Of a DNA stretch of 64,000 nucleotides, positions 1 through 64,000 are shown piece by piece (the first letter of the stretch is position 1; every line of letters begins with the position of its first letter). This DNA is from Actinotalea caeni (lineage in GTDB: Bacteria; Actinomycetota; Actinomycetes; Actinomycetales; Beutenbergiaceae). Position numbers and translations under genes: made by a program. Below the pieces are notes generated by a model. The model saw only the letters and a list, made by a program, of their open reading frames with translations. It was not told where the DNA came from and searched no databases. Location of the stretch: the NCBI RefSeq assembly GCF_009733795.1, contig NZ_WNXX01000003.1, forward strand, positions 62,001 through 126,000, read 5' to 3'.

Positions 1-1194
1 GGACTCGATCGCCGAGCGCGGCATCAGCCAGCGGGTGCGGTCGGCGGCGAGGACGTCGTCGTCGGTCCAGGTGGCGCCGGTCAGCGCGGCGGCGTCGGCC
101 AGGGCCTGCCGGGTGACGACGTCGTCCGGGTCGTCGAGCGCGTCGTAGGTGAGCCGTAGCACCTCGCGGCCGCGCGCGTCCTCCGCCAGCCAGTCCCACT
201 TCGCGGTCGAGTAGGTGAGCGCACGCGCCCGCACCCGACCACCGCCGTCGGCGACGATCACACCCGCGCGGCGACCGCCGCCGTCGTGCGCGACGACGAG
301 GGTGACGACGTCGACCGGTCGCGGCTGCGGCCACGCCCGCGCGATCGCGCCGATCGCCTCCGGGACACCGCTCGGCCACCACCACGGCGGGCACGCGAGC
401 AGCAGCCCGTCGCCGTGCACCACCGCGTCGTCGGTGGTGCGCACGCGCCACCCCTGCAGGTCCGGCTCGACGGCGACCGCACCGCCCTCGACGATCTGCC
501 CGCCCAGCGTGGTGACCTCGCCGACCAGCGCGTGCACGACCTGGAAGATGCCTCCCCGCAGCCCGGCCAGCTCGCCGTTGCCGCCGCGCAGCGCCGCGGC
601 GAGCGAGCCCTTCTCGGCCAGCCGCGCGCGCACCCCGGGCAGCAGCACCTCCGGGTCGACGGCGTCGATGTCGAGCCGGTGCACGCCGGCCACCAGCGGC
701 GCTGGCCACGCGCGCATCACCCCCTCACCCATCCGGGTGCGCACGAGGGTGCCGAGCGTCTGGGCGTCCGCCCCGACCGTGCCGGGCAGCGTCTCGTCCT
801 GCCGCGCGCGGGCGGCGGCCTCCTCCCCCAGCGCGTCGAGCGCGGGGTCGTCCAGACGGGTCGGGATACCGAGGACGGCACCGTCGGGGATGCGGGTCGC
901 GCCGTCGGGCCGGTGGACCCACGTGCCGGTCGGTCGCGGCGAGGTCACCCGGTCGGCCAGCCCCAGCTCCTCGAGCAGCGACACGACGGCGCCGCCGCGT
1001 GTGGCGAACCCCTCCGCCCCGACATCGACCGCCAGCCCGTCGAGCGTGCGGGAGCTGACCGAGCCACCGGTCGAGCCGCCCTCGAGGACGACGACCGGGT
1101 AGCCCGCGCGAGCGAGGTCGCGCGCCGCGGTGAGCCCGGCGACGCCGCCGCCGACGACGACCTTGACGCCCGAGAGCCCGGACCTGCGCACCAC
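1..1194 (-). CDS. hemY: Protoporphyrinogen/coproporphyrinogen oxidase HemY (partial, C-terminus off window)
   Basis: FAD-dependent oxidase of haem synthesis. In actinobacteria this family normally converts coproporphyrinogen III to coproporphyrin III. The N-terminus shows the dinucleotide-binding glycine motif VVVGGGVAGLTAARDLARAG near residues 12-31, followed by a typical second strand (VVVLEGG). The frame stays open for 398 codons to the window edge, so the C-terminus is missing. I chose the GTG at 1194 because GGAG lies 9 bases upstream, directly after the hemE stop codon. The 13-bp gap to hemE implies co-transcription from hemE. Function is confident from the fold motif and the haem neighbours; the exact substrate is family knowledge. 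Confidence 0.85.
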   Translation of the reverse strand, partial: MVRRSGLSGVKVVVGGGVAGLTAARDLARAGYPVVVLEGGSTGGSVSSRTLDGLAVDVGAEGFATRGGAVVSLLEELGLADRVTSPRPTGTWVHRPDGATRIPDGAVLGIPTRLDDPALDALGEEAAARARQDETLPGTVGADAQTLGTLVRTRMGEGVMRAWPAPLVAGVHRLDIDAVDPEVLLPGVRARLAEKGSLAAALRGGNGELAGLRGGIFQVVHALVGEVTTLGGQIVEGGAVAVEPDLQGWRVRTTDDAVVHGDGLLLACPPWWWPSGVPEAIGAIARAWPQPRPVDVVTLVVAHDGGGRRAGVIVADGGGRVRARALTYSTAKWDWLAEDARGREVLRLTYDALDDPDDVVTRQALADAAALTGATWTDDDVLAADRTRWLMPRSAIES

Positions 1195-1207
1195 GACCGA
1201 TCGCTCC

Positions 1208-2248
1208 CTAGAGCTGGTGCACCAGGTCGACGATCCTGGTGAGCACGTCGGGGTCCGCTGTCGGCGGCACGCCGTGGCCGAGGTTGACGACGTGGCCCGG
1301 TGCGGCGCGACCGCGCTCGACGACGTCGCGCACGTGCGCCTCGAGCACCGGCCAGGGTGCGCCGAGCAGCGCGGGGTCGATGTTGCCCTGCAGCGGGACG
1401 CCGGGCAGCGCAGCCGCGGCCTCGTCCAGCGGCGTGCGGTGGTCGACGCCGACCGCGTCGGCCGCACGTGCCATCGCCGGCAGCAGGTGGCCGGTGCCCG
1501 TGCCGAAGTGGATCGTGGGCACCTGGGTCCGCACGGCCGCGAGCGCCGCCGTCGACGCCGGCAGCACGGCCCGCTCGTAGTCGGCGAGCGAGAGCGCGCC
1601 CGCCCAGGAGTCGAACAGCTGCACCGCGGAGGCGCCCGCGCGCACCTGCGCCTGCAGGAACGCCGACGACAGCTGCGCCGTCCACGCCATCAGCCGCTGC
1701 CAGGCGTCGGGGTCGGCGTGCATGAGCGTGCGCGCCGCGAGCTGGTCCTTGCTCGGCCCGCCCTCGACCAGGTACGCGGCCAGTGTGAACGGTGCACCCG
1801 CGAACCCGATGAGCGGCGTGCCCTCAGGCAGCTCGGCCACCACGAGACGCACCGCCTGGGCGACGGCGTCGAACACCTCGGGACCGGCGCCGTCGGGCGC
1901 GTGCGCGACGAGGTCGTCGACGTCGGCCGCGGTGCGCACGGGCCGGCCGAGGACCGGGCCGCGACCGGGCACGATGTCGACGTCGACGCCGACGAGCCGC
2001 AGCGGCACGACGATGTCGCTGAAGAGGATCGCGGCGTCGACGCCGTGACGGCGCACCGGCTGGAGTGTGATCTCCGCCGCCATCGCGGGGTCGAGGCACG
2101 CCTCGAGCATGCGGGTGCCGACCCGCAGCTCGCGGTACTCCGGCAGCGACCGGCCGGCCTGCCGCATGAACCACACGGGCAGCCGCGGAGGCCGCTCGCC
2201 ACGGAGGGCGTGCAGCAACGGCGCGGTCGTGGTGGTCGGCAGGGTCAC
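1208..2248 (-). CDS. hemE: Uroporphyrinogen decarboxylase
   Basis: Cytoplasmic enzyme that removes four carboxylates from uroporphyrinogen III to give coproporphyrinogen III. The product is 346 residues, the normal family length. It begins with the hallmark [16 protein letters not shown] (about residues 24-39), whose arginines bind substrate carboxylates, and ends with the conserved [19 protein letters not shown] block. The ATG at 2248 fits the family N-terminus. It is divergent from hemA across a 143-bp spacer and is followed by hemY, forming a compact haem cluster. Confidence 0.95.
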
Positions 2249-2391
2249 GTCTCGATCCTGCCACCGTCGCGCACCGGGTGGTGCTGACGCGGTGTCCCGT
2301 CGCCGCGAGCGGCCCGCTCGGCAGTGATCTCGCCGGGTGGACGTGACGACCCGTCACCACCTCCGCTCGCGGGGCCGCCTACCCTGGTCGG
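2249..2391. promoter_or_regulatory. Divergent hemE/hemA promoter region
   Basis: This 143-bp spacer separates the divergent hemE and hemA starts and must hold both promoters. On the plus strand TACCCT at 2380-2385 is a plausible -10 box only 6 bases before the hemA GTG, with no ribosome binding site between. That fits a leaderless hemA transcript, which is common in actinobacteria. Confidence 0.45.
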
Positions 2392-3669
2392 GTGCTCGTG
2401 TGCCTGGGAGCGAGCCACCGCACGGCGACGTTCGAGCTGCTCGAACGACTCGCCACGGGGCTCGAGAACGCCGTCGCACCCGCCGCTGCTCGCGGTCGGG
2501 TGACGTTGGCGACGTGCAACCGCTACGAGCTCTACCTCGACGTCGACGACGCGACCGACCCGGCGAGCCTGCTCGAGGACGTCGCCGACGCGGCCGGTGT
2601 CGATGTCGAGGAGCTGCGCCACGGCATGCGGGTCATCACCGGCAGCCGCGTGAGCGCGCACCTGTTCGCGGTCGCCTCCGGGCTCGACTCGATGGTGTTC
2701 GGCGAGCGCGAGATCACCGGGCAGGTGCGGCGCGCGCTGGCGGACGCCCAGCGCACCCGGACGGCGACGCCGCCGCTCGAGCGGCTGTTCCAGGGCGCGA
2801 CGGCGACCTCGCGCGAGGTACGCGCGATCAGCGGCATCTCCGAGGGCGGGCAGTCGATCGTGCAGCTCGCGCTCGACCTGGCCTCGAACCGGGTGGGCGA
2901 CTGGCGCAGCGCGCGCGTGCTCGTCATCGGGTCCGGCAGCCACGCGCGGGCGCTGTGCGGCGCGCTCGTCGAGCGCGGCGTGCCGTCGATGACCGCGTGG
3001 TCGCCCTCGGGACGGATACTGCCCCACCCCGCCGTACGGATGGTCGCCGACGCCGACCTCGACCGCGAGCTCGGCGCCGCCGACCTCATCATCACCTCGA
3101 CCAACGGCCAGGCCCTGACGACGACGCGGCTCGCCCTCGCGCGCGGCACCACCGCGGGCACGACGCTCGTCGTCGACCTCGGCATGCCGGCGAACGTCGA
3201 CCCCGCGGTGGCCGAGCTGCCCGGCGTCGAGCTGCTCGACCTGCCGACGATCGGGCTGCACGCGCCGGTGCCGGAGCTGCAGGCGAGCGCGCGGGCGCAC
3301 GACCTGGTGGAGTCGGCGGCCGGCGCCTTCGAGGCGAGCGCCGCGGCAGGCCCGGTGATCACCGAGCTGCGCCAGCACGTCATGCGGCTGCTGGACAGCG
3401 AGCTCGCACGGATGCAGGCGCGGCCCGGCACCTCGAGCGAGACGGCCGAGGCGACCGAGCGCGCGCTGCGGCACTTCGCGGGCGTGCTCGTGCACGGCCC
3501 GACGACGCGGGCGCACACGCTCGCCGCCGAGGGGCGTCTCGACGAGGTGGTCGCCGCCGTCGAGACCCTGTTCGGTCTGCGGGTCGGGGAACCCGCGAAC
3601 GACGCCGACGAGGACGACGACGCCGCGCGGCTGGCGTCGGCCCGGCAGGCACGGTCCGCGACCGCCTGA
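2392..3669 (+). CDS. hemA: Glutamyl-tRNA reductase
   Basis: Reduces glutamyl-tRNA to glutamate-1-semialdehyde, the first committed step of C5 haem synthesis. The 425-residue product starts LVCLGASHRTATFELLERL. It contains the catalytic-cysteine motif ATCNRYELYLDV (Cys about residue 43), the conserved VFGEREITGQVRRAL block, and an NADPH-binding segment VLVIGSGSHARALCGAL. The GTG at 2392 is chosen because the sequence matches the family from that codon and TACCCT lies just upstream. The C-terminal tail is acidic and low complexity (DADEDDDAARL). Next comes the ABC-F gene with its own promoter-like box. Confidence 0.95.
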   Translation: MLVCLGASHRTATFELLERLATGLENAVAPAAARGRVTLATCNRYELYLDVDDATDPASLLEDVADAAGVDVEELRHGMRVITGSRVSAHLFAVASGLDSMVFGEREITGQVRRALADAQRTRTATPPLERLFQGATATSREVRAISGISEGGQSIVQLALDLASNRVGDWRSARVLVIGSGSHARALCGALVERGVPSMTAWSPSGRILPHPAVRMVADADLDRELGAADLIITSTNGQALTTTRLALARGTTAGTTLVVDLGMPANVDPAVAELPGVELLDLPTIGLHAPVPELQASARAHDLVESAAGAFEASAAAGPVITELRQHVMRLLDSELARMQARPGTSSETAEATERALRHFAGVLVHGPTTRAHTLAAEGRLDEVVAAVETLFGLRVGEPANDADEDDDAARLASARQARSATA

Positions 3670-3694
3670 GTCGCCGGGCGGACCCGCGCGCACG

Positions 3695-3700
3695 TAGCCT
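3695..3700 (+). promoter_or_regulatory. Putative -10 box of the ABC-F gene
   Basis: TAGCCT lies 9 bases before the ATG at 3710, and no Shine-Dalgarno sequence sits between them. The layout matches the hemA start and suggests a leaderless transcript. Confidence 0.35.
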
Positions 3701-3709
3701 TGACCGGAC

Positions 3710-5488
<1,779 letters not shown>

Positions 5489-5546
5489 GCGGTGGAGGAC
5501 GTCGGGGCCGCGCCCGATCGGTGCCGCGGTTCCTAGACTGACAAGG

Positions 5547-5642
5547 ATGACCGACCACCCTGCGCGCGTGCGCGCCGCCGTCGCACCGACAGGACCGGGC
5601 CCCGCCCGGATCGCACGACGGCGTCACCCCGCCGCCCGATGA
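5547..5642 (+). CDS. Possible 31-codon upstream ORF coupled to the helicase gene
   Basis: A short ORF (MTDHPARVRAAVAPTG...) starts 9 bases after a TAGACT box at 5533-5538, a leaderless-like layout. Its stop overlaps the helicase start as ATGA. The peptide is basic and proline rich with no recognised domain. It may be a coupling leader for the helicase, or the helicase message may simply have a leader here. Coding is not certain. Confidence 0.3.
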   Translation: MTDHPARVRAAVAPTGPGPARIARRRHPAAR

Positions 5643-8167
5643 GCCTCGCCGACGTCCGCGGCCGTGGCGCGGAGGCCGCGGTCGAGGCGGTCACCGCGTG
5701 GGCCGCCGGCCGCGGGTTCGAGCTCTACCCGCACCAGGAGAGCGCGCTGCTCGAGGTCGCGTCGGGCTCGAACGTCATCTGCTCGACGCCGACCGGGTCG
5801 GGCAAGTCGCTCATCGCGCTGTCGGCCCACGCCGTCGCGCTGTCCGAGGGGCGCCGCAGCTACTACACGGCGCCGCTCAAGGCGCTGGTGAGCGAGAAGT
5901 TCTTCGACCTCGTCGACACCTTCGGACCGGACCTGGTCGGCATGGTCACCGGCGACGTCGCGATCAACGCCGACGCGCCGATCATCTGCTGCACGGCCGA
6001 GATCCTCGCCAACCTCGCGCTGCGCGAGGGCGAGCTCGCCGACGCCGGGCAGGTCGTCGCCGACGAGTTCCACTACTACGCCGACCCGCAGCGGGGCTGG
6101 GCGTGGCAGGTGCCGCTGCTCGAGCTCAGCCAGGCGCAGTTCGTGCTCCTCTCGGCGACCCTCGGCGACATGACGGACATCGCCGACGACCTCACGCGCC
6201 GCACCGGCCGCCCCACCGCGGTGCTCGACGACGCGGTGCGGCCGGTCCCGCTGACGTTCTCCTACGCGGTCGAGCCGCTCCCCGACCTGCTGACCGAGCT
6301 GGTGCAGACCCACCGCGCACCGGTCTACGTCGTGCACACCAGCCAGGCCACCGCCGTCACGACGGCGCAGTCGCTCACCTCCGCCCAGGTCGCCACCCGT
6401 GCCCAGCGCGACGCGGTGGCCGAGGCGCTGGACGCCTACGGCGCCCGCTTCTCGCGCGGGTTCGGCACCACCCTGTCGCGGCTGCTGCGGCACGGCATCG
6501 GCGTCCACCACGCCGGCATGCTGCCGCGCTACCGGCGGCTCGTGGAGCGGCTCACCCAGGAAGGCCTGCTCCCCGTCGTCTGCGGCACCGACACCCTCGG
6601 CGTCGGCATCAACGTGCCGATCCGCACGGTCGTCATGACCTCGCTCGTGAAGTTCGACGGCGTCCGGCAGCGCCACCTGACCGCGCGCGAGTTCCATCAG
6701 GTCGCCGGCCGCGCGGGCCGGGCCGGCTACGACACCGTCGGCGAGGTGATCGTGCAGGCGCCCGAGCACGTCATCGAGAACGCCCGGGCGCTCGCCAAGG
6801 CCGGTGACGACGAGCGCAAGCGCCGCAAGATCGTCCGCAAGCAGGCGCCGTCCGGCCAGGTCAACTGGACCGACAAGACCTTCGAGCGGCTGCGGGACTC
6901 GCCGCCGGAGCCGCTGACGTCGCAGATGCGGGTGACGCACGCGATGGTGCTCAACGTGCTCTCGCGCTGGGGCGACCCGGTCGAGGCGATGGCCCGGCTG
7001 CTCACCGACAACCACGAGCCGCCGACCCCGCGCAACCGGCTGGTGCGCGACGCCGTCGGGATCTACCGGTCGCTGCGCGCGGCCGGGATCGTCGAGCGGC
7101 TGCCCGAGCCCGACGCGCAGGGCCGCCGCGTGCGGCTCGCGACCGAGGTGCCACTCGACGTCGCGCTCGACGCCCCGCTGTCGCCGTTCGCGCTCGCCGC
7201 GCTGGAGCTCCTCGACCCCGAGTCGCCGACGTACGTGCTCGACGTGGTCTCGGTCGTCGAGGCGACCCTGGAGGACCCGCGACCGCTCCTGGTCGCCCAG
7301 GAGAAGGCGGCGCGCAGCGAGGCGGTCGCGGCGATGAAGGCCGAGGGCGTCGAGTACATCGACCGCATGAACGCGCTCGACGAGATCACCTACCCGCGGC
7401 CGCTCGAGGAGCTGCTGAGCGCCGCGCTCGCCGAGTACGCGACCGCCCACCCGTGGGTGCGCGACCACGAGCTCAAGCCGAAGTCGGTCGTGCGCGAGAT
7501 GGTCGAGCGTGCGATGACCTTCGGCGAGCTGGTGGCCGCGTACGGCCTCGCGCGCAGCGAGGGGGTGCTGCTGCGCTACCTCACCGACGCCTACCGCGCG
7601 CTCGGCCGGCTGGTGCCGCCGCACCTGCGCACGCCCGAGCTGGAGGACCTCGTCGAGTGGCTCGGGGCGACGGTCCGCGGCGTCGACTCCTCCCTCCTCG
7701 ACGAGTGGGAGACGCTCAGCGCCGGCGGCGGCACGGCCCGCCGCGGCGCCGACGGCGCCACCGCCGAGGAGCACGCACCCGCTCCCCCGACGCGGCCGGT
7801 CACCGAGAACGTCCGCGCGTTCCGCGTCATGGTCCGCAACGCGATGTTCCGGCGCGTCGAGCTGCTGTCCCGCCGCGCCTACGGCGACCTGGGGTCGCTC
7901 GACGGCGAGACCGGCTGGGACGCCGCGGCCTGGGAGCGCGCGGCCGAGGGCTACTGGCTGGAGTACGACGACATCGGGATCGGGCCCGACGCCCGCGCCG
8001 CGGGCATGGTGACGATCGAGGAGCGTGCCGACGCCTGGGTGGTCACCCAGGTCCTCGACGACCCCGCCGGCGACCGGGACTGGCGGCTGGTCGCCGTCGT
8101 CGACCTCGCGGCGAGCGCCGCCGAGGGCGAGCCGGTCGTGCGGGTCACCACGCTCGGGCCCGCCTAG
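5639..8167 (+). CDS. DEAD/DEAH-box superfamily 2 helicase (DUF3516-type)
   Basis: Predicted nucleic-acid helicase of 842 residues. The N-terminus has a Q-like region (ELYPHQESALLEV), Walker A STPTGSGKSLIAL (about residues 52-64), motif II ADEFHYYADPQRGW (about 140-153) and SAT motif LLSATLGDM. The helicase C domain shows GIGVHHAGMLPRYRRLVE and QVAGRAGRAGYDT. The C-terminal 350 residues match the DUF3516 region of actinobacterial helicases of this kind. Substrate unknown; RNA or DNA repair roles are both possible. The ATG is chosen because the family N-terminus begins shortly before the Q-like motif. Its stop codon overlaps the convergent permease stop. Confidence 0.85.
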   Translation: MSLADVRGRGAEAAVEAVTAWAAGRGFELYPHQESALLEVASGSNVICSTPTGSGKSLIALSAHAVALSEGRRSYYTAPLKALVSEKFFDLVDTFGPDLVGMVTGDVAINADAPIICCTAEILANLALREGELADAGQVVADEFHYYADPQRGWAWQVPLLELSQAQFVLLSATLGDMTDIADDLTRRTGRPTAVLDDAVRPVPLTFSYAVEPLPDLLTELVQTHRAPVYVVHTSQATAVTTAQSLTSAQVATRAQRDAVAEALDAYGARFSRGFGTTLSRLLRHGIGVHHAGMLPRYRRLVERLTQEGLLPVVCGTDTLGVGINVPIRTVVMTSLVKFDGVRQRHLTAREFHQVAGRAGRAGYDTVGEVIVQAPEHVIENARALAKAGDDERKRRKIVRKQAPSGQVNWTDKTFERLRDSPPEPLTSQMRVTHAMVLNVLSRWGDPVEAMARLLTDNHEPPTPRNRLVRDAVGIYRSLRAAGIVERLPEPDAQGRRVRLATEVPLDVALDAPLSPFALAALELLDPESPTYVLDVVSVVEATLEDPRPLLVAQEKAARSEAVAAMKAEGVEYIDRMNALDEITYPRPLEELLSAALAEYATAHPWVRDHELKPKSVVREMVERAMTFGELVAAYGLARSEGVLLRYLTDAYRALGRLVPPHLRTPELEDLVEWLGATVRGVDSSLLDEWETLSAGGGTARRGADGATAEEHAPAPPTRPVTENVRAFRVMVRNAMFRRVELLSRRAYGDLGSLDGETGWDAAAWERAAEGYWLEYDDIGIGPDARAAGMVTIEERADAWVVTQVLDDPAGDRDWRLVAVVDLAASAAEGEPVVRVTTLGPA

Positions 8168-9138
8168 ACGTCCCGACGGCGGAACGTCAGCAGCGCCGCC
8201 GCACCGAGGACGACCACGACGCCCAGGAGCACGAGGCCACCCTGCGTCATCGAGACCGTGTGCTCCACCCAGTCGCACATCGTGCCGGTGGCGGTCGTGG
8301 TGCACTCGTCCTGGTAGTACGACGCGCTGCCCGTCACCCAGGCCTGCATGTTCGTGAGCAGGCTCCAGCGGCCGCCCCCGCGCAACGCCGACAGCACGAT
8401 GCCGTCGACGGCGATGACGTAGCCGAGCGCGACCCCCAGCGCCGCGGCGGTGTGGCGGAGCAGGAACCCGAGCGCGGTGCCCACGACGGTCACGGCCGTG
8501 CCGAGCACCGCGACCTTGAGCAGCGCGTGCACCTGCGTCGCCGTCACGGCCACCTCGCTGCCGGCGAGCGCGTAGCCCAGCGCGGTCGCGCCGAGGTACG
8601 CCGCCGACCACACCGCTGCGAACACCAGGCCGCCGACGGCGGCGGCACCGGTCTTGGAGGCGAACACCCGGCCGCGCCGCGGCACGAAGGTCAACCACGT
8701 CCCGATCGAGCCCGTGGCGAACTCCGCCGCGACGAACGTCACGCCGGCCAGCAGGCTGACGAAGGCGAGCAGCAGCATCGCGCTCGGCAGCGCAGCCGTC
8801 GCGAACTCGGCGAAGGCGGGCGGCTCCCACACGTACCACTCCCGCTGCGGCGGCCCCATCTCGTCGCACCCGAAGTCGAGCTGCTCGCCGCTCGCCTCGG
8901 ACTCGGCCGCCTCGGCCTCGAGGCACTCGGCGACCATCCGCTCGCCGTCGCTCTCCCAGCGCTCGACCTCCTCCTGGTAGAAGCGCTCCGCCTGGGCGAT
9001 GTCCTCCTCCGGCATCGGCTGTGCCGCCTGGTGGGCCGCCCAGCCCAGCAGCAGCGTCCCGGCCAGCCCGATCGCCATCACCACGAGCACCGCCGCGCGG
9101 GCGCGCAGCCGCCGCAGCTCCACGCCGAGCAGCCTCAC
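8164..9138 (-). CDS. ABC transporter permease (ABC-2 type)
   Basis: Integral membrane protein of 324 residues, probably the permease of a two-component exporter. Hydrophobic spans lie near residues 14-35, 118-140, 158-180, 200-222, 228-250 and 290-315. Between the first two is an acidic extracytoplasmic loop (about residues 40-105) with two cysteines. The C-terminal FRRRDV is typical of ABC-2 permeases. It follows the ATPase gene with a 4-bp overlap. Because that ATPase is interrupted by the ICE, this permease has probably lost its promoter and its partner. Confidence 0.8.
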   Translation of the reverse strand: MRLLGVELRRLRARAAVLVVMAIGLAGTLLLGWAAHQAAQPMPEEDIAQAERFYQEEVERWESDGERMVAECLEAEAAESEASGEQLDFGCDEMGPPQREWYVWEPPAFAEFATAALPSAMLLLAFVSLLAGVTFVAAEFATGSIGTWLTFVPRRGRVFASKTGAAAVGGLVFAAVWSAAYLGATALGYALAGSEVAVTATQVHALLKVAVLGTAVTVVGTALGFLLRHTAAALGVALGYVIAVDGIVLSALRGGGRWSLLTNMQAWVTGSASYYQDECTTTATGTMCDWVEHTVSMTQGGLVLLGVVVVLGAAALLTFRRRDV

Positions 9139-9617
9139 GACCCGCTCCCCTCGCCGACGCCGACAGGTTCGGGCGCGCCGAGGCCCTGCCCCGCGGTGAG
9201 CTCGAGGAACACCGACTCCAGCCCTGCGCCGGACGCGGTCAGGCTGCGCACGTACCTGCCCTGCTGCGCGAGCAGGTAGGTGATCCGCGCAGGGTCGTGC
9301 TCGTCGTCGACGAGGATCGCGTCGCCCTCGCGACGCACCCGCAGCCCGGCGTCGAGCAGGACCTCGGCGGCGCCGTCGGGGTCGTCGATCCCGACCTTGA
9401 CGACGCCGGCTCGCTCGCCGATCACCTCGGCGACCGTGCCGGAGGCCAGCAGCCGGCCACGGCCGATGATCGAGACCGTGTCGGCGACCTGCTCGACCTC
9501 CGCGAGGATGTGGCTGCTCACGAGCACCGCCCGCCCCTCGTCGGCCAGCCGGCGCATCGTCGTGCGGATCTCGTGGATGCCGGCGGGGTCGAGACCGTTG
9601 GTGGGCTCACCCAGCAT
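9135..9617 (-). pseudogene. ABC transporter ATPase, 5' half lost at the ICE junction
   Basis: The frame encodes only the second half of an ABC ATPase. It opens in the Walker B/D-loop segment (GEPTNGLDPAG, normally DEPTNGLDPAG), continues through the switch histidine (VLVSSHILAEVEQVAD) and runs to a normal C-terminal domain. Walker A, Q-loop and the signature motif are absent. Upstream bases match no ABC coding sequence, and a serine integrase begins 36 bp beyond. The missing half should lie past the other end of the ICE. An ATG at 9617 could restart translation, but the product would lack an ATP site. Confidence 0.85.
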
Positions 9618-9640
9618 TTCAGAGGCAGATATAGAAGGAG
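9600..9640. other. Putative ICE attachment site (integrase-proximal junction)
   Basis: Homology to an ABC ATPase gene stops within the codons for L-(D)-E-P-T-N-G. On the plus strand the host-like GTTGGTGGGCTC (9597-9608) runs into non-host ACCCAGCATTTC. The crossover is therefore near 9603-9612. Only one junction is in the window, so the core cannot be fixed. The bases 9612-9652 up to the integrase gene would be the element's terminal sequence. Confidence 0.6.
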
Positions 9641-9652
9641 TACCTGCCCACT

Positions 9653-11182
9653 ATGGACGCCAACGCAATCACCCGCCCATCCGAATCAGGGACCGACGCG
9701 CTGATCTACACCCGCGCCTCGATGGATCGTCACTATTTGATGCGGTCCACGAGTGACCAGGAGACGGACTGCCGTTCCTGGTGCGAGCAGCAGGGGTGGA
9801 GGGTCGCCAGGGTCATTACCGATGCAAACCGCTCAGCCTCACAATGGCGAACCCGAGAACGAGAAGGTTTCGAAGAAGCCCTGCAACTCATCGCGTCCCG
9901 GCAGTACGCCGCTTTCGTCACATGGGAGCCGTCGCGCGCAGGCCGAGAGCTCGCGGCCTACATCCAACTCCGCGCGGCATGCCAAGCTGCAGGCGTCCTC
10001 TACATGACCAAGGGCAGAGTTTACGACTTCGCGCGCAGTGATGACGCGTTCATGATGGGACTTGAATTCCTGACTGCGGAGAAGGACGCCGCAGTCATCC
10101 GGGAGCGGCAGCTCCGCACGGTCCGTTTGAACGCGCAAAAAGGTAGGCCCCATGGGAGGCTCCCCTACGGATACCGTCGGGTCTACGACGAGAGCACGGG
10201 TGCTCTGCTGCGTCAGGAGATCGACCCCGAAAAGGCGGCAATCATTACCAGAGCGGTGGACGAGATTCTTCAAGGGGTGCCGGTGAATCGGATCATCACT
10301 CGTCTGAACCGCGAAGGCGTTCCGACTCCAATGAAGCCGCTGAGTGGTATGTCTCGTGGCTGGATGAACGCAACCCTGGTGCAGATCATTCGCAGTCCGA
10401 CGGTTGCAGGTTTGCGCAAATATCAGGGGGAGGTGATCGGAGAGGCGGACTGGCCGGCCATCATTCCTGTCGAGACCTGGGAGAAGGTCAATAGGGTCCT
10501 GGCCGATAAAGCTCGCCGAACTCGGTATGTCGAGGAGGACAACCACAGTCACCCCAAGTGGCTGCTGTCTTTCGTCGCCAGGTGCGGGTTCTGCGGCCGG
10601 TTCCTCGCCAGGGTTCTCAATGTGGTCCCGCGCAAGAACGGAAAGCCCCGCAACAACTATGTGTGTCAGCACATCGGATGCCGTCGCGTCAGTATCGACG
10701 TCGAACGTACAGACGCTTACGTACTCGAAGCCCTGCTGAGCTGGCTCTCCACCCCGGAGAGCTTGGCCGTGTTGGCGGGCCCAGACGATGACTGGAACGA
10801 CCGCGTTCGTGAGGCTGAGGAGCAAGCGACTACTCTCCGCGACCGGTTGGACGAGGCCGCCGAGCAGTACGCCGAAGGCAAGATCAGTCTGGCGATGCTG
10901 GCTAACGTGGAGCAGCGACTGACTCCGCAGATCGAGCAAGCTGCGAGGGAAGCCGTGCCTCCGGTGGCAGATACGGCGGTTCTTGATCTCATCAACGCCG
11001 ATGACATCCGGGCCGCGTGGGAGCTTCTTGATCTACTAGAAAAGCGTCGGCTACTCAAGATGCTCTTGGATATCCGCATCGAGAAGTCGCAGCTCACAGG
11101 GGGCATCTTCGATTACTCGCGGATTAAGATCGCGCCGAGATTCGTGGCTCCCGAGACCTATCACTGGCGGCGCGTAGCATAG
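9653..11182 (+). CDS. int: Large serine recombinase (integrase)
   Basis: Site-specific recombinase expected to integrate and excise the ICE. The 509-residue product has an N-terminal resolvase domain with LIYTRASMDR (nucleophile Ser23), the arginine-bearing WEPSRAGREL segment and the AVIRERQLRTVR helix. A recombinase domain follows (GRPHGRLPYGYRR onward), then a zinc ribbon (CGFCGR ... CQHIGC, about residues 313-345). A coiled-coil region near 385-440 is typical of large serine integrases. The ATG at 9653 has AAGGAG at 9635-9640, with a 12-base spacer. Its closeness to the broken ABC gene supports a role at this att site. Confidence 0.9.
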   Translation: MDANAITRPSESGTDALIYTRASMDRHYLMRSTSDQETDCRSWCEQQGWRVARVITDANRSASQWRTREREGFEEALQLIASRQYAAFVTWEPSRAGRELAAYIQLRAACQAAGVLYMTKGRVYDFARSDDAFMMGLEFLTAEKDAAVIRERQLRTVRLNAQKGRPHGRLPYGYRRVYDESTGALLRQEIDPEKAAIITRAVDEILQGVPVNRIITRLNREGVPTPMKPLSGMSRGWMNATLVQIIRSPTVAGLRKYQGEVIGEADWPAIIPVETWEKVNRVLADKARRTRYVEEDNHSHPKWLLSFVARCGFCGRFLARVLNVVPRKNGKPRNNYVCQHIGCRRVSIDVERTDAYVLEALLSWLSTPESLAVLAGPDDDWNDRVREAEEQATTLRDRLDEAAEQYAEGKISLAMLANVEQRLTPQIEQAAREAVPPVADTAVLDLINADDIRAAWELLDLLEKRRLLKMLLDIRIEKSQLTGGIFDYSRIKIAPRFVAPETYHWRRVA

Positions 11183-11224
11183 CTCGCACGACCACACCCT
11201 GTTCTTTTGTGATCGGAAGGAACG

Positions 11225-11274
11225 AAGCCCCGAGTTCACGGCCTGCCTCGCGCAGCGCAGTGAATTCGGGGCTT
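11225..11274. terminator. Bidirectional hairpin terminator
   Basis: AAGCCCCGAGTTCAC (11225-11239) pairs with GTGAATTCGGGGCTT (11260-11274), with one G-T wobble and a 20-nt loop. It sits between the convergent integrase and DUF4913 genes, where a shared terminator is expected. Confidence 0.7.
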
Positions 11275-11296
11275 TCCTCATCACTCGGGAGGCCAC

Positions 11297-11905
11297 TCAT
11301 GGCATTTCTCCCCTACCCAGCGCAAGGCCTGCGATGAATTGATCCTCAGCACGGCGTCGTGCTTCCACGTCGGCGTGCATGTATTCCACGAAGTCTTCCT
11401 CGCGGTTCGGGATGACGGTGTCTTCGATGGGGTCTGTGTCGGGTTCGCCGGGCCAGGCGATGCGACGTGTCGGCCGGTCGGTGGTCAGCCGGGTACCGCA
11501 GGCGGCGGTCCAGTGTCGGAGTCGTTCTTGGGCTTCGGTGAAGTCGCGGTGCCAGACGAGCATGGCGGAGCCTTTGGCTTCGGGGTGGATCGCGCACAGC
11601 CAGTGGATGTGCAGCGCGGACAGCTCCCACACCAGTTCCGGGTGGCGGTGCCAGAACGGCGGGACCACGGCGACGGGGAGGCCGTAGGTGTGTCGGAGCC
11701 AGTGCACCCATTCGTTGAGCGCGAGCCATTCTTCTTCTGCGGCGTCGGCGGTGAGGAGGTTCCAGTTCACCGGCCCCGGAGGCCCCGACTCATCCTCTCC
11801 CTGCGCACCAGGGGTGTCAGTGTCGGGATCGTAGCTTTCATCGAACTCGTCCTCCGCCGCCTCACCCGGATCGACATCGCTCGTGTCGGGCAGTTCATCG
11901 ACCAT
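11297..11905 (-). CDS. DUF4913-type ICE protein
   Basis: A 202-residue acidic protein. The N-terminal 45 residues are Asp/Glu rich and probably disordered. The remainder (WLALNEWVHWLRHTYGLP ... FWHRHPELVWELSALHIHW) has the tryptophan- and histidine-rich pattern of DUF4913, found on actinobacterial plasmids and ICEs next to transfer genes. No catalytic motif is recognised. It is the last gene of the operon VirD4, SSB-like, DUF4913, 9 bp after the SSB-like stop. Confidence 0.65.
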   Translation of the reverse strand: MVDELPDTSDVDPGEAAEDEFDESYDPDTDTPGAQGEDESGPPGPVNWNLLTADAAEEEWLALNEWVHWLRHTYGLPVAVVPPFWHRHPELVWELSALHIHWLCAIHPEAKGSAMLVWHRDFTEAQERLRHWTAACGTRLTTDRPTRRIAWPGEPDTDPIEDTVIPNREEDFVEYMHADVEARRRAEDQFIAGLALGRGEMP

Positions 11906-11914
11906 GATGCTCTC

Positions 11915-12379
11915 TCACCTTCCGATCGCAGCGGCAGCAGCAGAGGTGCGACGTGGGGCGTTGGGTGACAGTGCCGTGTCTTCGAGTCCGGCGTCGAGTG
12001 AGTCGGGTTCTGGGGTGCGGCGGGGTCGGTCGACGGTGTAGCGGGTGCGGGCGAGGTCGTGGCCGAGTTTCTTTGCGACGAACTCCTCGACTTTGACGGT
12101 CTGTCCGTTGTCGTCGGTGCGGTCGTAGTGGTGGGTGTAGCCCTCGGCGACGAACTTGTCGCCTTTCGCGAAGCGCTGGTGTGCGCGTTCGGCGGTCTTC
12201 CGGAACGCGACGAGGTCGTGGAAGGTGGTCTCGGTCTGCGTGAACGATCCGTCGCTTTCGCGGCGGTAGTGTTCCTGCCCGATCTTCACGAACAGGCGCG
12301 CGTCACCCTTCTCGGTGAACGACAGATGGGGTTCGGATGCGATGAACCCGGACAGAGACTCTTGCGTGTGGATGGCCAT
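11915..12379 (-). CDS. Single-stranded DNA-binding-like protein
   Basis: A 154-residue protein resembling an OB-fold SSB: an N-terminal strand set (GFIASEPHLSFTEKGDARLFVKIGQEHY), a central TTFHDLVAFRKTAERAHQRFAKGDKFVAEG block matching the SSB core, and a low-complexity C-terminus. The acidic SSB tail is replaced by an Ala-rich end. The ATG at 12379 has GAGGAG 7 bases upstream, much better than the earlier in-frame start at 12430. It probably coats transferred single strands during conjugation and lies just downstream of the coupling-protein gene. Confidence 0.75.
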   Translation of the reverse strand: MAIHTQESLSGFIASEPHLSFTEKGDARLFVKIGQEHYRRESDGSFTQTETTFHDLVAFRKTAERAHQRFAKGDKFVAEGYTHHYDRTDDNGQTVKVEEFVAKKLGHDLARTRYTVDRPRRTPEPDSLDAGLEDTALSPNAPRRTSAAAAAIGR

Positions 12380-12426
12380 TGGACACTCCTCGTGACAGTC
12401 GGCACCCCACCGTTCGGGGTGCTCTG

Positions 12427-14244
12427 TCACTCAGGTGCGCCCACAGCCCCCTGCTCGCCAGCCGACGCAGGCGTGCCGTGTTGCAGCAGCCCCTCGACCT
12501 CACGGCGCTGCGCCTGCAGCTCGCCCGCGTTCCTCCGATGGGTCCAGGCGCGGAGTTTCGAGACGATGGGCGGGGCGGCGCGCAGCAGGATGAGACCGGT
12601 GCCGAATGGGAGCGTGCGGATCACATCGGGCGGCATGATCGCTACCCGACGGATGGAGCGTTGTGCGGAGCGGGAGCCGTGGTCGCCGATGGTGGTGGAG
12701 TCGGTGATCTCGTCACGTTCCCCGATCAACGTGGTGAGGTCTTGGAGGTCGCGGGAGTTGGATGCCCCGCCGAGGATGATCTTCACGATCGAGGCATCCC
12801 AGATAGCCCCAGCCGCGTTATCCGACCACTTCTCCCGCGCCTGGGCGAGCGACTGTAGCACCGGCATCGTTGTGATCCCCGTGCCCCCACCCTCCGCCAT
12901 AAGCGTCGGCAGTGATGGCAACGGTGCGAGGTTGCCGATCTCATCGAGCGCGAGGAGCAGGGGCGGGTCGAGGCGGGCTCCGGTTGATTTGGCGGCGAGG
13001 CGGCGGGCGGCTTCGACGAGGTCTTCCACGAACGCCGACACCAACGCCGCACTGTTATTCGCCCCAGCCCCCGTCGCCAAGAGATAAACCGTGCCGCGGT
13101 TGCGGAGGAACTCTTCGGGATCGAACTTCTCCTCTGGCCCGGGGCTCACGGCGTCGAGCACACGCGGATCGGCAAGGGCAGCGAGCGAGAGGGAGACGCC
13201 TTGCCAGATCGAGTCACGGGTGCGGGGGTCGGAGTCGATCATCGCCTGCAACGAGTCCGCCCACCCCGTCGCAGCATGCGGGTTCGCGGTCAGGATCGCA
13301 ACCGCATCGGACGCCGCAGCTGGATCGAGGGTCCACCGGAACAACTCAGCCGGGGTGCGGTGATCGAGGGCTGCGGCATGAAGGAGGGCTTGGAGCGCGG
13401 TGCGGGTTTTCCCTTCCCAGAAGTCACCGCCCTCGACACCACCTGCGGAGAGGCCGGTGCCGGCTGCGAGGCCCGTGGCGCGGATCATCGCCGTCAACGG
13501 GTCCTCACACCCCCGAATCGGCGACCACCGTAGCCCTGCCGGGACGCCTTCGGCGAGGTGTTGCGGGTCGAATACCGCCACCGGCCGTCCCTCAGCGCTG
13601 CGGGCAGTGAGAGTGGCGGTGAGGTTGTCCGGGCGGGTGGAAGTCGTGACGACCGCGCCCGGAGCATCGAGGATCGCGTTGATGACGATGTGGAGGCCTT
13701 TGCCGGAGCGGGGTGGCCCGATCAGCAGGATCGAGTCCTCCACGCTCGCCCACACGTTCACGCCTCGCGAGGCACCGAGGAGATAGCCCACGTCTTGCGC
13801 TTCGGGGTTTGGCAGTGAGGGGCGGAGTTGCTTGCCGCGGCGCAACAGCGCCTTCTCCGATGCGGCGGTAGCAACGTCGGTGCGGGTTGCGATTCCGACG
13901 ATCCGATACGGGTCGATCTTCGTGCGCCGGTTGTGTTCCCGGAACGTGCGCCACACCCACCAGCCCGCCGCGCCACCACCGAGGATCAGCAGCCCCGCGG
14001 CGATCCAGTAGACGACGGCGTTGAGCCCGTCAGCACCGAGCGGACTCCCTGGGTCGGCGGGGTGCAGGAGGACTCCGAGGCCTGCTTCGACGCCACCGGT
14101 CGGCTGCGCGGCCCCTGTCACCCAGGCGGTGATCGAACCGGCCACGCGGAGGATGACGGCGAGAACTGCGGCGGCGATGAGGGCGATGATGCCGAGGTTC
14201 GCGAGTTCATCCCCGAGCGCCCCGCCAGGCCTGGGGGTGCTCAT
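12427..14244 (-). CDS. Type IV secretion coupling protein (VirD4/TraG-like)
   Basis: Membrane ATPase that would dock the relaxosome to the conjugation channel. The 605-residue product has two N-terminal membrane segments (about residues 16-40 and 77-97), Walker A LLIGPPRSGKGLHIV (about 173-187), Walker B LLLALDEIGNLAPLPSLPT (about 428-446) and a TraG/TraD-type C-terminal region (GGASNSRDLQDLTTLIGERDE). Its start overlaps the preceding gene stop by 4 bp. Together with the VirB4 gene at 19.3-20.8 kb it defines the ICE as T4SS type rather than FtsK/TraB type. Confidence 0.9.
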   Translation of the reverse strand: MSTPRPGGALGDELANLGIIALIAAAVLAVILRVAGSITAWVTGAAQPTGGVEAGLGVLLHPADPGSPLGADGLNAVVYWIAAGLLILGGGAAGWWVWRTFREHNRRTKIDPYRIVGIATRTDVATAASEKALLRRGKQLRPSLPNPEAQDVGYLLGASRGVNVWASVEDSILLIGPPRSGKGLHIVINAILDAPGAVVTTSTRPDNLTATLTARSAEGRPVAVFDPQHLAEGVPAGLRWSPIRGCEDPLTAMIRATGLAAGTGLSAGGVEGGDFWEGKTRTALQALLHAAALDHRTPAELFRWTLDPAAASDAVAILTANPHAATGWADSLQAMIDSDPRTRDSIWQGVSLSLAALADPRVLDAVSPGPEEKFDPEEFLRNRGTVYLLATGAGANNSAALVSAFVEDLVEAARRLAAKSTGARLDPPLLLALDEIGNLAPLPSLPTLMAEGGGTGITTMPVLQSLAQAREKWSDNAAGAIWDASIVKIILGGASNSRDLQDLTTLIGERDEITDSTTIGDHGSRSAQRSIRRVAIMPPDVIRTLPFGTGLILLRAAPPIVSKLRAWTHRRNAGELQAQRREVEGLLQHGTPASAGEQGAVGAPE

Positions 14245-14822
14245 GGGAGCCTGCTGACGACGAGGGTGCCGGAGATGCGACCGAGGAGGATCACTTCACC
14301 TGTCACCGCGGTTGCGGCTTGCTCTGCGGTGAGGAGGGCTCGGGCAGTGCCGTCGGGACTGGCATCCGAATGTGCGTGGATGATCGCGACCGCGACATCC
14401 TCACCCGGGACGAACCCCGCACCTGCGACCTGATGCAGCACCGGCTGCACCGCTGCCACCGGAGGCGTCGTCGCCTCCGGTGGCAGCGGTGCCTCCCAAG
14501 GCCTCGCTGTGGGGCGTTCTCGGGGCGGGGTGATGATGTCGGTGAACGTCGACCCGTCCGCCTCCCGAACCTGCACCCGCAACGGCGTGCGATTGCGAGC
14601 AGCAAGAGCGTCGAGAATCGCGGGGAATGATTCGCGCCGCCAACCCGGTGCGAACGGTTCCGGAAGATACGGCGCTCCATCGACAGTGACACTCATCGCG
14701 CCGTCCGCGCTGATGGTGAACTCCACCACCGGCACCACGACCGGCCCAACACTCGGAGGCACCGGCGTCGTCGGGGGCTGAGCGTCGGGGTTGGTGCGGC
14801 GGTAGCGGGGCTTCGGGGTCAC
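14241..14822 (-). CDS. ICE transfer-operon protein of unknown function
   Basis: A 193-residue soluble protein. After a basic, proline-rich N-terminus (TPKPRYRRTNPDAQPP), two regions look folded: a beta-rich segment EFTISADGAMSVTVDGAPY and an Ala-rich C-terminal segment (DVAVAIIHAHSDASPDGTARALL). No known domain is recognised. The GTG at 14822 is chosen because AAGGA lies 8 bases upstream; the earlier ATG at 14867 lies inside the conserved upstream motif. It is the first gene of the operon leading to VirD4, with a 4-bp overlap. Confidence 0.65.
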   Translation of the reverse strand: MTPKPRYRRTNPDAQPPTTPVPPSVGPVVVPVVEFTISADGAMSVTVDGAPYLPEPFAPGWRRESFPAILDALAARNRTPLRVQVREADGSTFTDIITPPRERPTARPWEAPLPPEATTPPVAAVQPVLHQVAGAGFVPGEDVAVAIIHAHSDASPDGTARALLTAEQAATAVTGEVILLGRISGTLVVSRLP

Positions 14823-14858
14823 AGGTGGGTCCTTCCAAGTCGAACAGCAGTCGCCATG

Positions 14859-14868
14859 CAGGTGCACC
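14859..14868 (-). promoter_or_regulatory. GGTGCACCTG motif, copy 1
   Basis: Recurring motif of the ICE, read on the minus strand, 36 bases before the GTG of the VirD4 operon. The GGTGCACC core is a perfect palindrome. Related copies precede other ICE operons (see findings). Confidence 0.5.
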
Positions 14869-14900
14869 CGCGCCGCCTCGGGTGCAGAGGGCAGAAAGGT

Positions 14901-14937
14901 GGGAGGGCACGAACCTGGGGGTGGTTCGTGCCCTCCC
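14901..14937. terminator. Strong hairpin terminator behind the surface-protein gene
   Basis: A perfect 15-bp inverted repeat, GGGAGGGCACGAACC and its complement, encloses a 7-nt loop. It lies downstream of the surface-protein stop on the minus strand and before the next operon's motif. No T-run is evident, as is usual in GC-rich hosts. Confidence 0.7.
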
Positions 14938-14939
14938 GT

Positions 14940-14975
14940 GCTGACCCGCCATAGTGGGGGTGCCAGCGGGTCAGC
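14940..14975. terminator. Second hairpin in tandem
   Basis: GCTGACCCGC (14940-14949) pairs perfectly with GCGGGTCAGC (14966-14975) around a 16-nt loop. It lies directly after the surface-protein stop and before the first hairpin in the direction of transcription, giving a double terminator. Confidence 0.6.
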
Positions 14976-14984
14976 AGCCTGTGG

Positions 14985-17900
14985 TTAGTCCTCCTTTGCT
15001 CCCTCGAACTGAGCTTTGAACTCCTCGAACGCCTCGTCCTCTTCGCGGACGTACCCGGAGCGTTCGCGGGCGATCGCGAGACGGCGACCGAACAGCAGCA
15101 CCCCACCGGTCGCGGCGGCGATCAGTCCACCGGCAAGGCCAAGCGGCCACCAATCACCACCGCCGGTCTGCGCCAACTCACCAGGCGTTCCCGGCTTTCC
15201 GGGCTCCTCCGGGACGGGGGTGACGGTGGTGGTCTCGTCGGGTGCGCCGCAGAGTCCGCGGTGCAGGATGAGGCCTTCTTTGTCGATTACGGTCTCCACC
15301 CAGTAGTAGGTGCCGATCTCGTCGAAGATCACCTCGTCCGAGGTGTACTCGCCGGGACCGTCGAGTTCGATCACGGCGGAGGTGAATACGAGCTCTTCCG
15401 CCGTGCACAGTGCCTCATTGGTGTGCTGCCGGTAGGCCTCGAACACGAGCCGTGCCCCCTCCGGTACCGCGCCGGTGACGGTTGCGACATCATGCGCAGG
15501 CTCACCCAACACGACCGTGGGCGTCGCGTTCGTCTTCACCCGCAGCTCGTCTGGCTGCTCAGTGACAACGGTCGTCTCGCCCGGCGCACCACACTTCCCT
15601 TCGGCGATCACGTCGCCGTCGGCGCCGTAGAGGGTTTCGACCCAGTACACGTTCCCGGGCTCGGTGACGGTGGTGGTGCCGGAGTGGTAGATGCCGGCTT
15701 GTGTGACGGGGATCTCGTCGCTGACGTAGAACGGCGACTCGCACACCGCCCCGGCCTCCGCCGGGTGCGGACCATAGGCGCGGAACACTAGGTACGCGCC
15801 GTCGGGAATCGTCGTGCCCTGAACCAGTGCGGTGTCCGAGAACGGTTCCCCAACGAGCGCTTCCGGTGTCGCCTGCGTGATCACCGTGACCGGCACCTCC
15901 GTGTCGGTAGGTGGGACGTAGAAGCGTTCCAGCACATCAGCCGGCGACGATGCGTAGGGCTGGACCCGGTCGTCACCCTCGAACGTCGTCACGAGGACGT
16001 AGAAGCCGGGCTCGGTGGGAACGATCTTGTCGTGATCGGTGTAGCCGAGCTTGTAGACCCCATTCCTGGCCGGTGTCGTGAGCTCCGCGAGCACCGGTGC
16101 CGTGGTCAGGTCAAGGTCATCGGTGAGTTCGCTATCGGTGGCGAAGGGGCCGTAGACGGTGTGACGGAGTTCGTCGAGGTCGGGGTTCCAGTAGCCGTCG
16201 CCGGTGAAGTCACCGTGGTTCGCGGGGAACCCCGACACGGTGACGACATCGAATGCACGGCCGCCGGGGTGGACGTTGTATTCCCGCATCATGGAGGTCA
16301 CCGTGATCGGCCATCGCACGGATGTCGTCTCGACGTTGATGCCGTAATCGTCCTGCCAGTCGGCGGCGAGGTAGTCGCGTACCCACTCCGGCTGCGAGAC
16401 CTTCTTCACCTCCCACACCCAGGTCACGAACCCACCCGACGGCGCCACCACCGACGGAGACGTGTAGACGCCGGGGCCGTCCGCCGTGACGGTGACGGTC
16501 CCGAGCGGCACCGCGTTGCCGTCGATCGCCGTGGTCTGTGCTGGGGGTAGGGTGCCGGGGACTTGGTAGGCGGTGCCCTCGAACACCACCGGAATGGGTG
16601 CGCCGTCCTTCTTCAACCACACACCATTCGAGCTGGACACGGTGATCGTGTCCGTCAGCGCATCACCGGGGACGGCGAGGCGCTGGTCGGCTTCGGAGAC
16701 CGCGACGGGCTGGAACGGCACCACCGAGGTCTCAGCGACCTGTCCGAACCGGTCGGTGAACGAATCGGTGAGGTACTTCGCATGCTTGCCTTGCGCGGCC
16801 TTGTCGATCGCCCACACCCAGGTGTAGAACCCCGATTCCGGGGCTGTGATCGTGCCAGGCGAGGTGTACGACCCAGCCCCCGTCAGCGTCACCGTCTCGC
16901 TGCCCGCGATGGGGGCTCCGGCGGGTGGGGTGTCAGATTCGGTGGGCTGCTCATCGAACGGCCCATACAGCGTGCCGGTCGCGGTCACCTCGACCGGGTT
17001 CCCGTCGAGGTGAATCCAGGTGCCCTTCGACACCGACACCGTGAGTCCATCCACGAACGCATCGCCCTCGGCGACGAAACGGGAGGCGACCTGGGTGGTG
17101 ATCTCCGGCTGGAAATCCAGCTCGATCACCGGCGACTCCACCGACGCAGACAACCCCGTGGAAGAGCCCGCGACAGCGGCGATCAGGCGCTGCTGCCCCG
17201 GTGTCGCATACAGGTCGAGCGCGGCCCCGTACCCGGCGGCAGGCACCGACATGGATGCGCCGATCTTGTAGGACGGCACACCGTCGGCCGGGGTGCCGGT
17301 GATCGGATGCGTACCGACGGCGAGATTCCGCGTCGAGGCCCCGTCCGCGAACACCGCATTCGTCAGCGAAGCGCTCCCGGTGAGAGCTGCCGGATGGGCG
17401 GTGACGGTGAGGGTGCCGTTGTACTGATCCGTCATGTCCAGTGCGAGCGACAACGACGGGTCCGTGACCGCGTTCACCGTAGCCTCATGCCGCATGGTCG
17501 AGAGGTTCGCGAGGATCGTGCCGCGCTCGGACGCGGGGGCGCGGGCGACGTAGTAGTCGTCACCGGACATACCGTGCGAGTTGTACATGCCAGGGCTCGC
17601 GACCGACCACACATACAGCGCCACCGCAGCCGTCACGTTCGCATCACCGGACTGCCCCCACCGATCCAGCACATAGTTCATCTCAGCAAGCTGCTGACGA
17701 GACAACGAATCCAGCGACGTGATCCGCTCCGGCCCCGCCGTATTCCCATACGGAGGATCAGCGTGAAGGTCAGCGCAGTACGCCTGCCGGCCATCGACAC
17801 CGGTGTTGTACGCGCCGAGGAACGCACCGTCAGACCAATAGCCGACGCCCTCACTCGCCGCATGCGCGGGCTGAGCACTCAGCGCGAACGACCCCGCGAG

Positions 17901-17996
17901 CAAGAACAGGGCCAGCAACACCGACAGCCATCGCCGGAGCCTGGTCGGTGGCGGCGCAGCCACCGGCTGCGGAATGTGGACGAGTGATCCTGACAC
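14985..17996 (-). CDS. Large sortase-anchored repeat surface protein (putative conjugation adhesin)
   Basis: A 1003-residue exported protein. A signal peptide lies near residues 18-50 (WLSVLLALFLLAGSFALS, then AQPAHA). Next is a thioester-like adhesin head (YWSDGAFLGAYNTG ... AYCADLHADPP) that keeps the cysteine; the expected helical glutamine is not seen in AAVALYVWSVA. At least five beta-sandwich repeats of about 100-140 residues follow, each ending in SGFYTWVW-like or GTYYWVE-like strands. The C-terminus carries LAQTG, a hydrophobic span and RR, matching actinobacterial LAXTG sortase signals, but with an unusual 30-residue acidic tail after the span. The GTG at 17996 has AGGAGG 6 bases upstream. 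Likely cell-cell contact during mating (inference). Confidence 0.75.
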   Translation of the reverse strand: MSGSLVHIPQPVAAPPPTRLRRWLSVLLALFLLAGSFALSAQPAHAASEGVGYWSDGAFLGAYNTGVDGRQAYCADLHADPPYGNTAGPERITSLDSLSRQQLAEMNYVLDRWGQSGDANVTAAVALYVWSVASPGMYNSHGMSGDDYYVARAPASERGTILANLSTMRHEATVNAVTDPSLSLALDMTDQYNGTLTVTAHPAALTGSASLTNAVFADGASTRNLAVGTHPITGTPADGVPSYKIGASMSVPAAGYGAALDLYATPGQQRLIAAVAGSSTGLSASVESPVIELDFQPEITTQVASRFVAEGDAFVDGLTVSVSKGTWIHLDGNPVEVTATGTLYGPFDEQPTESDTPPAGAPIAGSETVTLTGAGSYTSPGTITAPESGFYTWVWAIDKAAQGKHAKYLTDSFTDRFGQVAETSVVPFQPVAVSEADQRLAVPGDALTDTITVSSSNGVWLKKDGAPIPVVFEGTAYQVPGTLPPAQTTAIDGNAVPLGTVTVTADGPGVYTSPSVVAPSGGFVTWVWEVKKVSQPEWVRDYLAADWQDDYGINVETTSVRWPITVTSMMREYNVHPGGRAFDVVTVSGFPANHGDFTGDGYWNPDLDELRHTVYGPFATDSELTDDLDLTTAPVLAELTTPARNGVYKLGYTDHDKIVPTEPGFYVLVTTFEGDDRVQPYASSPADVLERFYVPPTDTEVPVTVITQATPEALVGEPFSDTALVQGTTIPDGAYLVFRAYGPHPAEAGAVCESPFYVSDEIPVTQAGIYHSGTTTVTEPGNVYWVETLYGADGDVIAEGKCGAPGETTVVTEQPDELRVKTNATPTVVLGEPAHDVATVTGAVPEGARLVFEAYRQHTNEALCTAEELVFTSAVIELDGPGEYTSDEVIFDEIGTYYWVETVIDKEGLILHRGLCGAPDETTTVTPVPEEPGKPGTPGELAQTGGGDWWPLGLAGGLIAAATGGVLLFGRRLAIARERSGYVREEDEAFEEFKAQFEGAKED

Positions 17997-18027
17997 GAGA
18001 TGCCTCCTGACGTTCTGGTGAGCAGCA

Positions 18028-18041
18028 ACCCGATATCGGGT
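18028..18041. promoter_or_regulatory. 14-bp perfect palindrome upstream of the surface-protein gene
   Basis: ACCCGATATCGGGT reads the same on both strands and lies 32 bases before the GTG of the surface-protein gene. It could be an operator or an RNA hairpin in the 5' leader. Confidence 0.35.
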
Positions 18042-18052
18042 CGCCTTCACAG

Positions 18053-18062
18053 CAGGTGCACC
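18053..18062 (-). promoter_or_regulatory. GGTGCACCTG motif, copy 2
   Basis: Exact GGTGCACCTG on the minus strand, 56 bases upstream of the surface-protein start and just past the end of the DprA-like gene. Confidence 0.5.
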
Positions 18063-18078
18063 AACCTGGCCCTCGACC

Positions 18079-19092
18079 TCACAACCCAGGACCCTGCGGC
18101 CTCCGGCCCGGGCCGGGCTTCTCTTGATCGAGAGGATCAGTCTCGAGTCCTGCCCGTTCCCGCACAGCACGATGCACACCATCACGTACTCCGTGGAGGA
18201 GTTCGCGGATGTCGTCGTAGCCGGTGATGATCGACCCGAGCCCGTCACGCAACAACCGGTGACACCCCGCAGACGCCGCACTCGTCAACGGCCCAGGAAT
18301 CGCACCGACCGGACGACCCAGCTCCATCGCACGGGCCGCGGTGTGAAGCGAGCCGGAGCGGTATCCGGCCTCGGCGATGACGATGGTGCCGGAGAGGGCG
18401 GCGAGGAGTCTGCCGCGTTGCGGGAATCGCCACTTCGTCGGCGCAGCACCTGGCGGCACCTCACTCAACAGCAGCCCGTTGTCTGCAACTCGGCCCAGGA
18501 GTTCGGTGTGCCCTGCCGGATACGGGCGGTCCAGACCGCCCGCGAGCACCGCGACCGTGGAACCACCAAAAGTGAGCGCAGCACGGTGCGCGGCGCCGTC
18601 AATCCCGTAAGCCCCACCGGAGAGCACCGTCCGAGCATCGGAGACCGCCGACTGCACCAAATCCGTAGTGATGTGCTCCCCGTACCCGGTGGACGCCCTC
18701 GCCCCCGTGATGGTGAGTCGATCCCACACCGGGCCTGCGAGTAGGCTGGTGTCGCCCTTCGCCCACAGTGCGAAGGGGGCATGATCTCCGAGAGCGTTGA
18801 CCGATGCCGGCCAGTCCGAATCGCCGGGGATCAGCACCCGCATGCCGTGGCGCTCAGTCTCCGCGAGCACCCGCCGCAGCTGGGCCGCGTCGATGCGGGG
18901 CGCGAGACGCCGCTGCCAGGTATCACCATCCGGCCCGACCGGCACCTCATCGGCGACGGCACGAGCGACAGTCTCCGTAGCGCCGACGGTGCGGATCATC
19001 CGCCCTGTGACCACATCACCGGGTTCGGAGACGGTCGCGAGGATGATTCTTGCGGTGCGTTCGTCGGCTGCCAGCTCGGTGATCGTGTCCAT
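18079..19092 (-). CDS. DprA/Smf-like DNA-processing protein
   Basis: A 337-residue protein with the DprA Rossmann-like core: LTITGARASTGYGEHI (about residues 127-142), SGGAYGIDGAAHRAAL and FPQRGRLLAALSGTIVIAEAGYRSGS. Chromosomal DprA protects incoming single strands and loads RecA. An ICE copy probably handles transferred DNA or counters host systems (inference). Starts at ATG 19092. The gene lies between the VirB4 operon end and the surface-protein gene; the separate spacer upstream suggests its own promoter. Confidence 0.8.
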   Translation of the reverse strand: MDTITELAADERTARIILATVSEPGDVVTGRMIRTVGATETVARAVADEVPVGPDGDTWQRRLAPRIDAAQLRRVLAETERHGMRVLIPGDSDWPASVNALGDHAPFALWAKGDTSLLAGPVWDRLTITGARASTGYGEHITTDLVQSAVSDARTVLSGGAYGIDGAAHRAALTFGGSTVAVLAGGLDRPYPAGHTELLGRVADNGLLLSEVPPGAAPTKWRFPQRGRLLAALSGTIVIAEAGYRSGSLHTAARAMELGRPVGAIPGPLTSAASAGCHRLLRDGLGSIITGYDDIRELLHGVRDGVHRAVRERAGLETDPLDQEKPGPGRRPQGPGL

Positions 19093-19244
19093 CGGTTCTG
19101 CTCCCTCGGTTGTGGCGAATCAATCGAGAGATAGGTACGAACCTGCACGCCAAACGGGTCACCGAGAGCAAGCCAGTCGTAGCGGGAACTTACAACCTCA
19201 CAGCACCCCACAGATCGCCGAAAACTGGCGGAATCACGCGGAAA

Positions 19245-19268
19245 CAGGCTTCAGGAATCCTGAACCTG
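19245..19268. terminator. Imperfect palindrome after the VirB4 gene
   Basis: CAGG, TTCAGGA, TCCTGAA and CCTG form a near-symmetric 24-bp dyad starting 6 bp past the VirB4 stop on the minus strand. A terminator for the VirB4 operon is the simplest reading; an operator for the DprA gene is an alternative. The spacer at 19093-19273 holds nothing else recognisable. Confidence 0.45.
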
Positions 19269-19273
19269 AGCCT

Positions 19274-20752
19274 TTACCCCTTCATCCGCGCGGTCGTGTC
19301 GAACGCGGCGAGTTCTGCCGGGTGGAGTTGGTGCTGCACGACGAAGGATCGTTCCTTGATCCGCCAGAGCCCTTGCCCGGTGCCGAGGCCTGGGAGGAGT
19401 TTCTGTTCGGTGCCGGTGAGGCCGAGGGCTGCGGCGGTGGCTCCGAGTTGGTCGGGTTCTTGCCGGTAGATGATCCGCGTCTCCGCATTCGCCAGCAGCG
19501 AGTTGGCGAGGGCGCGCATGGCGGAACCTTGGTCGCCGACGTTGTCGAGGTCGGTGAGTTTGTGGAAGATCAGCATGTTCGCGATCCCGTAATGCCTGGC
19601 GAGCCGCCATTGCGCATCCATCCGACGGAGCAACGCTGGGTAGGCCATGAGTCGCCAGGCTTCGTCGTAGATCACCCACCGGTGCCCACCATTCGGGTCC
19701 ATCAACGCTGACTCCATCCACGCGGACGAGCAGGTCATCAGCACCGAGATCAGCGTGCTGTTCTCTGCCACCCGCGACAGGTCCAGGCTGACCATCGGCA
19801 GTGACGGGTCAAACCGCACCGTCGACGGCCCATCAAAGAGCCCTGCGAGGTCGCCTGCGACGAGACGGCGGAGCGCGTGTCCGACGAGGCGCCCATCTTC
19901 TGCGAGCCGCCCGTCGGTGTCGGCCTGGGGGTCGGGTGTGAGGATGCGGTCGACAACCATCGGCAGGATCGGCACCTCGGAGGATCGGACAGCGTCTTGG
20001 AGGGCGAGGTCGATTGCCGTGTGTTCTAACGGTGAGAGCACCCGGTCCAGCACCGTCTCCGCCAACGCACCAATCAGCTCACGGCGGCGGGAAGCAACCT
20101 GCGCCGCCCACTCTGCATCTGAGAGGCCGCCGGGGCGGTGGCCTTCATCGAGCGGGTTGAGACGATTCCGCAGCCCGTGGCCGAGGACGATCGCCCGCCC
20201 GCCGACGGCTTCCGCAACAGCGGTGTGCTCGCCCTTCGGGTCACCGGGGACGTAGACGCGGCGACCGAACGGAATTGACCTCGTGTAGAGGGACTTGGCG
20301 AGGGAAGATTTGCCGGAGCCGACGATCCCTGCGAGGACGATGTTCGGCGCGGTGATGATGCCGCGTGCATAGAGCGTCCACGGGTCGTAGACGAACGAGC
20401 CACCGGAGTAGAGGTCCTGCCCGATGAACACCCCGTCAGCACCGAGACCACCTTCGGCAAGAAACGGGTACGCGCCCGCGAGTGTCGCGGACGTGTCCTG
20501 GTGGCGGGGCAGGCGCAACTTGCCCGGAGTCTGCAGCGCCGCCGGCCCGGGTTCGCCTGTTGCGGGGAGGTAGCTGGTGTTGCGGCGTTCGGCACGTTCC
20601 GCCGCGACCCGCTCACGCTCGATCGCCTGCTCGTGTTGACGGGCATCGGCCTCGATCTTCGCTGCGGCGTGTTTGCGGGCTTTCCGGTGCTTGCGGGGTT
20701 CCCCGGCGGGTGCGACAAGGGCGGCGGTGTGGAGTTTCTGCCGGTCGCTCAT
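19274..20752 (-). CDS. Conjugation ATPase of the VirB4/TraE type
   Basis: A 492-residue AAA-like ATPase powering the type IV secretion channel. A charged, Ala-rich N-terminus (about residues 1-60) precedes the ATPase core. Walker A is LAGIVGSGKSSLAKSLY (about 138-154), followed by YVPGDPKGEHTAVAEAVGG; Walker B is HRWVIYDEAWRLM (about 357-369), then the conserved LARHYGIANMLIFHKLTDLDNVGD. It is shorter than classical VirB4 because the N-terminal half is supplied by the separate SCO6880-type protein two genes upstream. Its start overlaps the upstream gene by 4 bp. Confidence 0.88.
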   Translation of the reverse strand: MSDRQKLHTAALVAPAGEPRKHRKARKHAAAKIEADARQHEQAIERERVAAERAERRNTSYLPATGEPGPAALQTPGKLRLPRHQDTSATLAGAYPFLAEGGLGADGVFIGQDLYSGGSFVYDPWTLYARGIITAPNIVLAGIVGSGKSSLAKSLYTRSIPFGRRVYVPGDPKGEHTAVAEAVGGRAIVLGHGLRNRLNPLDEGHRPGGLSDAEWAAQVASRRRELIGALAETVLDRVLSPLEHTAIDLALQDAVRSSEVPILPMVVDRILTPDPQADTDGRLAEDGRLVGHALRRLVAGDLAGLFDGPSTVRFDPSLPMVSLDLSRVAENSTLISVLMTCSSAWMESALMDPNGGHRWVIYDEAWRLMAYPALLRRMDAQWRLARHYGIANMLIFHKLTDLDNVGDQGSAMRALANSLLANAETRIIYRQEPDQLGATAAALGLTGTEQKLLPGLGTGQGLWRIKERSFVVQHQLHPAELAAFDTTARMKG

Positions 20753-21519
20753 AGTGCTCGCCCCCGCGACGGTGACGATGAGCGGGATGGCGCGAACGGG
20801 TCATCCTCGGCCTCGGTCACTCGGGCTGGCTGACGTAGTGGCGTTCGCTCGACTGCCGCAGTCTCAGCAGCGCCTTCCTGTCGTTCGGGGTGCGTGCGCA
20901 GCAGTGAGATGTGTCCGTGGTCGTGGTTGTACGTCAACGTGTAGATGCCGTGTGTAGCTGTGCGGTCGAGGTGGCCGGTGGGGATGGTGTCGTAGACGTA
21001 TCCGTTGACGAGTGCCGCCTGGGTGGTTTCCTCTCCCATGTCGAACCGGGCCAGATGCTCGATCGCCGCATCGGCCCCGTCGCGGTCGATGATCGCCAGC
21101 ACCTCGTTGGCATCCTGCCCTTGCAGGAACACGATCCCCACCCAGCGGGAAGAAGGGGCCGAATCTGAGGGTGCGGGGCGCCAGGCGATGCGCCCCGATG
21201 CGCTCATCGCCGCATCTGCATGCTCGTGCACCCCATCCAGCAGTGCCGCTGCCTGTCGAAGTTGGGCGGCTGCGATGAGTGCGTGGCTTGCGCCGGCGCC
21301 CTGGTTCCCGGCGTCATCGTATGCACGCACGTGGTTCCTGGCGTGCACGGTCGCGAGCTGATCAAACACCAGGCGAAGTGATCGCACCCCGGCGAGGAGA
21401 TCACCGAGCACCGCATACGTGTCGGCAGGGTCCTCGAACACGCGAGTGGCGTGCGCAAGGCCACGGAGCGCTTCGGACACTTCCGCCGCATCCGCGGTCG
21501 GATTCTGAAATGTCGGCAT
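20749..21519 (-). CDS. ICE transfer-operon protein of unknown function
   Basis: A 256-residue soluble protein lying between the SCO6880-type and VirB4 genes. The N-terminal half is helical (EALRGLAHATRVFEDPADTY ... AQLRQAAALLDGVHEHADAA). The C-terminal half looks beta-rich (YDTIPTGHLDRTATHGIYTL). No domain is recognised. The ATG at 21519 is chosen because GAGGAG lies 8 bases upstream and 11 bp separate it from the previous stop; the longer frame from 21609 would run into the upstream gene. Conserved operon position suggests a role in transfer. Confidence 0.65.
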   Translation of the reverse strand: MPTFQNPTADAAEVSEALRGLAHATRVFEDPADTYAVLGDLLAGVRSLRLVFDQLATVHARNHVRAYDDAGNQGAGASHALIAAAQLRQAAALLDGVHEHADAAMSASGRIAWRPAPSDSAPSSRWVGIVFLQGQDANEVLAIIDRDGADAAIEHLARFDMGEETTQAALVNGYVYDTIPTGHLDRTATHGIYTLTYNHDHGHISLLRTHPERQEGAAETAAVERTPLRQPARVTEAEDDPFAPSRSSSPSRGRAL

Positions 21520-21530
21520 CGGTGTACTCC

Positions 21531-22994
21531 TCAGACGGTGCGGCACAGCGGCAGGGCTGCAACAGTGAAGGCTTGGGCTTGCTGCCCGACAAGACGCCGG
21601 GTTTCGCAAGAGGCTTGGATCGCGGCCTGTTCGATCGCCGCGACCGCAGTGTCGAGCTCTTCCGGCGTCGGTGCGCTAATGGAGATGAGGCCGGTGTAGC
21701 GGAGGACGCCGTGGCCTGCGGTAAGGTCGGCTTCCTGTTGGAGGACATCGCCGTATTCGGCGGTTTGGGAGGCGTCCTCGATCTGCCCCATCTTGGAGCG
21801 CTGCGCCGCATCCGAGATCAACTCAGTCTTCTTCTTCCGAATATCCCTCGCCGCCTGATCCGAACGAATCGGCGTACACACCAGCGAGAACGCCCGCTGA
21901 ATCCCCGACGACAGCAGCACCGGGGCGAGGAACCCCGGATACACCTGCGACCTGGGCCACTCGCTGATCCACAGCACCGCGTGATGGGCGGAGTCTGACC
22001 GCAGCCGATCCCACGACTCCATCACCGCAACTGGCCCCGCCGTCGCAAGGCTCCTACCGATGTCGCCGTGACGATCAAGGAGCGCCGCGGAGGCAGGGTC
22101 GTAGGCGGATCGGAGGATCACGGCGACCTCGCTGGGGGTGAGCCAAGCACCGACGGTGAGTTCCGCGGCGCGCAGCGCGGTCACGAGCGTCGTCATCTCC
22201 TGCCGCAGCACCGCCGCCGCCCCCTTGATCCCACCACCGTTCGTGCGCACCTGACGTGCTGCGGCGCGGAGGTCGAGGGCGAGACTGATCGTCGTCGCGT
22301 GACGCTCCCCTGCGGGGCCTGCACGGTCGATGAGTTCCCGGTACACAGTCGAAGTCCACGACCCGTCGTCGGTGCCGTGACTGCGCCACCACTCGACGAG
22401 GCCGGAGCCACCGTCGGGGAGGGTGCGTTCGCAGACTTGGAGGCGGGCGATCCTGCCGGAGCGGCAGGCGGTGGCGAGTACCCGACCCCAGGTGGCGACG
22501 CGGCGTTCTTGCTCGCCAGGGTCGAGGAGCACAAACGCGGGATGCGACACCGCGATGATCGCCGTGAGCGTCTGGGCATGGGGGTCGTGGATCATTGCCG
22601 CCCCCGTGTCCGGGTCTTCCCACTCCCGGAGCGCCGCGGCGTCGCCTGGGAGTGCGAGGGTGCCAGCGGGGCGGGGTTTCACGATCCTGCGCCGAAACAC
22701 GGTCTGCCGGGCCTGCGTGCGGGCGACCCAGCGGAAGGAGACGGGTACCCACTCGATGAGCTTCCTGCCCCCGACTGGCGTCCATGCGAGTGCTGCGGAG
22801 AGGAGCCAGATGGGCGCGGTCCAGGCCAGCAGCATCCCGCCGCCGGCGTAGAGGGCGCCAACGATGGAAAGCACACCGATTGTGAGGACGATGAGTTGCG
22901 GGAGGGAGAGACCAAGGAGGATGCCGCGGCGGGTGAGGCGGGAAAACTGCACCGCCCGCAACCCAAACTCCACCGTGCTCTGCTGATTCGACAT
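21531..22994 (-). CDS. SCO6880-type T4SS inner-membrane protein (VirB4 N-terminal partner)
   Basis: A 487-residue protein with two adjacent membrane segments near residues 28-68 (LIVLTIGVLSIVGALYAGGG, LLAWTAPIWLLSAALAW). A long cytoplasmic region follows (FRRRIVKPRPAGTLALPGDAAALREW ... IAVSHPAFVLLDPGEQERRV), resembling the PrgI/VirB3-VirB4-N fusion called SCO6880 in actinomycetes. It lacks a P-loop. A QXXX block (DIRKKKTELISDAAQRSKMGQ) matches the family. It lies 3 bp downstream of the TrbL-like gene. Confidence 0.8.
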   Translation of the reverse strand: MSNQQSTVEFGLRAVQFSRLTRRGILLGLSLPQLIVLTIGVLSIVGALYAGGGMLLAWTAPIWLLSAALAWTPVGGRKLIEWVPVSFRWVARTQARQTVFRRRIVKPRPAGTLALPGDAAALREWEDPDTGAAMIHDPHAQTLTAIIAVSHPAFVLLDPGEQERRVATWGRVLATACRSGRIARLQVCERTLPDGGSGLVEWWRSHGTDDGSWTSTVYRELIDRAGPAGERHATTISLALDLRAAARQVRTNGGGIKGAAAVLRQEMTTLVTALRAAELTVGAWLTPSEVAVILRSAYDPASAALLDRHGDIGRSLATAGPVAVMESWDRLRSDSAHHAVLWISEWPRSQVYPGFLAPVLLSSGIQRAFSLVCTPIRSDQAARDIRKKKTELISDAAQRSKMGQIEDASQTAEYGDVLQQEADLTAGHGVLRYTGLISISAPTPEELDTAVAAIEQAAIQASCETRRLVGQQAQAFTVAALPLCRTV

Positions 22995-22997
22995 CGG

Positions 22998-24407
22998 TCA
23001 CTCCTTCCCGGCCGTCGGTTTCGGAGCCGGCGGCGGCGTCTGCTTCGCAGGCGGCACCGGAGGTGACGCGGGCGGTGCAGTCGGGGTGTGGCTGGGTGCG
23101 GGCGGCGGAGGTGACGGCTGCACCGTCTCTCCGGCACCTGCCGCGTGACCTTCCGCAGCCCCACCAACAGCGCCACCGAGTTTCGGCCCGGCGGTGGCTG
23201 CGGCTTTCGCGACTTGCGCACCGATCACGACCGCAGCCGCAGGCCCCGCCACAGCGGCACCCGCCCCGGCCCCGGCGCCGGCCGCGCCAGCACCAGCACC
23301 ACCGCTCGCGCTTCCTGCGCCAGCCGCAGCACCAGAACCACCGGCAGCCGCAGCCCCGCCACCACCGGAGGATGCGGTTGGCGTGGCGGGTGGCGTGCCT
23401 CCACCGGATGGTGCCGCACTGCCTCCCTTGTCGCCGGCACCGTCGAGAACTTTCTTCGCGCCATCAGTCTTCGGAGCGGAGGGCACAGGTACGGGGCGGT
23501 TGAGCGCGGATTTGGCTTCTTGCTCGGCGCTCATCGAGTGGTACATATCGAACCCGACGAACGTGACGAACTTGTACGTCATGTACGGGGCGAACGCGGC
23601 AATGAACATCAGCACGACTCCAGCGATGGGGTCACTGATCGATGCGAGATCCAGTTCGATCGGCGCCGAGACTTGGGTGATGGCGACGAGGAAGATCACT
23701 ACGAGGACGAGCTTGGACAGGATCAGGGCGATCACGAACGTCGCCCACTTCCCGAACCACCCCTTGGTGGCATCCCAGGAGAACCCTGCGAGGGCGATGG
23801 GTGCGAACACTATCGCGACGAGCAGGAGGGCTTTGCGGATCAGGAGCGAGAACCACACGATCGCAGCAGCGCTGATGGCGAGGCCTGCGAGGAAGATCGT
23901 GACGATCGCGCCCACACCGGGCGCGGCGATATTGATGCCTGCGAACCCTGCGGCAAGGAGGGTGATGCGGTCGCCGATGGATTCCATCGTGTTCCCGGTG
24001 GCTTGCACGATCCCGATCGCGAGCTGATCCGTGATCTCCAACAAAAGCCCTGTGAGGCCGATGGCGACGAAGGAACCGAGGATGCTTTTCGCGGCCCCCG
24101 TAGCTGCGCGGGTGAGGGCGGTGGGGTCGCGGTGGATGAGGCCGGTGATCAGTTGCAGGCAGAAGAAGATCAGCACCACGAACACCGCCACCCCGAACAG
24201 GATGTTGTAGACCCCGATGTAGCCCTCGTCGGTGACATCAACGAGGGTGGTGGTGTCGAACACCGCCCACACGGCTTCGAAGAGCCAGGCGGCGGCGCCT
24301 CCCATGGCTTGGGCGAGCCAGTCGAACGGGGCCGCGATCAACGTGGCGGCGCCTTGGCCGACGGTGTCACACACGGCCGAGATCACCGGCACATCACACA
24401 CACTCAT
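22998..24407 (-). CDS. TrbL/VirB6-like conjugation channel membrane protein
   Basis: A 469-residue polytopic membrane protein. About seven hydrophobic spans occur between residues 10 and 275, including YNILFGVAVFVVLIFFCLQL, SILGSFVAIGLTGLLLEI and KALLLVAIVFAPIALAGF. After about residue 300 comes a long Ala/Gly/Pro-rich cytoplasmic tail (PPPPAPSHTPTAPPASPPVP), typical of actinobacterial TrbL-like proteins. It would form the inner-membrane part of the conjugation pore. ATG at 24407. First large gene after the DUF6112 peptide. Confidence 0.82.
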   Translation of the reverse strand: MSVCDVPVISAVCDTVGQGAATLIAAPFDWLAQAMGGAAAWLFEAVWAVFDTTTLVDVTDEGYIGVYNILFGVAVFVVLIFFCLQLITGLIHRDPTALTRAATGAAKSILGSFVAIGLTGLLLEITDQLAIGIVQATGNTMESIGDRITLLAAGFAGINIAAPGVGAIVTIFLAGLAISAAAIVWFSLLIRKALLLVAIVFAPIALAGFSWDATKGWFGKWATFVIALILSKLVLVVIFLVAITQVSAPIELDLASISDPIAGVVLMFIAAFAPYMTYKFVTFVGFDMYHSMSAEQEAKSALNRPVPVPSAPKTDGAKKVLDGAGDKGGSAAPSGGGTPPATPTASSGGGGAAAAGGSGAAAGAGSASGGAGAGAAGAGAGAGAAVAGPAAAVVIGAQVAKAAATAGPKLGGAVGGAAEGHAAGAGETVQPSPPPPAPSHTPTAPPASPPVPPAKQTPPPAPKPTAGKE

Positions 24408-24436
24408 CGCTCACTCCTTCCCTCTGCGCGGTGGGG

Positions 24437-24706
24437 TTAGACGGCTTGGCCGACGCCCCAGAAGAAGTTGATGAGCGTCACGGACGCGCCGCAGATGATC
24501 GCCGCCCCACAGGACACGAGCACCCCGACCTTCCCGCGCGACGCGAGATGCGGGTTGGAGGAGTTCGCGCCGAAGCCCCATACGATCGCGGAGACGATCA
24601 GGGCGAGGACGGACAGGATCAGGCCGACGGTCATCACCGCGCCGACGATGATGCGCAACTGCTCGATACCGGGAAGCCCGGTACCGTTCGGGTCAATATC
24701 AATCAC
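24437..24706 (-). CDS. DUF6112-type small membrane protein (copy 1)
   Basis: An 89-residue protein with two membrane helices (IIVGAVMTVGLILSVLALIV and VGVLVSCGAAIICGASVTL). The pattern matches DUF6112, probably the VirB2-like pilin-scale subunit of this T4SS (family inference). The GTG at 24706 follows GAAGGAG 8 bases upstream. The second copy at 25933 is a clear paralogue with the same ending (NF-x-x-G-G). The gene heads the operon TrbL, SCO6880-type, unknown, VirB4. Confidence 0.75.
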   Translation of the reverse strand: MIDIDPNGTGLPGIEQLRIIVGAVMTVGLILSVLALIVSAIVWGFGANSSNPHLASRGKVGVLVSCGAAIICGASVTLINFFWGVGQAV

Positions 24707-24755
24707 AGGGTGCTCCTTCAGCTCACACCGCCAGCAAGGAGGCGGACTTGTCAGC

Positions 24756-24765
24756 CAGGTGCACC
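24756..24765 (-). promoter_or_regulatory. GGTGCACCTG motif, copy 3
   Basis: Exact motif on the minus strand, 49 bases upstream of the DUF6112 GTG. It lies in the 85-bp divergent spacer shared with the plus-strand gene at 24792, so a protein bound here could affect both. Confidence 0.5.
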
Positions 24766-24791
24766 CTTGCCCCCTCGGTACTCTGTGTGGG

Positions 24792-25901
24792 ATGGGGAAT
24801 CGTGAGAGATCGGCTCTTGTGGAGCGGAGCGACGGCTTCAACTACGGCTATGCGATGAACTGCACCTGCGGGAGGGTTTCGGTTCTGTCAGCGGAGGACT
24901 ACTACGTCGAGGCCGACGGTGCTCACATGAAGTGCGCGCACTGCGGAGCCAGCATCCACTTCGGTGTCGCCGTTGCCGCGCTTCGTAATCAAGACGATCC
25001 TGCGCTCGATGACGAAGCAGTAACCCGTTTCGCCTGGTACCACACGAGCACTGAACCAGACTGGCCGTCGTCGGACTACGCCCGCCGGTTTATCGAGGAC
25101 TTGGAGCAAAACGATCACCGGCCAGTAAACCGGGATCACTACGTCTCGATGCACACGACGAAGGCGCTCCACCTTGGCACCTACGAGACGGCGGTCGAGA
25201 ACATGCTGCGACGGATGCATGACGAGCACGACGGCGGTTCCCAGTTCTACCTCTACCGAGTGGCGATTGACCTTCGTCCTGGCCGCATCAACCCGGGCTA
25301 TCGAGACGAAAACCACGACGGCGCAGCACAGCTCAGCATCAGCGAGCTCGACAGAGACAGCCTCGATGCCGTCCGCTACCTCAATGTCCACGAAGGGACA
25401 GGCGTTCTGTCACTCGCGATTCGCCCTGAGGTCATCACAGCTGTGCAGCGCATGCCGATTCCACTGCCAGAGCTCGCTCTGCCTCCCATGCCTGGCTTTC
25501 TAGACCGAGAGATCACTGCGCTGGCGCACGCGCAAGATGAGATGGAAGCTGCGCAAGCGAGGGTTGAGTCCGTCCCGCATGGTCGTCGCCGGATGATGTA
25601 CTTCGGCGTCTACGACGACCCAGACGGTCTCGCAAAGAAGGCTGGCGACCTCGAACATCGTTACATCGATCTATGGAATCAACTCGAAGACCAGTTAGCG
25701 GAGGCCTGTCTGCCGAGCGCCTCGCGACCGATCCGCCGTGACTTCAACGAAGCGATGGGAAGTTGGAAGAGCGCGAACCCCTCCGTGAATTCCGCGACCT
25801 TCATTTCGAGATACCGGACTATGGCCGCACTCCTCGAAAACAGCTCGGAAGTGATCAGCGAAGTCGCTCATCAGCCCTGGCGAGACTCACGTTCCCTCTG
25901 A
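24792..25901 (+). CDS. Unrecognised protein with Cys pairs, inserted inside the transfer region
   Basis: A 369-residue protein on the opposite strand to the surrounding transfer genes, with visibly lower GC. The N-terminus has cysteine pairs CTC (24/26) and CAHC (48-51), suggesting a small zinc-binding unit. The middle contains FAWYHTSTEPDW and LHLGTYETAVENM, then YLNVHEGTGVLSLAI; this H...HLGT...E spacing loosely recalls ADP-ribosyltransferase-like folds, which is speculative. The C-terminal 120 residues are helical. No Shine-Dalgarno is seen, but TACTCT lies 7 bases before the ATG, so the message may be leaderless. Looks like a cargo gene rather than a transfer component. Confidence 0.6.
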   Translation: MGNRERSALVERSDGFNYGYAMNCTCGRVSVLSAEDYYVEADGAHMKCAHCGASIHFGVAVAALRNQDDPALDDEAVTRFAWYHTSTEPDWPSSDYARRFIEDLEQNDHRPVNRDHYVSMHTTKALHLGTYETAVENMLRRMHDEHDGGSQFYLYRVAIDLRPGRINPGYRDENHDGAAQLSISELDRDSLDAVRYLNVHEGTGVLSLAIRPEVITAVQRMPIPLPELALPPMPGFLDREITALAHAQDEMEAAQARVESVPHGRRRMMYFGVYDDPDGLAKKAGDLEHRYIDLWNQLEDQLAEACLPSASRPIRRDFNEAMGSWKSANPSVNSATFISRYRTMAALLENSSEVISEVAHQPWRDSRSL

Positions 25902-25932
25902 ACCAGCGGAAGTCGTAAGGAAAGACCCGCGC

Positions 25933-26196
25933 CTATAGCCTCTCGCCGAGGCCAAGGAGGAAGTTCACCCACGCGACCCCGGCACCTGCGAGGGCGGCCG
26001 CGCCCAGGGCGACCCAGGCACCGATCCTGGCTTTGGTAGTGGTGTGGGCGTTGCCGGTGGATGAGGCGATTGCCCAGATGATCGCGGAGACGATCAGCAT
26101 GAGTACCGCGATGATGAGCACGAACATCAGCAACGCCCCCACAATGCTGCGGAGGTCATCGGCTGCGCCGACGCCGCCGAAGTCAGGGAACACCAT
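25933..26196 (-). CDS. DUF6112-type small membrane protein (copy 2)
   Basis: An 87-residue peptide with two hydrophobic helices (ALLMFVLIIAVLMLIVSAII and AWVALGAAALAGAGVAWVNF), paralogous to the protein at 24437-24706. The start codon overlaps the stop of the M23 gene by one base. Two such subunits may be major and minor pilin-like components. Confidence 0.72.
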   Translation of the reverse strand: MVFPDFGGVGAADDLRSIVGALLMFVLIIAVLMLIVSAIIWAIASSTGNAHTTTKARIGAWVALGAAALAGAGVAWVNFLLGLGERL

Positions 26197-27374
26197 CAGC
26201 TCCCACCCCCGCCCAACGTGCAGGACGCGCGAGAGGTAGTGCCGCCGGTGATGCCTTCCGCGCCCTTATCGGTGAGCCATTGGTCGGCGTCGATCGCGGG
26301 CTGCCCGGTGCCGCCGGGGCGGATTTCGAGGTGGAGGTGGGGGCCAGTGGATTTCCCTGACGAGCCAACATCGCCGATGTGTTGCCCGGCGGTGACGGTC
26401 ATCCCTTCGGTGACGTGGATGCCGTACTCCCACATATGTGCGTAGTACGACGCGATCCGTTCCCCGCCGACGGTGTGCTCGACGATGATGAGCCCGCCCC
26501 AGGAGCCGGTGTATCCGGCGTGGGTGACGATCCCGTCGGCGACGGCGTAGATCGGGGTGCCGTCTGCGGCGGCGAAGTCGCTGCCGGAGTGGAATGCCTG
26601 CTCGAAGGTGATCGGGTCGGTGCGCCACCCGAACGGACTCGTCCGCACCCATGTGCCCTCCGGCAACGGGAACACGACCCGCGTGGTCTCCGGCACCACC
26701 ACCTCACCACCGCCGCCGCCGGTTGACGGTGCGGGCTTGGTGAGGGCGGTGAGGATCGCTTCGGCGACGGGCTGATAGTTCTGATACCTGTCCGGGTAGG
26801 CCGACACCTCGACGGCCTGCGCTGCTTCGCCGGGGTCGAGCTGCTGCCACCCCGGAATGTCCAGCAAGCCGCGTGGTGAGGGGTAGTTGGGTCCGGTGGG
26901 TCCGCCGTAGAACGCTCTCGCTTGGTAGTTCGGGTCCATGAGCTCAGGCACGGTTCCCCATCCGGCTTGCGGGCGCATCTGAAACAAGCCGAGGGAGTCG
27001 TGGTCGGAGGCATCCCCATCGTTGGGGTAGTTCGCGGACTCAGGGTAGGTGCCGGTGTTCGCGAGCATCCGCAGATGCGATTCCGTGAGCGCAGCCATCA
27101 ACGCGATCACCATACCCGGACGCCCAATCCCATCGGTTTGCCCGCCGACAGTGATGATCGTGGCCGCATGGGTGAGCTGCTGCCGGTTCAGCGTCACGGT
27201 CTCGCCGTTCTTCGTGGTCGCGGTGAGCGAGTCCGGGATCGGCCCCACGATCAACGACCCCGGCGCACAGGCAGCTATCGCCGGGTTCGCGAGGACAGTG
27301 ACGGACAGGAGCGCGGTGGCGGGGCCGAAGCACACCGCGGCAACGGCAAGAGATACGAGGAGCTTCTTGAGCAT
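26196..27374 (-). CDS. Bifunctional lytic transglycosylase / M23 peptidase of the T4SS
   Basis: A 392-residue exported wall hydrolase that would open peptidoglycan for the conjugation channel. Residues 7-33 form a signal or anchor helix (VSLAVAAVCFGPATALLSV). A transglycosylase-like domain shows AALTESHLRM (candidate catalytic Glu) and SLGLFQMRPQAGWG (about residues 128-141). The C-terminal M23 domain has FHSGSDFAAADGTPIYAV and GPHLHLEIRPGG (HLH zinc ligand). This is the VirB1-like component, 6 bp after the upstream gene. Confidence 0.88.
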   Translation of the reverse strand: MLKKLLVSLAVAAVCFGPATALLSVTVLANPAIAACAPGSLIVGPIPDSLTATTKNGETVTLNRQQLTHAATIITVGGQTDGIGRPGMVIALMAALTESHLRMLANTGTYPESANYPNDGDASDHDSLGLFQMRPQAGWGTVPELMDPNYQARAFYGGPTGPNYPSPRGLLDIPGWQQLDPGEAAQAVEVSAYPDRYQNYQPVAEAILTALTKPAPSTGGGGGEVVVPETTRVVFPLPEGTWVRTSPFGWRTDPITFEQAFHSGSDFAAADGTPIYAVADGIVTHAGYTGSWGGLIIVEHTVGGERIASYYAHMWEYGIHVTEGMTVTAGQHIGDVGSSGKSTGPHLHLEIRPGGTGQPAIDADQWLTDKGAEGITGGTTSRASCTLGGGGS

Positions 27375-27380
27375 GATCGG

Positions 27381-28076
27381 TCACCGCAGGGGGTTGTCGA
27401 GCTGCGACAGTCGCAAGAGCGCGCACGTCTTGGTGATCGGATCGGCAGACTGTGCGGTGTCGTGTTCGGGTGTGCAGGTGAGGAACACGGTGAACGCCAC
27501 CGCGTGCGTGGTGGCGATGGGGTCGGTGCCCCAGTAGCCGGTGCGGTGACGGGTGCCGGTGATCGTGTACGCGATCGCACCGTCGGGCAGTTGCCCCGGC
27601 GCCGCCTGTGCGACCGCGTCCTCCCACACGGTCGGGATCTCGATCGTGTCGATGGTGAGCCACTGCCTCGTCTGATGCGTGCGCAACTGCGCCCACGCTT
27701 CCTGGGTCGGCAGATAGGCGCGGACATCGGAGGCTGTGGCGCCGGCTTCCTCATCGGCCGTGACATCGGCGAGCATCTGTGCATAGTCTGCGGGCCCGTA
27801 GCCGCTGGTGGTATCCCAGGTGAACAGCGCCTCCGCCACCGCGACCGCGAACTCCTCAGGTTCGCCACTCGCGATCACCGGCTCCGGCCCCGACGGCGAG
27901 GTGTCGTCGGGGTGCGTCGCCGCTGGGCTCTCCGTCGCGGCGACGTCTGTGGGCTGTGCGTTCTGGGGTCCGCGGATGAGGCCGTAGACACCGACGCCGA
28001 CGAGAATGAGCAGGATGAGCCCGCCGGTGATGGCGGCGATGAGTATGGCGCGGCGGCGGCGAGCGGTGGGGTCCAT
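27381..28076 (-). CDS. Membrane-anchored T4SS accessory protein (VirB8/TcpC-like context)
   Basis: A 231-residue protein with one N-terminal membrane helix (AILIAAITGGLILLILVGVG, about residues 10-29), a Thr/Pro/Ser-rich linker and an extracytoplasmic domain from about residue 70. The domain has two cysteines near the C-terminus (FLTCTPEH, KTCALL) that could form a disulfide. It resembles the bitopic accessory proteins of Gram-positive T4SS in layout, but no family is certain. The ATG at 28076 is preceded by GGAAGGA. First gene of an operon continuing to the M23 hydrolase and DUF6112 copy 2. Confidence 0.65.
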   Translation of the reverse strand: MDPTARRRRAILIAAITGGLILLILVGVGVYGLIRGPQNAQPTDVAATESPAATHPDDTSPSGPEPVIASGEPEEFAVAVAEALFTWDTTSGYGPADYAQMLADVTADEEAGATASDVRAYLPTQEAWAQLRTHQTRQWLTIDTIEIPTVWEDAVAQAAPGQLPDGAIAYTITGTRHRTGYWGTDPIATTHAVAFTVFLTCTPEHDTAQSADPITKTCALLRLSQLDNPLR

Positions 28077-28112
28077 CCTGGTGTCCTTCCGGGCAGTGTG
28101 CGGATCACCAGA

Positions 28113-28122
28113 CAGGTGCACC
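28113..28122 (-). promoter_or_regulatory. GGTGCACCTG motif, copy 4
   Basis: Exact motif on the minus strand, 36 bases upstream of the ATG at 28076. This is the same distance as copy 1. Confidence 0.5.
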
Positions 28123-28155
28123 CGCACACCCAGAGGGGAACGGCGGAAGGAGGGG

Positions 28156-29223
28156 TCAGGCGGTGTCGCGGCGCGCGTTCCGTGCCGTGCGAGCGGCATC
28201 CAGGAATGCGATCGTTGCAGTGACGGCTTGCTCGAACATGACCCATTGCTCGTTCGAGAGGGCGGGCCCGATGGTGCCGGGGTCGTAGCGTTCAGCCCAG
28301 GTGGAGAGTTCATCCCAGAGGTAGACGAACGACCGCACCGGCAGAAACTCACGCACCGGTTCCTCGACAGCGCGCAGGCGCGCGGATGCGAGCTGGTTGG
28401 AGCGCTTCTTCGTCGCAGTCCTCGCCCGCTCCACCGCGATCTCCGCCAATCGCTGCAAATCCGCCGGCCGTGCGGTGTCTTCGAGCTCCCGCAGGCGTGC
28501 GGCACCAGCTGCGGCGGTGTCGCGGATGCCTGCGGGTTGTGCAGAGTCTTCGGCGAGGGCATCGAGTTCGGCGAGGGCTTGCGCGGCTCGGATGCGATGC
28601 TGTGCCCCGGTGATCGACTCGCCCGCATCAATCCGATCAAGCTCGTCCCGCGCTCGGCTCCGCACCTCTTCGGTCTGGGAGCGGTCAGTGGCGATCTGTT
28701 GCAACTCGTTGATGCGTTCCAGCGAGGTGTAGGAGTTGCGGCCAGTGACCATGAGTGCGGCCTGCTGCCGGGTTTCGCCCTTTTGCGGTGCCGCCACGGT
28801 GGCGGCACCGTGTGACCTGGGGTTTTCTTGTTTTGAGGTGAACCGTGACGCTTCCTGTCGGCCTGCCGCGTCCTCGGCCATGAGGGCTTTCAGTTCGGCG
28901 TAGAGGGTGGCTTCTTCGGTGCGAGTGAGGGGCTTGTGGAGCAGGTTGTCGTCTTGTTCGGCGAGGAGCTGCCCGAGGGTGGTGGAGATGCTGGAGCGCA
29001 CCCATACGTTCACGGTCTTCCACCCGAGCCGGCGGATCGCGGCGAGGCGTCTGGCGCCGCAGATCAGCATTCCGTCCGGTGTGATCGTGATCGGCTGCAA
29101 CAGCCCATCCCGCATGATCGACGCCACGAGCGAGTCGATGTCGCCGTAGTCTTCGCGGTGGCGGCGGCCGGCCCAGATCGAATCGACCGACCGCTCCAAC
29201 TCGATATGCCCCGGCTCGCTCAT
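28156..29223 (-). CDS. ParB/Srx-domain protein
   Basis: A 355-residue protein. Residues 1-90 form a ParB N-terminal domain: ERSVDSIWAGRRHREDYGDI, LVASIMRDGLLQPITI, then the nucleotide-binding ICGARRLAAIRRLGW. The middle holds a helical DNA-binding-like region (LTRTEEATLYAELKAL, RQQAALMVTGRNSYTSLERI). The C-terminal half is a long charged helical region. No ParA partner is adjacent, so it may be a transfer or regulatory ParB rather than a partition pair. The start overlaps the upstream stop by 4 bp. Confidence 0.8.
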   Translation of the reverse strand: MSEPGHIELERSVDSIWAGRRHREDYGDIDSLVASIMRDGLLQPITITPDGMLICGARRLAAIRRLGWKTVNVWVRSSISTTLGQLLAEQDDNLLHKPLTRTEEATLYAELKALMAEDAAGRQEASRFTSKQENPRSHGAATVAAPQKGETRQQAALMVTGRNSYTSLERINELQQIATDRSQTEEVRSRARDELDRIDAGESITGAQHRIRAAQALAELDALAEDSAQPAGIRDTAAAGAARLRELEDTARPADLQRLAEIAVERARTATKKRSNQLASARLRAVEEPVREFLPVRSFVYLWDELSTWAERYDPGTIGPALSNEQWVMFEQAVTATIAFLDAARTARNARRDTA

Positions 29224-30080
29224 GGCCGGCCCCGCATCGTGCCGGGAGCGGCGACCTTGATCGAGGTCTCCAACTCGACATCTGCGATGAGATGGCGGAG
29301 GGATTCACCGATCAGCAGCCGCAGCAGCACCCCGCGGCCCGCATTCGTACCCGAAAGATGTGGGTCGGGTGAACCGAGGATGATGCGCAGCAACCGATAC
29401 CAAGACGGGGCGGGAATGTCGAGGAGCGCGCGGGCATGACGATCCCGCCGCAACGACTCGTAGGCGCCAGCGCGGGAGACGGACTCGGCCAGGCGGGCGC
29501 AGATGCACTCCACCGCAGCCCGCGCCACCTCCGGCTCCCACCCATGCCAGCACAACAGTGCGATGGCGTCCTCGACCGCGGACTTGACACTCGTTGACCC
29601 AGTGTCTTCGGTCTCGTAGTCAGCGTCGTCCTCGGTGAAGGGGTCGGCGTGGAACGCGGGGTGATAGTCGGTGAGGGGGTTCTCGCGGTCGGAGAAGCGC
29701 TCGGCGTCGTGGAAACTGGAGTATTTGGGGCGGCGTGCTTGATGCACCGAGCACAGCAGCCCGTTCGCACGGTTCTCCGCGATACACGTGATCTGCACGG
29801 CCCGGGTAATGACCGCCCAGGGGTCATCGGCTCGGCGGACAGCGGCGGTGCGCATCGCCTCGAACGCCGCGGTCGCTGCCTCCCACGGGTCGAGGCCGTG
29901 CTTTCGGGCGAGGGCTGCGTATTTCTGGGCGGAGTGCTGCATGAGCGCCGCGGCTTCCGGGTCGCTGCGCCATGCGCCCGGCCCGTTGTTGTCGAGGCGG
30001 GTGAGGAGTTCTCGGAGTCGTTCAGAGTTCTCGAATCCTCGCCGCCGATCGCGCCGATCGTGATTGTGGTGTTGTGGCAT
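29220..30080 (-). CDS. ICE maintenance-region protein of unknown function
   Basis: A 286-residue soluble, mostly helical protein. The N-terminus is His/Arg/Asp rich (PQHHNHDRRDRRRG). An Ala-rich core includes PWEAATAAFEAMRTAAVRRADDPWAVITRAVQI in two parts, then an acidic segment DPFTEDDADYETEDTGS. It resembles uncharacterised proteins that precede ParB in actinobacterial ICEs; no domain name is certain. The ATG at 30080 has AGGAGG 7 bases upstream, so the longer frame from 30149 is not used. Confidence 0.65.
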   Translation of the reverse strand: MPQHHNHDRRDRRRGFENSERLRELLTRLDNNGPGAWRSDPEAAALMQHSAQKYAALARKHGLDPWEAATAAFEAMRTAAVRRADDPWAVITRAVQITCIAENRANGLLCSVHQARRPKYSSFHDAERFSDRENPLTDYHPAFHADPFTEDDADYETEDTGSTSVKSAVEDAIALLCWHGWEPEVARAAVECICARLAESVSRAGAYESLRRDRHARALLDIPAPSWYRLLRIILGSPDPHLSGTNAGRGVLLRLLIGESLRHLIADVELETSIKVAAPGTMRGRP

Positions 30081-30099
30081 GGTGGCACCTCCTGACAGG

Positions 30100-30108
30100 A
30101 AGGTGCGC
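30100..30108 (-). promoter_or_regulatory. Variant motif GCGCACCTT, copy 5
   Basis: GGTGCGCACC, itself a palindrome, with CTTCCTGTCAGG following on the minus strand, 19 bases before the ATG at 30080. It is a looser member of the GGTGCACCTG set. Confidence 0.35.
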
Positions 30109-30155
30109 ACCGGCATCCCGCCGATATCTCGCCACCGATCCCGGTACATGGCCGT

Positions 30156-30590
30156 TCACCCCAGCCCGATCCCAGACGGACGCACCCATGATGACGAACG
30201 GCGCTGATCCTGCGGCTCGAACACATCGAACGACTCGAACACCGACGACTCTCCGGGCGTCGTTCGTTGCGCGTGGCGATCTCGGATGTCACGGACACCA
30301 TCGCGGGTCGCACGGTATGCCTGCCCAGGTGCGCGGCGGGCTCGATGCACGAGCTCGGCCTGGAGGTTGATGCCGCGGCCTGCGATTCGGGCGGTGCTCG
30401 ACGCGATCAGATCAGTCGGCCGCACCCACGCGATCCCCCGCCCCACACGCGAACCAGGAGCAGCAGCAGTCGTGGCGAGTGAGGGGTCGCGATACACAGC
30501 GAACGCCGAACGCTCTGCCTCCGCTGCCTCAGTCGGCTCGGGTCTCGCCTCGGGTACCTCGGCCCGGTTGGTCTCTGCAGCGTCAATCAT
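30156..30590 (-). CDS. Small ICE protein of unknown function
   Basis: A 144-residue, Arg- and Glu-rich protein with no recognised domain (AFAVYRDPSLATTAAA, GRGIAWVRPTDLIASSTARI). Its start overlaps the DUF2637 stop by 4 bp, which supports that it is a real gene and last in the ArdC-PrimPol-DUF2637 operon. Confidence 0.55.
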   Translation of the reverse strand: MIDAAETNRAEVPEARPEPTEAAEAERSAFAVYRDPSLATTAAAPGSRVGRGIAWVRPTDLIASSTARIAGRGINLQAELVHRARRAPGQAYRATRDGVRDIRDRHAQRTTPGESSVFESFDVFEPQDQRRSSSWVRPSGIGLG

Positions 30591-31279
30591 GATGTCTCTT
30601 CCTTCGTTTCAGTGCCGAACCAGCGGCCCACGGTCGAGGGGTGTACGCCCAGGTATCGGGCGATCTGCTTGTTCGACCACCCGTCCACCTCCCGCAGTTG
30701 CGCCGCCTCCGCCCGCCGCGCACTCACCGACACCACCGCGACCGTTGGCGTGGGCGTCGGTGCGTCTTCCAGCCCCGGCGCAGCATCATCCGTTGTCGCC
30801 TCAGTGGGCTCGACCGGCACCAGGTCCGGCACGGTCTCGTTTGCTTTCGTGATCGGTGTGATGGGGCGGGTGAGGATGACGGTGAGGTGAGTGATCGCGA
30901 GCAGCACGAGCGGCGGGATCGCGGCGACCGACGCGGCAAGCACGCTGGGGACATCGGTGTCGGCGGCAATGATCGCGTGGATCGCGTTCGCCGTCACCGA
31001 CACCACCGCACCCGCGGCGAGCAGCGTCCACGGATACCAGGTGGGGCGGCGCTGACTGGCGAGCGCGACGACGGCGACGGTCGCGACCACGATGATGCCA
31101 TCCACGATCAGTGGCCACGCCCACGCCTGTCCTGCATCTATCCCAGACCTGCGTGCGAGATCGGCGAGGGCGGTGAACGACAACCAGAACGCCCCGGCGG
31201 CGATGAACACCGTCCCCGTGATCGCCGTCACGACCGCCAGGCGGCGACCCCTCGGCGAAGCAGTTTCGATAGCGCTCAT
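30587..31279 (-). CDS. DUF2637 membrane protein with C-terminal HTH (Spd-like)
   Basis: A 230-residue protein. Four hydrophobic helices lie between about residues 12 and 135 (VVTAITGTVFIAAGAFWLSF, WPLIVDGIIVVATVAVVAL, LLAAGAVVSVTANAIHAIIA, LAASVAAIPPLVLLAITHLT), matching DUF2637, common in Streptomyces mobile elements and linked to plasmid spread. A Pro/Thr linker leads to a C-terminal helix-turn-helix (REVDGWSNKQIARYLGVHPS). The start overlaps the Prim-Pol stop by 4 bp. Confidence 0.8.
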   Translation of the reverse strand: MSAIETASPRGRRLAVVTAITGTVFIAAGAFWLSFTALADLARRSGIDAGQAWAWPLIVDGIIVVATVAVVALASQRRPTWYPWTLLAAGAVVSVTANAIHAIIAADTDVPSVLAASVAAIPPLVLLAITHLTVILTRPITPITKANETVPDLVPVEPTEATTDDAAPGLEDAPTPTPTVAVVSVSARRAEAAQLREVDGWSNKQIARYLGVHPSTVGRWFGTETKEETS

Positions 31280-32187
31280 GACAGCACCCGTCCCGGTGAT
31301 CCGCGCACCAGACGACGCTCATCCACCGCCAGCTCGGCTGTGGTTCGAGGTGCAGGGTGGGTGGTGCGGTAGGCGGAGCGGATCGTCGCCATGATCTCCC
31401 GCGACCCGAGCCCCGCATGCTCCGCGGCAGGCCCCAACGCTTCAAGGGTTGCATCGGGCGGGGTGCCGGCTTCGGCGAGGCGGCACGCGGCCCAGAACAG
31501 ACCACGGTTCCGCTCGCCCTCACCACGACCAGCCACCCACCCGGCGAGCACCTTCGCATCCGAACCCCGCTGGCCACCCCGAACCGCACGAGCACGGTCA
31601 ATGGGGATCGGGGTGCGGGGGTCCAGGAACTCGCGCAGCCGCGCCGCATCCACCGGGGTCGGTGTGCCGCCGGAGATGACGATCAGCCGATACGGTGCCC
31701 GGACGCCACTGGGGCGGAGCACTTGGGAGGGTGGGGCGATGATGTAGCCGCCGTCGCCACGGAAATCGACATGCGCCCGCGCCGCCTGCCACGACGACTG
31801 CACATGGCCTGGGTTCGTTGGGTAGTAGGCGTGCAGACCACCGGAGGGGGTGCGCACGAGCGCCGCCCACCCCGCCGCATACCCGTCACGGTGCGCGTCT
31901 CGGAAGGCGGGGAATCCGGTGCCGGCCTGGTGCACGTCGACATCGACGACCTCGACCCCGGAAGCAGCACCGGTGGGGATGCCGATGTTCGCGGACGGCC
32001 ACCTCGACCACCACGCCGCAACCTGCTGAGCGTCGGTGCTCGCGTCATGGAACCCTCGGCGTACGAGCGGGCGCTTCTCGCCCTGCACGCACGGGAACAC
32101 CGGCACCCCGGCAGCCGCGAAGCGCGCGGCGGCATCAGCGAGCGGCATCCCGTTCACCTCAGCGAACACATTGATCGCGCGCATCAC
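31276..32187 (-). CDS. Bifunctional DNA primase/polymerase (Prim-Pol)
   Basis: A 303-residue archaeo-eukaryotic-type primase-polymerase. LADAAARFAAAGVPVFPCV begins the domain. The catalytic acidic motif is VEVVDVDVHQAGTG (about residues 78-91), and the histidine strand is SGGLHAYYPTNPG (about 115-127). A C-terminal PriCT-like helical segment follows (GERNRGLFWAACRLAEAG ... MATIRSAYRTTHPAPRTT). Such enzymes prime replication of actinobacterial plasmids and replicative ICEs. Translationally coupled to ArdC upstream and DUF2637 downstream through 4-bp overlaps. Confidence 0.85.
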   Translation of the reverse strand: MMRAINVFAEVNGMPLADAAARFAAAGVPVFPCVQGEKRPLVRRGFHDASTDAQQVAAWWSRWPSANIGIPTGAASGVEVVDVDVHQAGTGFPAFRDAHRDGYAAGWAALVRTPSGGLHAYYPTNPGHVQSSWQAARAHVDFRGDGGYIIAPPSQVLRPSGVRAPYRLIVISGGTPTPVDAARLREFLDPRTPIPIDRARAVRGGQRGSDAKVLAGWVAGRGEGERNRGLFWAACRLAEAGTPPDATLEALGPAAEHAGLGSREIMATIRSAYRTTHPAPRTTAELAVDERRLVRGSPGRVLS

Positions 32188-33266
32188 AGGCTCCTCACCG
32201 AGCTGGCCGCTGCTCGGCGCGGCTCCTCAGCGAGCGGATCAGCATCGGGCGCTTGCTCAGACACTCCAGGCTTCTTGGGCGGCGCATCGCGGTTCAGACC
32301 GGGAGGATCGCCGTTGCTGATCAGCTCGGTGGGGAGTTGGTCGAGGATCGACGCGGCGGTCTTTCTCACGCGTTCGCCGGTGGCTTGGACGACCTCGACC
32401 GGGGACTTCTCCGGCACCGTCGCGGCCCACCCCGACACATACGGGATCGTGTAATCGGAGGTGTCCATGCCGTGAGCGGCGGCGACCATCAACGCGACAG
32501 AGTCCGCCTCGACTTCACCGATCCCACGATGCCCCGATGTATCCGGGTTCTCCGGCCCGTGGAGGAGGACGTGTGCGAGTTCGTGAACGAGGGTCTTCAC
32601 CTGTGCCGCCTCGGGCATGTTCTCCCGCACCGCGACCGTTCTCGCGCCGAAGTCGGTGAGGCCGTTCGCGCCGTGGATCATGCCCTCATGTGGCACCCGC
32701 AACACCGCGAATCCCTCCGCCTCCACCAGCCGGGCGATGCCCACCCAGAGCCCATCGGGCGCTTCACCTTCCAGGAGTCGCGGCGACGGCGGGGCGGGGA
32801 TCGGATCGCCCGCGGTTTGGGAGACATCCCAGACATAAGCGGGACGGACACCGACCATGCGCGACCGCACAGCCTCACCCGGCTTCGGCTTCTCGAACCG
32901 TCCGAGCCGACGCCACGACTCCGCGACCTTCGGCGTAAACGACGCGAACCTGCCCGTGACCGGAGCGAGGATCATGTACCCCGACTGGCCCTTCTCCACC
33001 TGCCGGCCAAGTGCCTGCCACTGCTTGAACCCCGCCACATACGTCGGCACAGGCTCCGCGACCCGCCCGGCCTCGAACGCCGCCTGATGCTGGACGAAGA
33101 TCAGCAGCGTGTTGTTGAACGAGCGGGCACGGAACCGTGCCGCGAACTCCAACGCTCGTTTCCAGTCTTCACCCGATACCAAAGACTCCACCGCGCCGGT
33201 GAGCTGTTCATGCAAAGCGTCGAGCTTCGCATCCCTCGCCGCCCGCGCGTCCTCCGTGGTTGCCAT
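32184..33266 (-). CDS. ArdC-like antirestriction protein (ssDNA-binding domain plus metallopeptidase)
   Basis: A 360-residue protein. The N-terminal domain (about residues 20-110: ALEFAARFRARSFNNTLLIF, YVAGFKQWQALGRQVEKGQS) matches the ArdC ssDNA-binding domain. The second half has the zinc-metalloprotease motif LVHELAHVLLHG (about 225-236) with a downstream glutamate in GEVEADSVALMVAAAHG. ArdC proteins protect incoming conjugative DNA from restriction. ATG at 33266 with GGAAGGAGG upstream. First gene of the operon ArdC, Prim-Pol, DUF2637, unknown, so it would be made early after entry (inference). Confidence 0.85.
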   Translation of the reverse strand: MATTEDARAARDAKLDALHEQLTGAVESLVSGEDWKRALEFAARFRARSFNNTLLIFVQHQAAFEAGRVAEPVPTYVAGFKQWQALGRQVEKGQSGYMILAPVTGRFASFTPKVAESWRRLGRFEKPKPGEAVRSRMVGVRPAYVWDVSQTAGDPIPAPPSPRLLEGEAPDGLWVGIARLVEAEGFAVLRVPHEGMIHGANGLTDFGARTVAVRENMPEAAQVKTLVHELAHVLLHGPENPDTSGHRGIGEVEADSVALMVAAAHGMDTSDYTIPYVSGWAATVPEKSPVEVVQATGERVRKTAASILDQLPTELISNGDPPGLNRDAPPKKPGVSEQAPDADPLAEEPRRAAASSVRSL

Positions 33267-33319
33267 CGTCGTCCTCCTTCCGCAGGCACCTGCACACGGC
33301 GGGTGACCTCTGCGACCAG

Positions 33320-33395
33320 AAGGTGCGCGAAGGGAGTCAGGGAACGCAATCGAGACGGACGACGGACAGAAGAGTGAGCGACCGTCAGGTGCATC
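33320..33395 (-). promoter_or_regulatory. ArdC-operon leader with two motif copies
   Basis: ATGCACCTG (33386-33394) and GCGCACCTT (33320-33328), both followed by CTGGTCG-like or ACGGTCG-like bases, lie upstream of the ArdC start on the minus strand. The 227-bp spacer 33267-33493 shows no other feature. Confidence 0.4.
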
Positions 33396-33493
33396 ACTGA
33401 ACCCGACGTGGTCAAACTCGGTCTACATCATTTCGCTAACGCCCCGAGGATCTGCGCGCCAAACATGAGCGTTTCGCCCGGCCATACGCGCGT

Positions 33494-34468
33494 TCACTCA
33501 GGGTTAGAGCCTGCCGGAGCACCACTGCTGATTCTGCGATACTCCGACGGGGACACGCCGATGCTCCTGCGGAACTGACGTGCAGCGAAGTCAGGATCGT
33601 TCCAACCCACCCTGGCGGCGATCTCCGAGATAGGTGCGTCCTCCACGCGCAGGAGGTGAGCCATCCGTTCGGCACGCAGCATCGTCAGGTACGAGATCGG
33701 TGACTTGCCAAACGCATCGACGAATACTCGGCGCAGTTGAGACACAGAGAGATGCGCTCTTGAGGCGAGCTCGCCCACGGTCCAGTGGCGATCCAGTTCC
33801 ACGCGCAAGGATTGTGCAATATCCAGCACCTCAGGTCGTACAGGGCGGAAGGGGCGATGACGTGGCGCGGTGGGAACCGACGAGTTTCGCCGCGCGACTC
33901 CTGTTCCTTCGTTGGTGACCACGATAAACGGAACCAAGACATCGAAGACGGCGGAGACTAGCGATTGCGCCCTATAGAACCGGTCAGGAGGAACTCCTTC
34001 GGCGCTCAACGCAGCGAGTTCGTCAAGCCATGGCATCATAAGCCCGGCCCGGTGTTTACCGATGCGGAGGACTTGAGTGGGCTCCGCATAGTGCGTATCA
34101 AGAAACTGGCTCGCGTCAGGCCGCTCCTGGAACTGTGAAGCGTACTGCCAGAACACTTGATCGATGACGTAGTCTCGGTCGAGATAGAGCGTTGTGGTCG
34201 CTACCCATCCATCTGGTTCGGCGCCACACAGAGTGTTCGCCGCCAGGACAGCAACATCACCGACGCTGACAAAGTGCGCGCCAAACTCACTAAAGAGTCG
34301 AGCTCGGCCCGCCCGAATAACAATGAACTTGACGCAATCGAAAGCAATTGGATCAATCGGGTCGTGAGCGACTTGGGTTCGGGCGAGCAACGGCGAGAAC
34401 GCGGACGCCGACGCAGCCTGCATGCCAACGGGCGGCGCAAGCTCTTCCCCCCGAAAACCACTGGTCAT
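33494..34468 (-). CDS. AraC-family transcriptional regulator
   Basis: A 324-residue regulator. The C-terminal 100 residues form the double helix-turn-helix: HWTVGELASRAHLSVSQLRR, VFVDAFGKSPISYLTMLRAE, PISEIAARVGWNDPDFAARQ, FRRSIGVSPSEYRR. The N-terminal 200 residues resemble the AraC-binding-like cupin region (FIVIRAGRARLFSEFGAHFV, GDVAVLAANTLCG). The ATG at 34468 is preferred over one at 34525, which would place the start inside the leader; this is not certain. The upstream region carries a 37-bp element also found ahead of the kdp operon, so this protein may regulate itself and kdp (inference). Confidence 0.85.
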   Translation of the reverse strand: MTSGFRGEELAPPVGMQAASASAFSPLLARTQVAHDPIDPIAFDCVKFIVIRAGRARLFSEFGAHFVSVGDVAVLAANTLCGAEPDGWVATTTLYLDRDYVIDQVFWQYASQFQERPDASQFLDTHYAEPTQVLRIGKHRAGLMMPWLDELAALSAEGVPPDRFYRAQSLVSAVFDVLVPFIVVTNEGTGVARRNSSVPTAPRHRPFRPVRPEVLDIAQSLRVELDRHWTVGELASRAHLSVSQLRRVFVDAFGKSPISYLTMLRAERMAHLLRVEDAPISEIAARVGWNDPDFAARQFRRSIGVSPSEYRRISSGAPAGSNPE

Positions 34469-34512
34469 AGATGACAATCGAAGGCCACAGGCGACCGAGA
34501 ACCGAGTACCCC

Positions 34513-34549
34513 TAACGGTACCCATACGAGGGTTGCCCGAACTCTAACG
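34513..34549 (-). repeat. 37-bp upstream element, copy A (AraC gene)
   Basis: 29 of 37 bases match copy B at 42951-42987 in the same orientation, including an unbroken ACCCATACGAGG. On the minus strand both contain TATGGG with TTAGAG or TCAGAG about 15 bases upstream, which could be a weak promoter. It lies 44 bases before the AraC start. Confidence 0.55.
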
Positions 34550-34599
34550 GCTACCTCACACAGCGCTGACCGCGTGCAGGTTGTGCTGAGGGGGAAAGG

Positions 34600-34995
34600 T
34601 CACCAGAACATGGGGAGGAGGGATGCGAGGAATCCGATTGATGCGGTGCTGAGCATAGTGAATGCGAGGGTGCGGCAGAGACGCTCCGCGTGGGAGCGTC
34701 TGTGTAGGTGAAGCCTCTCGGGCCGACGTTCGGAAACGTATCCGATGACGGTGGCCGAATCGTGGTCACGAAGATCATCGCGGGGTGTGAGGGTGCGCGT
34801 ACATATGCGTTCCTTCACGCTCCATATCGCGATCCGCTGCTGATCGAGGTCCTCGACGATGGTGACGTTCGTTGGAGTGCGCTGACCATCGATGGCGGCG
34901 ATGATTAGCGCTGCGATCAGGAAGGGGATGCCGATGACTGCACCGATCCAGGACAGCATCTCGCCGATGATGCCGATGGTGTCGAGAATGTTCAT
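34600..34995 (-). CDS. Small membrane protein downstream of kdpE
   Basis: A 131-residue protein with an N-terminal hydrophobic stretch (MLSWIGAVIGIPFLIAALII), a charged middle with many Arg and His (VSERRPERLHLHRRSHAERL) and a C-terminal helix (LAFTMLSTASIGFLASLLPM). It lies 19 bp after the kdpE stop on the same strand. Not recognised; a Kdp accessory role is only a guess from position. Confidence 0.55.
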   Translation of the reverse strand: MNILDTIGIIGEMLSWIGAVIGIPFLIAALIIAAIDGQRTPTNVTIVEDLDQQRIAIWSVKERICTRTLTPRDDLRDHDSATVIGYVSERRPERLHLHRRSHAERLCRTLAFTMLSTASIGFLASLLPMFW

Positions 34996-35014
34996 CGCCC
35001 GGGGGTGCTGAGCG

Positions 35015-35707
35015 TCAGGTGGTCATGCCATCGAGCCGATAGCCCATGCCGGGTTCGGTGAGCAGATATGTCGGATTGCTCGGGTCTTCTTCTAGTTTGC
35101 GGCGGAGTTGGGAGACATAGAGGCGGAGGTAGCCGGTGTCTTCGGCGTGTTCAGTGCCCCAGATGGTGGTGAGGATGGTTTGGCGAGTGACGAGTTTCCC
35201 GGCGTTGCGGATGAGGATATCGATGAACTGCCATTCAGTGGGGGTGAGTCGAATCTGTTTCTGCCCGTCGGCAGTTTCGCGGGTAACGCTGTGGGCGGCG
35301 AGGTCGATGGTGACGTTGCCGAGGTGCACCACGGGCGTGGCGTCTTCTTGGGGAACACGCCGTGTAAGGGCGCGGATGCGCGCGAGGAGTTCTTCGACAG
35401 CAAAGGGTTTGGTGATGTAGTCGTCGGCGCCCGCATCAAGGGCTTCGACTTTGTCGGCGGCGCCGGCACGCCCGGAGACGACGAGGATGGGTGCCTGGGA
35501 CCAGCCGCGGATGCCGTGGATGACTTCGATGCCGTCGAGTTCGGGCATGCCGAGGTCGATGAGGAAGATGTCGGGGTGGTGGTCTATGGCCGCGGTGATC
35601 GCCTGGGCGCCGTCGGCCGCGGTGAAGATCTCGTACCCCTTGGCGGTGAGGGTGATGCGCAGGGCACGGAGGATCTGGGGGTCGTCGTCGGCGATGAGGA
35701 TTTTCAT
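35015..35707 (-). CDS. kdpE: KdpE response regulator
   Basis: A 230-residue OmpR-type regulator of the Kdp system. The receiver domain begins KILIADDDPQILRALRITL with phospho-acceptor aspartate in DIFLIDLGMPELDG (about residue 52) and lysine in DYITKPFAVEELLARI. The winged helix has LTPTEWQFIDILIRNAGKLV and the closing YLRLYVSQLRRKLEEDPS. The start overlaps the kdpD stop by 4 bp. Confidence 0.95.
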   Translation of the reverse strand: MKILIADDDPQILRALRITLTAKGYEIFTAADGAQAITAAIDHHPDIFLIDLGMPELDGIEVIHGIRGWSQAPILVVSGRAGAADKVEALDAGADDYITKPFAVEELLARIRALTRRVPQEDATPVVHLGNVTIDLAAHSVTRETADGQKQIRLTPTEWQFIDILIRNAGKLVTRQTILTTIWGTEHAEDTGYLRLYVSQLRRKLEEDPSNPTYLLTEPGMGYRLDGMTT

Positions 35708-38199
35708 GACGGCTCCTGGCTCGTGGAGATCGTGGGAAGGGAGATGACCATGGTGAGTCCGCCGCCGGGGGTGTCCTCGGGGGTGAGGGTGCCGTGCATG
35801 GCTTCGATGAATCCGCGCGAGAGGGCGAGGCCGAGTCCGAGGCCGGTCGTGTTGTCGGTGTCGCCGAGGCGTTGGAAGGGTAGGAAGATGTCGTCGAGTT
35901 TTTCGGGTGGGATGCCGGGGCCGCGGTCGATGATGCGGATTTCGAGCCGGTCGGCGAAGGTGCTGGTGCTGACGTGGATGGAGGTGCCGGCCGGGGTGTA
36001 GCGGTGCGCGTTGGTGAGGAGGTTGACGAGCACGCGTTGGAGCAGGACCGGGTCGGCGTGCGCCACCGCGTCACCGTGATTGAGCGAGAGGGTGACGTCG
36101 GTGGGGCCGAGGTGGAGTTCGTCGAGGGCGGGCGCGATGGTCTCGGCGGGATCGGTCGGGATCTCCGCGATGGTGAGAACCCCGGCTTGCAGTCGGCTGA
36201 CGTCGAGGAGGTCGGTGACCAGGGTTGCGAGTGCGCCCAGGCTCTCCTCGGCGGTGTCGAGCAGTTCCCGCTTCTGCGCGGGCTCCAGGTCGGGTCCTGC
36301 CGCTTTGAGCCCCCCGACCGCGGCAGAGGCGGCCGCAAGCGGGCGACGCAGATCATGGCTGAGCGCGGACAGGAGCGCACCGCGCACCCGGTCCGATGCC
36401 GCGATCGGTTCGATCTGTTTCGCTATCTCGGTGAGGTGCTCGTGTTCGAGGGTTGCGGCGAGTTGTGCGGTGACGACGGCAAGGAGGCGTTGCTCGGATG
36501 CGGCGAGGTCGGGGCCGTGCAGTTCCAGGGTGGTGTCGTCGGTGATCCGGAGGCTGGCGTGATGGTTGTCGGGCAGCGGTTCCCCGGACCGGGCGAGGAC
36601 GTCTTCGCCGCGCATTAGCCGCACGCCGGGGAGTTGGAAGGCTTCGCGGGTGCGGTCGATGAGTGCTTGGATCGCGTTGTCTCCGCGCAGGACGCTGCCG
36701 GCGATGGTCTGGATGAGTTCGGATTCGGCGGCGGAGCGTCGGGCAGCTCGGGTGTAACGGGCGGCCCGGTCGACGACGAAGCTCACCAGGCTCGCGATGA
36801 GGACGTACAGGATCAGGGACAGCAGATGATGCGGCTGGTGGATGTGGATCGTGTACAGCGGTTCGATGAATAGGAAGTCGAGTGTGATGCCCGACAGGAC
36901 GGCGGCGAACAGGGCTGGCCAGAGGCCGCCGACGAGCGCGACGATGACGACGAGGAGCTGGTAGCTGAGGACGTCGGTGGTGATCGAGTCTTCGCTGCGG
37001 AACAGGCTTAGCAGTGCGGTAAGCGCGGGCCCGCCCAGGAGCGCGACGACGAAGCCGAGGATGCGTCGTTTGCGGGTGAGCGCTCCGGTCAGAGGGGGCA
37101 GGGTGAAGCGTTTGCCGGCGGCGGCGTGGTTGACCATGTGCACGTCGATGTCGCCGGATTCGCGGACGACGGTGGCGCCGATTCCGGGTCCGGTGAACGC
37201 GGCGGTGACGCGTCCGCGGCGGCTGGCGCCGAGGACGAGCTGGGTGGCGTTGACGGAGCGGGCGAACTCGACCAGGGCGGTGGGGATGTCTTCCCCGATG
37301 ACCTGATGGTAGGTGCCGTTGAGTTTTTCGACGAGCGCACGCTGTTCGGCAAGGGTCGCCGGGTTCCCGGTGCGGAGCCCGTCTTGGCTGGTGATGTGCA
37401 CGGCGATGAGCTCGCCGCCGGCGGAGCGGGCCGCGATCCGCGCGCCGCGGCGCAGCAGCGTCTCGCCTTCGGGGCCGCCGGTGAGGGCGACGACGACGCG
37501 TTCGCGGGCTTCCCAGGTGCTGTCGATGCCGTGGTCTTTGCGGTATCCCTTCAGCGCCTGGTCGACCTCGTCCGCGAGCCAAATGAGGGCGAGCTCGCGT
37601 AGCGCGGTGAGGTTCCCGAGGCGGAAGTAGTTCGACAGGGCCGCGTCGATGCGTTCGGCCGGGTACACGAATCCGCCGCTGAGCCGGTCGCGGAGCGCTT
37701 GCGGGGCGAGGTCGACGACCTCGATCTGTTCCGCACCGCGGAGGAAGCTGTCGGGGACGGTCTCTCGTTGCGGGACGCCGGTGATCTGTTCGACGACGTC
37801 GTTGAGGGATTCGATGTGCTGGATGTTGAGGGTGGAGATGACGTCGATGCCTGCGGCGAGGAGTTCTTCGACGTCTTGCCAGCGTTTGTCGTTCTTCGAG
37901 CCGGGCGCGTTGGTGTGCGCGAGCTCGTCGACGAGCGCGATCTCGGGGCCACGGTCCAGCACCGCCTGCAGGTCCATCTCCTCGAGGGCAACCCCGCGAT
38001 GTTCGATGCGTGTGCGCGGTACGGCCGGGATTCCCGCGGTCATCGCCGCTGTTGCTGCGCGGCCGTGGGTTTCCACGATCCCGACGACGACATCTTTCCC
38101 GTTCCCGAGGAGGCGTCGCCCTTCTTCCAGCATGGTGAAGGTCTTGCCGACGCCGGGGGCAGCGCCGAGCAACACCCGAAGCTGCCCCCGTTTCGGCAT
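35704..38199 (-). CDS. kdpD: KdpD sensor kinase
   Basis: An 831-residue potassium/turgor sensor kinase. The N-terminal KdpD domain has Walker A-like LLGAAPGVGKTFTMLEEGRR and DELAHTNAPGSKNDKRWQDV. A universal-stress-like domain follows (VVVALTGGPEGETLLRRGAR), then four membrane spans (LGFVVALLGGPALTALLSLF onward, about 385-490). The C-terminal kinase shows histidine motif LSALSHDLRRPLAAASAAVG and ATPase motifs RGPGIPPEKLDDIFLPFQRL and GLGLGLALSRGFIEAMHG. Full length. Its start lies 2 bp after the kdpC stop. Confidence 0.95.
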   Translation of the reverse strand: MPKRGQLRVLLGAAPGVGKTFTMLEEGRRLLGNGKDVVVGIVETHGRAATAAMTAGIPAVPRTRIEHRGVALEEMDLQAVLDRGPEIALVDELAHTNAPGSKNDKRWQDVEELLAAGIDVISTLNIQHIESLNDVVEQITGVPQRETVPDSFLRGAEQIEVVDLAPQALRDRLSGGFVYPAERIDAALSNYFRLGNLTALRELALIWLADEVDQALKGYRKDHGIDSTWEARERVVVALTGGPEGETLLRRGARIAARSAGGELIAVHITSQDGLRTGNPATLAEQRALVEKLNGTYHQVIGEDIPTALVEFARSVNATQLVLGASRRGRVTAAFTGPGIGATVVRESGDIDVHMVNHAAAGKRFTLPPLTGALTRKRRILGFVVALLGGPALTALLSLFRSEDSITTDVLSYQLLVVIVALVGGLWPALFAAVLSGITLDFLFIEPLYTIHIHQPHHLLSLILYVLIASLVSFVVDRAARYTRAARRSAAESELIQTIAGSVLRGDNAIQALIDRTREAFQLPGVRLMRGEDVLARSGEPLPDNHHASLRITDDTTLELHGPDLAASEQRLLAVVTAQLAATLEHEHLTEIAKQIEPIAASDRVRGALLSALSHDLRRPLAAASAAVGGLKAAGPDLEPAQKRELLDTAEESLGALATLVTDLLDVSRLQAGVLTIAEIPTDPAETIAPALDELHLGPTDVTLSLNHGDAVAHADPVLLQRVLVNLLTNAHRYTPAGTSIHVSTSTFADRLEIRIIDRGPGIPPEKLDDIFLPFQRLGDTDNTTGLGLGLALSRGFIEAMHGTLTPEDTPGGGLTMVISLPTISTSQEPS

Positions 38200-38201
38200 G
38201 A

Positions 38202-38816
38202 TCAGTCCTCCAACTCGTCCAGGGCGAGGTTCAGTTCCAGAACGTTCACCCTCGATTCTCCCAAATACCCGGCGTCGGGGCCCTGGGTGTGTGCCGCGAC
38301 GAGTTCCCGCACCTGCTCGGCGGGGATCCCGCGCACGTCGGCGACCCGGTCGATCTGGATCTGCGCGTAGGCGGGGCTGATGTGCGGGTCCAGTCCCGAC
38401 GACGACGCGGTCACCGCGTCCGCGGGCACGTCGGCCTCGGTGACGCCGTTGAACTCCGCGACCTGAGCCTTACGCTCGGTGATCGCCGCGATCAGGTCTT
38501 CGTTCTCCGGGCCCCAGTTCGTTCCCGACGAGGAGCGCCCGTCGTAGCCGTCTCCGGCAGCGGAGGGCCTGCTCTGGAAGTACTCCGGCAACGGGTTGCC
38601 GTCGGAGTCGGTGAAGGACTGGCCGATGAGCGAAGACCCGACGACGTCGCCCTCATTGTTCGTGAGGGATGATCCGTTGGCCTGGGCGGGGAAGGCGAGT
38701 TGTCCGATCCCGGTGATCAGCAGGGTGTAGCCGATGCCGAGGACGACGGTGAACATCAGCAGCGCACGGGTAGCGACCCACAGGGTCCGTCCGCTGCTGC
38801 GTGTTGCAGTGTTCAT
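38202..38816 (-). CDS. kdpC: KdpC subunit of the potassium ATPase
   Basis: A 204-residue membrane-anchored subunit that helps KdpB bind ATP. One N-terminal helix (ALLMFTVVLGIGYTLLITGI) precedes the periplasmic-type domain with the family signatures SSLIGQSFTDSDGNPLPEYF, QSRPSAAGDGYDGRSSSGTN and ASSSGLDPHISPAYAQIQID. Located 22 bp after kdpB. The strict family pattern leaves little doubt. Confidence 0.95.
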   Translation of the reverse strand: MNTATRSSGRTLWVATRALLMFTVVLGIGYTLLITGIGQLAFPAQANGSSLTNNEGDVVGSSLIGQSFTDSDGNPLPEYFQSRPSAAGDGYDGRSSSGTNWGPENEDLIAAITERKAQVAEFNGVTEADVPADAVTASSSGLDPHISPAYAQIQIDRVADVRGIPAEQVRELVAAHTQGPDAGYLGESRVNVLELNLALDELED

Positions 38817-38838
38817 GGGGTGTGTTCCTTTTCGCAGG

Positions 38839-40995
38839 TCAGAATCCGGGGATCAGGCGCACGAGGAGATCGATGAGCCAGATGCCGATGAAGGGGGTGA
38901 TGATGCCGCCCAGGCCGTAGACGGCGAGGTTGCGGCCGAGGATCTTCGACGCGTTCATCGGCCGGTACTTCACGCCGCGCAGGGCGAGGGGCACGAGGAA
39001 CACGATCACGATCGCGTTGAAGATCACCGCCGACAGCACCGCCGATGCGGGCGAGTGCAACCCCATGACGTTCAGCACCGACAGGCCCGGGAACACGCCC
39101 ATGAAGATCGCCGGGATGATCGCGAAGTACTTCGCGATATCGTTCGCAATCGAGAACGTGGTCAGCGCGCCGCGGGTGATCAGCAACTGCTTGCCGATCG
39201 CGACGATGTCGATGAGCTTGGTCGGGTCGGAGTCCAGGTCGACCATGTTTCCGGCCTCTTTCGCCGCCGACGTGCCGGTGTTCATCGCGACGCCCACGTC
39301 GGCCTGCGCGAGCGCGGGCGCGTCGTTGGTGCCGTCACCGGTCATCGCGACCAGGCTGCCGCCCTCCTGCTCCTTGCGGATGTAGGCGAGCTTCTGCTCG
39401 GGGGTGGCCTCGGCGAGGAAGTCGTCCACGCCGGCCTCCTTCGCGATCGCCGCTGCGGTGAGCGGGTTGTCGCCGGTGACCATCACGGTGCGGATGCCCA
39501 TGGCGCGCAGTTCCGCGAACCGCGCGGTCAGGCCCTCCTTGACGATGTCTTTGAGGTGGACCACTCCAAGCACCCGTCGCTGTCCTGTCCCGGTCTTGAC
39601 CGCCACCACCAGCGGGGTGCCGCCGGAGGAGGAGATGTGCTCGACGTGCTCATCCAACTCGGCGAGCACACTGCTGGGAAGGCGCGTGCCGTCCTCTTCC
39701 AGCCAGGCGGTGATCGCCGAGCCGGCGCCCTTTCGGATCTGAGACCCGTCGGGCATGTCCAGCCCGGACATGCGGGTCTGCGCGGTGAACGGCACGATCT
39801 CCCCGTTCCCTGCGGCTTCCGCGTCGACTCCCTCTACGTGGGCAAGATCGACGATCGACTTGCCCTCCGGGGTCGGGTCGGCCAGGGACGAGAGTGCGGC
39901 GGCCTCGATGAGCTCCCGCTCGCGGACGCCGTCCAACCGGACGAACGCGGTCGCGCGGCGGTTGCCGTAGGTGATGGTACCGGTCTTGTCCAGCAGCAGC
40001 GTGGTCACATCTCCGGCCGCTTCCACCGCCCGCCCGGACATGGCCAGGACGTTGCGTTGCACGAGACGGTCCATGCCCGCGATGCCGATCGCAGACAGCA
40101 ACGCTCCGATCGTGGTGGGGATGAGGCAGACCAGCAGCGCCACCAGAACGGTGATACTCGCCGGGCTCGCCGGGTAGGAGGCGATCGGGTTCAGCGTCAG
40201 CGCGACGACGACGAACACGATCGACAGCGACGCGAGGAGGATGTTCAGCGCGATCTCGTTCGGGGTGCGCTGGCGGGCCGCGCCTTCCACGAGCGCGATC
40301 ATCCGGTCCACGAACGTCTCGCCCGGCTTGGACGTGATCCGCACGACGATCCGGTCCGAGAGCACCCGGGTGCCGCCGGTGACGGCGGACCGGTCACCGC
40401 CGGACTCACGCACCACAGGGGCCGACTCACCGGTGATCGCGGACTCGTCCACGCTCGCAATGCCCCATACGATGTCCCCATCGCCGGGGATGAGCTCCCC
40501 GGCGGACACCACGACGATGTCGCCCAGCCGCAGATCCGCCGAGGACACGTCCGCCGCCGGGGTCTGCTCCGCTGCCGGATCGGTGCCGGGGTGGTAGCTG
40601 ACCACCCGGTGCGCGGTGGTGCTGGTGCGGGTCTTACGCAGCGTGTCGGCTTGCGCCTTGCCGCGGCCTTCGGCGATCGACTCGGCGAGGTTCGCGAACA
40701 GCACCGTCAACCACAGCCAAACGGCGATGATCCAGGTGAATGACCAGGGCACGCTCGTGCCACCCGACTCCGCGGGGCCGCCGAGGAAGGGCTCGACGAC
40801 GGCGAGCAGCGTGGTGAGCGCGGCGCCGACCCACACGATGAACATCACCGGGTTGCGCCACTGGGCGCGAGGGTCGAGCTTGCGGAGCGCACCGGGGAGC
40901 GCGGCCTGGATCTGCGCCCAGGTCAGGGTCTTGCGCCGTGCGGGCGCCGACGATTTCGGCGCCTCGGGAACAGGGGTGTGTGTGAGAGTTGACAT
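38839..40995 (-). CDS. kdpB: KdpB, P-type ATPase subunit
   Basis: A 718-residue P-type ATPase driving potassium import. The phosphorylation site is [16 protein letters not shown] (about residues 311-326), the TGES loop is [20 protein letters not shown], and the hinge is [20 protein letters not shown]. The N-terminus (about 1-30) is basic and variable. The gene follows kdpA with a 3-bp gap. Confidence 0.96.
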
Positions 40996-40998
40996 GGT

Positions 40999-42669
40999 TT
41001 ACAGCAGCCCTTCCGCCAGGGGACCCAGCGTGAGAACGGGGAAGAAAACGAGTGCGGTCACCAGGACTGCGGTGCCGACAGTGAGCCCGACGAACAGCGG
41101 CCGGTGCGTGGGCAAGGTTCCTGCGGTCGCGGGGATCTTGTCCTGCGCGGCGAGGGAGCCTGCCAGGGCGAGGACCAGCGCGATCGAGATGAACCGGCCG
41201 AACAACATCGCGACACCGATCGCGGCCGTCAGCCACGGGGTACTGGCGGTCAGTCCCGCGAACGCGGACCCGTTGTTGTTCGCGCCCGACGCGAACGCGT
41301 AGATCACCTCGGACAGGCCGTGCGATCCGGTGTTCGTGAGCGACTCGTTGACGATACTGTCTCGCAGCGCGGGGATCGCGAAGCTGAGCGCGACACCACC
41401 GAGGACGAGCAGCGGCATCACCAGGATGTACAGGCTCGCCAGCTTCATCTCCCGCGGGCCGATCTTCTTGCCCAGGTACTCGGGAGTGCGTCCCACGAGC
41501 AGTCCCGCGACGAACACGGCGATTACCGCGATGATCAGCATCCCGTACAGACCCGCACCGACACCACCTGGAGCGATCTCGCCCAACAGCATGTTGACCA
41601 TGGGCATCATCCCGCCCAGAGCCGTGTACGAGTCGTGCATGGAATTCACCGACCCGGTGGAGGTGAGGGTGGTCGTGCCGGCGTAGATCACGGACTGCGC
41701 GAGCCCGAAACGGGCCTCCTTGCCTTCCATGGCGGCGCCCGCCAACTGCGGGGCGGTGCCGTCGCCGGCGAACTCGAACGCCGCAAGCGCCGCGACCGAG
41801 GCCAGGTAAAGCGTGCCCATCGCAGCGAGGATGGCGTACCCCTGCCGGTTATCGCCGACCATCTTGCCGAAGGTACGTGGCAGCGAGAACGGAATCAGCA
41901 GGATCAAGAAGCACTGGAAGAGGCTGATCCACCCGGTCGGGTTCTCAAACGGGTGTGACGCGTTCGCGTTGTAGAAGCCACCGCCGTTCGTGCCGAGCTC
42001 CTTGATGACTTCCTGGGACGCTACCGGCCCACCCGGAATCGTCTGCGTGCCCCCGGTGATGGTGGTGACATCGACGTAGCCGTTGAAGTTCTGCACGACG
42101 CCGCCGGCGATCAGGACGATCGCCCCGACGATCGAGAGCGGAAGAAGAATACGGAACGTGCCACGGACCAGGTCGACCCAGAAGTTGCCGATGGTGCCCG
42201 AGCGGCGGTACGCAAACCCGCGCACCAGTGCCACGGCCACGGCGATACCCGTCGCCGCAGAGACGAAGTTCTGCACCGCCAGGCCGGCGAACTGCACGGT
42301 GTACGACAGGTCCTCACCGGAGTACGCCTGCCAGTTGGTGTTGGTGACGAACGAGATAGCCGTGTTGAAAGCCACCCCCGAGTCGATGTTCTCGTTCCCC
42401 AGGGAATACGGCAACCACTGCTGCGTGCGCTGCAACAGGAACAGCAGCAGCACGCCGACGACCGAGAAGTACAGCACCGACCGCAGATAGACCTGCCAGG
42501 ACTGCTCCTTCGACGGGTCAACGCCGATGACCTTATAGATCCCGCGTTCGACCTTCCAGTTCTTCCGGGTCGTGAACACCCAGGCCATGTAATCGCCGAC
42601 GGGCCGGTACAGCAGACCCAGGGCGAGGGCGAGCGTTGCGACGCTCGCGATCAGCATCCACCACTCCAT
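40999..42669 (-). CDS. kdpA: KdpA, potassium-translocating subunit
   Basis: A 556-residue polytopic membrane protein with four selectivity-filter-like repeats. Visible blocks include [60 protein letters not shown] and [20 protein letters not shown]. Normal family length. Its start overlaps the kdpF stop as TGATG. Confidence 0.96.
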
Positions 42670-42758
42670 CAGAAACGCTCCGGCTTCACGAGAGCGAACA
42701 CGAGATACACGATCGCCGCGACCCCGAGACCGGCGGCGAGAAGTTCAAAAACGATCAC
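42669..42758 (-). CDS. kdpF: KdpF small subunit
   Basis: A 29-residue hydrophobic peptide ([20 protein letters not shown], then ALVKPERF) with the typical KdpF ending. The GTG at 42758 overlaps the upstream small ORF stop (GTGA), and its own stop overlaps the kdpA start. It stabilises the Kdp complex in known systems. Too short for routine gene calling. Confidence 0.88.
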
Positions 42759-42850
42759 AGCTTCTCCACCGCCTTCCCCAGCAGCCCGACGACGACGAAC
42801 AAGGCGATCACGCCGAGCACGTAGACGATGTCAAGCACAACAAGCTCCAT
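42755..42850 (-). CDS. 31-residue membrane peptide preceding kdpF
   Basis: A short ORF, MELVVLDIVYVLGVIALFVV plus [10 protein letters not shown], predicts one membrane helix with a basic end. It overlaps kdpF by 4 bp and is the first ORF of the kdp operon. Similar peptides precede kdpF in some actinobacteria; function unknown. Confidence 0.6.
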   Translation of the reverse strand: MELVVLDIVYVLGVIALFVVVGLLGKAVEKL

Positions 42851-42950
42851 TCGGATAACAAGCGACAGCAGGACCACTAGCCGCGCAACCCGAAACAGCG
42901 GGCGCAACTCACGATCAAACACCCACCCACACCACCGAAACAGGCGTCCT

Positions 42951-42987
42951 AACAGAACCCATACGAGGATCGGGCGGACTCTGACGC
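42951..42987 (-). repeat. 37-bp upstream element, copy B (kdp operon)
   Basis: Counterpart of the element at 34513-34549, 100 bases upstream of the first kdp ORF. The 42851-43141 spacer is divergent toward 43142 and otherwise shows only GC-rich sequence. Confidence 0.55.
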
Positions 42988-43141
42988 GCCGCTAACACGA
43001 CGGGCCCGCAAAGCGCGCCGCGGGCACGGACGCGGGTCGCTACCCTCCTCTGCGTGGTGCTGTTAGCGGCAGGCCGGGAAGGCGCATGAGTTCCGTGAGG
43101 GGCTGTTCCCTGCCCGGTGGTTGCCGCGTAGAAGTGGAGGC

Positions 43142-43708
43142 ATGACCCTCACCGCCATTCTCCCCACCCTCAGACGCAGCATCCCCGACCCTCTCCAACC
43201 CCGGCATTGGCCCGAGCACACCGTCCCCACGGTCTCGGATGTCGTGATCGGCGGAGTGTCCCTGAGGCGACTGGTGGAGATCAGCGGCACGCCGGCGCTC
43301 CTCACCGGGGACCTGCCGCACCCGAAACCGGCCCAGGCGCGCGCCCAGGGGATCGGCAACGATGTCACCGTCCTCGTCTTCCAGGTCACCCTCCGCATCG
43401 ACACTGACAGCGATAAACGCGTTGCCCTCACCGACTGCGGATTTGACCGGGTAACACCGTACTGGGACGAGTGCCGACTCATCGGCCGCACCTCGACGGC
43501 GAAGAACACCACCATAGAACTCATCCCGGGCGAAACCGGGTCTGCGCCCTGGCCGTACCCGATCGTCACCCTTCCCGCAGACATCCACCAAGGCGACCTT
43601 CTCACCGTCCCCTGCGCCGGAGCGGTCACACTCAGCGATGTGCGCCCGCGTCCGCAGGAAGCCTTCGTACCCGCAGAACAGGCACGGGAACTCGCGGTGG
43701 CCAGATGA
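43142..43708 (+). CDS. Unknown protein, tandem paralogue 1
   Basis: A 188-residue soluble protein, probably beta-rich (VSDVVIGGVSLRRLVEISGT, VTVLVFQVTLRIDTDSDKRV). It ends with GDLLTVPCAGAVTLSDVRPR, which lines up with GDLLALTCDGTITLGQITSH in the next gene, marking a diverged duplication. The ATG at 43142 has GGAGG unusually close (1 base), so a start at the TTG 43121 is possible. First of three coupled genes divergent from kdp. Confidence 0.6.
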   Translation: MTLTAILPTLRRSIPDPLQPRHWPEHTVPTVSDVVIGGVSLRRLVEISGTPALLTGDLPHPKPAQARAQGIGNDVTVLVFQVTLRIDTDSDKRVALTDCGFDRVTPYWDECRLIGRTSTAKNTTIELIPGETGSAPWPYPIVTLPADIHQGDLLTVPCAGAVTLSDVRPRPQEAFVPAEQARELAVAR

Positions 43709-44253
43709 GCATCATGCACACCTTGATCTCTTCCCGTGCGATGGCGCTTGCTGCCCTGTACGAGGACTGCCCACCCTGGCCCGCAGACACGACGTTCGCC
43801 GACCGCGACATCAGCATCGGCGCGCAATCACTCTCCACCCTCGCCGCACAACGCGGCACCCCCTGCCTCCTGATCGCGCCCAGCAACGCGTCGGCGCGAG
43901 GAGAGGATTACCGCAGCGTCGTCATTACGGCAATCCTCGCCCGCACACCGCGCCGCGGGCTCCGACACCCCATGGAACTGACGGTCGACTGCGACCTGTC
44001 CGCCCTCGATTCCCGCGTCCATGACGTCCTGCCCGTGCAGTGCCCGAACGCGCGGCGCCGTAAGACGACCCTGCTGCGCTCCCCGCACACGCAGACCGCC
44101 ATCAGGGTGCTGCTTCCGCAGACCTGCGCCCCCGGCGACCTCCTCGCCCTCACCTGCGATGGCACGATCACACTCGGGCAGATCACCAGCCACCCCACCC
44201 GTATCCACCCCGGCAGTGACGGCGAGCAGTGGCAAGGCAGGTGCCTCAAATAA
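43705..44253 (+). CDS. Unknown protein, tandem paralogue 2
   Basis: A 182-residue protein sharing GTP-x-LL near residue 50 and the C-terminal GDLL...C-G-TL block with the preceding gene. It overlaps that gene by 4 bp (ATGA) and the following gene by one base (TAATG). No known domain is recognised. Confidence 0.6.
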   Translation: MSIMHTLISSRAMALAALYEDCPPWPADTTFADRDISIGAQSLSTLAAQRGTPCLLIAPSNASARGEDYRSVVITAILARTPRRGLRHPMELTVDCDLSALDSRVHDVLPVQCPNARRRKTTLLRSPHTQTAIRVLLPQTCAPGDLLALTCDGTITLGQITSHPTRIHPGSDGEQWQGRCLK

Positions 44254-44816
44254 TGGACACCACCCGACACACCATCCGCTCGTCTCCGGTAGGCCCGCAG
44301 CCTGGGCAGGCTCGTTTGCTCCTTTACGGCGACTCGCTCGACAGCCTCGCGTATCTTGCCGCGGCCGCTCCTCACAATCACGGCGCACTCGACGATCGGA
44401 GGGCGCGAACCATGATTGTGGGAGTCCGCGTGCCCGACACGAACCACCCTCGGCAAGCGCTCCGGACTCAACTCCGGGCAGCGCATGACATCCTCGCGAA
44501 ACCGCTGCGCACTCACCCCCTGGTGCGGCACATCTTCTACATCGTCGAAGTCCCGTCTGACTCACCGACCCCTGACCGCGCCGTCAACGCATTGTCCGCA
44601 GCAATCTGCGCACACCACGCCGAGATCGAAATGCGCCACGGTCGCGACATCTGCATTACCGGAATCGTCACCACCTGCCGCACCGACCCCGCAGCACTCG
44701 CCGAACGCGTACACCAGAGGGTTACCACCACACCTCTCGAGAGCCACTACGCGACCTCCTGGGATCAGATCGCACACAGATCCATTGCCGCCGCCGCCGC
44801 AGAAGCACTTCTTTAG
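44253..44816 (+). CDS. Unknown protein, third gene of the trio
   Basis: A 187-residue soluble alpha/beta protein (ARLLLYGDSLDSLAYLAAAA, LVRHIFYIVEVPSDSPTPDR, DICITGIVTTCRTDPAALAE). Not related by eye to the two upstream proteins. Coupled to them by a one-base overlap and followed by a strong hairpin, so the three genes form one unit of unknown role. Confidence 0.6.
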   Translation: MDTTRHTIRSSPVGPQPGQARLLLYGDSLDSLAYLAAAAPHNHGALDDRRARTMIVGVRVPDTNHPRQALRTQLRAAHDILAKPLRTHPLVRHIFYIVEVPSDSPTPDRAVNALSAAICAHHAEIEMRHGRDICITGIVTTCRTDPAALAERVHQRVTTTPLESHYATSWDQIAHRSIAAAAAEALL

Positions 44817-44825
44817 CGTCGTGGA

Positions 44826-44867
44826 AGCCCCTACCCGTGGAGCCATCGATGGTCACGGGTGGGGGCT
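44826..44867. terminator. Hairpin terminator
   Basis: AGCCCCTACCCGTG (44826-44839) pairs with CACGGGTGGGGGCT (44854-44867) around a 14-nt loop, with one T-G wobble. It lies between the plus-strand trio and the convergent gene at 44888. Confidence 0.7.
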
Positions 44868-44887
44868 CCCAGCGCGAATCCGGGTGC

Positions 44888-45433
44888 TTACTTATCTCGC
44901 CCGGGAGACAGTGCATGCGTCTCCTCGTAGACGGCCATCCACACGCGGTCGTACACGCTTCGCGTGATTCTCCCGTGGCGAAGATCCTGTGTTGCGCGCT
45001 CCATCAGCAACGACAGCGTGGTGATCATCTCTTCACGATCCTCATCATCACGATGAGGCCAGAGCACGAACCGGCTCGACCACGCCGTTGCCACGCGTCC
45101 ACGAAGGGGACGTGCCTTCCACCACAGGAACGCTCCGGTCGACACCCCCACCAGCACGATCCCGACCGCCGACGCCTCAGGAGACGCGCCAATCGCGACA
45201 AGCAGAAGCCACAGCAGCAGACCCACGCTCAGGGACATCGGCGCGAAAGCACTCGCCGACCGTGCCCAGAACCGTTCATGCTCCGACGACACCGGCGAAT
45301 AAACGATGAGCCGGGACGTTCCTACCCCGTGACGCGCAACAGCGTGATATATGGAGCCCCAGCGCACGGGTCGTGGCAGCCGAGAGCCGCTGGGCTGTGG
45401 CGCCCGGCCGGGTGTGGAACTTACAAGAGACAT
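44888..45433 (-). CDS. DUF6611-like membrane protein
   Basis: A 181-residue protein with two adjacent membrane helices (FAPMSLSVGLLLWLLLVAIG and ASAVGIVLVGVSTGAFLWW, about residues 63-105). A soluble C-terminal helical domain follows (EEMITTLSLLMERATQDLRH, ITRSVYDRVWMAVYEETHAL). The pattern resembles DUF6611 proteins of Microbacteriaceae. Function unknown. Stands alone, convergent with the trio. Confidence 0.6.
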   Translation of the reverse strand: MSLVSSTPGRAPQPSGSRLPRPVRWGSIYHAVARHGVGTSRLIVYSPVSSEHERFWARSASAFAPMSLSVGLLLWLLLVAIGASPEASAVGIVLVGVSTGAFLWWKARPLRGRVATAWSSRFVLWPHRDDEDREEMITTLSLLMERATQDLRHGRITRSVYDRVWMAVYEETHALSPGRDK

Positions 45434-45697
45434 GCACTGATGCTCACCCGATCACGAGGCCACCGCGAGAGCGCCATACGGAGCTCATGCAGCAAGCCCG
45501 CAGATCGTCGCGGGTTCCTAACGCATTCCCAACACCAAAGCCCGAGCACCGCGCCGCCGGAGGCAGCAGGAGCCACTACTTGTTTCCATCCATTGACTGT
45601 CGCGTCTCGATCGAATGCGGCACCGGGAGCAGCTTAGCCGCGCTCAGCCTTGGTGAGCATGCGGGCAACGAGCGGGTCCTTGCAGTGCTGGAGTCTG
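45434..45697. other. Intergenic region, 264 bp
   Basis: No gene is supported here. The segment near the methyltransferase stop keeps one short open frame without a start codon, noted under rejected items. Nothing resembling a terminator or motif copy was found. Confidence 0.4.
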
Positions 45698-46804
45698 TCA
45701 GGAATTGAGCATCTCCCAGGCCGTTCTCAAAGCCGCGACAGCTTGCCTCGGGAGAACACCATTCCCGAGCGAAGCAAGTTGTTGGTTGGTGGTCAGCGCA
45801 TGACACGCATCGGTCACCCATCCGGACGGTAGCCCCATAAGCCATTCGACGAATAGGGGTGCTGGACGCGGGCCGGTCTCGTCGCTCAGAATCGCCGGTG
45901 ACGGAGCAGCGCGGCGACTGATCTGCTCCCAGCGGGTCACAGCTTCGGCGTATCGTCCCCAGCGTCGAAGAGCTGCCCGATCAACGACCACAGGCTCTCG
46001 GACTCTTCCGGGCGCGGGTAGCCGTTCGGCCCGTGGAGGGCGAGGTCGATGATCTGATGGCTCAGTGCAATCGTGCCACGGCGCGCTTTCACCTGCTGCA
46101 AGCTCTCCCCGCCGCGTGAAGCGTCCGACGCCAGTGGGGTTCGGAAGAGTGCGGTGGGCGAGGATGAAGACCCGGTATCGGGGATGGGGTGCGCCGACGT
46201 GGGAAGCGGGTAGACCGATCCATTGCGCGTCATACCGGAGGTCGGCCAGGTCTCCCAGAACTGCTCCTGCTGCCCGAAGAGGTCGAGCTGCGGTTTCTCC
46301 CAAATGCCACGAGTCGGATTCCACACCGCGAGGGGTTGCGCCGCTGGGAGTTGCACCTCTGGGGTTGCGTTGCTCATCGTTGTCTCCTTCGGGGATCGTG
46401 CGGATCGCGGGTGCAGATAGCAGCCCGCGGACGTTCTCGATCACGACCCACTCCGGTTGCAGAGCATCGATTGCTGCGGCCATGTGAGACCAGAGTCCGG
46501 AGCGAGTGCCGGGCTTGAGGCCGGCCATCTTCCCGACCGTCGACACGTCCTGGCAAGGAAAGCCGCCGCAGAGGATGTCCACCGGCGGGACGGTATTCCA
46601 GTTGATGGTGGTGATGTCGCCGAGATTGGGGGCGTCGGGCCAGTGGTGGGAGAAGACGCGGGCGATGGGCTGGTTGATTTCGGAGAACCAGATGGTGCGG
46701 GCGTCGAAGATTTCCTCGACGGCGAGGTCGAGCCCGCCGTAGCCGGAGAACAGCGACCCGACGCGCAGCGGTTCGGCGTGGGCGATGGGAGTCGTATCTG
46801 CCAT
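45698..46804 (-). CDS. DNA cytosine-5 methyltransferase
   Basis: A 368-residue C5 methyltransferase. Motif I is RVGSLFSGYGGLDLAVEEIF (about residues 14-33). The catalytic Pro-Cys is in DILCGGFPCQDVSTVGKMAG (about 75-94), ENV is WVVIENVRGLLSAP, motif VIII is GAPHPRYRVFILAH, and the C-terminal motif X region is TTNQQLASLGNGVLPRQAVA. The ATG at 46804 has AGGAGG 8 bases upstream. Residues about 143-289 are encoded by DNA that also carries a second ORF in another frame. Likely shields the ICE from host restriction. No cognate endonuclease is adjacent. Confidence 0.9.
   Translation of the reverse strand: MADTTPIAHAEPLRVGSLFSGYGGLDLAVEEIFDARTIWFSEINQPIARVFSHHWPDAPNLGDITTINWNTVPPVDILCGGFPCQDVSTVGKMAGLKPGTRSGLWSHMAAAIDALQPEWVVIENVRGLLSAPAIRTIPEGDNDEQRNPRGATPSGATPRGVESDSWHLGETAARPLRAAGAVLGDLADLRYDAQWIGLPASHVGAPHPRYRVFILAHRTLPNPTGVGRFTRRGELAAGESAPWHDCTEPSDHRPRPPRAERLPAPGRVREPVVVDRAALRRWGRYAEAVTRWEQISRRAAPSPAILSDETGPRPAPLFVEWLMGLPSGWVTDACHALTTNQQLASLGNGVLPRQAVAALRTAWEMLNS
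45937..46377 (-). CDS. ORF nested out of frame within the methyltransferase gene
   Basis: A 146-residue product read in another frame of the same strand. It has its own start signal: AAGGAG 6 bases before the ATG at 46377. The sequence looks like real protein: QLDLFGQQEQFWETWPTSGM, TRNGSVYPLPTSAHPIPDTG, LFRTPLASDASRGGESLQQV, RGTIALSHQIIDLALHG. From memory, W-x-x-SGMTR-x-G...P-T-S-AHP blocks accompany phage and actinobacterial C5 methyltransferases, either fused or separate. Role unknown, perhaps target recognition or assembly with the enzyme. The overlap is complete, so both frames are constrained. Confidence 0.65.
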   Translation of the reverse strand: MSNATPEVQLPAAQPLAVWNPTRGIWEKPQLDLFGQQEQFWETWPTSGMTRNGSVYPLPTSAHPIPDTGSSSSPTALFRTPLASDASRGGESLQQVKARRGTIALSHQIIDLALHGPNGYPRPEESESLWSLIGQLFDAGDDTPKL

Positions 46805-46866
46805 CGGCGAGCCTCCTGAGTCGGTGATCCTCGGAGGCGTGATGCTGCTCCGAGATGGTCACCAAC

Positions 46867-46876
46867 CAGGTGCACT
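46867..46876 (-). promoter_or_regulatory. Variant motif AGTGCACCTG, copy 6
   Basis: Minus-strand AGTGCACCTG followed by GTTGGTGACC, 62 bases upstream of the methyltransferase ATG. Confidence 0.45.
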
Positions 46877-47084
46877 GCCGACCCCACCGGCCAACGCCCA
46901 GGCTGCTCCACACGACTCCTCGTGCCGCTCCCGCAGGGCAGCTCGTCTGATCCCTTCGCGGTTCGCTTGAACGGGTTGTCACGCGTCTTGCAAGCGAGGA
47001 GCGCCACCATCCGAAAGTGACCCCCGAAGTCGCCGCGCCGCGGACTGCGGAGCTCACCTTCGGGGTGAGGAGAGGCGGCGGCTG
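46877..47084. other. Divergent spacer upstream of the relaxase, candidate oriT
   Basis: The 208 bp between the methyltransferase leader and the MobF relaxase start. It contains an 8-bp inverted repeat CCCCGAAG (47022-47029) / CTTCGGGG (47058-47065) and, farther left, GTTGTCACGCGTCTTGCAAG. MobF relaxases usually act at an oriT beside their own gene. The assignment rests on position and is unproven. Confidence 0.35.
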
Positions 47085-50000
47085 GTGACGGTTTCGATGC
47101 GGGTGATGTCCGCCGGCGACGGCTACAAGTACCTCCTGCGCACCGTCGCCTCGGGTGACGGCGACCGTGCTCTCTCGACCCCGCTGACGAGGTACTACAC
47201 GGAAGAAGGAACCCCACCCGGCAGGTGGATCGGGTCAGCCGTCACCGCACTCGGCAGGAGAAGCATCGCTGTCGATGATGAGCTTTCCGAGGAGCATCTT
47301 CAACGTCTGATCGGGCAGGGCCGCGACCCCGTGACAGGCGAAGCGCTCGGCAGCCCGTACCGGAAGTACCCGACGGTTGCCGAGCGCATCGAGCATCGCA
47401 CCGCACGTCTCGACGCCGATCTCCCCGTGACCGAGCGGGCGGAAGCAGTCGCTGCAATCGAGGCTGAGGAGAGAACACGCGGCGCGCGGAAAGCGGTTGC
47501 GGGGTTCGATTTCACGTTCTCGATTCCGAAGTCGGCATCGGTGCTGTGGGCGGTATCGGATGCGGGGACGCAATCGCTGATTGCGGAGGCTCATCATGCG
47601 GCGGTTGCGGAGATGGTTGCGTTCATCGAACGCGAGGTTGCGGCAACCCGCGTCGGCGTCGCAGGACGCAACGGGGCGGTTGCGCAAGCCGATGTCTCCG
47701 GCGTGATCGCAACCGCGTTCGATCACTACGATTCACGGGCGGGTGACCCGCATCTGCATACGCATGTGGTGATCTCGAACAAGGTTCAAACCGTGCACGA
47801 CGGAAAATGGCGCTCCCTCGACGGACGCCCCTTGCACGCCGCCACCGTCGCGCTCTCAGAACTCCACGAAGCCGTGTTCGCTGACCACCTCACCCGCGCC
47901 TTCGGTGTCGAATGGGAAGCCCGCGACATGGGGCACGACCGCAACCCCGCCTGGGCAATCAGCACGGTGCCGGAGAGCCTAGTGGCGCATTTCTCGTCCA
48001 GGGCGCGGCAGATTGATCAGGAGAAGAACCGTCTCATCGCCGAGTACGTTGCCCCACACGGCAGACAACCATCGCTTGCGACGGTCATCAAGCTCCGCGC
48101 ACAAGCGACGCTGGCGACCAGGCCGGAGAAGCAAGTGCGTTCGCTCGCGGACCTCACCGGTGAGTGGCGGGAGCGGGTGTCGCACCTTCTCGGTGAAGAC
48201 GCCACCAGTTGGTCCCGCACCGTCACCGTGACGAACGATACGCCGCTACTGTTGCGCGCTGATGACGTGCCCCTGGATGTGATCGACGCTCTGGGCCGCA
48301 GTGTGGTTGAGGCGGTCGGTGAGAAGCGGTCGACCTGGCGTAGGTGGAACCTCACCGCCGAAGCCGCCCGCCAAACGATGCCCTACCGGTTCGCCACCAC
48401 GAGGGATCGCGAAGCCGTAGTCGGAATGGTCGTCGATGCCGCAGAGCGCGCCTCCCTCCAGCTGACTCCGCCCGAGCTCGCATCGAGCCCGGCCGTGTTC
48501 CGCCGCTCTGATGACAGCAGCAGGTTCCGGCCGATCGCGTCGACGGTGTACTCGTCACCGGACATCCTCGCGGCAGAAGATCGACTCCTCGAGCGCGCCC
48601 GCACCATGACCGCACCCATCGTGCCGGTCGAGGTTATCGAGAAGGTCACCCGCCGCCCAGATCGCGACGGCCGATTCCTCGCCGCCGACCAAACCTCAGC
48701 CCTCACTGCTGTTGCGATCTCAGGCCGTGCAGTCGATGTGCTAGTTGGCCCTGCCGGCGCGGGAAAGACGACAGCGATGCGCGCCCTGCGTACTGCGTGG
48801 GAGCGGGAGCATGGGCGTGGCAGCGTCGTCGGCCTCGCACCGTCCGCGGTCGCCGCGCAAGTCCTCGCAGATGATCTCGGCATCCGAACGGAGAACACCG
48901 CGAAGTGGTGGCAAGACCACCAGAACACGGGCGCATCGTTCCGCAAGGGGCAACTGGTGATCGTGGACGAAGCCTCCCTCGCCGGCACTCTCTCCCTGGA
49001 TCGCATCACCGAGCACGCAACAGAGATCGGGGCAAAGGTGTTGCTTGTGGGTGATTGGGCGCAACTGCAATCCGTGACCGCCGGCGGCGCGTTCTCTCTC
49101 CTCGTCCACGACCGCGCCGATGCCCCGGAACTGGTCGACGTGCACCGCTTCGTCAACGAGTCGGAGAAGACGGCCTCGCTGGATCTCCGACATGGGCGCA
49201 CCGAGGCCATCGACACGTACGCCGAACATGACCGCGTCACCGGTGGCGACACCGAGGCGATGATCGACGCCGCCTACACCGCCTGGCGCAACGACACCCT
49301 CAACGGTGCTTCGACGGTGTTGATCGCGGACTCCAACGACTCCGTCCACGCGCTGAACCAGCGCGCCCGCGCCGATCTCATCCTCGACGGCACCGTGGAT
49401 GCCCGCCGCGAAGTCGCCCTCCAAGGCGACGCGCGTGCCGGGGTCGGTGACACGATCATCACCCGCAAGAACGACCGACGCCTCCGCACCCCACGGGGAT
49501 GGGTACGCAACGGCGACCGCTGGACGGTCATCGACATCCGAGACGATGGATCACTCACCGCACGCCGCGCAAACAGCCGCGGCACTGTGATCCTCCCGGC
49601 CGGATACGTCTCGGATCACGTCGATCTGGGGTACGCAGTGACGGCGCATAGGGCGCAAGGCATCACGACCGACACCTCGCATGTTCTTGTTGATTCGTCT
49701 ACGACGAGGGAGAACCTGTATGTCGCGATGACCCGCGGCCGGCACGCGAACCTCGTCTACGTCGCCACCGACCGCCCCGACGACAACCACACCACCCCGC
49801 ACCCGGCCGACGACCCGGATGCGAGCGCGCGGAGCGTGCTCTACGGGGTGCTGCAGCACGTCGGTGCCGAGCTGTCCGCGCACGAGACGATCACCACCGA
49901 GCAAGAGATGTGGGGGTCGGTGGGACAGCTTGCGGCCGAGTACGAGACGATCGCGCAAGCAGCCCAACACGACCGCTTCGCCACCCTCATCCGCGAATCC

Positions 50001-50636
50001 GGCCTCACTCGGGAGGAAGCAGAAGACACGATCCACTCTGACGCCTTCGGAGCACTCACGGCTGAACTACGACGGGCGGAAGCGAACCACCACAACATCG
50101 ATGCCCTCATGCCGCGCCTGGTCGCAGCACGCGGCTTCGGTGACGCCGACGACATCGCCTCTGTCCTGCACCACCGCCTCGCCCGCGCCACTGCGAAGCC
50201 GGCGGGTTCTGGGCGCACCCGCAAGGCGCCCCGCCTGATCGCCGGCCTCATCCCCGAAGCCGCCGGGCCTATGAGTGCCGAGATGCGGAAAGCACTCACC
50301 GAACGGCGCGAGCTGATCGAAGAACGCGCCGTGGCTGTTCTCGACCAGGCTCTCACCGAGCGACAGGAATGGGCGCTCGTGCTCGGAAGCACGCCGGCTG
50401 AGGCGAGAGCCGCGACGACCTGGAAACAGCAGGCGAGAACCGTGGCCGCGTATCGTGACCGCTACGGCATCACCACGCGCACGCCGCTCGGCCCAGCACC
50501 TGACAGTGACGCGCAGAAGATCGACGCCGCACGAGCGAGAGCCGCCCTTGCAAGGCTCCGCGACTTCGATGGCGCCGAAGGACACGACGACCCGGCACGG
50601 ATGGTGCGCCGTGAAGGTGCGAGCCGGGGCCTGTGA
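47085..50636 (+). CDS. MobF-family conjugative relaxase-helicase (TraA/TrwC-like)
   Basis: An 1183-residue protein that would nick oriT, lead the strand and unwind it. The N-terminal relaxase domain begins MRVMSAGDGYKYLLRTVASG with tyrosines Y14/Y17 and Y42/Y43 in the usual area. It holds the three-histidine metal site in RAGDPHLHTHVVISNKVQTV (about residues 217-236). The RecD-like helicase has Walker A VDVLVGPAGAGKTTAMRALR (about 551-570), Walker B LVIVDEASLAGTLSLDRITE and motif VI YAVTAHRAQGITTDTSHVLV. The last 250 residues are helical. GTG 47085 or ATG 47097 may start translation. It is apart from the T4SS genes but clearly their partner. Confidence 0.92.
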   Translation: MTVSMRVMSAGDGYKYLLRTVASGDGDRALSTPLTRYYTEEGTPPGRWIGSAVTALGRRSIAVDDELSEEHLQRLIGQGRDPVTGEALGSPYRKYPTVAERIEHRTARLDADLPVTERAEAVAAIEAEERTRGARKAVAGFDFTFSIPKSASVLWAVSDAGTQSLIAEAHHAAVAEMVAFIEREVAATRVGVAGRNGAVAQADVSGVIATAFDHYDSRAGDPHLHTHVVISNKVQTVHDGKWRSLDGRPLHAATVALSELHEAVFADHLTRAFGVEWEARDMGHDRNPAWAISTVPESLVAHFSSRARQIDQEKNRLIAEYVAPHGRQPSLATVIKLRAQATLATRPEKQVRSLADLTGEWRERVSHLLGEDATSWSRTVTVTNDTPLLLRADDVPLDVIDALGRSVVEAVGEKRSTWRRWNLTAEAARQTMPYRFATTRDREAVVGMVVDAAERASLQLTPPELASSPAVFRRSDDSSRFRPIASTVYSSPDILAAEDRLLERARTMTAPIVPVEVIEKVTRRPDRDGRFLAADQTSALTAVAISGRAVDVLVGPAGAGKTTAMRALRTAWEREHGRGSVVGLAPSAVAAQVLADDLGIRTENTAKWWQDHQNTGASFRKGQLVIVDEASLAGTLSLDRITEHATEIGAKVLLVGDWAQLQSVTAGGAFSLLVHDRADAPELVDVHRFVNESEKTASLDLRHGRTEAIDTYAEHDRVTGGDTEAMIDAAYTAWRNDTLNGASTVLIADSNDSVHALNQRARADLILDGTVDARREVALQGDARAGVGDTIITRKNDRRLRTPRGWVRNGDRWTVIDIRDDGSLTARRANSRGTVILPAGYVSDHVDLGYAVTAHRAQGITTDTSHVLVDSSTTRENLYVAMTRGRHANLVYVATDRPDDNHTTPHPADDPDASARSVLYGVLQHVGAELSAHETITTEQEMWGSVGQLAAEYETIAQAAQHDRFATLIRESGLTREEAEDTIHSDAFGALTAELRRAEANHHNIDALMPRLVAARGFGDADDIASVLHHRLARATAKPAGSGRTRKAPRLIAGLIPEAAGPMSAEMRKALTERRELIEERAVAVLDQALTERQEWALVLGSTPAEARAATTWKQQARTVAAYRDRYGITTRTPLGPAPDSDAQKIDAARARAALARLRDFDGAEGHDDPARMVRREGASRGL

Positions 50637-50786
50637 CCGGTTGCCCTTCCGAATGTCGCTGGTGCGTCGTACTCTTGGGGTGAGGCGGATTTCTCCTTGA
50701 TATGACGCTCTACGGGGCAGGCCGCAAGGCCACTCACACACGCACCGCCTCCGACGATCCGTCGTGCTTGTGAGAGGAACCCCGTC

Positions 50787-51143
50787 ATGATCCGCCAGCT
50801 CTGGACTCTCAGCGTCCACACCCGCGCATTCCTGCGCCGCTACATGCCCACCAACATCCTCCTCGACGCCATCCGCACCCGACGAGGCTTGAAGTGGGGC
50901 GTACCCGCAATGCTCCTCGCCGTGCCCTACCTCCTGGCCGCGAGCACCATCACCACCCTCATCACAGACGGCGGACCCGGATGGCTCAACCTCCTCGTTC
51001 TCCTCTGCCTGTGGAACACGATGAAGTTCATCATCATGGGGCCGGTCAGCCTGATCCTGCTGGGTCGCGCGCGCCTGCGGGAAAGAGCCGCCGTACGCGC
51101 CGAACGAAGAACAATGGCCGAGTCGGCCGAGCAAGCGACCTGA
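50787..51143 (+). CDS. Small membrane protein downstream of the relaxase
   Basis: A 118-residue protein with an amphipathic basic N-terminus (HTRAFLRRYMPTNILLDAIR), two membrane helices (GVPAMLLAVPYLLAASTITT, LVLLCLWNTMKFIIMGPVSL) and a basic C-terminal helix (RARLRERAAVRAERRTMAES). GAGAGGAA precedes the ATG. No family name is certain. The preceding 150 bp (50637-50786) contains only an imperfect CTCACA...TGTGAG dyad. Confidence 0.6.
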   Translation: MIRQLWTLSVHTRAFLRRYMPTNILLDAIRTRRGLKWGVPAMLLAVPYLLAASTITTLITDGGPGWLNLLVLLCLWNTMKFIIMGPVSLILLGRARLRERAAVRAERRTMAESAEQAT

Positions 51144-51271
51144 CCGGCTCGACTCGCTTCGTGTCCCAGAGACATCGCTGTGATCCCAAAGACCTCCATC
51201 TCCACTGCACTGTTGTCGACATCCACGGTAAGATTCAAGAGTTCCCTGTCGTAAACCGCCATTGGAGTCCA

Positions 51272-51436
51272 ATGAACACATCCACGTCGTTGTTCGGACT
51301 GCTGGCAGTGGACATGCAGCGTAATGACCCCGAACCTAGGCCCCGTCCGCAGCCTTCAACGCTCACGCACACAATCGAGACATCTGATCACGGGTTCGGG
51401 TTTTCCCCGCTGGGGATGTCTCTGATGGAGAGCTAA
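51272..51436 (+). CDS. Graspetide precursor peptide 1
   Basis: A 54-residue peptide starting MNTSTSLFGLLAVDM, with GGAG 4 bases before the ATG. Residues 4-12 (STSLFGLLA) form a leader-like helix shared with the next peptide. A proline-rich spacer follows (PEPRPRPQP). The predicted core is TLTHTIETSDHG (residues 30-41), with alternating Thr at 30, 32 and 34 and acidic E36 and D39, the hydroxyl/carboxyl pairing expected for side-chain ester macrocycles. The stop overlaps the next ATG as TAATG. Assignment rests on the motif shared with peptide 2 and the adjacent ATP-grasp ligase. Confidence 0.7.
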   Translation: MNTSTSLFGLLAVDMQRNDPEPRPRPQPSTLTHTIETSDHGFGFSPLGMSLMES

Positions 51437-51603
51437 TGCAGGCAAGAGAAGCCTCCACCTCCATGTTTGCCGAGTTAGCAAGCTACCCGCAAAGCGTTGT
51501 CGATGGTGTTCGCGGGACAGCAACGATCACAGAGACGATTGAATCGTCCGATACCGATGAGGCAGTCACGCAGCTCCTCCTAAGCTACGTCGGGCCTCGT
51601 TGA
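51436..51603 (+). CDS. Graspetide precursor peptide 2
   Basis: A 55-residue peptide starting MQAREASTSMFAELAS. It shares STS(M/L)F-x-x-LA with peptide 1. Its TITETIESSDTDEA segment aligns with peptide 1 without gaps at identical residue numbers (T30, T32, T34, I35, E36, S38, D39). Extra acids D41 and E42 could allow more rings. A C-terminal follower-like stretch (TQLLLSYVGPR) ends the peptide. The ligase TTG start overlaps its TGA stop, so translation is coupled. Too short for routine gene callers. Confidence 0.7.
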   Translation: MQAREASTSMFAELASYPQSVVDGVRGTATITETIESSDTDEAVTQLLLSYVGPR

Positions 51604-52544
51604 GTTCCAGAGCACCCATCCTCATCGGTGAACGTGATGATCCTCATATCGCAGCTGTCGAGGATGCCCTCATAAGATGCGGAAATCGCCCACTGATCTT
51701 CGACCTTGAGTCAGTCATGAGCGATGGTCTTTCGTTAAGCGATGAAGGTTACGCCGTGAAAATTGACGGCGCTTGGCGCGACCTCACCGATGCGCGATTT
51801 GGGTGGTTACGACGTCTTCACCGGGCAGACTGGGGGCTTGGCATCGAAGCAGGGTCACTGAGAGCTTTGGAGCTTGGCACTTGGTATTCGGCGTACTCAT
51901 GGCTTCTGGACGACTCCAAAGTAAGTTGGATAACAAGCCCAGTGGCACTGCGCAGAGCTGAATCGAAACTCTGGCAATGGAAGGCGGCCGTCAGGCTTGG
52001 TATTCCATACCCGAGAACCCTAGTGACGACGAGTAGTGAGGCAGTCGCGACATCCTTCTCGAACGAGGTCATTGTTAAGCCTCTCGGTACGGGCCAGTTC
52101 ATCCAGGACGGTGAAACAATGACTGTCTACGCCGAGTCGATGTTGCCTACAGACATTCGACTTAACGCTCTGACCGCAGCGCCATTCATTGTCCAGGAAC
52201 GGATACCGGCTGCTAAGCATCTTCGCGTTGTCACCGTCGGCGATCGTAGCTGGGTGGCAACGCTAGATGTTGACCTAACTGCTCCCGCTGACTGGCGGCG
52301 GCGTTCACGCAATCATTCTGCATTCATAGAAGCCCCTGACGCGAGCTTGATAGCGCCTACAGGCGCGCTGACAATTGCGAGTCATCTCGGTCTCGGATAC
52401 TCGAGCCAAGATTGGATTCAAACGCCTGATGGTGAGGTGTTCCTCCTCGACGTAAACCCCTCGGGCCAGTGGCTCTTTCTTCCCAAGCAAATGGGTATGG
52501 CGATTACTGACGCCCTCGCAGGTCTACTCGTGGCGGGCACATGA
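51600..52544 (+). CDS. ATP-grasp RiPP macrocyclase (graspetide synthetase)
   Basis: A 314-residue ATP-grasp ligase of the MvdC/MvdD/TgmB type, which activates Asp/Glu side chains with ATP and esterifies or amidates them to Ser/Thr/Lys of a precursor. Visible features are the early pre-ATP-grasp segment APILIGERDDPHIAAVEDAL, the lysine strand EVIVKPLGTGQFIQDGE (about residues 158-174), the basic motif PAAKHLRVVTVGDRSW, and the hallmark metal-site motif VFLLDVNPSGQWLFLPKQ (about 279-296). The TTG at 51600 overlaps the precursor stop; no other start fits. The next gene overlaps its stop (ATGA). Confidence 0.88.
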   Translation: MSSRAPILIGERDDPHIAAVEDALIRCGNRPLIFDLESVMSDGLSLSDEGYAVKIDGAWRDLTDARFGWLRRLHRADWGLGIEAGSLRALELGTWYSAYSWLLDDSKVSWITSPVALRRAESKLWQWKAAVRLGIPYPRTLVTTSSEAVATSFSNEVIVKPLGTGQFIQDGETMTVYAESMLPTDIRLNALTAAPFIVQERIPAAKHLRVVTVGDRSWVATLDVDLTAPADWRRRSRNHSAFIEAPDASLIAPTGALTIASHLGLGYSSQDWIQTPDGEVFLLDVNPSGQWLFLPKQMGMAITDALAGLLVAGT

Positions 52545-53209
52545 GAAAGAAGACTTTTCGCGAAAAGACAAGACTTGCGTTCACCGAAGTTCGCATGGTT
52601 GTGAGTACGGCGCTGGGCCTCTTCGCCGGCAGGAAAGTGTGGATGCCGGACGAAGCGGCACCGGAAACAGAGTGGGTAGACGAGTGCCCAAAACGGAACC
52701 TTGCCTTGGCGCGTTCGTCCTATGACGAGCGTCTGAAAAGCGAATCAGCGGGCATCGAGGCGGTTCGGCGCCGTGCAGAGTTCGCACTCACAGCAATCAT
52801 TGCGGCCATCGGACTGAGCACTGCCGCCTTCGAGCGGCTCTGGGCCGTTGCCACGAGCTCCACCAGCTTGCTCGTCATCTGGTTGGTCGGCGTTCTCATT
52901 GTCGTCATGGCAGTTCTGGTTTTTGCCGGTGTTGCCGTGTCGAACAAAGTCCTTGGAGCAGTCCAGGTAGAAAGTTTCGTTCACCTTCGTGATCCCCGCC
53001 GAGAGGAGCTTCGACAGTACGTTATGGCAGTGCATACGACGTCGAGGACTCGCCGAGCGATGGTCACGGTCTTCCGTGACGGCTTCTTAATCGCGCTAGT
53101 CGGACTAACGCTGCTCGCGATCGCTCACACCGTATCTTGGGCGGTTCCCCTGGACGATGCTCCAACGCCTGTGGATGTCAACATCATAAGTCCTTCGCCC
53201 GCACCATAG
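52541..53209 (+). CDS. Membrane protein coupled to the graspetide synthetase
   Basis: A 222-residue protein. After a basic N-terminus, a soluble helical segment (RSSYDERLKSESAGIEAVRR) precedes two close membrane spans (FALTAIIAAIGLSTAAFERL, LLVIWLVGVLIVVMAVLVFA). A further helical region and a third span follow near the C-terminus (FLIALVGLTLLAIAHTVSWA). The layout loosely recalls SLATT-type effector or sensor membrane proteins, but this is weak. It overlaps the ligase gene by 4 bp, so a role in export, immunity or sensing of the peptide is inferred from position only. Confidence 0.6.
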   Translation: MRKKTFREKTRLAFTEVRMVVSTALGLFAGRKVWMPDEAAPETEWVDECPKRNLALARSSYDERLKSESAGIEAVRRRAEFALTAIIAAIGLSTAAFERLWAVATSSTSLLVIWLVGVLIVVMAVLVFAGVAVSNKVLGAVQVESFVHLRDPRREELRQYVMAVHTTSRTRRAMVTVFRDGFLIALVGLTLLAIAHTVSWAVPLDDAPTPVDVNIISPSPAP

Positions 53210-53282
53210 CTTTGAGCGGCGACACGAAACACCCCACTGCCAGACGTTAGAGAACAACGATCTCGTCCGGTCAACGTGACGT

Positions 53283-53729
53283 CTACGAAGACGGCCAGTG
53301 GGCTTGAACTTGCTTGGCAATGAGTTCTGTCTTGGCGAGCGGGAGCTCTTCAACGGGACCCCATTCGGTGCCGCCAGAGTCCAGGGTTCCTGCGACGTGG
53401 AAGTGAACGTGCCTGATCGACTGGCTTGCGGCCTCACCGTTGTTCTGCCAGACGGAGATACCTGAACGCTGGTATGCGGCGTCGATAGCCGTCGCTGCGT
53501 TCCTTACCTCGACCATCAGCGCCGCACACTCATCATCTGTCAAGTCGAGAATGGTCTCTCTGTGCCTGGTAGGGATGACGAGAAGGTGCGGTTTCCCACG
53601 CTGTTCCTGCGTAACCATAACCGCTGTCAACGTGTTCCTTATCACGAAGGTGAACGGTCGACTTCCTTTGAGGTAGGCGCAGAACGCGCACGGCTGCGCG
53701 TCAGGAAGCCGAATAGCTGACTCACTCAC
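53283..53729 (-). CDS. HIT-family nucleotide hydrolase coupled to Thoeris
   Basis: A 148-residue histidine-triad protein. A CAFC pair (residues 14-17) may bind zinc, as in many HIT proteins. The core has RGKPHLLVIPTRHRETILDL, and the catalytic triad motif is RHVHFHVAG (His107, His109, His111). Such enzymes cleave nucleotide phosphoramidates or dinucleotides. The GTG at 53729 overlaps the ThsA stop (GTGA), a tight coupling that points to a joint function. The idea that it processes or degrades the Thoeris signal is inference. Confidence 0.85.
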   Translation of the reverse strand: MSESAIRLPDAQPCAFCAYLKGSRPFTFVIRNTLTAVMVTQEQRGKPHLLVIPTRHRETILDLTDDECAALMVEVRNAATAIDAAYQRSGISVWQNNGEAASQSIRHVHFHVAGTLDSGGTEWGPVEELPLAKTELIAKQVQAHWPSS

Positions 53730-54577
53730 GACGGCCTCATCGATGACAGGAACGCTTGGAGTTCGAGCCTGTCCAGGCGATCGAAATCCCTCGGATGCAC
53801 CACTATTCGCAGCTGATCGCACACCTTCTTCGTTCGCGACGCGAACATGAAGGACATCACGATAAAGCGGATCGAGTCTTGCGCCGGCATGACCTGTGAC
53901 AACCGGGACTGTCCTCCGCCGATGACGGGGACAGCTACCGCAGTTCCGTTCGCGGTCCGCGAGACCTCTTCCCACAACGACGCAAGGCTTCGCCAGATAC
54001 CATCCGGCGTGCTCTGTGCTTCGTTAGCCTCGTTCATCTCGCTGTACGCCAAGAAGTAGAGGCGGTGAGAACCGTTTCGAAGCGTGGCCACGGCCCCAAC
54101 GCCGTACTTCTTAGTCTTCCCGTGCTTCTGGATCGTCGCCGTTACCGTCTTGCCCTGCAGCGCCGCGGCGAGTTCGCGGTCCAGTTGATCCGTATCGCCA
54201 CCGTAGAGGCGTTCGAGCGCCTGACCTTGAACGCTGTTCTTCGCGATAATGTTAGGAACGGACGTATCGAACGTGTCGCAGGTACCCACCACGATGTTGC
54301 TGTCCTGCGCGAACAAATCGCCCTTCACAATCTCAATCATCGTGTTCGGTGAGTTGTAGTCCTGCCGGATGGGGCGCGGCCAAGCACGGACAAGTCCGTA
54401 CCCGATCGAAACGAAAGCAATGATGATGGCGAGCGGCCACCCCTCGATCGGAAGACTCCCGAAGATGAAGTTGGTTAGTTCGAGCAGAACCGCAAGAACT
54501 CCGACTGCGGAGAACGTTTGGATGAGGAACCAACGCCAGAAGCGCCACGTGCGCAGATCGTGTGCAAGGTCTCTCAT
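53726..54577 (-). CDS. thsA: ThsA-type effector of type II Thoeris (membrane-Macro)
   Basis: A 283-residue protein with two N-terminal membrane helices (LIQTFSAVGVLAVLLELTNF and LAIIIAFVSIGYGLVRAW, about residues 18-65) and a cytoplasmic Macro-like domain. Domain blocks are IEIVKGDLFAQDSNIVVGTC, DTFDTSVPNIIAKNSVQGQA, GVGAVATLRNGSHRLYFLAY and the phosphate-loop-like AVPVIGGGQSRLSQVMPAQD. This matches the membrane-Macro ThsA (DUF6430), which binds an ADPR-type signal and acts on the membrane to stop phage spread (established for type II Thoeris). Its ATG directly follows the ThsB stop. Confidence 0.85.
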   Translation of the reverse strand: MRDLAHDLRTWRFWRWFLIQTFSAVGVLAVLLELTNFIFGSLPIEGWPLAIIIAFVSIGYGLVRAWPRPIRQDYNSPNTMIEIVKGDLFAQDSNIVVGTCDTFDTSVPNIIAKNSVQGQALERLYGGDTDQLDRELAAALQGKTVTATIQKHGKTKKYGVGAVATLRNGSHRLYFLAYSEMNEANEAQSTPDGIWRSLASLWEEVSRTANGTAVAVPVIGGGQSRLSQVMPAQDSIRFIVMSFMFASRTKKVCDQLRIVVHPRDFDRLDRLELQAFLSSMRPS

Positions 54578-55087
54578 CTATAGGCCGAGCGTCGCGTAAG
54601 TTCCGGACGGATACTGGTGCGGTCCCGAATTATTGCTGGTTCCAAACTGGACTGCGTAGTCGTCAAGCGCATGCTTGATGATCTTAGGCTGGAACGACAC
54701 TGACACCGTGTAATAGTTTGCGTTCAATAGTGGTGCCGGTATGAAGTTCCTGTTGACGGTACGACCACTGTCAAGATTCGCGATGACCACCGGAAGATTG
54801 AACTCCATCGTCACCTTAATCTCATGTGCGAGAAATGAGACACCGTCTCCGCCTTTTCGTCTAGCGTCACCACTGCCGAGAAGAACCACCTGTTTGGCGT
54901 TCTTCATTCGTTCGCGCAGATTACGCTTGATCGTTTCAGGCTGGCTCGTATCGCGCGAAACGTAGAGGGTGTGAGCATCATAGAAATTGAAGTCGAAGTT
55001 GGGATTTGCTTTCCATGCTTCCATCAGACGGTACTTGCCGATGTCCTCGCTGGCGAAAGCGACATAGGTTTTATTGCGGTAACTCAT
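54578..55087 (-). CDS. thsB: ThsB TIR-like sensor of type II Thoeris
   Basis: A 169-residue TIR-like protein (formerly DUF1863). It begins MSYRNKTYVAFASEDIGKYR, with a following FNFYDAHTLYVSRDTSQPET and LRERMKNAKQVVLLGSGDAR typical of ThsB. The putative catalytic glutamate is E89 in FLAHEIKVTMEFNLPVVIAN. ThsB senses phage infection and makes an NAD-derived messenger, histidine-ADPR in type II systems (established for characterised members). The ATG at 55087 has AGAGGAAAC upstream. First gene of ThsB-ThsA-HIT. Confidence 0.88.
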   Translation of the reverse strand: MSYRNKTYVAFASEDIGKYRLMEAWKANPNFDFNFYDAHTLYVSRDTSQPETIKRNLRERMKNAKQVVLLGSGDARRKGGDGVSFLAHEIKVTMEFNLPVVIANLDSGRTVNRNFIPAPLLNANYYTVSVSFQPKIIKHALDDYAVQFGTSNNSGPHQYPSGTYATLGL

Positions 55088-55166
55088 TGTTTCCTCTTTA
55101 ATCTGGAACTGGGTAGGGCTGCGGAAAGATGTAGATAGATCGACGGTCCTGGGTCGATGAGCTGAA

Positions 55167-56321
55167 TCAAACAAGTCTTAGAGTTGGCCGCTCGTCTGCG
55201 TCGCCGAGCATGCGGCGGACTTGGGCTGGTTTCCAGGCGAGTTCCTGAGCCAAGGATGCGATGGTGACGCCGTTTGCTTCGGCCATCTCGACGGCGCGGC
55301 GAAGGAGCGAAGGAACCTCACCGGGAAACTGGTAAACGGGCTGGGTTGCGATCACACCTTGCTCTGAGAGCTGGTTCAGCTGAATGTATGCGCGCCGAGC
55401 GGTGGCGTCGGATAGCAGGCCGACCTCTCTGCTCCTGTAGATGAGGGACTTGATGGATACCCCCCATTGTTCGCTCAGCTGGTTCAGCTTTCGAAAGTCG
55501 ATCCGCCGAGGGAGTAGGTCTTGGATCACCAAACTTGGTGTCAGGAACTCGGCGGCGAATCGGTCCGCTTCTCGTTCCAATGCGGGGTCACCGCCGGCGA
55601 GTTCGCCATGCATGACGAGGTGTCCGAGTTCGTGTGCAGCGGTGAAGCGGTGTCGGTAGATATCGTTCGCACGGTCAGGTGACAGGACAATGATCGGTCG
55701 CGACAGCGAAAGCGTGGAGAACGCGTCGATGCGGGCAACTTCGTCTTCAGCGAAGGGAACCAAGACTGCGACGATGCCCTGATTCTCGATGGTGCGCACG
55801 AGATGCGGGATCGGTTCCGCGCCTAGCCTCCATGCCTTGCGTAGTGCCCGCGCGGCCGCTATTGGGTCGTTTGGGAATACACCAGGTTCTACCTCACCGC
55901 CAACGAAACCGGGCAGGTTCACGGGTGGCAAGCGGACGTGCTTCTCGACTGCATGAACCAACTCCCACAGTTGCTCCGTATAGGACACTGCCTTGGCGCG
56001 CTGTTTCGCCGTCGTGGCTCGAAGGCTCCGGAAGAAGGCATCGGCTGTCTCAAGCCGAGCGAGCGGCCGACCCGCGGCGAAGAACTCTCGCGGAACGTCA
56101 AGTTCTCGGGCTAGAAGCGGGATGAGTTCCGCGCGGGGTGGCGTGGCGCCGGATTCATATTGCCCAATAGCGGCTGCCGATACGCCAAGTGGTTCTGCGA
56201 GACTCTGCTTCGTGCGCAACGCGAGTTGTCGAGCTTGCCGCAGACGGTCACCATCGAAGGTCTTTGCGATGTCGAGATCAGTGGGGGGCGCGACCGGTCT
56301 GCTCGAATCACGGGAGATCAT
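55167..56321 (-). CDS. XRE regulator fused to ImmA/IrrE-type (M78) metallopeptidase
   Basis: A 384-residue protein. An N-terminal helix-turn-helix (RQLALRTKQSLAEPLGVSAA, AIGQYESGATPPRAELIPLL, about residues 30-70) is followed by a peptidase domain with HRFTAAHELGHLVMHGELAG (zinc motif HELGH, about 229-233) and ADRFAAEFLTPSLVIQDLLP. Such proteins cleave or release repressors in mobile elements and defence loci. The ATG at 56321 (or GTG 56330) overlaps the upstream gene end. It lies 79 bp upstream of thsB on the same strand, so it may control the Thoeris operon. Confidence 0.82.
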   Translation of the reverse strand: MISRDSSRPVAPPTDLDIAKTFDGDRLRQARQLALRTKQSLAEPLGVSAAAIGQYESGATPPRAELIPLLARELDVPREFFAAGRPLARLETADAFFRSLRATTAKQRAKAVSYTEQLWELVHAVEKHVRLPPVNLPGFVGGEVEPGVFPNDPIAAARALRKAWRLGAEPIPHLVRTIENQGIVAVLVPFAEDEVARIDAFSTLSLSRPIIVLSPDRANDIYRHRFTAAHELGHLVMHGELAGGDPALEREADRFAAEFLTPSLVIQDLLPRRIDFRKLNQLSEQWGVSIKSLIYRSREVGLLSDATARRAYIQLNQLSEQGVIATQPVYQFPGEVPSLLRRAVEMAEANGVTIASLAQELAWKPAQVRRMLGDADERPTLRLV

Positions 56322-57090
56322 CTGATGCACCCCCAGTTCCCGTGTCAGGGACGCCCTCGGTCTCCACGTTGGTACTCGGCAGTTCGCCCGGCTTCAGAAG
56401 CGTTAGGTCACTCTCAGGGAGAGGTGCGTCATCGAATCGTGCCGAGGAAGGCTCGCCAAGGCCAACCAGGGCAACTCCTTCTCCATCGAGCAGGTGCAGC
56501 ATCAACTCCTCGCGATAGTGCCAGGTGACGAGCCCGGATGATTCAAGAGTCGCCTCGCCGACATAGACGTGCTGGAGCCCGCCACGAGCGGACACGTCGT
56601 AGGCAACGAGGGAGGCCCGCGTAGCGGAGCCGAAGGAACCATCCTTGACAGAGGCGTCTAGGTCGCCACCTAGTTCTAGTTCGAACTCCAACTGTTCCTG
56701 CATGTTGCGGCTAGCGTCGTCTTCAAGGGAGAAAACTCGGCGACGGAAATCCGAGCGGCCTAGCCTAATTCGGTCAGCGCCGGACGATCCACGTCCACAC
56801 TTGGCCGGAAAGATCAAGGTGCCATCGAAAACCACCAGGTCGTAACGGCTGCCTGTCGGCCGGATCACCTCGCGCCCAGGCAGGAACGCAAGGTGAGCCG
56901 ATACCTCCTCAGGCAAGATCACCCAAAACGAGCCGTATGCCTCGTTCGAGGCCAGTTGGCTTCCGGTCTTGGCGTCGAGGGAGCGCTCGTGAGCTGCACG
57001 ACCGGCCTTAGCGAGCGCAAGCATCACACTCTGACTGTGCTCTCCGAAGTGACGGTTGAACCACGGAGAAGGTTCGGGCAACTCGTTCAT
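56308..57090 (-). CDS. Unknown protein paired with the XRE/ImmA regulator
   Basis: A 260-residue soluble protein, alpha/beta (GSFWVILPEEVSAHLAFLPG, SRYDLVVFDGTLIFPAKCGR, RRVFSLEDDASRNMQEQLEF). The C-terminus is acidic and disordered. No known domain is recognised. The ATG at 57090 has AGGAG 6 bases upstream. Overlap with the following XRE/ImmA gene suggests a working pair, for instance a protease target or phage sensor (inference). Upstream, TAGGAT on the minus strand and three GCGTC repeats mark a probable promoter at about 57092-57130. Confidence 0.6.
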   Translation of the reverse strand: MNELPEPSPWFNRHFGEHSQSVMLALAKAGRAAHERSLDAKTGSQLASNEAYGSFWVILPEEVSAHLAFLPGREVIRPTGSRYDLVVFDGTLIFPAKCGRGSSGADRIRLGRSDFRRRVFSLEDDASRNMQEQLEFELELGGDLDASVKDGSFGSATRASLVAYDVSARGGLQHVYVGEATLESSGLVTWHYREELMLHLLDGEGVALVGLGEPSSARFDDAPLPESDLTLLKPGELPSTNVETEGVPDTGTGGASDDLP

Positions 57091-57211
57091 CGACGCTCCT
57101 GACGCTAGGTGACGCCTCAATCCTAGCACTGGGGCTTTAGAACTGCGCAGAAATCGGTCACTGTGACTTTCGGCGTGTCGAGCCCAGCATCCAAACCTGT
57201 TGCCCTTGGTC

Positions 57212-57328
57212 TCAGGTTGTTGGTCTTCTTCCTCGGGGACGAAGGGTTACGCCTTCAGCAACTACGGCGTTGCGTACGGTCTTCGGGTCGATGCCGAGAC
57301 GGTCGGCGACCTCCTGCAACGTGTGCCC
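57212..57328 (-). pseudogene. 3' fragment of a recombinase-type HTH gene
   Basis: Frame G-HTLQEVADRLGIDPKTVRN then AVVAEGVTLRPRGRRPTT and TGA at 57212-57214. This is the C-terminal HTH typical of actinobacterial resolvase/recombinase tails. It begins abruptly at GGGC (57325-57328, minus strand), where the block at 57329-62559 is inserted. Its 5' partner ends in the same GGGC at 62556-62559. Confidence 0.75.
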
Positions 57329-57513
57329 AATGGAGGTAGCGCCGGGAGCGCTGACTAGACATAAGGATGTCTACAGATTTCGCGAATGCGATCGCTTCGC
57401 TGAAGTCGAAACGTTTGAGACTATCATCCAGCACCTGGTGCGCGGCTGCTCCCCGTCGTGCCCCAGTATCGACATCAGAATATGCGTTGTGCTCATTCGC
57501 AGCGAAGCTTATG

Positions 57514-58149
57514 CTAACTGCCCTGCAGGCGCTGTTCGCTGAAGCGGTCCTCTGCGGTCTGGACAGGTGTGACGTTCCCCACCTCGGGTGCGAACGCGGG
57601 GGCCTCCCCGCGACGCCCCTCAACCTCGGCAAGGAGTCGTGCCAGACGAGTCTCAGGCGGACCGGTGATCTCGACGACACGATCAGTATTAGCGAGCGAG
57701 AAGGAGTCGACCAGTGTAAATAGCGCGTCGTTCATCGCGATCCGCAGCTCTGGGTCTTCATCTGCTGCAACCACAACATCGTCGCGATACTCGAGGGGAA
57801 GTAGCACGAGAAAGTCGACCTGCGATCGGATCGTGGAAAGGTATGCCTCCGGAGACGGCGGACCCGGAGATGTGGGAGTGCGACCGAGAGCTTCCAGGGC
57901 GTCGAGATACGCAAGGAAATCGAGGGGGGTGCGTTCGATGATCCAATCGGTATCCGGAGATAGCCCGTGCAGCCTGCGCTCGGCGATTTGCAGTTGAGCG
58001 AGGTACTCTGAAGGACCTGGCGGGTCGGACGCGGTCTCGAGAAACTCGAACGGGTCGCCAAGCTTCAAGGTGTCCGGCCGAAGGGCGCAGTAGTCGTCGA
58101 TGAGTCGGGTTTTTCCGCTGGCATGGGTTCCGGAAATGGCAATTCGCAC
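57514..58149 (-). CDS. P-loop NTPase (AAA/kinase-like, predicted)
   Basis: A 211-residue cytoplasmic protein. The N-terminus is RIAISGTHASGKTRLIDDYC, with Walker A GTHASGKT at residues 7-14. WIIERTPLDFLAYLDALEAL (about 87-106) resembles the substrate-lid region of nucleoside/metabolite kinases or AAA_28-type proteins. LLPLEYRDDVVVAADEDPEL follows. Substrate unknown. The GTG at 58149 is chosen because the P-loop must start near the N-terminus. The lipoprotein gene ends 13 bp upstream on the same strand. Confidence 0.65.
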   Translation of the reverse strand: MRIAISGTHASGKTRLIDDYCALRPDTLKLGDPFEFLETASDPPGPSEYLAQLQIAERRLHGLSPDTDWIIERTPLDFLAYLDALEALGRTPTSPGPPSPEAYLSTIRSQVDFLVLLPLEYRDDVVVAADEDPELRIAMNDALFTLVDSFSLANTDRVVEITGPPETRLARLLAEVEGRRGEAPAFAPEVGNVTPVQTAEDRFSEQRLQGS

Positions 58150-58162
58150 CTTCCGACCGTAC

Positions 58163-59791
58163 CTATCGCGATTGTGCCCATGTGCCGAGACCCTGAGCAT
58201 CGAAGGACTCCAGGGTGAGTTCAATCCCTGAGGCGCTTCGACTGATGAGGGCGCTGGCAAGAGATCCCTCGGGCGCATTCTCGCCGCGCGGAGCATAGGC
58301 GAGCCGAGTATCGTCCCAGGGAAGCAGCGTGAGCTCGGCCATCCCGTCCGGGCCAAGTCGGGCTACAAGACCATCGGCGCGTTCTTCGAGCATCAGTTCG
58401 CCGAAGTAGGGGTTCTCGTATCGCCCCAGTAGCGAGCGCATGTCTGGAGGAAGAGCCGCGTCAGTCGGCGGTTCCTGGCCCACGAGGTCGCCGACCGGCG
58501 CGAGCTGCTGCCCCAGAAAGACACCGAAGTCGCTGGTCCAATCTCGCGTGATCGTGCCGAACTGCACCAGATCGAAGAACTGAGCAATGACCGATTCTGC
58601 AGCTCCGACCGGCGCACCGTTCGTCAGCACAACCATTCCCAGGTCGAGTTCCGGAACGATTTGGAATGCGGTTCCGGACCCGAGGACGAATGCGCCCGAG
58701 TGTGAATAGGACATCCGCCCGGAGACCAAAGGGGACGCGCCGAATCCGTGGCCATAGTGTGAGGGACGGTTCGCCAGATCTTCGCCGCCTCCTGACACAA
58801 CTTGCGCGACCATAGCCTCGCGAAGTGCTGCGGTGTCGATGATCTCGGAAGCATCCTCCCCGGGCGCACGGCCTTCGTTGAGCAGCACGATCATCCATTG
58901 GGCCAGATCTTCGACGGTGGAGGAGACTCCACCTGCCGGTGCCTGCGGATCGGGATTGCGATCAAAGCGAGGGGTGAACTGTCCGTCGATCAGGGCGTGC
59001 AGCACGGCTCGGTTCTCGCTTGCGAGATATGCGGCGTGTTCCGTCGATGTCGAGTCCATTCCAATGGGGGAGAAGACGAGCTCGTTCATGAGTTCCTCCC
59101 ACTGTTGATCGCGAGACGCGGCCACCGCTACTGCTCCGAGCGTTAACCCGAAGTTCGAGTAATGGTAGGTACTCCGGAACTCGTCGAGCGGCTGCATCCT
59201 CAATCGATCGAGGATCTCGGTCTGCTCGTAACCGAGATCCTCGAGATCGTCGCCGGCGCCGGTGCGCAGTCCCGTGCGATGGCTGAACGCATCACCGACG
59301 GTTGCCCGCTGCGTGACGAACGGATCCGAGAATTCGAAGTCGGGCAGCAGTTTCGTGATCGGGGTGTTCCAGTCAAGTGAACCCCCTGACTGCCCGATCG
59401 CTGCTGCTACTCCGGTTGCCGACAGGGGTTTGGAAAGCGAAGCGATCTGGAACACGGTGTCAGGGGTTACCGCGAGATCCGCCCCCACCTCTCGAGTGCC
59501 GTATCCTTCGGCGAAGACAATCTCGTCGCCGTGCACGACCGAGACGGCCATGCCTGGCACCTGGGTGCTTTCTATCGTCTCTTCAATGAGGTCGGGAAGC
59601 CGTTCGAGAGCTGCTGCGACGGCGGTGTCTATCGACTCGTCTTCCGGAAGAGCAATCACGTCTTGGTTCGGTACCGCTCCAAGCATCACTCCTGAGCTGC
59701 GGGAGGAGCCGCTTCCGGTGCATGCCGTCAGGAGAACGATCCCGGCAAGCGCAAGAGAGAGGCCCGTAACGGCTGCACGTCTATTCATCAT
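58163..59791 (-). CDS. Serine hydrolase lipoprotein, beta-lactamase class C / penicillin-binding-like
   Basis: A 542-residue exported lipoprotein. The signal peptide ends in lipobox LLTAC (Cys about residue 25). The serine-hydrolase domain has SxxK as FQIASLSKPLSATGVA (about 116-131), YSN as STYHYSNFGLTLGA, and the third motif HSGAFVLGSGTAFQ. A C-terminal lipocalin-like extension follows (about 430-542). Members act as D-aminopeptidases, esterases or peptidases, and few hydrolyse beta-lactams. ATG at 59791 or 59788. Placed between the kinase-like gene and the two-component system, which may regulate it. Confidence 0.85.
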   Translation of the reverse strand: MMNRRAAVTGLSLALAGIVLLTACTGSGSSRSSGVMLGAVPNQDVIALPEDESIDTAVAAALERLPDLIEETIESTQVPGMAVSVVHGDEIVFAEGYGTREVGADLAVTPDTVFQIASLSKPLSATGVAAAIGQSGGSLDWNTPITKLLPDFEFSDPFVTQRATVGDAFSHRTGLRTGAGDDLEDLGYEQTEILDRLRMQPLDEFRSTYHYSNFGLTLGAVAVAASRDQQWEELMNELVFSPIGMDSTSTEHAAYLASENRAVLHALIDGQFTPRFDRNPDPQAPAGGVSSTVEDLAQWMIVLLNEGRAPGEDASEIIDTAALREAMVAQVVSGGGEDLANRPSHYGHGFGASPLVSGRMSYSHSGAFVLGSGTAFQIVPELDLGMVVLTNGAPVGAAESVIAQFFDLVQFGTITRDWTSDFGVFLGQQLAPVGDLVGQEPPTDAALPPDMRSLLGRYENPYFGELMLEERADGLVARLGPDGMAELTLLPWDDTRLAYAPRGENAPEGSLASALISRSASGIELTLESFDAQGLGTWAQSR

Positions 59792-59849
59792 GTTCTCGAG
59801 TGTGTCAGCATGATCACCCGGGCACGAGAGACGTAGGTCGTCAATCGGG

Positions 59850-60575
59850 TCATTCGTTTGGAGAAACACTCCCGGTTCCCAAACTGAGATAGCGGAGTAC
59901 CGCCTGCACGCGTCGATGCGCGTCGGCGGCAGGAGGCAGCCCGAGAGTGGTATAAATCCGGGAGACATGCTGAACGACGGCCTTTTCTGTGATGAATATT
60001 GCTGCGGCGATGGCTGCATTGCTACGGCCCTGCGCGAGCAGTGCGAGCACTTCGAGTTGGCGAGGGGTCAACTGCGCAACGGCCGTGTCCGCTCGAGCAG
60101 CTCGAGTGACCATGATCGCAATCACTTCGGGGTCGATGGCGGTGCCGCCTGACGCGACCGCCCGGAGGTCGCTGATGAAGGCGTCTACATCGGCGATTCG
60201 CTGCTTGAGAAGGTATCCCACGCGGCCGGGAGCCCTGGCGGAGGTCGGGGGTGTCTCCGACGGGTCGATGCCGAGAAGCTCCAGAGCGTATCGGCGTTGC
60301 ACATGTTGCGAGAGCACCATGACCGCGGTCTGAGGGTAGGCAGAGCGGATCGAGGTTGCGGCGACGAGACCCTCGTCCGAGAACGTGGGAGGCATCCGGA
60401 TATCGGTAATGACGATGTCCGGTGGGGTGCGGTCGACGGCGGACATGAGCGCATCGAAATCGGCTACTGTAGCGAGGATTTCCATCCCAGCGCCACGCAG
60501 CATGAGTGAGAGTCCGTGACGAAGCAGCACCTCGTCTTCAGCGATCATTACCCGCAGCGGTTCTGCGTCACGCAA
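59850..60575 (-). CDS. NarL/LuxR-family response regulator
   Basis: A 241-residue regulator. The receiver begins LRVMIAEDEVLLRHGLSLML, with phospho-Asp in PDIVITDIRMPPTFSDEGLV, AVMVLSQHVQRRYAL and lysine in GYLLKQRIADVDAFI. The C-terminal LuxR HTH reads LTPRQLEVLALLAQGRSNAA then IAAAIFITEKAVVQHVSRIY. A TTG start at 60575, with GGAGG 6 bases upstream, overlaps the kinase stop by 8 bases and is preferred over the long frame from 60650. It would be phosphorylated by the neighbouring kinase. Confidence 0.88.
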   Translation of the reverse strand: MRDAEPLRVMIAEDEVLLRHGLSLMLRGAGMEILATVADFDALMSAVDRTPPDIVITDIRMPPTFSDEGLVAATSIRSAYPQTAVMVLSQHVQRRYALELLGIDPSETPPTSARAPGRVGYLLKQRIADVDAFISDLRAVASGGTAIDPEVIAIMVTRAARADTAVAQLTPRQLEVLALLAQGRSNAAIAAAIFITEKAVVQHVSRIYTTLGLPPAADAHRRVQAVLRYLSLGTGSVSPNE

Positions 60576-62328
60576 GTGGTACCTCCGCTCGAATGCGGGT
60601 GCCAATTCCTCGGAGGCTATCGATCGTGAGTACGCCGCCGAGCACGTCAATGCGCTCTGCCATGCCGGTCAAACCTGAGCCGGCGCCGAGTGCGGCACCC
60701 CCTTTTCCATCATCCGTAATCTCGAGCGTCACAATCGAGCCGCGATGGGCAACGCTCACCGCACCCTCCTTTGCCTCAGCATGCTTGACGACATTGGTGA
60801 TGGCTTCTGCGAGCACGAAATACAGAGTGCTCTCGACCGCGGACGGAAACGCTCGGTCCTGGACCTGGAGTTCAACCTTGATTGGAATCGGCATGCGATC
60901 GACGAGATCTTCCGCAGCAGCGAGGAGACCGCGCTGCATGAGCGAAGGTGGCATAACGTCGTGCACCAGAGCGCGGAGGCCGGCTGCCGAACGGTCGATA
61001 CTTCGACGAAGTTCTTGTGCCCGCTCTTGAATATGATGTTGGTCTGCCGCCGCGTGCGCCAACTGCTGAGCCTCGATTCCGAGGAGCACGAGCTCGGCCT
61101 GTAAACCGTCATGCAGGTTCTGAGCGATCCGCCTCCGTTCGGTGTCGGCAACTCCTACGAGACGTTCTCTGGATCGCTGCAGGTCGACCCGACTCGCTCG
61201 AAGAAGAACCGTGAGCCGCTCGCGATCCAGCACGATCCCTAACATGCGACTTGCCATTCGCACCGATTCGGGATCCGAAATGAGCGAGCGTTGGTACACC
61301 AGGGCTCCGACCGGTTCTTCATCGAGATCCACAGGTATCAGGGATCGTTGCGGGTGCGCGGTTTGGGGCTCGACGGGTTGGCCAGCCGAGTCTACGTAGT
61401 GTTGTGTGTGCGGATCCCAGAACCACAACTCAAGTGAGGGGTCACCCAGTGCTTCCGAAAGGACTGCTGCGAGAGTCTCTCGTTCGGTCGAGAGGTGGGT
61501 GAGCCAAACGCCGAGTTCCTCAAGTTCGGAAGCGCGGGCGATTCCACCCCGGAGCGCGGCGAGAGCGATCGCGACCGGAACGAGCGCGAGTACAGAGAGC
61601 TGCAGATACCCGACTGCTGCCTGCGTCCAGCCGAAAACTGACGGAAGAACCTCCGCGCCGATGAGGAGAGTTGCGATCGAGGCGACGCCGAAAACAAAGA
61701 GCGGGGCGAGCACGCGACGTTCGGAACTTGACGCACGGCGGATCCGCGCGGTGAGCACAACGACCGTTGCGGCAAAGGCGACTGCGCCGACGATCGACTG
61801 CACAAGCTCTCCGAGCTCGGCCCACTCCCGGTTCGGAGCGACCCCGAACCCGCCGCCCGGACCCCAGATCACGACCGGGATCTGAAGGATTGTCGAGGTG
61901 AGGTATCCGGTGAGCACTACAGCGCGTTCGGCCCTCGAGGATAGTCTCCCGGTGGGGAACGCCAGAAGCAGATGGATCAGAGTCGCTAATGGCAAGGTGG
62001 CACAGATCGCACCGACCGTCGCGATGGTGGCGTTCGCGGAGTTTCCGAGGCTCGCGAGTACCAGGGCTGCGGCAGCGCCCAGGAGAAGGGGGCCCATCAG
62101 GCTCGAGGGCCGTCGGTCCCACGCGACGAGTCCAACCGTCACGTAGATCAGCACCATTGCGGGGAAAATGAGCACCCCGGCTCCGCTCGGGCCGTCTGGT
62201 GGGACCGCGATGAGCATCATCCCAATGATGAGAAGTGCGCCGCAGAACTGGCCCACGAGTGACCTCTGCAGTGCACGGCGGAGCGGCGCTCGACGCGCAT
62301 TTCGCGGAATCTTCACTGTGCGACTCAT
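60568..62328 (-). CDS. NarL-type sensor histidine kinase
   Basis: A 586-residue membrane kinase. Seven or eight hydrophobic spans fill residues 25-265 (FCGALLIIGMMLIAVPPDGP, VLIFPAMVLIYVTVGLVAWD, and others). A cytoplasmic GAF-like region follows, then HisKA_3 with ERRRIAQNLHDGLQAELVLL (phospho-His about residue 421) and a HATPase with FVLAEAITNVVKHAEAKEGA and ITDDGKGGAALGAGSGLTGM. ATG at 62328. Pairs with the overlapping response regulator; the stimulus is unknown, perhaps envelope related given the adjacent lipoprotein. Confidence 0.88.
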   Translation of the reverse strand: MSRTVKIPRNARRAPLRRALQRSLVGQFCGALLIIGMMLIAVPPDGPSGAGVLIFPAMVLIYVTVGLVAWDRRPSSLMGPLLLGAAAALVLASLGNSANATIATVGAICATLPLATLIHLLLAFPTGRLSSRAERAVVLTGYLTSTILQIPVVIWGPGGGFGVAPNREWAELGELVQSIVGAVAFAATVVVLTARIRRASSSERRVLAPLFVFGVASIATLLIGAEVLPSVFGWTQAAVGYLQLSVLALVPVAIALAALRGGIARASELEELGVWLTHLSTERETLAAVLSEALGDPSLELWFWDPHTQHYVDSAGQPVEPQTAHPQRSLIPVDLDEEPVGALVYQRSLISDPESVRMASRMLGIVLDRERLTVLLRASRVDLQRSRERLVGVADTERRRIAQNLHDGLQAELVLLGIEAQQLAHAAADQHHIQERAQELRRSIDRSAAGLRALVHDVMPPSLMQRGLLAAAEDLVDRMPIPIKVELQVQDRAFPSAVESTLYFVLAEAITNVVKHAEAKEGAVSVAHRGSIVTLEITDDGKGGAALGAGSGLTGMAERIDVLGGVLTIDSLRGIGTRIRAEVPLA

Positions 62329-62555
62329 CGCACCCAGCTAAACACAGCCTGTTGCTTGCTGAAAATGGTTCACTCGGAGATGAGGACCTGGGTCGCCAAG
62401 GTGAGTGGTTGCATCCGCAACCCGGGTGGAGAAGTGCACTTTGTGGGTCACTAATGGCGATGGCTGGACTTTCGGGCCTTGTTGGCGATCTTTTCGCCAC
62501 TTTTGCTAAATCCGGCAAGCAGATTAGAGCCTGCTCTTATCGTGGGTTCAGGGGA
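62329..62555. promoter_or_regulatory. Upstream region of the two-component operon
   Basis: A 227-bp spacer at the right end of the 5.2-kb insertion. It contains small hairpins GGTTGC-ATCC-GCAACC (about 62407-62422) and GGCGATC-TTTTCGCC, and presumably the kinase promoter on the minus strand. No gene is supported. Confidence 0.35.
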
Positions 62556-62928
62556 GCCCGTCGCGGTAAAGGATGGCCGCGCTCGCACGGCGCTCGTTGT
62601 TCAGTCCTGTTGACCGCAACTCTCCACCAGACCGTAGAACGAAGGCCGGAATCGTTCCGCGATGCACGCCGTACTTCACGGCGATGGTTCGGACGGGCAT
62701 CCCAGCCTCATAGTCCGCGACCAGTTCCATGCGCTGCTCGATGATCAATCGTGTTTGAGACTTCGCCGGATTTTTCGCGACCGCGCCTCGCGAATCGTGC
62801 CTCTTAGGGCTTCGTCCCCTCGGTACGCGCCGCTCGGAACCCCTGAGCACACAGGAAATCAACGGTCTCAGCGCCGGGCGCTTGTTTGAGAATCGCTTGG
62901 GAAGGCCCACCCAAGCGACGATGCTCAA
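62556..62928 (-). pseudogene. 5' fragment of a recombinase-type HTH gene
   Basis: The frame reads RMELVADYEAGMPVRTIAVK, YGVHRGTIPAFVLRSGGELR, STGLNNERRASAAILYRDG and is then cut at GGGC. This is the penultimate HTH of resolvase/recombinase C-terminal regions and continues at 57328. The first 60 residues (from ATG 62928) do not resemble a catalytic domain, so the gene was probably already truncated at its 5' end, or is a stand-alone HTH protein. The stretch 62929-62997 is empty. Confidence 0.65.
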
Positions 62929-62997
62929 ACCCGCGACGTGATCGGAGAGAGCGCCGATTGAGATGTGGAACCCACTCGGGTACCCAGCTCACATCGC

Positions 62998-64000
62998 TCA
63001 GCCGAGGCGTTCAGTAAGCTCGAACCATCGTTCCTCCAGCACCGCGGTTTCTTCCTGTGCCTCACGCAACTCATCATTCAGCTGGCCTAGGCCTGCATAA
63101 TCACCCTGATCGTGCTTAGCCATGCGCTCGTGGATGCTCACGACCCGCTCACCCAACCGTTCCAGCTTGCGCTCAGTAGCGCTGAGTTCCTTGCGCATGG
63201 CGCGTTCCTCCGCACCCGATAGCACCTGCTCCGATGCGTCGGACACGGCAGGAGCCACGGCAACGGACGGCGAGCTGGACTGCATCTCACGCAGTCGCAG
63301 ATACTCGTCCATCCCTCCCGGAAGATGACGCAGCCGGCCGTCGAGAATCGCGTACTGCTGATCCGTAATTCGCTCCACAAGGTAGCGGTCATGGCTGACG
63401 ACGATGAGCGTGCCAGGCCAGGAGTCGAACAGGTCCTCCATTGCGGCGAGCATGTCCGTATCCACGTCATTCGAAGGCTCGTCTAGAACGATCAGGTTAG
63501 GTTCCGAGAGCAGCACGAGAAGCAGTTGCAGCCGCCTCTTCTGCCCACCGGACAGCTCCCCGACACGAGCTGATAGGTGCTCACGCGAGAAGCCGAGACG
63601 TTCGAGGAGCTGTGCGGGGCTGAGTTCTTTGCCGTCGATGACGTAGCTCGTCTTAGCTCGGGCAAGGACATCCCTCACCCGGTCGTCTGCGATCTCCTCG
63701 AGCTCTTGGAACTGCTGATCGAGCACACCAAGCTTGACGGTCTTGCCTCGCTTGACCCGCCCTGTCGTAGCCTCGACCGTTCCCGCAATAAGACCCAGCA
63801 GCGTGGACTTTCCCGCACCATTAGCCCCAAGGATCGCCGCCCGCTCACCGGGTGCGATGCGCCACTCGATGTCGCGTAGCACCTCGCGACCATCGAACGA
63901 GACACCCGCGTCAAGCAAGTCGATCACGTCCTTGCCGAGCCGGGCAACGGCAAGCCGGTTCAGCTCGATCCGGTCGCGAAGCGGCGGCACATCCTCAATG
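62998..64000 (-). CDS. Second ABC-F family ATPase, C-terminal part (N-terminus off window)
   Basis: The open frame runs off the right edge and encodes the second ABC domain and coiled-coil tail of an ABC-F protein: AILGANGAGKSTLLGLIAGT (Walker A), ELSGGQKRRLQLLLVLLSEP and LIVLDEPSNDVDTDMLAAME. It is very similar throughout to the second half of the chromosomal gene at 3710-5488 but has lower GC codon use. It is either an extra translation factor or resistance-type ABC-F carried as cargo, or flanking DNA acquired from another actinobacterium. No start is inside the window; an internal GTG at 63990 is not the true start. Confidence 0.85.
   Translation of the reverse strand, partial: IEDVPPLRDRIELNRLAVARLGKDVIDLLDAGVSFDGREVLRDIEWRIAPGERAAILGANGAGKSTLLGLIAGTVEATTGRVKRGKTVKLGVLDQQFQELEEIADDRVRDVLARAKTSYVIDGKELSPAQLLERLGFSREHLSARVGELSGGQKRRLQLLLVLLSEPNLIVLDEPSNDVDTDMLAAMEDLFDSWPGTLIVVSHDRYLVERITDQQYAILDGRLRHLPGGMDEYLRLREMQSSSPSVAVAPAVSDASEQVLSGAEERAMRKELSATERKLERLGERVVSIHERMAKHDQGDYAGLGQLNDELREAQEETAVLEERWFELTERLG

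Follow-up and report, generated by a model that had tools for sequence, protein, structure and literature searches.

A gene nested out of frame within a C5-cytosine DNA methyltransferase gene is conserved in phages and mobile elements and may encode a second enzyme subunit

The window, that is, the whole stretch of DNA that was analysed, comprises 64,000 nucleotides from Actinotalea caeni (contig NZ_WNXX01000003.1, positions 62,001 to 126,000) and carries, on its minus strand, two genes that share the same DNA. The outer gene (alpha, 45698..46804) encodes a C5-cytosine DNA methyltransferase of 368 aa, identified by its matches to PF00145 (E 3.6e-33) and TIGR00675, by its motifs and by alignment with M.HhaI. 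A single outer frame holds motifs I, IV (PCQ, 46550..46558, minus strand), VI (ENV, 46430..46438, minus strand) and VIII (GAPHPRYR), a WGRYA segment, an equivalent of motif IX (FVEWLMGLPSGW, 45818..45853, minus strand) and motif X (LGNGV, within LGNGVLP at 45749..45769, minus strand). The nested gene (beta, or inner gene, 45937..46377, minus strand) consists of 146 codons plus a stop, starts with ATG and is read in the +1 frame relative to the outer gene. Its Shine-Dalgarno sequence AAGGAG (46384..46389, minus strand) ends 6 nt before the ATG and coincides with the outer codons E-G-D. The nested ORF lies wholly within the outer one, and the overlap takes in motif VIII, the linker that follows it and the WGRYA segment.

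The sequence-only reading that singled out this locus had claimed a 146-codon out-of-frame gene inside a C5 methyltransferase gene, with AAGGAG 6 bases from its ATG; the coordinates, the start codon, the enclosure within 45698-46804 and the Shine-Dalgarno sequence were all verified. It had also stated that the methyltransferase frame keeps motif VIII and its C-terminal region over the same DNA, with the refinement that motifs IX and X are found in the outer frame alone, downstream of the nested stop. Within the overlap, two dual-coded stretches can be told apart. The first (O1, 46157..46324, minus strand) encodes outer motifs VII-VIII (...RYDAQW...VGAPHPRYRVFILA) together with the N-terminal beta domain of the nested protein, which reads WNPTRGIWE...SGMTRNG...SAHPIPDTGSSSS. 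In the second (O2, 46024..46156, minus strand), the nested frame encodes the module LFRTPLASDASRGGESLQQVKARRGTIALSHQIIDLALHG, and the outer frame is an open, weakly conserved linker. The nested protein of the window contains no motif IX, and the beta proteins of its close clade contain no methyltransferase motif at all.

Divergent to the methyltransferase gene lies a gene for a TrwC-type relaxase (PF08751, 47085-50636), and the two are also neighbours in 62 of 83 close relatives, which suggests that conjugative elements of actinobacteria regularly carry the methyltransferase pair. A DUF6611 protein (PF20315, 44888-45433) is encoded on the same strand just downstream of the methyltransferase. 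Farther away, at 35704-42669, are genes on the same strand as one another that, judged by sequence alone, look like those for KdpD, KdpB and KdpA (potassium uptake). The same 4.0 Mb genome carries a second nested/outer pair (G000:C13:35555-35977), in which the nested protein is 67% and the outer protein 71% identical to those of the window.

In AlphaFold models, the core of the outer protein is predicted with high confidence and aligns with M.HhaI (Z 22.8, rmsd 3.3, 238 of 327 residues). The linker after motif VIII has no confidently predicted structure: pLDDT is under 50 for residues 222-250 and mostly 31-58 over residues 222-276 (a single run with 23 sequences), a region where conservation is close to the level of an echo of the nested frame. 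Residues 11-60 of the nested protein, which are encoded over motifs VII-VIII and just before them, are modelled as five strands with pLDDT 83-91, and its C-terminal half is of low confidence (pLDDT 50-59). A comparison of the nested model with PDB folds returned no match with Z of 2 or more, and the top matches in a viral structure library were only phage proteins of its own kind. Given the low-confidence C-terminal half and the lack of a PDB match, a target-recognition fold of the nested protein has not been demonstrated.

That the nested frame is open in the window is unremarkable. When the outer codons were redrawn synonymously, keeping the outer protein and its codon usage, 35% of the redraws left the 146 codons of the +1 frame without a stop (P=0.35); the single-sequence open frame was rejected as evidence, and any evidence beyond chance is comparative. 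An unbiased viral set was assembled by fetching 80 loci with outer motifs I and IV only, of which 67 could be parsed; unlike these 80, the genome and viral loci that were found with the nested protein are not an unbiased sample. In all 67 viral methyltransferases, the 50 codons that end at motif VIII+15 contain no stop in the nested +1 frame (20.1 loci expected); in the +2 frame, this holds for 10 of the 67 (11.5 expected). When only viral loci with a GC below 0.55 are counted, the figures are 37 of 37 for the +1 frame (5.6 expected) and 1 of 37 for the +2 frame. An SGM..G-like motif is present in 63 of the 67 viral loci, and a WN....W pattern in most of the translations. Homologous methyltransferases with stops in the nested frame, which would have refuted the proposed gene, were sought in this set and none was found (0/67); in the wider set, too, exceptions are few, with 1 of 211 loci not open at motif VIII.

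Selection on the two frames was assessed in an alignment of 46 non-redundant close relatives that is free of gaps over 101 codons. Identity at fourfold-synonymous sites of the outer frame is 0.557 over motifs I-VI and 0.419 over motifs IX-X, the within-gene controls, and within the overlap is 0.828 under the nested WNPTRGIWET, 0.642 under motifs VII-VIII and 0.937 after motif VIII. Heterozygosity at outer codon positions 1, 2 and 3 shifts from.114,.087 and.360 to.465,.179 and.115 after motif VIII; there, the first outer position (the nested wobble position) varies most and the third (the nested second position) least. Over the same part, identity is 0.80 in the nested frame, 0.44 in the outer and 0.45 in the third frame. 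Both the outer and the nested frames are stop-free in all 46 relatives, and the third frame contains stops in 28 of the 46. Redrawing the outer codons predicts nested identities of 0.40, 0.43 and 0.34 for the three parts of the overlap, against 0.76, 0.62 and 0.80 observed. The converse redraw of nested codons after motif VIII predicts an outer identity of 0.37 (0.44 observed) and open outer frames in 30 of 46 relatives (46 observed); outer conservation there is near the redraw level, suggesting that the outer frame is mainly an open linker in this part. The codon redraws ignore shared ancestry, for which the within-gene controls account. In 30 highly diverged methyltransferases (GC 42-71%), the outer synonymous identity likewise rises from 0.293 in the control to 0.36-0.76 across the overlap. 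The homologue comparison thus reveals the joint conservation that had been proposed for the two frames (outer synonymous identity of 0.83 and 0.94 in the overlap versus 0.56 and 0.42 in the controls): synonymous depression, the switch of the wobble position and nested identity above the echo all indicate selection on both.

The signals for separate initiation of the nested gene are conserved as well. The start codon is ATG in 42 of 45 close relatives and lies exactly 18 codons before the W in 36 of 45; at least 5 nt of the Shine-Dalgarno sequence TAAGGAGGT are present in 43 of 45, compared with about 3% of random positions. The AAGGAG of the window sits in an insertion of the outer protein (residues 129-176) that is disordered in the outer model. 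In the phage types, the nested GTG or ATG directly follows motif VI, and the Shine-Dalgarno sequence is built from the Arg-Gly codons of ENVRG. The Arg codon in question is AGA or AGG in 58 of the 65 loci that have such a start nearby versus 11 of the 43 that do not (p 1.4e-11) and in 0 of 56 loci of the close group, whose nested start lies elsewhere; other Arg codons are AGR in 6-17% of cases. Many phages have a stop directly before the nested start. At the level of sequence comparison, both the selection on the two frames and the conservation of the nested start signals can be considered established.

The nested protein has numerous homologues. A tblastn search with it matched 215 phage records, and it was detected in 22 of 396 genomes of the order; an identical protein is encoded in Microbacterium ihumii. 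The N-terminal domain was found in 7 of 396 genomes of the phylum and is thus sparse in chromosomes. Another homologue is encoded on a Microbacterium plasmid, where the ORF is annotated as a stand-alone hypothetical protein, and in the records inspected the nested frame is mostly unannotated or annotated as a fragment. Searches of Pfam, NCBIfam and PDB sequences yielded no match for the nested protein. It does match PHROG 1008, 'DNA methyltransferase' (E 3e-13, positions 67-150 of 329), its phage relatives match most of the length of that profile, and the nested proteins form a family within PHROG 1008 that is represented in phages of many bacterial groups. The PHROG 1008 entry says nothing of an N-terminal part encoded out of frame inside another gene, and a literature search, which did not reach the original description of EcoHK31I, found no account of the nested frame as a conserved phage family.

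The best 80 of 205 genome loci and 90 viral loci were read. Frames are broken in several close loci, in both frames of L010 and in one frame of L044/L091, L041 and L057. In seven close bacterial loci (L035, L041, L057, L058, L071, L092 and L109), the outer frame ends prematurely, ahead of motif IX or X, and the nested frame remains open, which reflects either decay or a different division of the enzyme. Mycobacterium phage GigiOuiOui (L006, 2642-3726) has an extra break of the outer frame between motifs IV and VI, and its annotated methylase gene pair may be defective.

The relatives differ in where motifs IX and X are encoded. Of the 211 surveyed loci, 125 encode both motifs in the outer frame and 46 encode both in the nested frame; in 3, IX is nested and X is in the outer frame. 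A more distant set of 80 loci, 36 of which were not parsed and 6 of which showed no outer motif VIII, has motif IX nested and motif X outer in 35 of the 37 loci with an overlapping outer methyltransferase, the nested frame always being +1. The latter layout is also present in phages of Escherichia, Acinetobacter and Lacticaseibacillus and, with less complete motifs, in Sulfitobacter and Synechococcus phages and a Methylorubrum megaplasmid. Neither IX nor X was found in both frames of one locus, save for two chance-like matches to X. The statement in the sequence-only reading that similar segments occur beside or fused to other C5 methyltransferases is borne out by hundreds of homologues and by the fusion of the nested protein to motifs IX-X in 46 of the 211 loci. 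In six loci (L004, L005, L012, L027, L029 and L205), repeated modules of 30-40 residues (LLPTPRASDGTKGGPNQRGSSGDLMLPSAV and variants) are present in varying number at the target-recognition position, encoded by the outer or the nested frame depending on the locus; possibly, these repeats are exchangeable recognition modules.

Under the interpretation that we favour, one DNA stretch encodes two proteins. The outer alpha would be the catalytic part of a C5-cytosine methyltransferase, and the nested beta, read one base on, would have a separate start at a ribosome-binding site of its own within the alpha gene. Beta is inferred to bind alpha, yielding a two-chain methyltransferase, and to provide the target-recognition part, which is missing from alpha between motifs VIII and IX; no interaction, expression or methylation data are available. 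With IX or IX-X nested in many relatives, the catalytic chain there is incomplete alone, and a two-chain enzyme is the best reading. The window clade presents a different situation: alpha has motifs I-X, but its target-recognition position is occupied only by a disordered linker of poor conservation, and beta would provide a folded N-terminal domain and an 'RTPxASDxxRGG...GTIALSHQ' module. Because the nested protein of the window has no motif IX, a subunit role in this clade rests on homology to the relatives, and target recognition by beta is inferred from the unfolded alpha linker in the model and the confidently modelled beta residues 11-60. As a counterpoint, the predicted TRD of M.EcoHK31I has been placed in the larger chain (PMC3404938). 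A nested arrangement within a single gene would prevent the two chains from being separated during transfer to new hosts by mobile elements. On balance, we consider it probable, with expression unproven and no methylation data, that the nested beta is a separately started second subunit that gives alpha its target recognition. The broader proposition, for which we see an even case, is that of an old, large group of phage and mobile-element C5 methyltransferases, spread over several phyla, whose target-recognition subunit is encoded out of frame over motifs VI-VIII, with IX and X moving between frames and the window clade being a full-motif chain that takes its specificity from the nested protein in trans.

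Alternatively, the nested gene, although conserved and equipped with its own start, might not encode an enzyme subunit but some other product, such as a regulator, a counter-defence protein or a methyltransferase chaperone, which we regard as rather unlikely, if still a live option. The lack of methyltransferase motifs in the close-clade beta next to a full set of I-X in alpha is compatible with such a role, as is the fact that no family library other than PHROG 1008 assigns beta a function; it is harder to reconcile with the 46 loci in which IX-X are nested and the 38 more in which IX alone is nested, with X outside, where alpha is incomplete, and with the conserved nested module occupying the target-recognition position. 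Programmed frameshifting, in which a single polypeptide would cross from the outer to the nested frame (and back) in place of two proteins with separate starts, appears improbable. It would explain why the strongest selection moves to the nested frame immediately after motif VIII and returns to the outer frame ahead of IX, a switch that looks like an ancestral order of I-VIII, module and IX-X that has been split. However, the nested WNPxRGxWET is under selection upstream of the change-over (0.83 synonymous identity) and would be absent from any shifted chain, which argues against frameshifting, as do the conserved nested start codon and Shine-Dalgarno sequence, the stop directly before the nested start in many phages and the two shifts that the window would need. 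That the synonymous constraint stems from an RNA structure or a DNA site, or that the close loci represent a decaying split gene, is very doubtful: the broken frames in L010, L044/L091, L041 and L057 might be so explained, but not the codon periodicity in the nested frame or the 46 loci free of stops in both frames with a third frame stopped in 28. Least credible of all is an untranslated nested ORF that merely results from conservation of the outer protein and from GC-rich codon usage. Although the open frame of the window alone is no surprise (P=0.35) and part of the nested motif is dictated by the outer GYDAQW and GAPHxRxRVF, nested conservation far exceeds the simulated echo, the wobble position flips and the +1 frame is open in all 37 loci of GC under 0.55 where 5.6 are expected.

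Long out-of-frame overlaps selected in both frames are considered uncommon among bacteria, and annotation rules suppress them; the long dual-selected overlap described here recurs in hundreds of phage and bacterial loci. Should beta indeed supply target recognition, many phage 'orphan' methyltransferases of the nested group would be two-chain enzymes, and a recoded annotated gene, or alpha alone, would fail or change specificity when cloned. The loci would then also offer a natural series of states (IX in beta, IX-X in beta, IX-X in alpha) in which the division of a protein between two frames could be studied.

Out-of-frame genes within actinophage DNA methylase genes have been described before, namely the ShiLan domain and Pacc40 hidden HNH endonucleases, which have GTG starts and are inserted homing endonucleases of patchy presence (PMC11855218). 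The nested gene is unrelated to them: it overlays conserved methyltransferase motifs without any insertion and is present in every unbiased relative that was parsed. A hidden HNH homing endonuclease was rejected as an identity for the nested gene, which has no Pfam or NCBIfam match, overlies the conserved motif VIII and is not an insertion.

M.AquI is a split C5 methyltransferase, with motifs I-VIII in alpha and the distal variable region and IX-X in beta, and its two genes overlap by only a few bases. The 46 phage-type loci, in which the outer frame stops after VIII and the nested frame continues into IX-X, share this division of the motifs. Unlike in M.AquI, however, beta has an extra N-terminal domain wholly encoded within alpha, the overlap spans a few hundred nt or the entire beta gene, and the outer protein of the window carries I-X. 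The small chain of EcoHK31I is said, in work of Lee, Kam and Shaw from 1995, to be encoded in another frame inside the large-chain gene, and in this respect the window, where a second chain is likewise out of frame inside the catalytic gene, would resemble M.EcoHK31I. This enzyme (YGGCCR) is a two-polypeptide C5 methyltransferase with motifs I-VIII and X in the larger chain and IX in the smaller one (PMC3404938), a layout that recurs in the distant relatives (IX nested, X outer, +1). In contrast, the window and its close clade have both IX and X in the outer chain and a nested protein without IX, and because of this placement of IX and X the window form differs from both M.EcoHK31I and M.AquI.
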